Made by a program: the position numbers and the translations under genes. A stretch of 26,424 nt of DNA from a virus, in IMG/VR virus record IMGVR_UViG_3300031753_000036, positions 1-26,424 of that record. One strand, written 5' to 3'. The notes beneath the pieces are model-generated. The model saw nothing but the letters and a program-made list of their open reading frames with translations. It made no database searches and was not told the DNA's origin. Of this stretch, positions 1-26,424 are shown in pieces. How positions within the stretch are numbered: position 1 is the first letter of the stretch; each line of letters opens with the position of its first letter.

Positions 1-321
1 TTTTGCGTTTTCGTATCACCAGCCATGGGCTTTCGCGCTCTGGTAAAAATCCTGTTTACCTATTATCCGATCCTGCATTCGGCCGGACATTATTACTGCG
101 TTGAAAGCATCATCGAACGGTGGGCCCCGCCGAGTGAGAACAATACTCCGGCCTATATCACTCACGTCAGCCAGCTTACCGGTTATCAGCCGACCCAAGC
201 CTTGATGCCTATCGGCAGCTTCCTACGCCCGCTCGCCAAGGCGATCTCTACGCATGAAGTTGGGCAATGGGCATTTCAAGACGCGGACTTAGACGTGGGG
301 CTTAATCTCGCGGGTCTTTAG
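1..321 (+). CDS. Structural protein P5-like virion protein, 5'-truncated by window edge
   Basis: The frame is open from base 1 and ends in TAG at 319-321, so the gene starts left of the window. Residues before the first ATG (25) continue the family pattern of an F-x-F-x-SP-x-x-GFRAL stretch, followed by IIERWAPPSENNT, a hallmark of the phage 'structural protein P5' family, and by YITHVSQLTGY. In PRD1-like and many tailed phages this domain is a virion protein often linked to peptidoglycan-active or spike proteins; that role is family knowledge, not shown here. The 3' end overlaps the convergent DUF5664 gene by 3 bp, so two transcription units meet tail to tail with no visible terminator between them. 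Its plus orientation suggests the end of the late operon lies just left of the window. Confidence 0.6.
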   Translation, partial: FCVFVSPAMGFRALVKILFTYYPILHSAGHYYCVESIIERWAPPSENNTPAYITHVSQLTGYQPTQALMPIGSFLRPLAKAISTHEVGQWAFQDADLDVGLNLAGL

Positions 322-626
322 AAACCAAGCGGTTCGTTCCGTTTTTCGATTTCCAATTGCAATTCAGCCAACGCTCGCCATGCTACCGCTCTTAGGGCTT
401 CAAGTTTGTCCGATCCGGCCGCGATATCCGACATATGCCGGATAATACAGTCCATGTGATCCGATGATTTCTCTCTCGCCCAATGCACCGGTTCTCCCGG
501 ATTGTGTTTTTCATTGCTGACAAATGAATGATTAGCGACCGCCGCCAAACCATCGGGAAAATAAGCGAGCAATCCGGAAAACATAGGAATTTCTTTACGA
601 GCTCTGCTGTCTGTTGGTAGGCTCAT
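318..626 (-). CDS. DUF5664 protein (dATP/dGTP diphosphohydrolase N-terminal-like)
   Basis: This is a 102-residue protein. The run RKEIPMFSGLLAYFPDGLAAVA, then NEKHNPGEPVHW, then KSSDHMDCIIRHM and AWRALAELQ, matches the DUF5664/dGTP_diPhyd_N family, the domain assigned to the MazZ-type dATP/dGTP pyrophosphohydrolase of phage phiVC8. In phages using 2-aminoadenine it removes dATP and supplies dGMP for PurZ. The family is also common in phages without PurZ, so the substrate here is inferred. GGAGGA lies 5 bases before the ATG at 626. The gene overlaps the upstream 53-codon gene by 32 bp and is last in the long minus-strand replication operon. No PurZ-like adenylosuccinate synthetase is in the window. 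Confidence 0.75.
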   Translation of the reverse strand: MSLPTDSRARKEIPMFSGLLAYFPDGLAAVANHSFVSNEKHNPGEPVHWAREKSSDHMDCIIRHMSDIAAGSDKLEALRAVAWRALAELQLEIEKRNEPLGF

Positions 627-756
627 TGTAGTCCTCCAATTTTACCCTGATGGTTCCTTTACGGTCTTTGACCCGCAATTGTTCACGCCAGTCCAATTTA
701 TTCTGCTTGGCAAATAGCCGCCGTTCTCCGCGAGGGCGTCTGTTGATATTAGTCAT
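595..756 (-). CDS. Small basic hypothetical protein (53 aa)
   Basis: The gene starts at an ATG inside an ATGA overlap with the stop of the cupin-like gene (753-755), the typical form of translational coupling. The same frame is open further upstream, but that part lies under the cupin gene and is not needed. The product begins MTNINRRPRGERRLF, is rich in Arg, Lys and Asn, and has no recognisable domain or membrane segment. Its tail overlaps the next gene by 32 bp, and the strong GGAGGA ribosome site of that gene lies inside it. Being coding rests on coupling and position only. Confidence 0.5.
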   Translation of the reverse strand: MTNINRRPRGERRLFAKQNKLDWREQLRVKDRKGTIRVKLEDYNEPTNRQQSS

Positions 757-1259
757 TTTATGTGCTCCGAAAAGTTTCCGGTTGTTTTGGTCACAATATC
801 CCAACGTCGCCAATCTGTTGAAGAATACCAGAACCCCCAGTCTCGGATTTTCGGTCCTGTTGAGAAGAGGGTCATCGAATAATCTATAGCCTTGGGAAGA
901 ATGAGCCGGTGCGCCCAATGCGCCCGGCGATAAATCGTATCCCCCTTTCGCCGCTCAATAGTCTTAGTGCTATGCGGGTTATAACCGCCCTCGCAATAAT
1001 TCAATCGTTCGATATAACCGCCCGAAAGAATGATGCTGAAATTGTCCCATGGATGGTCATGCAGCGGGCGCTCGGGATCGGATGCGACCTGAATATGAAA
1101 ATAGGTATTGACCTTTTTCATCCGCGGGATCGCAAACCAACGATAGAGATACGGCTCTCCGTCCGGCGCGATCACCAAATCTGGCTCACGATCAAAGCTA
1201 CCTATGATCTGCTTTGCGGTTTCGCAATCTTCCGTCGTAATTCGTCCCCAGTCGATCAT
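753..1259 (-). CDS. Cupin-like phage protein
   Basis: This is a 168-residue protein with a cupin-type pattern: RPLHDHPWDNFSIILSGGY (His67, His69) for the first motif, and RRAHWAHRLIL (His114, His117) for the second, a likely metal site in a small beta-barrel. Proteins of this kind are frequent in phage replication or nucleotide operons, but the substrate is unknown. The start codon directly follows the phosphoesterase stop (TGAATG), and GGGAGG just upstream is a good ribosome site. It ends by overlapping the 53-codon gene. The cupin fold is fairly sure; the reaction is not. Confidence 0.65.
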   Translation of the reverse strand: MIDWGRITTEDCETAKQIIGSFDREPDLVIAPDGEPYLYRWFAIPRMKKVNTYFHIQVASDPERPLHDHPWDNFSIILSGGYIERLNYCEGGYNPHSTKTIERRKGDTIYRRAHWAHRLILPKAIDYSMTLFSTGPKIRDWGFWYSSTDWRRWDIVTKTTGNFSEHIK

Positions 1260-3272
1260 TCATTCCTCCCAAGTAAGTAATTTCGGTTTTGCCTGTTGCG
1301 TCCGCGGCGGCTCAAGATAGACTTGCCAATGCGCTGTAATTCCATGCTCCGGATGCGTGAACCACAGAGCCTGCGATGGCCGGCTATACGGAGCACGCAA
1401 TGCGAGATGGGCGAACTCGTCAAGTCCCTTAAGCGAGTTATTCACGATAAGGCCCGGCAAAGTTATGTATTGATGCCAATGGCCCATAAGCACGGTATCG
1501 AAGTCTTGCCCGATCTGACTTTCGGAATTACGGATTTTGATGGAACCTCGCATGATTGGCCCAAGAGCGCCAATAATTCCGTCTCCGCCACGAACACCTA
1601 AATTATCGCCGTGTGTAAGAAGATATCGATGGTTGTAGACACTATACCGAATATCGGCCCCATCAGCAATTTTGAATGCGATCTGTTTATTGTTACGAAA
1701 ATGCCTCGCGAGATTACAATAGATGTTCCACTCGTAGGACGTATTGTGGCTTGCAACACCTGCCGATAAATATGTCCCCGAGGAAGACGAGAGTTCAGTG
1801 ATTTCTCTGACACCCCCCTCCTGAACCCTAGTGATGGCCAACTGTTTTGTCTTATAGAGATACGCGGTCCCAACTGCAAACTCCGCCCATTTTTTCAATA
1901 GGCGCGGCGGTCGAACCGTGCCCAAGAACCGGGCGATCTCTGAGTGACCCCCACTTATGTAAATAGCGTGCCGGGTCTTTCTGTGCTCTGCTTGGTTGCC
2001 AGCCTGAATGCTAGTGTGCCATTCGAACCCTAACTCAGACAAGAGCCGCTGGACTGTTTCCAGCATTGCATTTTCGGTCTGGTTGAAAGACAACTGAGCA
2101 GTTCCATGCCGCCTTGACAAACACCCCTCGCCGTCAAAAGCCGCCGCTAAAAAGCCAGCCTCATAGGACCGATCTTCTTTCCAGACCGGAAGATATTGAT
2201 CAATCTTCCAGACAGCTTTATTTTTCCGATCCCCCGCCCAATGATCCAACATTTCCTGCGCGCTAATCCACTGGACTGCACTATTCCCCTTCTTACCGTG
2301 AGCAAGAAACTTGTGCTCTGGGGTGGCATATAAAGTACGACCATCCTCCAAAGTTATCGCAATAGTGCGGGCCTGCTTTGAAGCTGCCTGCGTGACATAG
2401 GCCGTCATGTAACGCCGCCCTTGTTGCCCGGCAGGTTCTTCTTCAAATGCCAACAGGGGGTCATTTGCTCGAAGTGTCTTGGCTTCAACCCACCGAAGAT
2501 CACGGGTTAAAATCGGTGTGTCCGCGGCAAGGCACCAAACGCGCCCTTTCATTCTCGGCTTCCGCGTAGAGCGCCCGTGGTTTCCAGTTACAGCAGGTAC
2601 AAAGACCCGGCCGAACTTCGTCGCAAAAAGTTCTATATTCGCTGCAATAAGATCGGTCAATTCGTTCACACATTGCTGTGGGGTCCTATCATTTGTGACC
2701 ATCAGTTCTTCATGGATATCGCCGGACATTAGGTCGCCCCCAAGAGCAAACACAATGCCAGGATAGACCGTCTTGACGCGGCCCATATGATTATAAGCCA
2801 AGTCTACCGTCGTTTCTGCACCGCGACGGATACGCTTAGCGGCAATCTCGCTATTGAACTCGTTGACGCCGCCGACTTCAGCACCCCGGACAACTTCGCC
2901 GTAGTGCCAATCGGAACCGAAATAAGTTGGCATTCCGCGAGTACCGAGTTTGCCGCCCCGTGTCAGCCATTTCGGCGGTTCCGGATCATAGGCCGCGATT
3001 TTGAAAATCTCACGTCTTATCGCCTCGGCGCTTTCTTGCTCTTGCTGCGCGCTTCGGAGAGCCGCTTCCAAGGTTTTGACTTTTGCCTTTGTCTTGTCTA
3101 ATTCGGTCAAGACAGGTGTTGAAGCTGTCAGGCCGCGTTTTCTTGCTTCTTGAAGACTGGCGCGAAATGCGCTTAGCTGGCATCCGAACTTCGCTGCGGC
3201 TTTCTCGTTGCCCAGTTCCGCCCGCGTTTTCAATCTCATTACCAGGTCCGCGTCTGTCAACCGGTTGGCCAT
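1260..3272 (-). CDS. Intein-containing calcineurin-like metallophosphoesterase
   Basis: The precursor is 670 residues. Residues 1-100 are helical, begin MANRLTDADLVMRLK, and resemble a DNA-binding or coiled-coil lead. The metallophosphoesterase motifs follow in order: SDWH (Asp121, His123), GGD (Asp180), GNH (Asn231, His232), THGD (His554) and GHWH (His598, His600). Between GNH and THGD sits a 264-residue intein (Cys247-Asn510). Splicing would leave a protein of 406 residues with Thr511 as the +1 nucleophile. The family acts on DNA or nucleotide phosphodiesters and is found in many phages as an exonuclease-like gene. The start is the ATG at 3272, with GGAG 7 bases upstream; an in-frame TTG at 3284 lies upstream of that ribosome site. 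The preceding nuclease frame runs 263 bp into this gene. Confidence 0.85.
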   Translation of the reverse strand: MANRLTDADLVMRLKTRAELGNEKAAAKFGCQLSAFRASLQEARKRGLTASTPVLTELDKTKAKVKTLEAALRSAQQEQESAEAIRREIFKIAAYDPEPPKWLTRGGKLGTRGMPTYFGSDWHYGEVVRGAEVGGVNEFNSEIAAKRIRRGAETTVDLAYNHMGRVKTVYPGIVFALGGDLMSGDIHEELMVTNDRTPQQCVNELTDLIAANIELFATKFGRVFVPAVTGNHGRSTRKPRMKGRVWCLAADTPILTRDLRWVEAKTLRANDPLLAFEEEPAGQQGRRYMTAYVTQAASKQARTIAITLEDGRTLYATPEHKFLAHGKKGNSAVQWISAQEMLDHWAGDRKNKAVWKIDQYLPVWKEDRSYEAGFLAAAFDGEGCLSRRHGTAQLSFNQTENAMLETVQRLLSELGFEWHTSIQAGNQAEHRKTRHAIYISGGHSEIARFLGTVRPPRLLKKWAEFAVGTAYLYKTKQLAITRVQEGGVREITELSSSSGTYLSAGVASHNTSYEWNIYCNLARHFRNNKQIAFKIADGADIRYSVYNHRYLLTHGDNLGVRGGDGIIGALGPIMRGSIKIRNSESQIGQDFDTVLMGHWHQYITLPGLIVNNSLKGLDEFAHLALRAPYSRPSQALWFTHPEHGITAHWQVYLEPPRTQQAKPKLLTWEE
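1743..2534 (-). other. Intein with LAGLIDADG-type homing endonuclease domain
   Basis: In-frame insertion of 264 codons. The N-terminal splice block is CLAADTPILT, starting with the catalytic Cys. Block B is LYATPEHKFLAHG, with the usual T-x-x-H. An endonuclease-like helix, YEAGFLAAAFDGEGCL, resembles a LAGLIDADG block C, with a weaker second element near EIARFLGTVRP. The C-terminal blocks are REITELSSSSGTYLSAG and VASHN, followed by extein Thr. All residues needed for splicing appear present: Cys1, block B His, penultimate His, terminal Asn and +1 Thr. The insertion point is just after the GNH metal-binding motif, typical of inteins that target conserved active-site DNA. Whether the endonuclease is active cannot be told; only one clean LAGLIDADG motif is visible. 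Confidence 0.88.
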
Positions 3273-3585
3273 ATTTTTCTCCAATGCAATACAGAAGGAA
3301 ATCTTCCAAGGAAAGAACTACAATCCACTCTTTGCCGTTTCGTTTGTGGCAGACAATTGGGATTTTATTTCCTGCATCTCTAACGCTTTGTGCCAGCCAA
3401 ACATAAGGGTTGCCAGCTTCAATACGCTTGGCTTCGATATGAAATCCGTGGAGATTAGAAACGATATCTTCCCCTTCAATCCCATTGAATTGCTGCCCAC
3501 GTCTAGCGTCGTATCCGAAGGACCGGAAAATTTCTGCGAGTTCTCGTTCGCCACGAGCACCTTTCTGTCTCGAATTTATCGGCAT
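3010..3585 (-). CDS. Holliday-junction-resolvase-like PD-(D/E)XK nuclease
   Basis: The first ~110 residues show the Hjc/VRR-like nuclease pattern: RQKGARGERELAEIF with the first Glu, an acidic GEDIV, then FHIEAKRIE as the E-x-K core, and a closing strand KEWIVVLSLEDFL. Such phage enzymes cut branched DNA during replication or packaging. The ATG at 3585 begins MPINSRQKG; upstream in-frame TTG codons are less likely, and no strong ribosome site is visible. Family members usually end soon after the last strand, but this frame continues about 85 codons, 263 bp of which overlap the phosphoesterase start in another frame. The extra tail is Arg/Lys/Ser-rich and looks like a shadow of the other gene rather than a domain. 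Confidence 0.75.
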   Translation of the reverse strand: MPINSRQKGARGERELAEIFRSFGYDARRGQQFNGIEGEDIVSNLHGFHIEAKRIEAGNPYVWLAQSVRDAGNKIPIVCHKRNGKEWIVVLSLEDFLLYCIGEKYGQPVDRRGPGNEIENAGGTGQRESRSEVRMPAKRISRQSSRSKKTRPDSFNTCLDRIRQDKGKSQNLGSGSPKRAARARKRRGDKT

Positions 3586-3640
3586 AGTGCCGCAATTGCA
3601 AAGCAAATGCAACCCGCCAATTCAAAAGCCGTGCTCCAAG

Positions 3641-5704
3641 TCATTTCCGATACCGTGAACCAATCCATGTTTCCGCGTCTACTGGGATTTGCGATCCAAT
3701 CGCCCATGCTGGGCGGTCGCACATGATCTGCCGAAGCACACTAGAATCGGCCCGTGCCGCTAGCACGTCATTCACAATTTCGTCGTGGACTGAAAGAACT
3801 GGCATTCGCCCTTCCGCATCGCATCGAAGCATCGCAGATACAAGAAGATCACGGGCAGTAGCCTGAACAACATTCTCTGTCAAGAGACCACCATAGGCTG
3901 AAATGCGTTTCCATTGCCCCGTCTTCCACGCGCTATATTCGAAGCCCGGCCGGATATCGGTCTTGTCCCAAGGCATCGGCTTCCGAACCGGCTTAGGATC
4001 GTAATACCAAAGCTTTCTACCACTCGGGAGCCTCACTGTCAGCCAGCGATCTTCCAGGGCATATGTGACCCCATAAGCCATATGCGCCTTTTTCGTCCAA
4101 ACTGTATCGACGGCCGCGCGTTCCAGCGCCCACCAAAGCTTCGGAACTTCCGGCGCAAAGTGCTCCCGGTATTCCTTGATAGCGGCTTGGCATGTCTCGT
4201 CGCTTTCGTTTTGGGCGTATTTGAATTTAAATTTGCGCCAACCCATCTGGAACCCTGCGCCAAGCACAACAGCTTTGCCAATCGTATATTCGGTAATTTC
4301 GGTTTTCAAAACCGGCCGATGAAAAATCTGCGCCGCCATATCGGTATAGACAGCAGACCCATTTTTAATAACGTTCGCCGCGGTTTCAACAGCGCCAGCG
4401 AGAGCAAGCACGATCACACATTCGATCTTTGAATAGTCGCCCACTTCGAAGAGATTGCCGTCGCTTGGGATCAGGGCATGACGTAACCCATTCGCTACGG
4501 CTTCAATTGGCTCTCCGAAGAGACAGCGGACCCATTCGGCATCGCCAGACATGATAGATTCAACAAGTTGTTCGGGATCATGGTTGCCATAAATTTCCTT
4601 ACCGTCTTTGAAGCCTGTGACTTGTTTTAGTGTAGGTCTGGGAAAATTTTGAGGTTGAAAGAGACGGCCCGCCCATCGTCCAGGCCCCGCGCCGTGATAT
4701 TGCAGTAGCCCTCTTGCACGGCCGTCTGAACAGAGGCAAGAACGCATTGCCGCAAGTTTTTTGATGGACGCTGAACTAAGGATTTGCCGTATAAATAAGG
4801 GACGGCGAAAATCGAAAGGGAGTTCGATTTGTAGTTCCTCTTCTTGCCAGTCTTCTTCGTCTCCTGCAAGGCTATCATCTTCGGCATCTTTCTCTCCTAA
4901 GATTTTCACAATAGCTTCCTTGCCCAACGACGTATCAAGATTTCCTTCTGCGTCTTTTGGAAATGGACAGCCCTTCGCAATCAACCATTCCTTGAACTTT
5001 TCAAGCTGGTTCGGCCGGCAACCGACAAGCTGTTCGAACTCGGCTGCAAGTGGCTTCGTCGCCTGATCCACGATCGACTGACACTTCTCGATGTACGCGA
5101 TATCCAACCGGATACCACGTTCGTTCATTCGCTGGTCGAGCAACCAGACTTGTCTTTCACCGGAACCGAGGCCGCGGACAGTCCTATGGACTTCGAGTTC
5201 GGCGGCAAGGTCACTGCGATTATACTCAAATACGCGAGCATACGCTTCCGGTGTGCGATTGAGCTTTCCGGTTCGATTTGGTTTTGAGAGACTAACCGTA
5301 AAACGGGAGCCATTTTTATCCTTTTGTGTTTTGAGATTGAGAGCAGTCGCCGCGCGTTCAAGTTTGAGCGGAAGACCTTTCATCGCACAGACAGCAAGGA
5401 TATCGTGCCAACGCTCATTCGGAATATCCGGCCATCCCAAAGGGATCATTAGATTGCGCCAGATCGCTTTCTCGAAAGCAACATTGTGCGCAATAAAGAT
5501 GCAATCGGGATCGTTAACAAAAGTAGCCAGTTTAGAATTATCAGAATAAGCTAAGTCAGACTGCGCTAAGACAATACTTTCCAAACCGTCTGTCCAACCG
5601 AGACATAGGATTTCTGTCGTCACGTCTTCTGCATAGCGATGCGCGCCTGCTTTTTTCAAATCGCAAGTAGATGCTGTTTCGAAATCTATGAGGCAGAAGC
5701 GCAT
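3641..5704 (-). CDS. Phage family A DNA polymerase with 3'-5' exonuclease
   Basis: This is a 687-residue replicative polymerase. The exonuclease domain has DFET (Asp7, Glu9), AHNVAFE (71-78) and YNRSD (161-165). The polymerase domain has GRWAGRLFQPQN near 342-353, motif A DYSKIE (Asp423, Glu428), motif B TIGKAVVLGAGFQMG (Lys477) and motif C VHDE (639-642). There is no 5' nuclease domain. The ATG at 5704 starts right at the exonuclease fold; a GTG at 5728 would add eight residues. It is the kind of polymerase usually found with DUF2815, DUF2800, an SNF2 helicase and a small nuclease, all present here. The acidic stretch around 272-290 (EDDSLAGDEEDWQEEE) is an insertion before the fingers. A terminator-like hairpin separates it from DUF2815. 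Confidence 0.93.
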   Translation of the reverse strand: MRFCLIDFETASTCDLKKAGAHRYAEDVTTEILCLGWTDGLESIVLAQSDLAYSDNSKLATFVNDPDCIFIAHNVAFEKAIWRNLMIPLGWPDIPNERWHDILAVCAMKGLPLKLERAATALNLKTQKDKNGSRFTVSLSKPNRTGKLNRTPEAYARVFEYNRSDLAAELEVHRTVRGLGSGERQVWLLDQRMNERGIRLDIAYIEKCQSIVDQATKPLAAEFEQLVGCRPNQLEKFKEWLIAKGCPFPKDAEGNLDTSLGKEAIVKILGEKDAEDDSLAGDEEDWQEEELQIELPFDFRRPLFIRQILSSASIKKLAAMRSCLCSDGRARGLLQYHGAGPGRWAGRLFQPQNFPRPTLKQVTGFKDGKEIYGNHDPEQLVESIMSGDAEWVRCLFGEPIEAVANGLRHALIPSDGNLFEVGDYSKIECVIVLALAGAVETAANVIKNGSAVYTDMAAQIFHRPVLKTEITEYTIGKAVVLGAGFQMGWRKFKFKYAQNESDETCQAAIKEYREHFAPEVPKLWWALERAAVDTVWTKKAHMAYGVTYALEDRWLTVRLPSGRKLWYYDPKPVRKPMPWDKTDIRPGFEYSAWKTGQWKRISAYGGLLTENVVQATARDLLVSAMLRCDAEGRMPVLSVHDEIVNDVLAARADSSVLRQIMCDRPAWAIGSQIPVDAETWIGSRYRK

Positions 5705-5815
5705 AAAGTATCCGGCCCGGACTTCCACCGGCTAAGTGTCTCTTGTCGAGCAGCCTCGTTTTTCGCAACGCTATACAATTACGTCTCGCTTCTTTGGCTT
5801 CGGATACTCTATCTG

Positions 5816-5864
5816 ATAAAAATGTGCCCCGCAGCCAAGGGAGGGGGCCTATGAAGCTGCGGGG
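5816..5864 (-). terminator. Terminator-like hairpin after the DUF2815 gene
   Basis: CCCCGCAGC (5827-5835) pairs perfectly with GCTGCGGGG (5856-5864) across a 20-base loop. Read leftwards, the stem is followed within 4 bases by TTTTT (5818-5822). A second 7-bp stem lies just before it. Position and U tract fit an intrinsic terminator or attenuator between DUF2815 and the polymerase gene. The 20-base loop is large for a strong terminator. Confidence 0.5.
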
Positions 5865-5866
5865 CT

Positions 5867-5892
5867 GGCGGGGAAAGGGGAGAAACCCCGCC
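5867..5892 (-). repeat. Second hairpin between DUF2815 and polymerase
   Basis: GGCGGGG (5867-5873) pairs with CCCCGCC (5886-5892) over a 12-base loop, starting 3 bases after the DUF2815 stop codon. Together with the neighbouring stem it makes a double hairpin that could protect the upstream mRNA 3' end or reduce polymerase expression relative to the ssDNA-binding protein. Confidence 0.45.
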
Positions 5893-5895
5893 GGG

Positions 5896-6573
5896 TTAGA
5901 CTGGTATCTCGTCATCCGCGTCTGCCGTGAATTGTTCGGCAGTCGGGTCTTCCTGAGAAACCGTACCGATATAGCTTTTAAACACTTCGGCCGCGGTTTG
6001 GCCCGTTGTAAGACGTGTGCCTTTATTAGTTGTGAACACCATGTTCACATAAGCAGTCACGCCATCCGGATTTGCCCCGACGCCAGTGTAGACCGAGAAA
6101 TTAAATTGAGCCAGCACCAGAACTCCGGAGTAGAACTTTCCGGCCGCCGCTTTCTTCGCATCGCCATCGTAATCGACAACAATTCCGTTTTCGAAGCCCG
6201 AAAGCTTTGGCGGATATTTTTCGCCGGTATGCGCGGTCAAAACCACGCCACCACGATAGAACTCGCGATCTTTGTTTTCGGCCCTACCTTTGTCTGCCGC
6301 CTTGTTACCGTCGAAGAACGGAAATGAAAGCTCTGTCAATGCGCGACCCGGCCACTTCTCGCGCGCGATCTTCGCGCATAAGCTTTTCATCGTCTTCAAA
6401 TCCACGCTATCAGGCTTGAAAACGAAACTCGCGCCGAACTTTGGGTCGCCACTTTCCTTGCCGTTCTTCTTGAACTTCCGCGGCGCAATGAGATTGGGAA
6501 ATGTCATTACAACCGGTTCGGTCAAGTTATACCGAGCAGTTCCCGGCTTTCTCTTGTCGTCAGTTTCACTCAT
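5896..6573 (-). CDS. DUF2815 family protein, putative ssDNA-binding protein
   Basis: This is a 225-residue protein with the DUF2815 layout: an opening strand RYNLTEPVVMTFPNLIAP, GASFVFKPDS, a central lysine-rich DNA-binding-like region, YRGGVVLTAHTGEKYPPK, and YSGVLVLAQFNFSVYTGVGANPDGVTAYVN as an OB-fold-like core (seen here in pieces). It closes with an acidic tail, ADADDEIPV, like the protein-docking tail of SSB proteins. Its usual neighbours, DUF2800 and a PolA-type polymerase, flank it. It likely coats single-stranded DNA at the phage fork; this is inferred from the family. The ATG at 6573 has GGAG 7 bases upstream. Downstream there is a double hairpin before the polymerase gene. Confidence 0.85.
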   Translation of the reverse strand: MSETDDKRKPGTARYNLTEPVVMTFPNLIAPRKFKKNGKESGDPKFGASFVFKPDSVDLKTMKSLCAKIAREKWPGRALTELSFPFFDGNKAADKGRAENKDREFYRGGVVLTAHTGEKYPPKLSGFENGIVVDYDGDAKKAAAGKFYSGVLVLAQFNFSVYTGVGANPDGVTAYVNMVFTTNKGTRLTTGQTAAEVFKSYIGTVSQEDPTAEQFTADADDEIPV

Positions 6574-6631
6574 TGGATTACTCCATGTAATGCCCTTGTC
6601 GGGCGCTCTTTCCGGGCCATCCCGGAAGCCA

Positions 6632-7792
6632 TTAAACTACATCGGGACCGGCTAGTTTGGCAAGGCCCTCTGCAAAAATAGTTGTGGTCGGTTCAGCTTT
6701 CACGGCTTGCCGTTTGTCGTCTTCCGGTGCAACGGTAAGCCCAATGAACGGCATGAAGGCATATTCATTAACGAGCTTCTTCGCTTTTGGCCCAAGAGCC
6801 TCGATTTGAGATGGCGACTTCAATTCTGGCGCGGTATAGATTTCTGCGCCCAATTGGGCATTTAATACCTCTTCTGCCCCATTTTTGAAAACTCGCTTAG
6901 AACGCTTATTAACCAGCTTCACACCACTAATTGACCGTCCCGTCTGTAATCGGCGAAAGATTTCATCTTCAATCGCCTTAATCCGAAATTCAATCGCCTG
7001 GATAAGCTGATAATCGCGCGTCAAGGCCTCGTCAGCCATATCGCCTAAACGTTTGGGGTCGATATTGGCGGAGGCCTTGAATAGGCCATCCAGCAACGGG
7101 CACACGAGCTTGGCAGGGCAAAAACGGCACCAAGGGCCAGCATCGAACGTTTCATCGATCTCCGCGGCTCTCATAGCCGGTACAAGGGTCTTTTCCCCCC
7201 ATTCCGCCAATTCCTCGGCAGACAATTCCCAAGTCCGCACCGGTCCTTCTTCATGATAGGCGCGAGGTTGTACAATCGTCAGACGTACCCTGCGAGCATC
7301 GGGCCGGAATTGCAGGAACCCATAGGCGTAATACATAAGCTGCGGATTCCGGTAAGGTTCAACCACGATCCCCTCACCGTGCTTGTAATCAACGATATCA
7401 ATTATGCCTTCGTTGATCGCAGCAAAATCGACCGTGCCATAGAAATCCTTATGGACTTCTGTATTGCTAATCCGGAACTCGCACCACCAAGTCCCAAATT
7501 CATTTTGCAGCGGCCGGATAAAATTCAAATAGGTTTGCACCGCGTCCGCCATGGCAGGAGTACATTCGGTATCTTTGTAGAATTTCGTCCCGATCATCTC
7601 CCATCCGTCGATGCAGTCATGCACACCCTTAGCCGCGACTTCATGCGCGGCTATGCCTGCGACGAGATAATCGGCTTCGTCGCTCGGTGGCAGATTGAGC
7701 GACTTCAAGAGGACATTAGAGCCCGGACAATGCATCCACCTTTCGGCAGACGACGCACCAAGCGGGCTATGCAATCTGTTATCTGGCATCAT
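6632..7792 (-). CDS. DUF2800 family Cas4/AddB-like nuclease
   Basis: This is a protein of about 386 residues. It opens with LHSPLGASSAERWMHCPGS, the classic DUF2800 start. A PD-(D/E)XK core follows: GTVDF (Asp122), then DIVDYKHG (Asp135, Lys137). A Cys cluster, CRFCPAKLVC (222, 225, 231), plus the early Cys22 gives four cysteines arranged as in Cas4/AddB iron-sulfur nucleases. It probably processes DNA ends during replication or recombination. The start is one of two adjacent ATGs (7792 or 7789), preceded by GGCGGTGG; a longer TTG start overlaps the small membrane-peptide gene and is unlikely. It overlaps that gene by 14 bp and lies upstream of DUF2815. Confidence 0.87.
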   Translation of the reverse strand: MMPDNRLHSPLGASSAERWMHCPGSNVLLKSLNLPPSDEADYLVAGIAAHEVAAKGVHDCIDGWEMIGTKFYKDTECTPAMADAVQTYLNFIRPLQNEFGTWWCEFRISNTEVHKDFYGTVDFAAINEGIIDIVDYKHGEGIVVEPYRNPQLMYYAYGFLQFRPDARRVRLTIVQPRAYHEEGPVRTWELSAEELAEWGEKTLVPAMRAAEIDETFDAGPWCRFCPAKLVCPLLDGLFKASANIDPKRLGDMADEALTRDYQLIQAIEFRIKAIEDEIFRRLQTGRSISGVKLVNKRSKRVFKNGAEEVLNAQLGAEIYTAPELKSPSQIEALGPKAKKLVNEYAFMPFIGLTVAPEDDKRQAVKAEPTTTIFAEGLAKLAGPDVV

Positions 7793-7871
7793 TCCACCGC
7801 CAAAATAAGATCGCGCCAATCAGCGGAGTAAAACCGACTGAAAAGATTATCCAGAGCAAAATCAACGTCAT
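7779..7871 (-). CDS. 30-residue single-pass membrane peptide
   Basis: A short gene, ATG at 7871 and TAA at 7779, with AGGG 8 bases before the ATG. The product begins MTLILLWIIFSVGF, is almost wholly hydrophobic through residue 24, and ends in a charged WRWNDAR tail, so it is a single membrane segment with a short polar C terminus. It overlaps the DUF2800 start by 14 bp, which suggests coupled translation. Tiny membrane peptides occur in phage early operons as host-interference or lysis-linked proteins, but nothing here fixes the role. Evidence for coding is the ribosome site, coupling and the non-random hydrophobic pattern. Confidence 0.6.
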   Translation of the reverse strand: MTLILLWIIFSVGFTPLIGAILFWRWNDAR

Positions 7872-7954
7872 GGTTTTTCCCTTTTCGAAAAATTGCCCCG
7901 ATTTATTACTACACCCTCGGGGCCACAGATAGCTTGGTCATCACCTAGCTGGAT

Positions 7955-8596
7955 TTACGCTATAACCGCATGTAATTGAGTGAGGAACTCTTTGCGCCGC
8001 GACTGGGGGATTTGTTGTAACGAGAATTGCCCGCTATGCCCAGCAGGCCGGAAATCCCCGACTAGCTTCTTAACCGCGGACGGATTTTTAGTTTCGCCGG
8101 CTTTTTTAGAGGCCGCGGAATAAAGCTCGGCATCGGTAATCTCGGAAACCGGTTCATCAGCCGTGAATTCGTCAACCACGGCGGCAGGGTCAGCTTGTGA
8201 AGCCTCGGTTGCCAATTGTTCCCGCGCCTTTGTCATAAGTTCCGCGGTTCTCGCCAAGGCTTCGGCTGGATGCACTGGCTCTTTCGACCCGGCCCCCGCT
8301 GTACGCGGCCCAGGTTGCTTTATGGGTCTAGGTTTAGCAGCTAAAGCGGCCGTAACCGCCGTATGGCCGATACCGGCCTGATCGGCAAGCCGTTCTTTGT
8401 CGCTGGTAGCCCGATTCAGAAGCTTCTTTACCTGTTCGTCTGCCGCGGCAGAAACAATAGCCAGAGCCTCTTGCGGGCTTGCATCTTCTGGCACGTCAAA
8501 ATGGAGTTCTACACGGACTTTGCGGGCCGGGCTATACTCTTCGGCTTTTTTGATGCCATCCTCAACACTAACAACACCACCAGTGATTTTCGTCAT
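7955..8596 (-). CDS. Hypothetical phage protein in replication operon (213 aa)
   Basis: It has a strong ribosome site, AGGAGA, 6 bases before the ATG at 8596. Residues 1-80 include VRVELHFDVPEDASPQEALAI, a possible beta-alpha unit followed by an amphipathic helix. Residues 80-135 are Ala/Pro-rich and probably flexible, and the C terminus (about 150-213) is a compact basic segment ending RRKEFLTQLHAVIA. No catalytic motif is recognised. It lies between the helicase-side small genes and the membrane peptide, with an 83-bp spacer downstream (7872-7954) that contains only the peptide's leader. It could be a replication accessory or regulatory protein. Coding is secure, function unknown. Confidence 0.75.
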   Translation of the reverse strand: MTKITGGVVSVEDGIKKAEEYSPARKVRVELHFDVPEDASPQEALAIVSAAADEQVKKLLNRATSDKERLADQAGIGHTAVTAALAAKPRPIKQPGPRTAGAGSKEPVHPAEALARTAELMTKAREQLATEASQADPAAVVDEFTADEPVSEITDAELYSAASKKAGETKNPSAVKKLVGDFRPAGHSGQFSLQQIPQSRRKEFLTQLHAVIA

Positions 8597-8605
8597 TTGT
8601 CTCTC

Positions 8606-8752
8606 CTAAAATTTTTCAACTGCTTCCTTGATACGCTGGTTGGCGACTTCTTGCGCGTCTGCAAGTCGTTGAAGTTGTTCAACAATTGGTTTGAGACACC
8701 CTTCCAAAAGCCGCGTCAATAGCGCCAAATCTTCTTCATCTTGTGCGACCAA
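8606..8752 (-). CDS. Small helical protein with TTG start (48 aa)
   Basis: A perfect AGGAGA (8759-8764) lies 6 bases before TTG 8752. The frame then runs 48 codons to TAG at 8606-8608, 9 bases before the next gene's ATG. The product starts VAQDEEDLALLTRLL and continues as an acidic amphipathic helix ending in IKEAVEKF, with leucines and valines at heptad-like spacing, so a small coiled-coil protein is plausible. The ribosome site lies inside the previous short frame, as expected for packed phage genes. The non-ATG start makes it easy to miss; confidence rests on the exact ribosome site and spacing. Confidence 0.55.
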   Translation of the reverse strand: MVAQDEEDLALLTRLLEGCLKPIVEQLQRLADAQEVANQRIKEAVEKF

Positions 8753-8856
8753 AAGTCGTCTCCTAATTCAAGCCGGGACCGTGAGGGCGGTGCCTCCAAG
8801 TAACTACCGGCAGAAACTCTTTTCCGAGTGTAAGGTTTCAGGAATGCGATCAACAT
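8716..8856 (-). CDS. Possible small basic protein (46 aa)
   Basis: The frame begins at ATG 8856 (MLIAFLKPYTRKRV) with AGAGG 4 bases upstream, and ends at 8716 with a basic-aromatic tail, KMKKIWRY. The same frame is open back to a TTG at 8940 that overlaps the helicase stop, giving 74 residues; the ribosome site favours the shorter form. No domain is recognised. It fills the gap between helicase and the 48-residue gene and overlaps the latter. Coding is only moderately supported. Confidence 0.4.
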   Translation of the reverse strand: MLIAFLKPYTRKRVSAGSYLEAPPSRSRLELGDDFWSHKMKKIWRY

Positions 8857-8920
8857 TTCCCTCTGCCTCTCTCTTGTCGGCCCGAAGTCGCCGCCAGTCC
8901 CGAACTTTCTCCGTATGCGC

Positions 8921-10534
8921 CTAGAAAATTCGCTTGTCAAGGGCCAAGTGTGTGATATGACCTTTGTTCAGCGCCTTATTCAAAATCTGGGCTGCGATAC
9001 TTCCAGGCGCAACACAAAAATCAATCAAGACTTTGCCCTTTTGCCCGCCCCGGTCGAGACGGTCAACGCATTGCTGATTATTACCAAACACCCAATCGGG
9101 CTCCGCCACGACACCATGCGTACACACTTCCTGTAAGCCGTCCGTGCCAGTCCCAAGCGAGAGCATGTTGCCTATCATCACCTGGCAACGAGGATCGGCG
9201 ATGTATTGCTCGACGTATCGCTGCTTACGACCACTCGGTGTACTGCCATCTATCCGCAAGACCCCAAAGTGATCCAACTCGCGTTGCAGGATATTCAGGA
9301 CTTCGATATGCCATGCAAAAATCACAAGCTTATCTTCGCCGCCATCTAATAACATCTTGCAATAAGCCGCGACTTGGGGAGCCAAAGCAACACCCATCAT
9401 ACGACGTACCGCGGCAATATGGCCTTCAATATAATCGAGGCCCTCAAGATTGTCCGGGTCGATATGTAATAGGCTCTCGGCGCGCAGGGCTTCCTTGACT
9501 GGTCCAGTCTCTTCCATGTCGATAATATCAAATTCGGGCAAGTGAAGTTGCGGCATCACGTCGCGCTTCAAATGACGAACCATAAAGTTCGCACGCAGGC
9601 GGTTCTGCAATTCGCTATGCCGGCCGGAACGTTCGTCTATGTAGATTTTGCCGTCTTCTGTCGTCCCACGCATTGATGGGTTGAACCGTTCTTTGAACCT
9701 GTCTTCTGACATAAAGTCGATTGCGTCAAAGCATAGCCCTCTAGCCAACACATAAGCCTCTCTCGGTCTGTTCGGGAGAGGCGTTCCAGTAAGCGCAAGA
9801 ACTCGTTCGGAACAAGTGGCCAACGGGCTAAACAGCGGGCTATCTCCGCCTCCAAATATCGCCCGAGTTCGCCGTGTGTCAGCGGTCTTAAGGTAATGGG
9901 CTTCGTCGAGGATAAGCAAGTCGTATCGGCCTTTGGCCAGAGCTTTCCCAATTCCTTCTGTGCGCGCGAGATCATAGCTTACGATGGTCCATTCTGCTGT
10001 TGGGTGGACCCCATGCCCACCCTTCAAAATCGCATAAATCCGAGGGTGCTTTAACGTGGTCCATTCCCTAATACGTTTGGCCCATTGCAATCTGATATTT
10101 GCAGGACAAACGACCAGAACACGCTTCGCACGGATTTCATTCGCGAAGCAAATAGCAATAGGTGTTTTTCCCAACCCAGGTTGATCTGCAACGAGAGTGT
10201 TACGACGGGACAGAGCGTATTCAATATCAGCAAGCTGAAAAGGCCAAAGCTCTTTATCCACAGGGCAGGCAACATGAATTTGGGAGGCAGGTGACCAGCT
10301 AGCGGCAATCTGTATACAAATTTCTGATAATTCTTTAGCCGCGATTGGCGTAGCAAAGGTCGAAAATGCCGCTGCGCAATAAGGCTCGCGCGTAAAAAGA
10401 ACGGCTTCCTTCGAAGTTGATGCCGGCAGTGAAAGGTCCAAGCCATGCAATCTTATTAGTTCCCCAATATCGGCTTCCGCGCGCTGAACGCGCAAGATGA
10501 AGGCCGCCGTGCGAGGATTGTAGTCAAGGATCAC
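8921..10534 (-). CDS. SNF2/DEAD-like superfamily 2 helicase
   Basis: This is a 537-residue enzyme. A 90-residue N-terminal region is followed by the helicase core: Walker A DQPGLGKT (117-124), DEAH box (210-213), TGTP (249-252) and the C-terminal motif VI DRLDRGGQ (491-498), with GTGTDGLQ as motif V. This is the standard compact SNF2-like helicase of phage replication modules, an ATP-driven DNA translocase or remodeller. The GTG at 10534 overlaps the preceding stop by 4 bp, so translation is coupled. It heads the main set of replication enzymes on this strand; two small genes lie between it and the promoter. Confidence 0.9.
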   Translation of the reverse strand: MILDYNPRTAAFILRVQRAEADIGELIRLHGLDLSLPASTSKEAVLFTREPYCAAAFSTFATPIAAKELSEICIQIAASWSPASQIHVACPVDKELWPFQLADIEYALSRRNTLVADQPGLGKTPIAICFANEIRAKRVLVVCPANIRLQWAKRIREWTTLKHPRIYAILKGGHGVHPTAEWTIVSYDLARTEGIGKALAKGRYDLLILDEAHYLKTADTRRTRAIFGGGDSPLFSPLATCSERVLALTGTPLPNRPREAYVLARGLCFDAIDFMSEDRFKERFNPSMRGTTEDGKIYIDERSGRHSELQNRLRANFMVRHLKRDVMPQLHLPEFDIIDMEETGPVKEALRAESLLHIDPDNLEGLDYIEGHIAAVRRMMGVALAPQVAAYCKMLLDGGEDKLVIFAWHIEVLNILQRELDHFGVLRIDGSTPSGRKQRYVEQYIADPRCQVMIGNMLSLGTGTDGLQEVCTHGVVAEPDWVFGNNQQCVDRLDRGGQKGKVLIDFCVAPGSIAAQILNKALNKGHITHLALDKRIF

Positions 10535-10764
10535 ACCGGCACCAAAACCGGTTCATCTGGCGGCCGATAGCGCTTGCGTGTGTTACAATCCGGACATTTC
10601 ACCCGTAAGGCATAGGGATATACCAGAATTTGGAAACTACCTTCCGGCAATTCAAAGACATGATCCCCGCTATGCATTTCAAAATCCTTTCGCCGCAACC
10701 AACCAAGCTGATCCGGGCGCGCGGTTATCCACCCCGCGCCGATACACCGTACACAGATTGTCAT
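10531..10764 (-). CDS. Small zinc-ribbon-like protein (77 aa)
   Basis: Two Cys pairs, CVRC near residues 4-7 and CPDC near 57-60, probably bind one zinc ion and bring the ends together. Between them lies HVFELPEGSFQILVYPY, a beta-rich stretch. The gene overlaps both neighbours by 4 bp (ATGA upstream, GTGTGA downstream), so it is translated with the helicase gene. Phage proteins of this size and Cys spacing are usually unnamed; a nucleic-acid-binding or helicase-accessory role is a guess. Confidence 0.65.
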   Translation of the reverse strand: MTICVRCIGAGWITARPDQLGWLRRKDFEMHSGDHVFELPEGSFQILVYPYALRVKCPDCNTRKRYRPPDEPVLVPV

Positions 10765-11060
10765 TCCGGGATGCCTTTCGACAGCACCCGTATTTCTAAG
10801 ATCGCGCTTTTCGGAATTGTCATAGTGCCGCCCACCTCAACAATTCCATGGCACTCAATGTGCTCGATATCGTCGCCCAAGGAAAGCGAACCGGCAAGCC
10901 CAATTCGATCTTTCAGATTAAATAAGAGATAGCCAACGGTGCGGCATTCTAGAGAAACCGTTTTATGGCCCAAGAAATCTTTTGTCTCTTGCCAACGAGT
11001 GTCTTTTGAACAGCTATCGGCCCAAGACACTTCAACGATATCGTGCGGTCGGCGCTTCAT
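10761..11060 (-). CDS. First gene of replication operon, small hypothetical phage protein
   Basis: This is a 99-residue product. The start ATG at 11060 has AGGGG 7 bases upstream; an upstream TTG adds only two residues. The sequence has VEVSWADSCS, then TVGYLLFNLKDRIGLAGSLS, then GTMTIPKSAILEIRVL, which matches in outline a widespread small phage protein found next to replication genes, of unknown function and probably a small beta-barrel. It is the promoter-proximal gene: a start point near 11086 would give a leader of about 26 bases. It ends in an ATGA overlap with the zinc-ribbon gene. Confidence 0.7.
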   Translation of the reverse strand: MKRRPHDIVEVSWADSCSKDTRWQETKDFLGHKTVSLECRTVGYLLFNLKDRIGLAGSLSLGDDIEHIECHGIVEVGGTMTIPKSAILEIRVLSKGIPE

Positions 11061-11089
11061 TGACAAACCCCTTTAAATGAGACTAGAGA
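11060..11089 (+). promoter_or_regulatory. Rightward primase promoter
   Basis: TTGACA (11060-11065) is followed after 18 bases by TAGAGA (11084-11089), predicting a start near 11096 and a 30-base leader for the primase gene. It faces the leftward promoter with overlapping -10 regions. TTGACAA (11060-11066) and TTGTCAA (11116-11122) form an inverted repeat framing the region. Confidence 0.5.
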
Positions 11090-11092
11090 GGT

Positions 11093-11122
11093 ACCTTATT
11101 CGCGGGCCAAGGGACTTGTCAA
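11093..11122 (-). promoter_or_regulatory. Leftward replication-operon promoter
   Basis: A perfect TTGACA -35 (11117-11122) is followed after 18 bases by TAAGGT (11093-11098). This predicts transcription from about 11086 into the replication operon. The same spacing and -10 recur before the terminase genes. Confidence 0.6.
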
Positions 11123-11125
11123 GCC

Positions 11126-13042
11126 GTGATTTCACGCAAACACGCAGAAGCTTTAGCATATGCGGCCGACGGTATTCCAATATTTCCCTGCCGGGTCAAT
11201 GGCAAGGAGCCGGCTTGTCCAAATGGGTTCAAAGACGCAACAACAAACCAGGAAAAAATCAATGAGTGGTGGCAAAAAGAAGACTACAATATCGGGCTCT
11301 GTCCCGCTGATACGGGATGGTGCGTAGTTGACATCGATCCGGGCGGAATGGAACAATGGGCGGATTTTTGCTCTATATACGGATGGAATCGTACTGCATC
11401 TGTTCAGACGCCCAGACTTGGAACCCATTTCTATTATTCCGGTTCACTCCCTCCCACTACATCTAAACTCGGTCAAGCTATTGACACCCGAGGAATAGGA
11501 TCATACGTACTGGTCCCGCCTTCTTCAATCAATGGAAAGGAATATCAGTGGGCGGATGAATGTCCTATCGCCCCACTCCCGCAATGGATCGCGGAGTTCG
11601 TCTCTAAGCCCAAAGATGTTCCAATATCGGGGGCCAAAGGTGAGCCGGTCACTCGACAGCACGTTGAAGATTTGTTGCGGTATTGTGGATCGGCAAACAC
11701 TTCGCGAGATGAATGGCGTGACATTGTTGCGGCCATTCGCGCCTGCAATCTTGGCGATGACAACGAGGCAGATAATCTCGAAATCGCCTTGGCATGGTCC
11801 CGCGGCGACCTCACGCCCGATCCCCCCGGCAACTACACGGACGACAAGGCGGTTGAAGAACTATTCTGGTCAATGCCACCGAAAGAAGACGGGATAGGCT
11901 ATGGTACCCTCTTGCATTTAGCACGGGAGGAAGGCTATGATGGTCCTTCGGCCAGGCCGAATGAGACGGCGCAATCGGTATTCGGCACATATCTTGACCG
12001 GCTGAAAGCGGCCGCTATGCCCTTCGCGCCGTCTTCACCGTATAATCCCTACATCATCCTTACCGGCCAGGAAATCAAACAAATTCCGCCCGCCCAATGG
12101 CTGGTGCCGGATTTAATCCCTGAATTAGGGATCGGCATGTGGTACGGCGACGAAGGTGCTTATAAGACCGGATTACTATTTCAGCTTTTTTTCGACCTAG
12201 CCCACAACATCGAAACCTTTGGACATAAAGCGGCCAGTCCGATTGATGTATTATTCTTGAGCGGCGAAGGGCAAGAGAACATCGCGCACAAACGATTGCC
12301 AGCATTAGAAACCGCCCGCGATAAAATGGCCGGGATCAATTTTCATTTCATGGCCGAGATGCCTCCAATTTATGATCCGGCAGAAGCCGCTAAAGTAGTC
12401 GCGGCAATCCGGGCGAAGGGGATTAGGCCGCGCCTAATCGGCCTTGATACAATGGCTGATGCCATGTCCGGCCTGGACGAGAACAATGTCCAAGACGTGC
12501 GGAAATTCATCGACGTGCTCAAAGCGATCAAAAAGAATTTTGGTTGCGCAACAGTTTCATTGCATCATACAAACAAGGAAAATAAATATCGTGGATCGAC
12601 TGGACTTAAGGCGTTAGATTTTCGCGCACGTGTTACGGCTTGGGACAAAACCAAAGCGGTTGCTCTCAAGATTGAAAAAATGCGGGACGCAGAACGCCGT
12701 GAAGAACCATGGACCTTTCAAGGGCAAACCGTAGGGCAAGGATTAGTCTTTCGCCCGACTACAGTCCAAGAGCACAAGCTTTTGACCCAAACCGAAAATC
12801 TCTATGAAGACAAAAAAATCGGCATGGCTTTATTGCAGCTTGGGATAAATCAAGAAGACAAAGCAGTTCCGACTAGGATTATAGCCGATCAATTATTGCC
12901 AAGAAATGGCACAGAGAACGAAGAAGAGCGCGAAGCGTTATTAGGGCAAGCTTGCAAAACCTTAAATTTGCTTGCCAGAACTACGCTTCGCGCCTATTGC
13001 AAACCGGACGGCCGGGCTTGGTTATGGTTCCTCACCCGGTGA
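11126..13042 (+). CDS. Bifunctional primase-polymerase / RepA-like helicase
   Basis: This is a 638-residue protein with three parts. Residues 1-160 are a Prim-Pol domain with the catalytic VVDIDPGG (Asp69, Asp71), TPRLGTHFYY (His101) and DTRGIGSYVLVPPS. Residues about 175-265 resemble the PriCT-2 linker domain (DEWRDIVAAIRAC, then AWSRGD). Residues about 310-540 are a RecA/RepA-like ATPase with Walker A GDEGAYKT (340-347; Tyr replaces the usual Gly before Lys, as in several phage relatives), Walker B RLIGLDTM (Asp440) and SLHHTNK. It should prime and unwind DNA at the phage origin. The GTG start has AAGGGA upstream, at a rather long 11-base spacing. It is the only plus-strand gene between two minus-strand blocks, and its stop overlaps the convergent alanine-rich gene by 11 bp. 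Confidence 0.9.
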   Translation: MISRKHAEALAYAADGIPIFPCRVNGKEPACPNGFKDATTNQEKINEWWQKEDYNIGLCPADTGWCVVDIDPGGMEQWADFCSIYGWNRTASVQTPRLGTHFYYSGSLPPTTSKLGQAIDTRGIGSYVLVPPSSINGKEYQWADECPIAPLPQWIAEFVSKPKDVPISGAKGEPVTRQHVEDLLRYCGSANTSRDEWRDIVAAIRACNLGDDNEADNLEIALAWSRGDLTPDPPGNYTDDKAVEELFWSMPPKEDGIGYGTLLHLAREEGYDGPSARPNETAQSVFGTYLDRLKAAAMPFAPSSPYNPYIILTGQEIKQIPPAQWLVPDLIPELGIGMWYGDEGAYKTGLLFQLFFDLAHNIETFGHKAASPIDVLFLSGEGQENIAHKRLPALETARDKMAGINFHFMAEMPPIYDPAEAAKVVAAIRAKGIRPRLIGLDTMADAMSGLDENNVQDVRKFIDVLKAIKKNFGCATVSLHHTNKENKYRGSTGLKALDFRARVTAWDKTKAVALKIEKMRDAERREEPWTFQGQTVGQGLVFRPTTVQEHKLLTQTENLYEDKKIGMALLQLGINQEDKAVPTRIIADQLLPRNGTENEEEREALLGQACKTLNLLARTTLRAYCKPDGRAWLWFLTR

Positions 13043-13772
13043 GATAGAGATAGGCCGCACCGGGCGATTTCATCTCGACTAGGATTTGGACAACATCTTC
13101 GGCAAATTTTGACAGCGTATGGGCCGCAAAGGCCGTATAGACCGCCGCATAGACCGCCGCAGAGGCCGCCGCAGAGGCCGCATTACCGGCTGCATTGGCC
13201 GCCCGGACCGCCGCATGGGCCGCCGCATAGGCCGTCTGGGCCGTATGGGCCGCCGCAGAGGCCGTCTGGGCCGTATGGGCCGCCGCATAGGCCGTCTGGG
13301 CCGCCGCAAAGGCGGCCGCCTGGGCCGCCACATAGGCCGCCGCATTGGCCGCCGCATCGGCCGCATTGTCCGCATGGGCCGAATAAGCCGCCGAATAAGC
13401 CGCCGCTCTTGATCTGTCTTGGCCCGACAACCAGTTACCGGCCCAATTCTTATAGGCGGAAACTTTATGGACCAAGAGTGTAACCCGGATTGCGAATTCA
13501 ACTTGGTCTATCTCGACTGAGCCTAATTGCGCGATGGCCAATCGCCGTAATAGCCCGGCCCGTTCGCTGGGCCCGCCCTCGAACCGGTCATTCAACGCAA
13601 TCTTAAGCTCACGTACAGCCTTACCCACACAAGGCGGACTATCACTATGAGGCAGGCCATAGGCCGCGCATACAGCAGCCTCGACACACATTTTACCCGG
13701 TATGGGCTCGCCCATGCCCTTCGACAGGCCAGCATCGACAATTTCCAGGACTTTCTTTGCGATGGTTTCCAT
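13032..13772 (-). CDS. Alanine-rich repeat protein, copy A
   Basis: This is a 246-residue protein. Residues 1-122 form a conserved domain (METIAKKVLEIVDAG, GKMCVEAAVCAAYGLPHSD, RRLAIAQLGS). Residues 123-216 are about two-thirds alanine with single Y, H, Q, T, N or S every three or four residues, predicting one very long helix or alanine coil. The last 30 residues are a conserved tail ending in SPGAAYLYLTG. The N-terminal domain differs from copy B at only about six positions. I recall unnamed phage and bacterial proteins of this architecture; no function can be given. GGGAGA lies 7 bases before the ATG at 13772; an upstream in-frame extension crosses the promoter and is rejected. The gene ends overlapping the primase stop. 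Confidence 0.8.
   Translation of the reverse strand: METIAKKVLEIVDAGLSKGMGEPIPGKMCVEAAVCAAYGLPHSDSPPCVGKAVRELKIALNDRFEGGPSERAGLLRRLAIAQLGSVEIDQVEFAIRVTLLVHKVSAYKNWAGNWLSGQDRSRAAAYSAAYSAHADNAADAAANAAAYVAAQAAAFAAAQTAYAAAHTAQTASAAAHTAQTAYAAAHAAVRAANAAGNAASAAASAAVYAAVYTAFAAHTLSKFAEDVVQILVEMKSPGAAYLYLTG
13125..13406 (-). repeat. Degenerate GCC-rich repeat tract of copy A
   Basis: Irregular tandem units such as GGCCGCCGCAGAG and GGCCGCCGCATAG (12-15 bases) encode the alanine-rich helix. The unit order differs from copies B and D, as expected from slippage or unequal recombination. Both strands stay free of stops here, creating long false frames. Confidence 0.8.
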
Positions 13773-13798
13773 TTTTAGCTCTCCCTTTGTGCGCCCTG

Positions 13799-13828
13799 TA
13801 TATACCGCGACAGGGCGGATTCTGTCCA
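13799..13828 (-). promoter_or_regulatory. Promoter of copy A (repeated cassette)
   Basis: TGGACA (13823-13828), 18 bases, then TATATA (13799-13804). The spacer carries GACAG and CTGTC in inverted orientation, a possible operator. The same block, with the upstream A/T-rich segment (TTTGGTTAAGAATTGGTT on the plus strand), recurs before the chimeric gene and, diverged, before the gene at 17614. Confidence 0.55.
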
Positions 13829-13880
13829 TCCCTATTTGCTTTTTTTGGTTAAGAATTGGTTACGCGGAACAATACGCTGG

Positions 13881-14588
13881 TCATGCGGTGAGATAGAGAT
13901 AGGCCGCACCGGGCGATTTCATCCCGGCTAAGAGTTGGACAACATCTTCGGCAAATTTTGACAGCGTATGGGCCGCAGAGGCCGTATCATAGGCCGCCCG
14001 GACCGCCGCATAGGCCGTCTGGGCCGCCGCATTGGCCGCCTGGGCCGCCGCATAGCCCGCATGGACCGCCGCATTGGCCGCCTGGGCCGCCGCATAGGCC
14101 GCCGCCGAGGCCGCCGCCGAGGCCGCCGCCGAGGCCGCATAGGCCGCCGCATTGGCCGCAGAGGCCTCCGCATCGGCCGCATTGTCCGCATGGGCCGCAT
14201 AAGCCGCAGAGACCGCCGCCGCTCTTGATTTGTCTTGGCCCGATAACCAGTTACCAGCCCAATTTTTATACGCCGAAACTTTATAGACCAAGAGTGTAAC
14301 CCGGATTGCGAATTCAACTTGGTCTATCTCGACTGAGCCTAATTGCGCGATGGCCAATCGCCGTAATAGCTCGGCCCGTTCGCTGGGCCCGCCCTCGAAC
14401 CGGTCATTCAGCATAATCTTAAGCTCACGTACAGCCTTACCCACACAAGGCGGACTATCACTATGAGGTAGGCCATAGGCCGCGCATACAGCAGCCTCGA
14501 CACACATTTTACCCGGTATGGGCTCGCCCATGCCCTTCGACAGGCCAGCATCGACAATTTCCAGGACTTTCTTTACAATGGTTTCCAC
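13881..14588 (-). CDS. Alanine-rich repeat protein, copy B
   Basis: This is a 235-residue paralogue of copy A. Its conserved domain (1-122) is nearly identical (VETIVKKVLEIVDAG, then the same CVEAAVCAAYGLPHSD), the alanine-rich helix (about 123-205) has a different repeat order and is shorter, and the tail is SPGAAYLYLTA. The GTG start at 14588 has AGGAGA 6 bases upstream and follows the stop of the 65-residue gene by 1 base, so it is expressed within that operon rather than from its own promoter. The longer frame to 14630 is an artefact of alternative starts. Its 3' flank (GGTCATGCGGTGAGATAG) is shared with copy D. Confidence 0.8.
   Translation of the reverse strand: METIVKKVLEIVDAGLSKGMGEPIPGKMCVEAAVCAAYGLPHSDSPPCVGKAVRELKIMLNDRFEGGPSERAELLRRLAIAQLGSVEIDQVEFAIRVTLLVYKVSAYKNWAGNWLSGQDKSRAAAVSAAYAAHADNAADAEASAANAAAYAASAAASAAASAAAYAAAQAANAAVHAGYAAAQAANAAAQTAYAAVRAAYDTASAAHTLSKFAEDVVQLLAGMKSPGAAYLYLTA
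13974..14222 (-). repeat. Degenerate GCC-rich repeat tract of copy B
   Basis: It encodes the alanine helix of copy B. The clearest tandem part is three successive GCCGCCGAG units near 14098-14130, coding for repeated Ala-Ala-Ala-Ser. Overall unit order differs from copy A. Confidence 0.8.
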
Positions 14589-14589
14589 T

Positions 14590-14787
14590 TTAGTTCTCCT
14601 GTTTAGCACTAAGTAAATTCCCAATACCACTACGAATACAATAGAGAATTTCTGTTTTGGTTCTCAAAGGTACAAGCCGGATATCGGGTTTATGGCCCCG
14701 GCGAGCCCAAAAAATTTCAAGACACTGCTTTAGCGCTAAGGCCCCGTCATATGACAAAGCGTCTGGCGCGTTTCTAAATTTTGCCAT
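14590..14787 (-). CDS. Small hypothetical phage protein (65 aa)
   Basis: It starts at ATG 14787 (MAKFRNAPDALSYDGALALK) with AAGGGA 5 bases upstream, and stops 1 base before the GTG of copy B. A longer frame to 14874 lies inside the preceding gene and is not supported. The product is a basic helix-rich protein with KTEILYCIRSGIGNLL near the end. No domain is recognised. The tight coupling to copy B suggests co-expression. Confidence 0.6.
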   Translation of the reverse strand: MAKFRNAPDALSYDGALALKQCLEIFWARRGHKPDIRLVPLRTKTEILYCIRSGIGNLLSAKQEN

Positions 14788-15103
14788 GGTTTTCCCTTTC
14801 TTCGATTGTTGCCGTTCCAATTCGAGCATGAAAAATTGCCTCTTGGTCCGGAAACAACTTGAACGCAAGAGCAATCAATTCGCGCCAAGTTTCCGCATCG
14901 CAAGCGATTTGATAAGACGCGGAAATATCGCTGAATCGTTTGCCAGCATCATTGATCCAAATTCCCGTAACGTCCGAAAGCCGGGTATAGCCGCCAATTG
15001 CAAAGAGAACTTGCGCGCGCCATTCGATATGCGTTGCTATTGCAGAGCGAGATTTGTTATCAACGATAGGCAAGTTAATTTGGTACAGATTTTTTATGGA
15101 CAT
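14774..15103 (-). CDS. Hypothetical phage protein (109 aa)
   Basis: The ATG at 15103 has AGGGG 7 bases upstream. The sequence reads MSIKNLYQINLPIVD, then a central IWINDAGKRFSDISASYQ and LFPDQEAIFHARIGTATI, probably a small alpha-beta fold. I recall similar unnamed phage proteins with the LFPDQEA segment. It overlaps the next gene by 14 bp. Its ribosome site lies in a short readable extension of the orphan 32-bp tail repeat just upstream, so the junction where this gene joins that repeat is a recombination boundary. Confidence 0.65.
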   Translation of the reverse strand: MSIKNLYQINLPIVDNKSRSAIATHIEWRAQVLFAIGGYTRLSDVTGIWINDAGKRFSDISASYQIACDAETWRELIALAFKLFPDQEAIFHARIGTATIEERENHGKI

Positions 15104-15120
15104 TTTTTAGCCCCTGGTAA

Positions 15121-15152
15121 GATAGAGATAGGCCGCACCGGGCGATTTCATC
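15121..15152 (-). repeat. Orphan copy of the 32-bp 3' end of the alanine-rich genes
   Basis: These 32 bases are identical to 13043-13074, 13892-13923 and 16676-16707, the 3' coding ends of copies A, B and D. Here no alanine-rich gene precedes them; the transposase-like fragment stops at 15151. Read leftwards it still encodes MKSPGAAYLYLT followed by RG and a stop. It is best read as the remaining right end of a fourth, replaced copy. Confidence 0.85.
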
Positions 15153-15540
15153 ACACGTTCTCCCCAAAGCGATAATCTTCGGGTTCTTCAAGAGCCGGGG
15201 GAACGTAACTACTTGGCATATAAGCTTGCTCGAATGTATGGCTGGCGACAAGGTATGCCGCCCAAAACCAGACGTTCAGCGGCGTGTGGGTCCGCTCCAT
15301 GATCGTGTCGGCAGTCAGGGCCGTGTCGCGGCGGCAATGGCGACAACGCAACACACCGGGCCGCGCGGCAAATCGGAAGGGCTCGCCCACCGTCCCACAC
15401 TTGGGGCACACAAAGCCATGCTCCCAGCGGATGCGCTCAAGGTAGGCCGCGCAAGCCGCGTCATCGGGAAAGAGCTTCTGAAATTGCGGGAGCGACTTAG
15501 GGAACGGAAGGGCTCCGCGCTGATGAATGTCGGCAATCAT
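15151..15540 (-). CDS. ISXO2/IS1595-type transposase N-terminal fragment (zinc ribbon)
   Basis: This is a 129-residue product. Residues 15-102 match the N terminus of ISXO2-like transposases: FPDDAACAAYLERIRW, zinc ribbon CPKC (45-48) and CRHC (66-69), then RRDTALTADTIMERTHTPL and WFWAAYLVASHT. Full transposases continue for about 200 more residues with the DDE catalytic domain. Here homology ends near residue 102 and an unrelated 27-residue tail runs to the stop, so the catalytic domain is missing. It has an intact start 3 bases after the previous gene and no recognisable terminal inverted repeats. It could be decay debris or a retained DNA-binding zinc-ribbon protein. Confidence 0.8.
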   Translation of the reverse strand: MIADIHQRGALPFPKSLPQFQKLFPDDAACAAYLERIRWEHGFVCPKCGTVGEPFRFAARPGVLRCRHCRRDTALTADTIMERTHTPLNVWFWAAYLVASHTFEQAYMPSSYVPPALEEPEDYRFGENV

Positions 15541-15543
15541 GGC

Positions 15544-15915
15544 TTAGTCGTTCCTAGCGTGCGGGAATTCACATTGGCGCGGAGACCCCTGCGCGCACGG
15601 CAGTTCTCCATCTTTGCATTTCCAGCAGTTGTGAAGGATGAACATGCCAGTTTTTGCGGGCTCGCTAGCGCGAACGATTGTTCTCCTGTCCTTGTCATAG
15701 ACGAGGCGTCTAGGGCACGGCAGGCAACGCGTCCTATCTGTGGGATAGCCGATAGGCGGGCAGTCTTGACAAAACAGCGTGGGCTCGACTTTGTTCTCTG
15801 TATCGTAGGCGGACGTGGTTTCGGTGAGTTTTTTCAAACGCCGCGTCCGGAGGCGCTCATTGCGCTCGTCTTCTGTCTCGGCGAATTGTCTATCCCAGTC
15901 AGGGCGCTCGCTCAT
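15544..15915 (-). CDS. Cys-rich hypothetical protein (123 aa)
   Basis: It begins MSERPDWDRQFAETEDERNERL, a charged helical lead, then has Cys pairs CQDC, CLPC and CWKC plus two further Cys near the end, probably binding two zinc ions. The ATG immediately follows the upstream stop (TAAATG) with GGAGGG 9 bases before it. No family is recognised. It belongs to the four-gene block 15151-16496 inserted between paralogue ends, and sits directly upstream of the transposase-like fragment. Confidence 0.6.
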   Translation of the reverse strand: MSERPDWDRQFAETEDERNERLRTRRLKKLTETTSAYDTENKVEPTLFCQDCPPIGYPTDRTRCLPCPRRLVYDKDRRTIVRASEPAKTGMFILHNCWKCKDGELPCAQGSPRQCEFPHARND

Positions 15916-16128
15916 TTATGCCGCCCTCCCCGTGAGAAGAGCCAGTTCAATGCGCTCAATCTGCGATTGCAGATACCGGCGCTCCCATGCGGAGCACATA
16001 CCAGCCAGTTTGGCGCGCGCCCACTCGGCGCTCGCACGCAAATGAGCGGGATCGTAATAAGTGTTTCTCAAAATGACACAATTGTCGATTGCGGGAAGCG
16101 GGCGCTCGTTAGCGAATTGGTTCGTCAT
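15916..16128 (-). CDS. Small helical hypothetical protein (70 aa)
   Basis: The ATG at 16128 overlaps the stop of the chimeric gene (ATGA form) and has GGAGA upstream. The product begins MTNQFANERPLPAIDNCVIL; the second half, HLRASAEWARAKLAGMCSAWERRYLQ, is a long amphipathic helix. No domain is recognised. The gene is coupled on both sides, so it is probably real. Confidence 0.55.
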   Translation of the reverse strand: MTNQFANERPLPAIDNCVILRNTYYDPAHLRASAEWARAKLAGMCSAWERRYLQSQIERIELALLTGRAA

Positions 16129-16496
16129 CTCGGCTCTCCATCGTTTGATGAAGCTAATATAGGGGTTGTATCTGTGGGCGTTAAGCGGATAAGCATGGTA
16201 CCATCTATTCCCAATAAATCATTGGCAAGACGGGCTTGCGCCAAGGCCGCAAGAGCGCGGCCACGTTCACCCATGTCATGCGCATCGCGCACATGTTTAA
16301 GGGCTTGTGTTAGTTCCCAGGCGGCTTGCGAGAACCGGACAGCGGCCTGCCCCATGGCATTTGCCAGCGCCTCAGTGCGATTGTATTCAGGTGTCCGGCC
16401 GAGCTTGTTCCAAGGGATATTGCGGCCATAGTTGAATTTGCGCCGGCCAAAAACCGGATCGGCAATTTCCAGGACTTTCTTTGCAATGGTTTCCAC
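16125..16496 (-). CDS. Chimeric gene with alanine-family 5' end and unrelated body
   Basis: This is a 123-residue product. Promoter, ribosome site (GGGAGA) and the first codons (VETIAKKVLEIAD) match copies A, B and D almost base for base. After about residue 13 the sequence changes to an unrelated body: FGRRKFNYGRNIPWNKLG, then a helical EALANAMGQAAVRFSQAAWEL and KHVRDAHDMGERGRAL, resembling an unnamed phage protein and ending GEPR. The ordinary paralogue body and tail are absent; the missing tail turns up at 15121-15152. The GTG start at 16496 is chosen by alignment to the paralogues. The downstream gene overlaps by 4 bp. Confidence 0.7.
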   Translation of the reverse strand: METIAKKVLEIADPVFGRRKFNYGRNIPWNKLGRTPEYNRTEALANAMGQAAVRFSQAAWELTQALKHVRDAHDMGERGRALAALAQARLANDLLGIDGTMLIRLTPTDTTPILASSNDGEPR

Positions 16497-16525
16497 TTTA
16501 GCTCTCCCTTTGTTGTGTGCCCTTG

Positions 16526-16555
16526 TATATACCGCGACAGGACGGATTCTGTCCA
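16526..16555 (-). promoter_or_regulatory. Promoter of the chimeric gene (repeated cassette)
   Basis: TGGACA (16550-16555), 18 bases, TATATA (16526-16531), with the GACAG/CTGTC inverted repeat in the spacer. It is nearly identical to the promoter of copy A over about 80 bases, including the A/T-rich block upstream of the -35. Confidence 0.55.
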
Positions 16556-16589
16556 TCCGCTATTTGCTTTTTTGGTTAAGAATTGGTTG

Positions 16590-16643
16590 AAAAAAAAAAA
16601 ACCGCATTGGCCGCCGCAGAGGCCGCCGCAAGGGCCGATGCGG
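16590..16643 (-). terminator. Intrinsic terminator after copy D, made from alanine-repeat DNA
   Basis: Read leftwards, an 11-bp stem with one mismatch (16633-16643 with 16602-16612) encloses a 20-base loop and is followed at once by twelve T (A run at 16590-16601). It sits 22 bases after copy D's stop codon and before the next promoter. The stem sequence is a leftover of the GCC-rich repeat. The A12 run could also slip in length. Confidence 0.75.
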
Positions 16644-16664
16644 CGGACCATGCGTCGAACTAGG

Positions 16665-17378
16665 TCATGCGGTGAGATAGAGATAGGCCGCACCGGGCGA
16701 TTTCATCCCGGCTAAGATTTGGACAACATTTTCGGCAAATTGTGACAGCGTATGGGCCGCCGTATCATAGGCCGCATGGGCCGTATCATAGGCCGCATGG
16801 ACCGCCGCATTGGCCGCATGGACCGCCGCATTGGCCGCCGAGGCCGCCGCAGAGGCCGCCGCATCGGCCGCATTGTCCGCATGGGCCGCCGCAGAGGCCG
16901 CCGCAGAGGCCGCCGCAGAGGCCGCATAGGTCGCCGCATTGGCCGCAGAGGCCTCCGCATTGTCCGCCGCATCGGCATCATCGGCCGCAGAGGCCGCCGC
17001 AAGGGCTGCCCTTTTAGATTTGTCTTGGCCAGACAACCAGTTACCGGCCCACGTCGTAAAAGCCGGAGCTCGATAAACTAAGAGTGCAACTCGAATTGCG
17101 AATTCAACTTGGTCTATCTCGACTGAGCCTAATTGCGCGATGGCCAATCGCCGTAATAGCCCGGCCCGTTCGCTGGGCCCGCCCTCGAACTGGTCATTCA
17201 GCATAATCTTAAGCTCACGTACAGCCTTACCCACACAAGGCGGGTTATCACTATGAGGTAGGCCATAGGCCGCGCATACAGCAGCTTCGACACACATTTT
17301 ACCCGGTATGGGCTCGCCCATGCCCTTCGACAGGCCAGCGTCAACGATTTCCAGGACTTTTTTTGCGATGGTTTCCAC
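16665..17378 (-). CDS. Alanine-rich repeat protein, copy D
   Basis: This is a 237-residue paralogue. Residues 1-120 keep the shared domain (METIAKKVLEIVDAG, CVEAAVCAAYGLPHSD, QLGSVEIDQVEFAIR) with a few changes around VYRAPAFTTWAGNW. The alanine-rich part (about 121-207) has its own order, with more Asp and repeated AVHAA and AYDTA units, and the tail is the common SPGAAYLYLTA. The GTG start at 17378 has GGGAGA upstream. It follows the 67-residue gene by 32 bp in one operon and is followed by a strong intrinsic terminator. It is more diverged from A and B than these are from each other. Confidence 0.8.
   Translation of the reverse strand: METIAKKVLEIVDAGLSKGMGEPIPGKMCVEAAVCAAYGLPHSDNPPCVGKAVRELKIMLNDQFEGGPSERAGLLRRLAIAQLGSVEIDQVEFAIRVALLVYRAPAFTTWAGNWLSGQDKSKRAALAAASAADDADAADNAEASAANAATYAASAAASAAASAAAHADNAADAAASAAASAANAAVHAANAAVHAAYDTAHAAYDTAAHTLSQFAENVVQILAGMKSPGAAYLYLTA
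16758..17018 (-). repeat. Degenerate GCC-rich repeat tract of copy D
   Basis: It encodes the alanine helix of copy D, with runs of GCCGCCGCAGAG-type units near 16840-16920 and two copies of a GGCCGCATGG-ATC/GTA block near 16758-16800. Unit order differs from copies A and B. Confidence 0.8.
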
Positions 17379-17410
17379 TTTGCTCTCCCTTTTAATGCCA
17401 AGTAAGTTCT

Positions 17411-17614
17411 CTAGACCATATCGGGCAATAATACATACCGGCGAGTGTCACGATGTTTAAACACGAGTGCTCCAGTGTCTGCGTCTTCGCCCATGAACAT
17501 GAATTTTCCCGCGTAATTCTCGGCGTTCGGCTGGTTGGCGCAAAGATATCCCGCCGCGATTGCGGCTTCGAACGCGATTTGCGGGTCCACTGTAGAAGGC
17601 ACTAAACGCACCAT
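17411..17614 (-). CDS. Small hypothetical protein (67 aa)
   Basis: It starts at ATG 17614 with AAGGGAGA 6 bases upstream. The product starts MVRLVPSTVDPQIAFEAAIA and ends in beta-like segments GALVFKHRDTRRYVLLPDMV. It could be a small alpha-beta protein; no family is recognised. It is transcribed from the promoter at 17650-17678 and lies directly upstream of copy D, so the two are probably co-expressed. Confidence 0.6.
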   Translation of the reverse strand: MVRLVPSTVDPQIAFEAAIAAGYLCANQPNAENYAGKFMFMGEDADTGALVFKHRDTRRYVLLPDMV

Positions 17615-17649
17615 GTGAGTTCTCCCTTTGGTTTGGCCTTATATATCTA

Positions 17650-17678
17650 TATATACGCGACGGAACGGGTTCAGTCCA
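17650..17678 (-). promoter_or_regulatory. Diverged copy of the repeated promoter cassette
   Basis: TGGACT (17673-17678), 17 bases, TATATA (17650-17655). Upstream A/T-rich bases and the GCTATTTGG/TTTTGGTTAA-like segment match the other two cassettes. The spacer has GAACGGGTTC, an inverted repeat that differs from the GACAG/CTGTC of the other copies, which may mean a different repressor site. Confidence 0.5.
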
Positions 17679-17681
17679 ATG

Positions 17682-17876
17682 CTATTTGGCCTTTTGGTTA
17701 ACAATTCGTTGGCGCCCGATCTTAGGTTCGATCTTTTCTACCTCTGTATCCGCCGCGAGAAGGCGAAGAAGTCCCGCGCGGATATCCATGTTGGAAGGGT
17801 CATTAGGAAAGAGAGGATCAGCGATTAGGCGCAACATCGTGCGTTCAGATAGATGGAAATTATATTGCAGTGTCAT
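17682..17876 (-). CDS. First leftward gene of accessory region (64 aa)
   Basis: The ATG at 17876 has AAGGAGG 9 bases upstream, a near-perfect ribosome site. The product starts MTLQYNFHLSERTMLRLIAD and contains NMDIRAGLLRLLAADTEVEK; it is short, charged and helical. No domain is recognised. It is first after the strong leftward promoter and its structured leader, a typical place for an early regulator or host-takeover peptide, but that role is inference. A new promoter starts just past its stop. Confidence 0.65.
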   Translation of the reverse strand: MTLQYNFHLSERTMLRLIADPLFPNDPSNMDIRAGLLRLLAADTEVEKIEPKIGRQRIVNQKAK

Positions 17877-17904
17877 GACAGTTTTCCTCCTTGTTAATCA
17901 ATTT

Positions 17905-17984
17905 AAGCGAACCCCGAGGGAGCGTCGGGAGCGGGGGATCGGCACGGTCCCCGGCGACCCCGCTCCCTCCTTAGCGGTTCGCTT
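17905..17984 (-). promoter_or_regulatory. Bistable GC-rich hairpin in the leader of the leftward operon
   Basis: A perfect 9-bp outer stem, AAGCGAACC (17905-17913) with GGTTCGCTT (17976-17984), encloses two mutually exclusive stems that share one arm: GGGAGCGGGG (17927-17936) with CCCCGCTCCC (17958-17967), or GAGGGAGCG (17917-17925) with CGCTCCCTC (17961-17969). The right outer arm overlaps the -10, so most of the element is leader RNA from about 17975. It looks like an attenuator, switch or protein-binding site. Acceptor-stem-like ends do not make it a tRNA. Confidence 0.55.
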
Positions 17985-18010
17985 ATAAACCTAAAAAGAA
18001 CAAAAGTCAA
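17982..18010 (-). promoter_or_regulatory. Strong leftward promoter of the accessory region
   Basis: TTGACT (18005-18010), exactly 17 bases, TATAAG (17982-17987): five of six matches in each box. The predicted start is near 17975, giving a leader of about 100 bases that holds the bistable hairpin before the gene at 17876. Confidence 0.65.
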
Positions 18011-18050
18011 GCTCCCCTCGTTGAGATAGGATTAAATCTTAGACAGGTTT

Positions 18051-18144
18051 AGGCGCAATATTATTGCTTGTATGCTATTTTTTTCGCTTAATTTTCGGCA
18101 AATTTTCTACCCTCCTCCGCTCGTACTCAAGGCGCAATATTATT
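18051..18144 (+). repeat. Two 15-bp direct repeats in A/T-rich DNA
   Basis: AGGCGCAATATTATT occurs at 18051-18065 and again at 18130-18144, 79 bases apart (start to start). The segment between is A/T-rich with T and A runs. They resemble paired operator or iteron sites beside an unwinding region. Confidence 0.6.
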
Positions 18145-18295
18145 TCAACCATCCGTTCTTGTAATTATGTTGCGCGCAAGTATCGTGCGCCAGCCGGCAG
18201 AATAGACCCGGGTAGGGTACCGGGTAGGGCCGCCGGGCGCCTTTGCGCAGCTGGCTCAGGCAAACCAAATATATCGAGGAAATATAAGCATAGAC

Positions 18296-18421
18296 ATTAG
18301 CATACCCTTAACACACGAGAAAAATGATGGGAGGACCTTAGCATACCCTTAGCATCCTACGGTTCCAGAGCCCCAAACCCATAGCAACCGGGTTGACTTT
18401 CGAAAAAATTTCATGCTAAGG
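18296..18421 (+). promoter_or_regulatory. Cluster of TTAGCAT sites upstream of the terminase genes
   Basis: TTAGCATACCCTTA occurs at 18297-18310 and 18338-18351. CCTTAGCAT occurs at 18336-18344 and 18347-18355, and its inverse ATGCTAAGG at 18413-18421 covers the predicted -10. Four to five copies of one short word around a promoter suggest a regulator of late transcription. Confidence 0.55.
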
Positions 18422-18422
18422 T
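18393..18422 (+). promoter_or_regulatory. Packaging-operon promoter
   Basis: TTGACT (18393-18398), 18 bases, TAAGGT (18417-18422). The -10 is identical to that of the replication promoter at 11093. A start 7 bases on would coincide with the ATG at 18430, so the mRNA may be leaderless. AAGG within the -10 could instead act as a ribosome site for longer transcripts. Confidence 0.5.
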
Positions 18423-18429
18423 TTCAACA

Positions 18430-19035
18430 ATGACAACCAAGCTCGTAAAATCCGAATACATGGGACCTGCAATGCGCGCCCTTAACGAACGCCAGAGGGC
18501 TTTCGTTATCGCTGCGCAGCAGATAGGCGGCGGAGATGCAAATCGCCGGCAATGGAAGACCCGCGCCGCCCGCCTCGCCGGGTATACCGGGACAGACGCC
18601 AGTATGAACGTGCAAGCGTGCCGGCTCGCGGAAAATCCGAAAGTCCAAGCCGCCATTAAGGAACTCGCGCTCTCGACAGTTTCATCAGAGCCCCTAGCGG
18701 CAATCGGCATCCTCGTCGATATCGCACACGGGGAAATTCCGGCTACGGCCTCGGAGCGCATCAAGGCGGTCAACTCTATCTTGAGCCGGGCCGGGATGCC
18801 GGAGACGACCGAGCACAAGGTCAAGGTCGAGCACACTGTGGAAAATTCCGACGCGATTGAAAAGCTCTATCGCTTCGCGAAAGTTCTCGGCCAAGACCCG
18901 AAGACGTTAGTTGGTGCGATGGGCATGGAAATCATTGAAGGCAAATTCCGCGAGGTCCAGCCGCAAGCATTAATCGAGGTGGCTCCGGAAGAAATTGCCG
19001 GCGAATTTACCTGGACACCAGAAGATGGGGATTGA
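18430..19035 (+). CDS. terS: Terminase small subunit
   Basis: This is a 201-residue protein. Residues 15-80 have the terminase small-subunit DNA-binding pattern: ALNERQRAFVIAAQQIGGG, then TRAARLAGYTG, ACRLAENPKVQAAIKELA, a helix-turn-helix region. Residues 85-135 form the oligomerisation part (IGILVDIAHGEIPATASERI, then AVNSILSRAGM). The C terminus is acidic. It recognises phage DNA and recruits the large subunit. ATG at 18430 follows AAGG by 8 bases. It is first in the rightward packaging operon and overlaps terL by 11 bp. Confidence 0.85.
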   Translation: MTTKLVKSEYMGPAMRALNERQRAFVIAAQQIGGGDANRRQWKTRAARLAGYTGTDASMNVQACRLAENPKVQAAIKELALSTVSSEPLAAIGILVDIAHGEIPATASERIKAVNSILSRAGMPETTEHKVKVEHTVENSDAIEKLYRFAKVLGQDPKTLVGAMGMEIIEGKFREVQPQALIEVAPEEIAGEFTWTPEDGD

Positions 19036-20443
19036 TGCCAAAGTCCAAGAACTCCTAGATGGCTTACAACTCGCTGTAGATCGCCGTGTCTACCGGCGCA
19101 AGGATTTTTTCGAGCCGTATCTCAAGCAAGAAGAATTCTGCGATCTTGGCGGGGTTTACCGCGAGCGTTTACTTTCGGGGGGCAACCAAAGTGGAAAATC
19201 TGATATTGGCGCTTATGAATTTGCCTGCCATGTTACCGGAGAATATCCGGAGTGGTGGATGGGTAAGCGGTTTGAAAACAATGTCGTATGTTGGGCGTGC
19301 AGTACTGACACGACTTCGCAACGCGACGTGATCCAGAAGAAGCTCCTTGGCGAATTCGAAAAGGGTACCGGCTTCATCCCGCGCGAAAATATCCTCGAAA
19401 CTGTAGTAGGGCATGGAACGGGTGGCGCTCTCAATCAAATGCGAGTGCGGCATAAGAGCGGCGGCACGAGTATCATCACCTTCAAGAACTATACCCAGGA
19501 ACGCGAGAACTGGCAGGGTGCAACGCTAGACTTTCTCTGGTTCGACGAGGAACCCCCGGAGGATTTATTTGGCGAAGCCCGTATGCGTCTTCGCGAAGGC
19601 GGGATGCTCTATCTTACCATGACACCACTAAAGGGCATGAGCAACGTCGCGAAGTTATTCTTCGAAAAGCCCGACCGCAAATACCAAGCGCCGGTAGTCT
19701 ACCTTACCCTAGACGAGATTACTCATTATACGGAGGAAGAGAAGCAATTTCGTATCGCGAGCATGAAGCCGCATGAGCGGGAAGCCCGCCGCCGCGGTGT
19801 CCCCACTTTCGGAGCCGGTCGTGTCTTCGAAGCGGAAGAGACTTTCATCCGCGAGGAACCAATTCAATTTCCTCCGGCGCATTGGGCATGGTTATGGGGG
19901 ATCGACTTCGGAACGTATCATCCCTTTGCCGCGGTCCTTCTTGCGCATGATCGTGAGGCTGATATAGTTCATGTTGTCCACGCGATCCGCATGGCGAATA
20001 CGCGGGTTCTGGATCATTGCCGGGCGATGAAGTCCTTCGGTTGGATCAAGGTTGCTTGGCCGCACGACGGCAATCAGCGAGACGCGACCGACTTGACCGC
20101 GCTAGCTACGCAATACAAGCGTGAGGGACTTCGCATGTTGCCGAGCCATGCTACCTTCGTTGAGGGTGGCTATTCCACGGAAGCCGGGATCGCGGAGATG
20201 AACGGCCGCTTTAATACTGGGCGGCTCAAGGTCGCCAAGCATCTTTCCGACTGGTTTGGGGAATATCGCAATTATCATCGGAGTGAAAAAGACGGCCTAA
20301 TCGTTAAGACAGACGACGATCTTATGTCTGCTACCCGCGTAGGCATTATGGATTTGCGCCGCGCCTCGGTGCGGATGCACAAGCCGGATCGGATACCGGG
20401 GCAGACACAAATTGCTATCGGGACAGATGACGACCCTTGGTAA
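19025..20443 (+). CDS. terL: Terminase large subunit
   Basis: This is a 472-residue packaging motor. The ATPase has Walker A GGNQSGKS (52-59), Walker B LWFDEE (171-176) and coupling motif TMTP (199-201 region). The RNase H-like nuclease has IDFGTYHPF (Asp294), WPHDG (Asp348) and KTDDDLMSATR (Asp430-432). It packages DNA into the prohead and cuts it to length. ATG 19025 is chosen since it overlaps terS by 11 bp and the motifs start soon after; an in-frame start at 18995 lies deeper in terS. It is followed by a 71-bp gap with its own promoter for the head genes. Confidence 0.92.
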   Translation: MGIDAKVQELLDGLQLAVDRRVYRRKDFFEPYLKQEEFCDLGGVYRERLLSGGNQSGKSDIGAYEFACHVTGEYPEWWMGKRFENNVVCWACSTDTTSQRDVIQKKLLGEFEKGTGFIPRENILETVVGHGTGGALNQMRVRHKSGGTSIITFKNYTQERENWQGATLDFLWFDEEPPEDLFGEARMRLREGGMLYLTMTPLKGMSNVAKLFFEKPDRKYQAPVVYLTLDEITHYTEEEKQFRIASMKPHEREARRRGVPTFGAGRVFEAEETFIREEPIQFPPAHWAWLWGIDFGTYHPFAAVLLAHDREADIVHVVHAIRMANTRVLDHCRAMKSFGWIKVAWPHDGNQRDATDLTALATQYKREGLRMLPSHATFVEGGYSTEAGIAEMNGRFNTGRLKVAKHLSDWFGEYRNYHRSEKDGLIVKTDDDLMSATRVGIMDLRRASVRMHKPDRIPGQTQIAIGTDDDPW

Positions 20444-20456
20444 GAAAATTACCTAG

Positions 20457-20486
20457 TTGACAACGGCGGGCGTATTGTAATAATCT
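20457..20486 (+). promoter_or_regulatory. Head-gene promoter
   Basis: TTGACA (20457-20462), 18 bases, TAATCT (20481-20486). TTGTAATAA lies 12 bases after the -35, exactly as in the capsid promoter at 24629. It gives a leader of about 22 bases for the gene at 20515. Confidence 0.6.
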
Positions 20487-20514
20487 TGCTCTGATTTCTG
20501 TTCGGAGCAATTTA

Positions 20515-20763
20515 ATGGCAATTCGCACTGGCGGCAATAAAATTCCAAGCCGCCCTGGCCGCGGTGGCGACTTTAGCCCGATCAAGCCGTATAATCCGCC
20601 TCCGACTGGCGCGGCTGCGCAAGACCTTGGCCTGAATAACGACACCATTCAGCGCACTCAGGCAGAACTAGACCTGATGCAGAAGCGCAAGAAAATCCTC
20701 GGACAATCCGCGGCTCCGGTCGGTAGCGCGGCAGTCGCGGCTCTTACCGGAACCGGCTATTAA
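20515..20763 (+). CDS. Small protein upstream of portal (82 aa)
   Basis: The ATG has GGAG 7 bases upstream. The first half is Gly/Pro/Arg-rich (IRTGGNKIPSRPGRGGDFS) and probably disordered. A helix follows (NNDTIQRTQAELDLMQKRKK), then an Ala/Gly tail. Small genes of this size and place, between terL and portal, are common in podovirus-like phages and may code for minor head proteins. It ends 3 bases before the portal start. Confidence 0.7.
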   Translation: MAIRTGGNKIPSRPGRGGDFSPIKPYNPPPTGAAAQDLGLNNDTIQRTQAELDLMQKRKKILGQSAAPVGSAAVAALTGTGY

Positions 20764-20766
20764 TCT

Positions 20767-22494
20767 ATGGCCGAGAAGCCCGAAGATTATTCGCAACGGA
20801 TCGTTGACGAAAGCCTGCGTGAGTTTACGCAGTTGCAGACGTGGCGGAACGTCTTCGCGGCGCAATGGGAAGAAGTTGCCGAACTGATCCTGCCGACTTC
20901 CCGCAATACGTTCTATTACGGCTCCTGGAATTTTCCCGGCCAAAAGAAGACCGACCGCCAAGTTGACAGCACGGGGATGTTGGCGCTTTCCCGGTTTGTA
21001 GCCATCCTCGACAGTCTACTTACCCCGCGGAATATGACGTGGCATTCGCTCCAAGCCTCGGATGCAAATATCATGAAGGATCGCCGTGTCCGCCTCTGGT
21101 TTGAGGAAGTGACGCGCCTGCTTTTTAAATATCGCTATCATCCGATGGCAAACTTCTCTTCGCAGAACTGTAATCATTGGCAGGGGTTAGGCGCATTCGG
21201 AAATGGCAATCTGCTTATCGACGGATTTCTTAGCCCTGGCGGTCAAGTCGGCTTGCGCTACCTTGAGTTACCGCTTGGCGAAATGTATCTCCGGGAAAAT
21301 CACCAGAAACTTATCGACGGATTTTGCCGTCACTTCCGGCTGACGGCGCAGCAAGCAATCCAGAAATTTGTGCCGAAAGGCAAAGATGTAACTGCGGTTC
21401 TTGGCGAACAGATCGCTAAATTGGCCGAGCAATCTAGCCAGATGCCGGTTGAGTTTCTGCACCGGGTTTGCCCCCGCAGCGACTATGAGCCCGGCCGCTT
21501 GGACCCAAAAGGGAAACTCTATGCGAGTTACTATATCTGCTTGCTGACGCGGAAGCTTGTGCGCGAGAGCGGCTATACTTCGTTTCCGATTGCATCCAGC
21601 CGGTATGAGCAGACCCCGAATGAAACCTATGGCCGTTCGCCGGCTATGATGGTTCTGCCGACCTTAAAGACTTTGAACTCGGTGAAAAAAGACTATTTGA
21701 GCCAGTCCCATTTGGCGGGTACACCCGCCTATCTGACGACCGATGATGGGATTGTGGATTTCTCTCGCCGACCAGGCGCGCTTAACAAAGGCGGCGTAGA
21801 TGAAGAGGGCCGTGAGCTTGTCAAGATTTTACCGACCGGCAATATCCAAGTGACCGAACAAATGATGAAGGAAGAAGCTGGCATTATCGACAGCGCCTTC
21901 CTCGTCGATCTTTTCAAAGTTCTACTCGGTGACCCCAAGATTTATACGGCAACGCAGATTGTCGAGATGATGTCACAGCGTGGCATCTTGATTGCGCCGA
22001 CGGTAGGCCGTCAGCAATCGGAATATCTCGGGCCGATGATCGACCGCGAGATCGACGTACTCGCCTCTCTTCATCTGCTTCCGCCATTGCCCGGCTTATT
22101 GCGCGAGGCGAAGGGCGAATATCATGTTTCCTACTCGTCGCCGTTGACGCGGGATATGCGTGCACAGGATATCGCTGGTTTCCAGCGCACTGTCGAGTTT
22201 GCGCAAACTATTGCGGCAAATATTCAGGACCCGAGCATCATGGATCGCTTCGATTGGGATGCCGCGCTTCCGGATATTGCGGCAAATCAGAGCGTGCCGG
22301 AAAGCTGGATGGCGGACGATAATATGGTCGCGGCAAAGCGGCAGAAGCGCGAGCAGTTGCGTCAGCAGCAAGCGCAGGTTCAATCTCTGCCGGCTCAAGC
22401 GGCGATGTTGAAGGCGCGGGCGGCAGTTGCAAAGGCAGGCGCGACACCTGAACAGAATGCGCCTGCAACACCAGGGAATGCACAGGGACAATGA
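20767..22494 (+). CDS. Portal protein (head-to-tail connecting, podovirus type)
   Basis: This is a 575-residue protein of the T7-like head-tail connector family. The start, IVDESLREFTQLQTWRNVF then WEEVAELILPTSRNTFY, and the segment LALSRFVAILDSLLTPRNMTWH are typical; later come YGRSPAMMVLPTLKTLN and the helical crown region with ATQIVEMMSQRG. The C terminus is Gln/Ala-rich and probably flexible. Twelve copies would form the vertex channel that docks terminase and tail. This type of portal suggests a short-tailed virion. It overlaps the Bbp19-like gene by 4 bp. Confidence 0.9.
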   Translation: MAEKPEDYSQRIVDESLREFTQLQTWRNVFAAQWEEVAELILPTSRNTFYYGSWNFPGQKKTDRQVDSTGMLALSRFVAILDSLLTPRNMTWHSLQASDANIMKDRRVRLWFEEVTRLLFKYRYHPMANFSSQNCNHWQGLGAFGNGNLLIDGFLSPGGQVGLRYLELPLGEMYLRENHQKLIDGFCRHFRLTAQQAIQKFVPKGKDVTAVLGEQIAKLAEQSSQMPVEFLHRVCPRSDYEPGRLDPKGKLYASYYICLLTRKLVRESGYTSFPIASSRYEQTPNETYGRSPAMMVLPTLKTLNSVKKDYLSQSHLAGTPAYLTTDDGIVDFSRRPGALNKGGVDEEGRELVKILPTGNIQVTEQMMKEEAGIIDSAFLVDLFKVLLGDPKIYTATQIVEMMSQRGILIAPTVGRQQSEYLGPMIDREIDVLASLHLLPPLPGLLREAKGEYHVSYSSPLTRDMRAQDIAGFQRTVEFAQTIAANIQDPSIMDRFDWDAALPDIAANQSVPESWMADDNMVAAKRQKREQLRQQQAQVQSLPAQAAMLKARAAVAKAGATPEQNAPATPGNAQGQ

Positions 22495-22781
22495 ATGACA
22501 AGATTGATGCAGTATTAGGATTTCTTCGGGATCGTTCCCGTTCGTATCAGCTCACTTTCGAGCTGATGCAGCCGGCGAACATAATCGTTCTTGAAGATTT
22601 GGCTCGGTTCTGCCGGGCGAACGAGAGTTGTGTAGTTCCTGGAGATAGGGATCGGTCCCTGGTCTTGGAGGGTCGCCGTGAAGTGTGGTTGCGCATACAG
22701 CAGCACCTTCATCTGACGCCAGAGCAATTGTTCGCACTCTACAACGCGGACTATGGAAAACTTAGGAGTGAACAAAGATGA
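22491..22781 (+). CDS. Bbp19-like phage protein
   Basis: This is a 96-residue protein with LEDLARFCRANESCVVPGDR, then VLEGRREVWLRIQQHLHLTPEQLFALY, matching the Bbp19-like family found between portal and scaffold genes of podovirus-like phages. Its role is unknown, probably in head assembly. It overlaps both neighbours by 4 bp (ATGA), so it is translated together with portal and scaffold. Confidence 0.8.
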   Translation: MNDKIDAVLGFLRDRSRSYQLTFELMQPANIIVLEDLARFCRANESCVVPGDRDRSLVLEGRREVWLRIQQHLHLTPEQLFALYNADYGKLRSEQR

Positions 22782-23617
22782 GTGATGCAGTTCCCGCCCC
22801 GGCTCCGGTCCCCGCGCCAGCCCCGGCCCCGGTAGCGAATTGGTATGATGGTGCGGATACAGAAACCCTTGGTTATTTACAGAACCGTGGATGGGACAAA
22901 GTTGATGCCAAGACTGCGGCTTTCAACGCGGCGCATGCGCATCGGCAGGCAGAAAAACTACTCGGCGTTCCGGCTGACAAGATCATTCGGCTTCCGAAAG
23001 ACGCCAGTGATATTCCGGCGTGGACCGAGCTTCGCACAAAACTCGGTGTCCCGCCTGATGCGAAAGGCTACGACTTCTCTGCGGTAAAATTTGGCGACGG
23101 GTCAGAATTAGACGAAGGTTTTACGTCAGCAATTTCGGCCGCATTGATCCAGGCTAATGTCGCCAAGGATCATGCGCCTAGCATTGCACAGGCCGTAGTC
23201 AAATTCATGGAACAGGCGGAAGCGGCCGACGGGGCCGATGCGCGCGCCAAACTTGCCCTCGAAAAGGATACCCTCGATGCAAACTGGGGTTCCCACCGCA
23301 ATGCAAATATGATTATCGCCCAGAACGGTGCGAAGGCAGTCGGTGTTGATCCGGAAGCAGTCACGGCGTTGGAAAGCGTGATTGGCTATGCGAAGACCAT
23401 GGAGATGTTCCGCAATATCGGCGCTCGTTTGGGTGAAGATAAATTCATTACAAGCGGCACGCAGGTCGGTGGCACCGGGCCCATGACTATCGACCAAGCC
23501 AAGGCGACCATGAAAGAAAAGATGGCCGATGCGGTTTGGGCTGGTAAGCTGATGGCTGGCGATGCGGAAGCAAATCGTGAGTTTCATAATTTGACCCGCA
23601 TGATGCAGGATGTATAA
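22778..23617 (+). CDS. Scaffolding / capsid assembly protein
   Basis: This is a 279-residue protein directly upstream of the capsid block. It has a Pro/Ala-rich lead (residues 4-20), then WYDGADTETLGYLQNRGWD, a compact motif typical of phage scaffold proteins. A long helical middle (100-190) is followed by GQ/TG linkers and a C-terminal helix (MTIDQAKATMKEKMADAVW) that probably binds the capsid protein. It should guide prohead assembly and then leave. It starts in an ATGA overlap. Confidence 0.75.
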   Translation: MSDAVPAPAPVPAPAPAPVANWYDGADTETLGYLQNRGWDKVDAKTAAFNAAHAHRQAEKLLGVPADKIIRLPKDASDIPAWTELRTKLGVPPDAKGYDFSAVKFGDGSELDEGFTSAISAALIQANVAKDHAPSIAQAVVKFMEQAEAADGADARAKLALEKDTLDANWGSHRNANMIIAQNGAKAVGVDPEAVTALESVIGYAKTMEMFRNIGARLGEDKFITSGTQVGGTGPMTIDQAKATMKEKMADAVWAGKLMAGDAEANREFHNLTRMMQDV

Positions 23618-23619
23618 CT

Positions 23620-23802
23620 ATGCCCTGGACCGCGCAGAGTTTCCGGCAGAAGCACAACCATAAACTTCATGGGGCAGCCGCATCCAAGGCTGCCTCTATG
23701 GCGACGGCGATGGTGAAAGCTGGCGTTCCGGAGGGCATAGCGATTGCCACAGCGAATAAACGGGCGGCCGGTGCTGCCCGCAAGGCGAAGAAGAAAAAAT
23801 GA
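23620..23802 (+). CDS. Small basic phage protein (60 aa)
   Basis: It begins MPWTAQSFRQKHNHKL, a start seen in many small phage proteins, then ASKAASMATAMVKAGVPEG and IAIATANKRA, and closes with a Lys-rich tail. It is helical and strongly basic, so it may bind DNA or RNA. The stop overlaps the histidine phosphatase start by 4 bp. The start lies 2 bases after the scaffold stop. Confidence 0.7.
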   Translation: MPWTAQSFRQKHNHKLHGAAASKAASMATAMVKAGVPEGIAIATANKRAAGAARKAKKKK

Positions 23803-24452
23803 ACCGGACGATTATCTTCATTCGCCACGGTGCCACGCGGCTTAATAACGATGATAACTCTGTGGATCGTCTTAGGGGTTGGCGGGATATTCCGCTCTCC
23901 GACGAGGGCCGCGAAGAGGCGGAACGTCTTGGCAAATCGTTGAAGGCTAATCCGCCCGATTGCATCGTTACATCGAATTTGAAGCGCGCGGTCGAAACGG
24001 CAGAGATAATTTCTAGGATAATCGGCGTCAAGGTCGATTGGAAAACCGAGAAGTTTAGGCCGTGGGATGTCGGCAAGTACACCGGCCAATTGTCTTCGAC
24101 GGCTATTCCGATCTTACTGAAATACGTCGATGAACCAGACCGCAAGGTGCCGGATGGCGAAAGTTTCCATCAATTCCAGCGGCGGTTCTTTTCCGGGCTG
24201 GACGAAGCCCTGGACAAATACAACGGCGTTATTGCGATTGTTTCGCATCACCGGGACGAAAGATTATTGCGTGCCTGGATTTCGGCGGGTCATCCTAGCG
24301 ACGGTACAGTTTCTATGGCAGTTTTCAAAATGAAGGGTGAAAAGACCGGTTCGGCGGAACGGATTTCGATTCCGGAGGAAAAATTGGACTTGGTTGTGGG
24401 GGAACATTCTCGAATGGCAAAGGCCGCAGGAAAGGCGCGTAAAAATGGCTAA
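23799..24452 (+). CDS. Histidine phosphatase family protein (phosphoglycerate-mutase-like)
   Basis: This is a 217-residue protein. The catalytic RHG is at residues 9-11 (IIFIRHGATRLN), followed by LSDEGREEAERLG, SNLKRAVETAEII (Arg63), the acid region PDGESFHQFQRRF, and the second His in IVSHHRDE (His150). All four core residues of the branch-1 phosphatase site are visible, so an active phosphomonoesterase is likely; the substrate is unknown. It is an enzyme gene lodged among head genes, coupled by ATGA to the small basic gene upstream, and overlapping the next gene by 8 bp. The extra C terminus (about 195-217) is Lys/Ala-rich. Confidence 0.85.
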   Translation: MNRTIIFIRHGATRLNNDDNSVDRLRGWRDIPLSDEGREEAERLGKSLKANPPDCIVTSNLKRAVETAEIISRIIGVKVDWKTEKFRPWDVGKYTGQLSSTAIPILLKYVDEPDRKVPDGESFHQFQRRFFSGLDEALDKYNGVIAIVSHHRDERLLRAWISAGHPSDGTVSMAVFKMKGEKTGSAERISIPEEKLDLVVGEHSRMAKAAGKARKNG

Positions 24453-24618
24453 GCACTGGATTTCAAAAGCAATTAAACATCCTGGCGTAGAAAAGGCTGC
24501 GGCCAAGAAGGCTGGTATGTCAACGCACGAGTATATGGAAAAACACAAGAACGACAGCGGGACCGCGGGAAAACGGGCTCGGCTTGGTCTTGCCCTATCT
24601 CGGATGAAAAAGAAATAA
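24445..24618 (+). CDS. Small basic phage protein (57 aa)
   Basis: The ATG at 24445 overlaps the phosphatase stop. The product is MAKHWISKAIKHPGVEKAAA, then GMSTHEYMEKHKNDSGTAG and KRARLGLALSRMKKK. Short Lys-rich proteins with the KHPG segment are common near phage capsid genes; no function is known. Upstream in-frame starts lie inside the phosphatase gene and are rejected. It ends just before the capsid promoter. Confidence 0.7.
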   Translation: MAKHWISKAIKHPGVEKAAAKKAGMSTHEYMEKHKNDSGTAGKRARLGLALSRMKKK

Positions 24619-24628
24619 TATTACCCTA

Positions 24629-24658
24629 TTGACAAGACTCTTGCTCTTGTAATAAAGT
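24629..24658 (+). promoter_or_regulatory. Capsid-gene promoter
   Basis: TTGACA (24629-24634), 18 bases, TAAAGT (24653-24658), with TTGTAATAA 12 bases after the -35, as at 20457. It would give the major capsid gene a separate mRNA with a leader of about 185 bases. Confidence 0.6.
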
Positions 24659-24663
24659 TTCAT

Positions 24664-24754
24664 TCTCGGGCTCCCCGCCCGCCCGGCCCGCGCCGAGGCA
24701 GGAGGGGAGCGCCCGGACGGCCGCCCCGCGGGGGCGCGCCGGCCGGCCCCGAGA
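24664..24754 (+). promoter_or_regulatory. GC-rich structured leader of the capsid mRNA
   Basis: Outer arms TCTCGGG (24664-24670) and CCCGAGA (24748-24754) enclose GCTCCCC (24670-24676) with GGGGAGC (24704-24710), and a palindromic CCCCGCGGGG (24724-24733). The base composition is far more G+C-rich than the neighbours. It has no U tract, so it is more likely a stabilising or regulatory leader than a terminator. Confidence 0.5.
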
Positions 24755-24849
24755 CCCTCTTTACGGCACACCTTGAAAAGGCCCGGCTAAGAGGAAGGCC
24801 CCCGACTGGATACGGCGGAATATCGGCGTAAACATTTTGGAGACTTTCC

Positions 24850-25803
24850 ATGGCTGACAATGGCCTAGTTGGTTTGTTCGTTACCCAATTCTCGACCTTG
24901 CTGGAACTCAAGTTGCAGCAACGCATGTCGCTTTTCCGCGGCAAGGTGAATGAAGGTTCTCATACCGGTTCGAAATTGGCTTCTCCCATTCAGCAACTCG
25001 ACGCGATGCAGATGCAGACGCCGACGGGTCGCTTTGCCCCCAAGAACCATGTTGACCAGACCTATACCCGGCGTTGGATTGTTCCCGTCGATAAGGAAGG
25101 CGACCAACTGATCGACAATTTCGACCAGTTGAAGACCCCGATTGATCCGAAGTCTCAACTCGTGGAGCGTGCGGCTTCCGCCTGCGCCCGCCAGTGGGAC
25201 GACGAAGTTATTCGCTCGATGACCGCGACTTCGACTATTGGTTCTGATGCCGGCTCTCTGACGACCGAAGCATGGGATACCACGAACTTCCAGGTTGCCG
25301 GCGACTTCGGCACGACCGCGGGAACGGCCAATGGCTTGACGGTTGCGAAATTGAACGAAGCCCGGCGTATTCTTGAGCACTATCACGCTCTAGACTATGA
25401 GAATGAGGCCTATATTGCGATCAGTTCGCAGGCTCACGCCGACCTTCGTAATCAGGCGCAGATCGTTTCCAGCGAGTTCAACAAGGTGTCTGGCGGCCTC
25501 GTGGTTGTCGATGGCAAGGTTGAGCGCGTAATGGGCTTCAATGTTATCGTGTCCGAACGTCTGCCGACGATCACTGATAAAAACTCCAATGCGAATTGCC
25601 GTTCTAACCGCATTTGGGTCAAATCCGGCGTCTATCTCGGCATATGGCAGGACACCAAGACGGAAGTGTTCCGTCGTCCTGAATTGTCAAGCAACCCGTG
25701 GGATATCAACACGATGATTTCCTTTGGTTCGACCCGTACTCAACTTGGCAAGATCATCGAAGTATGTTCTGCCGACACGATTGGTGCCGACATTACCCCG
25801 TAA
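24850..25803 (+). CDS. Major capsid protein
   Basis: This is a 317-residue protein placed after the scaffold. It shows features of a podovirus-type HK97-fold capsid protein: an N-terminal helix FVTQFSTLLELKLQQR, then RWIVPVDKEGDQLIDNFDQ, a central TVAKLNEARRILEHYHALD spine helix, HADLRNQAQIVSSEFN, and MGFNVIVSERLP followed by a C-terminal beta part. GGAGA lies 6 bases before the ATG. It has its own promoter and a structured leader, consistent with high expression. A hairpin follows it. Confidence 0.88.
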   Translation: MADNGLVGLFVTQFSTLLELKLQQRMSLFRGKVNEGSHTGSKLASPIQQLDAMQMQTPTGRFAPKNHVDQTYTRRWIVPVDKEGDQLIDNFDQLKTPIDPKSQLVERAASACARQWDDEVIRSMTATSTIGSDAGSLTTEAWDTTNFQVAGDFGTTAGTANGLTVAKLNEARRILEHYHALDYENEAYIAISSQAHADLRNQAQIVSSEFNKVSGGLVVVDGKVERVMGFNVIVSERLPTITDKNSNANCRSNRIWVKSGVYLGIWQDTKTEVFRRPELSSNPWDINTMISFGSTRTQLGKIIEVCSADTIGADITP

Positions 25804-25816
25804 TCGTGAGAATAGG

Positions 25817-25837
25817 GGGGCGGTAGGAAGCCGCCCC
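25817..25837 (+). terminator. Hairpin after the capsid gene
   Basis: GGGGCGG (25817-25823) pairs with CCGCCCC (25831-25837) over a 7-base loop, 13 bases after the capsid stop. No U run follows, so it is a partial terminator or an mRNA end-protecting hairpin that would lower expression of the next gene. Confidence 0.5.
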
Positions 25838-25860
25838 ATCTTCACCCTAGGAGATTTACT

Positions 25861-26424
25861 ATGGCCGCTGACGCCCTCTCTTCTGCCTCCATCACCGCCC
25901 TCGATGCGGTTGGTACGTCTGGTCCCATCACGGCGAATACGTCGCCCAATGGCGCACAGTACGAAAACAAAATCATTTCCGACTATGTGACGCCGACTGC
26001 GGTTGGAATTGCAACAATCGGCTCGGTCTACAAAATGGTCCGGGTTGCGACCAATATCTATCTCAAGTCCGTTCGGCTTACTGCTGATGCCGCTTTGGAC
26101 AGCAATGTTTCGCCAACCCTCTCGGTTGACGTTGGCGTCTATTACAGCGACAGCACGGTTGACGGAACGCCGGTTGCAAAACAAGGAACTGCGGTTAGTG
26201 ATAATTGCATCGCCGATACTTTGCTTTTCGGCTCCGCGACGACTTTGGATGTTCGTGCGGATCGCGGAACGACCGCTGGCAAATGGACTGCTGCTCTCGC
26301 ACAGGAACCTTTGTGGCAGGCGGCTGGTCTTTCGTCCGATCCAGGCGGGCAATTCGACCTCGTTGTCACTACGGAAGCCGGAGCCGCCACTGGCGTCTCC
26401 AAGGCGTTCCAGCTTCAGGCTGAT
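25861..26424 (+). CDS. Partial head-associated protein (cement/minor capsid?), truncated by window edge
   Basis: The ATG at 25861 has AGGAGA upstream, and the frame is open for 188 codons to the window end. The start MAADALSSASITALDAVG is followed by a Thr/Ala/Val-rich, beta-strand-type sequence (VRVATNIYLKSVRLTADAA, then VDVGVYYSDSTVDGTPVA), with few charged residues. Position right after the capsid gene and the beta-rich composition suggest a capsid decoration or minor head protein; no family is recognised with certainty. Confidence 0.75.
   Translation, partial: MAADALSSASITALDAVGTSGPITANTSPNGAQYENKIISDYVTPTAVGIATIGSVYKMVRVATNIYLKSVRLTADAALDSNVSPTLSVDVGVYYSDSTVDGTPVAKQGTAVSDNCIADTLLFGSATTLDVRADRGTTAGKWTAALAQEPLWQAAGLSSDPGGQFDLVVTTEAGAATGVSKAFQLQAD

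Follow-up and report, generated by a model that had tools for sequence, protein, structure and literature searches.

The locus treated here raises the question of how about 1.3 kb of other DNA came to lie between the two ends of a phage gene family whose body is missing at that place. Phage mosaicism is mostly ascribed to homologous or illegitimate recombination, and an earlier reading made from the sequence alone (the sequence-only reading) had proposed that a gene copy was opened and its body exchanged for unrelated cargo between ends that stayed in place.

An alanine-rich family and the ends of a lost copy

The window, by which we mean the whole stretch of DNA that was analysed, is a complete IMG/VR record of 26,424 bases from soil. 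It represents a tailed phage, with a terminase, a portal and a major head protein encoded in the record; the nearest named relatives of the terminase are in Rhizobium phages (45% identity), and neither near-identical phages nor a named phage close at the DNA level were found. At 1260-3284 (minus strand) the window also holds an ORF for a 674-aa phosphoesterase-like protein, which seems, judged by eye, to bear an intein (CLAADTPILTRD... to ...SAGVASHNT).

The alanine-rich family is present in three full copies, all on the minus strand, and in several partial pieces:

13032-13772, minus strand: family copy A (sequence comparison of the family)
13794-13861, minus strand: promoter copy 1, before A, 87% identical to 16521-16588 (promoter 2)
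13881-14588, minus strand: family copy B (sequence comparison of the family)
15120-15152, minus strand: orphan 3' end of the family (tail of the lost copy C), 33 bp that match the A, B and D ends exactly
16461-16588, minus strand: promoter, ribosome binding site (RBS) and 13 codons of the lost copy C, 121 of 133 identities to copy A, promoter included
16589-16664, minus strand: 76 bp of alanine codons with a T run behind them, between copy D and promoter 2, up to 97% identical over 29 bp to family repeats
16665-17378, minus strand: family copy D (sequence comparison of the family)
17618-17711, minus strand: third, more diverged copy of the promoter and RBS, upstream of a non-family gene (17614-17411)

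The proteins belong to a widespread phage family (L005-L057; Caulobacter phage Cr30, H4), built of a conserved N-terminal domain of about 95 aa, a variable and often alanine-rich middle and a C-terminal motif like K[SA]PGxxFLxL. One copy is found in 51 of 54 loci, whereas three are present in the window phage, three in L056 and two in L048. Comparison of the family with Pfam and NCBIfam gave no match above the cut-off.

The orphan 5' end, with a GTG start at 16499, differs from the start region of copy A by 5 mismatches and 7 gaps over the 133 aligned positions, and its RBS and codons also match copies B (47/50) and D (44/47). The sequence-only reading had taken promoter, RBS and 13 codons together as a family start. 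All three are present, but the promoter half is not specific to the family: the copy at 17711-17618, which aligns to promoter 2 with 72 identities, 15 mismatches and 10 gaps, precedes a non-family gene, so that only the 13 codons are diagnostic. At the other side, the record contains the 33-bp family end exactly four times, and a search of all IMG/VR with 32 bp of it returned no contig besides the window record, which together exclude chance. Over 45 bp the orphan tail shares 39 positions with A and 37 with B or D, and is thus slightly nearer to A. As the 5' end with its promoter and the tail are both A-like, the simplest source of the two orphan ends is plausibly a single A-like fourth copy, referred to as C. 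The proposed flanking of foreign DNA by family ends is therefore borne out, as is the similar arrangement of the neighbouring blocks (end of B, promoter, A; end of D, promoter, end of C). The stretch at 16589-16664 is, to judge by its codons, a further degenerate family fragment. Behind the orphan tail, the gene at 14774-15103 has a weak match to phrog_3543 (E=3e-4), a family whose function is unknown.

A transposon left half inside the locus

The DNA between the orphan ends consists of the following parts:

16198-16460, minus strand: body of a chimeric ORF, a gene fragment that stops at the transposon left end
16172-16197, minus strand: left terminal inverted repeat of the IS1595 family, 26 bp, CATGCTTATCCGCTTAACGCCCACAG, like the left ends of L067, L068 and L069
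15916-16128, minus strand: passenger ORF 1 (g15916), 70 aa, directly behind the left end, positioned as the passenger modules of intact elements
15544-15915, minus strand: passenger ORF 2 (g15544), 123 aa, cysteine-rich, abutting ORF 1 and stopping 3 bp before the transposase start
15235-15540, minus strand: N-terminal 102 codons of an IS1595-family transposase with zinc ribbon (PF12760, E=1.6e-14)
15153-15234, minus strand: short gene fragment FEQAYMPSSYVPPALEEPEDYRFGENV fused behind the truncated transposase (sequence comparison)

Judged by these similarities, the stretch 16197-15235 belongs to an IS1595-family transposon, of which it is the left half. The left repeat, the sole copy in the record even when three mismatches are allowed, differs from the left end of L067/L068/L069 at two purine positions only, and a promoter-like TTAACG-17-TATATT points inward from it. 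The distance from the left repeat to the transposase start (657 bp) is within the range of the clade and typical of it, and the two putative passenger genes in this interval are the hallmark of a transporter IS. The zinc ribbon is that of the IS1595 family (PF12760 in the relatives, E=8e-11 to 2e-14). Residues 1-102 of the transposase are up to 81% identical in amino acids and 78% in DNA to full transposases in four viral contigs, and the DNA similarity ends sharply at about 15235. The ISXO2-like DDE catalytic domain (PF12762/NF033547) is absent from the window, cut off at codon 102, so that the window copy is a remnant rather than a working IS1595 member. No right terminal repeat was detected along the window. 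With the right end lost, one target duplication is gone, leaving GATGGTAC as the left flank, and the window copy falls outside the mobile insertion cassettes.

The four inner genes had been taken as unrelated. This does not hold, for one transposon fragment comprises g15916, g15544, the first 102 codons of g15151 (15540-15151) and the final 24 codons of the chimeric ORF, which terminates by read-through of the left repeat. For passenger ORF 1 no relatives were found beyond a weak match to phrog_38739 (E=0.009), and passenger ORF 2 had none among phages or viral contigs. The two remaining pieces are similarly isolated: phages, viral contigs and fetched loci yielded no relative for the body of the chimeric ORF, and the fragment at 15153-15234 had none apart from a weak match of its last residues to the start of phrog_29027 (E=0.02).

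A transposon left half with two gene fragments beside it requires at least four breakpoints, not two, and joints lie at about 16460, 16197, 15235 and 15152. The remnant of copy C is separated from the transposon by 263 bp, so that what survives of copy C was not itself the insertion site. Searches of phages and IMG/VR did not yield a relative with an empty or intact insertion site.

Intact relatives, their passenger slot and transposase-free cassettes

When the transposase was used as query, at least 42 viral loci of nearly full length came up with identities of 58% or higher, some of which share a contig or represent one element; seven close loci came from GTDB genome bins. We then looked for inverted repeats adjoining 8-bp duplications and removed duplicates, which left 24 transposase-bearing elements with perfect 8-bp target duplications (20 IMG/VR viral, 4 from bacterial bins); a scan with the terminal repeat itself added seven more. 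Random positions passed a similar test of repeat and duplication in 1 of 2640 cases. The intact relatives have both terminal inverted repeats, and their full transposases carry PF12762 and match NF033547 (E=1e-26 to 5e-40). A gene for the terminase large subunit (TerL) or the portal was found with two models in 20 of 40 viral records; the other 20 are viral by IMG/VR classification alone, and the contigs are metagenomic. The patterns used for genome scans detect 20 viral and 7 genome loci, with matches in 4 of 385 sampled alphaproteobacterial genomes, which is no more than suggestive of an enrichment of the element in phages. A transposon confined to phages was considered and rejected, given that ISAcr1 on bacterial plasmids is 66% identical and that four GTDB loci have passengers and target duplications.

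In the 20 perfect viral elements, 435-1170 bp lie between the left end and the transposase, and this slot contains mostly one to four small ORFs, often linked by GGGCTGAGCCATG-like stop/start overlaps. What the slot contains varies from element to element, with the ends and the transposase retained. In all 22 closest pairs, whose transposases are 81-92% identical in DNA, an alignment can be made over 25-190 bp at the left end and again from the transposase through the right end, whereas the passenger module between them gives essentially none; the exceptions, within one subgroup, are 30-36 bp at the start of one passenger and one copy of the transposase start. Exchange of cargo between fixed ends, as the sequence-only reading had supposed, thus does exist, but it is the transposon, not the alanine-rich family, that provides these ends.

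Homologous passengers recur across elements, once at a different position (second in L072, first in L073), and the recurring ones have pN/pS values of 0.30-0.50, which fits real genes under purifying selection. Matches to phage protein families, for example phrog_1273, were obtained for 5 of 10 passengers selected for individual scans but for only a minority among all 51. TTGACA is found in the left repeat of 12 of 30 elements, with TAnnnT behind it at promoter spacing; from these motifs it appears that the left end may drive the passenger module. In L170 (3484-5736), which is the same element as L171, the module holds 55 bp, or the first 17 codons, of a transposase about 255 bp before the complete gene.

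The repeat scan also revealed nine distinct units of 370-1035 bp that have the same ends and perfect 8-bp duplications without a transposase (L227, L234, L237, L240, L252, L253, L257, L269 and L271). With cargo, terminal repeats and a target duplication, these nine relatives have the composition of mobile insertion cassettes. Four further contigs carry the same insertion as L227. Four or five of the nine contain genes assigned to known phage families, namely a PAPS-reductase-like phage gene in L240 (phrog_424, 4.5e-54), phrog_12600 in L252 (1.3e-69), phrog_3193 in L257 (4.6e-35), phrog_15963 in L271 (6e-10) and, as a weak match, phrog_34105 in L269 (8e-5). One contig holds both the cassette L235 and a transposase gene of the clade (L184), a co-location that would allow mobilisation in trans by the cognate transposase. 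One-ended left remnants recur as well, as in L194, which consists of the left repeat and residues 8-131.

Probable origin of the locus and a proposed refilling of the slot

The evidence from the joints and from the relatives makes it very probable that the locus is a transposon remnant inside a lost family copy, a scar with several breaks. The sequence-only reading, in which copy C was opened, a cassette took the place of its body in a single step and the family ends served as recombination arms between phages, draws on the retention of two A-like ends in order and orientation and on the likeness of the neighbouring blocks. Its premise, the loss of a fourth copy with both ends kept, stands; in place of a cassette of four unrelated genes, though, there is a broken transposon with fragments. 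The transposon left end, the transposase cut in mid-gene and the two further fragments, with their several joints, all lie inside the supposed cargo, and no further viral contig carries the 33-bp end, which makes recombination arms and one-step replacement very unlikely. Other cargo between the same ends, which that reading would lead one to look for in related phages, was not encountered, the searches having returned no near relative of the locus. It had also named relatives with the inner genes but no family ends as evidence against itself. The transposase, the only cargo gene with relatives, served for this comparison, and its full-length relatives have their own terminal repeats, with no gene of the alanine-rich family in the fetched flanks.

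The orphan 33-bp end might instead be a functional element, a terminator or a 14-aa peptide coupled by TGATG. In favour of this are its sequence, MKSPGAAYLYLTRG, and an ATG that shares bases with the stop codon of the preceding ORF. We regard this as highly improbable, since the sequence codes for the C-terminal motif that is conserved in the family and found again at the end of many among the 54 related loci, and since it sits where the tail of the lost copy would; free-standing copies of the end without a gene body were not found in IMG/VR contigs. Domestication of the truncated transposase as a zinc-ribbon DNA-binding protein, for instance a repressor of incoming copies, is unlikely but has more to recommend it. 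The ORF is intact with a clean stop, and pN/pS between the window and L151 is 0.22 over these codons, a value that mostly reflects the past of the transposase itself. Other truncated copies end near residue 131 (L194, L195, L202), and in two (L196, L225) the reading frame continues into an HNH endonuclease. The window copy, however, is cut at residue 102, short of this recurring break, and its tail resembles a random fusion.

For the transposon remnant we propose that this part of the window phage once received a complete element of about 1.7 kb, and that later deletions took the right half of the element along with most of copy C; the joints are spanned by the two short gene fragments. By homology, the intact relatives would act as transporter insertion sequences, with a transposase that acts on 24-bp repeats and yields 8-bp target duplications, and with a slot between left end and transposase that holds one to four small genes. 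A deletion could fuse the left half of such an element to neighbouring phage genes and, if the left remnant were remobilised with the right end of another copy, these neighbours would become passengers, either of a new element or of a transposase-free cassette. We infer this refilling through left-end remnants from the single L170 footprint and from the left remnants that were found. The window's half-element has the form expected of a refilling intermediate, but simple decay would fit as well.

The parent kinds of such elements are already known. Copies of IS with passenger genes ("transporter ISs") are described from the IS1595 family (Siguier et al. 2009, as cited in PMC3129680 and PMC12561309), and share with the elements described here PF12760 and PF12762 (NF033547), terminal inverted repeats, passengers without a role in transposition and, in the intact relatives, 8-bp duplications. 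In contrast to these, the window copy is half an element, many intact relatives sit in phage contigs, and their one to four tiny ORFs, some of phage families, vary between almost every two. ISAcr1 (IS1595 family, Acidiphilium) and a sphingomonad relative, with transposases 66% and 64% identical, share the repeat core CCTATCCGSTTGAC and the 8-bp target duplications. They lie on plasmids and have a length of 1080 and 1150 bp; 47 and 114 bp precede the transposase, which leaves them without passengers, and the copies compared are identical along their length. Mobile insertion cassettes that lack a transposase are known from Bacillus and Proteeae (MIC231, qnrD mic; PMC3913671). They likewise have genes between terminal repeats and target duplications, whereas the cassettes found here have IS1595-type ends, several genes of phage families as content and viral contigs as hosts. 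In phage integron cassettes (PMC9892861) single genes also travel between phages; here, no integrase or attC was seen, and the ends and duplications are those of a DDE transposon. Transposases are reported to be rare in phages, very rare in virulent ones, and to make up less than 0.4% of the recombining genes of phages (PMC8136500, PMC10879196). The literature searched, mostly outside subscription journals, contained no description of a comparable cassette system in phages.

It is possible, though we hold this with somewhat more doubt than confidence, that phages, many of them soil-metagenomic, host a transposase-driven cassette system composed of an IS1595-type clade and transposase-free cassettes sharing its ends, in which single small phage genes are captured behind the left-end promoter and moved between phages, with half-elements as intermediates for new cassettes. 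Slot turnover faster than that of the transposase, together with single-gene cassettes, would be a testable route for the spread of small phage genes, and such a system could account for isolated tiny genes without relatives in phage genomes. It also calls for caution, in that such patches should not be taken for homologous "cargo arms" where a decayed transposon end lies nearby.

Some minor observations concern the structure of individual elements. In L068 (128-299) the left end is present as a perfect 86-bp tandem duplication, and a further motif resembling the left repeat lies 37-51 bp inward in L072, L161, L163 and L164. The cassette L271 (3546-4580) contains a second left repeat, and two cargo units appear to be stacked there. 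In L225 (400-2382) and L196 (4074-6097) the HNH endonuclease replaces the catalytic part of the transposase with both repeats kept, the fusion point lying behind residue ~140 or ~129 (HNH_3, E=6e-8 for L225).
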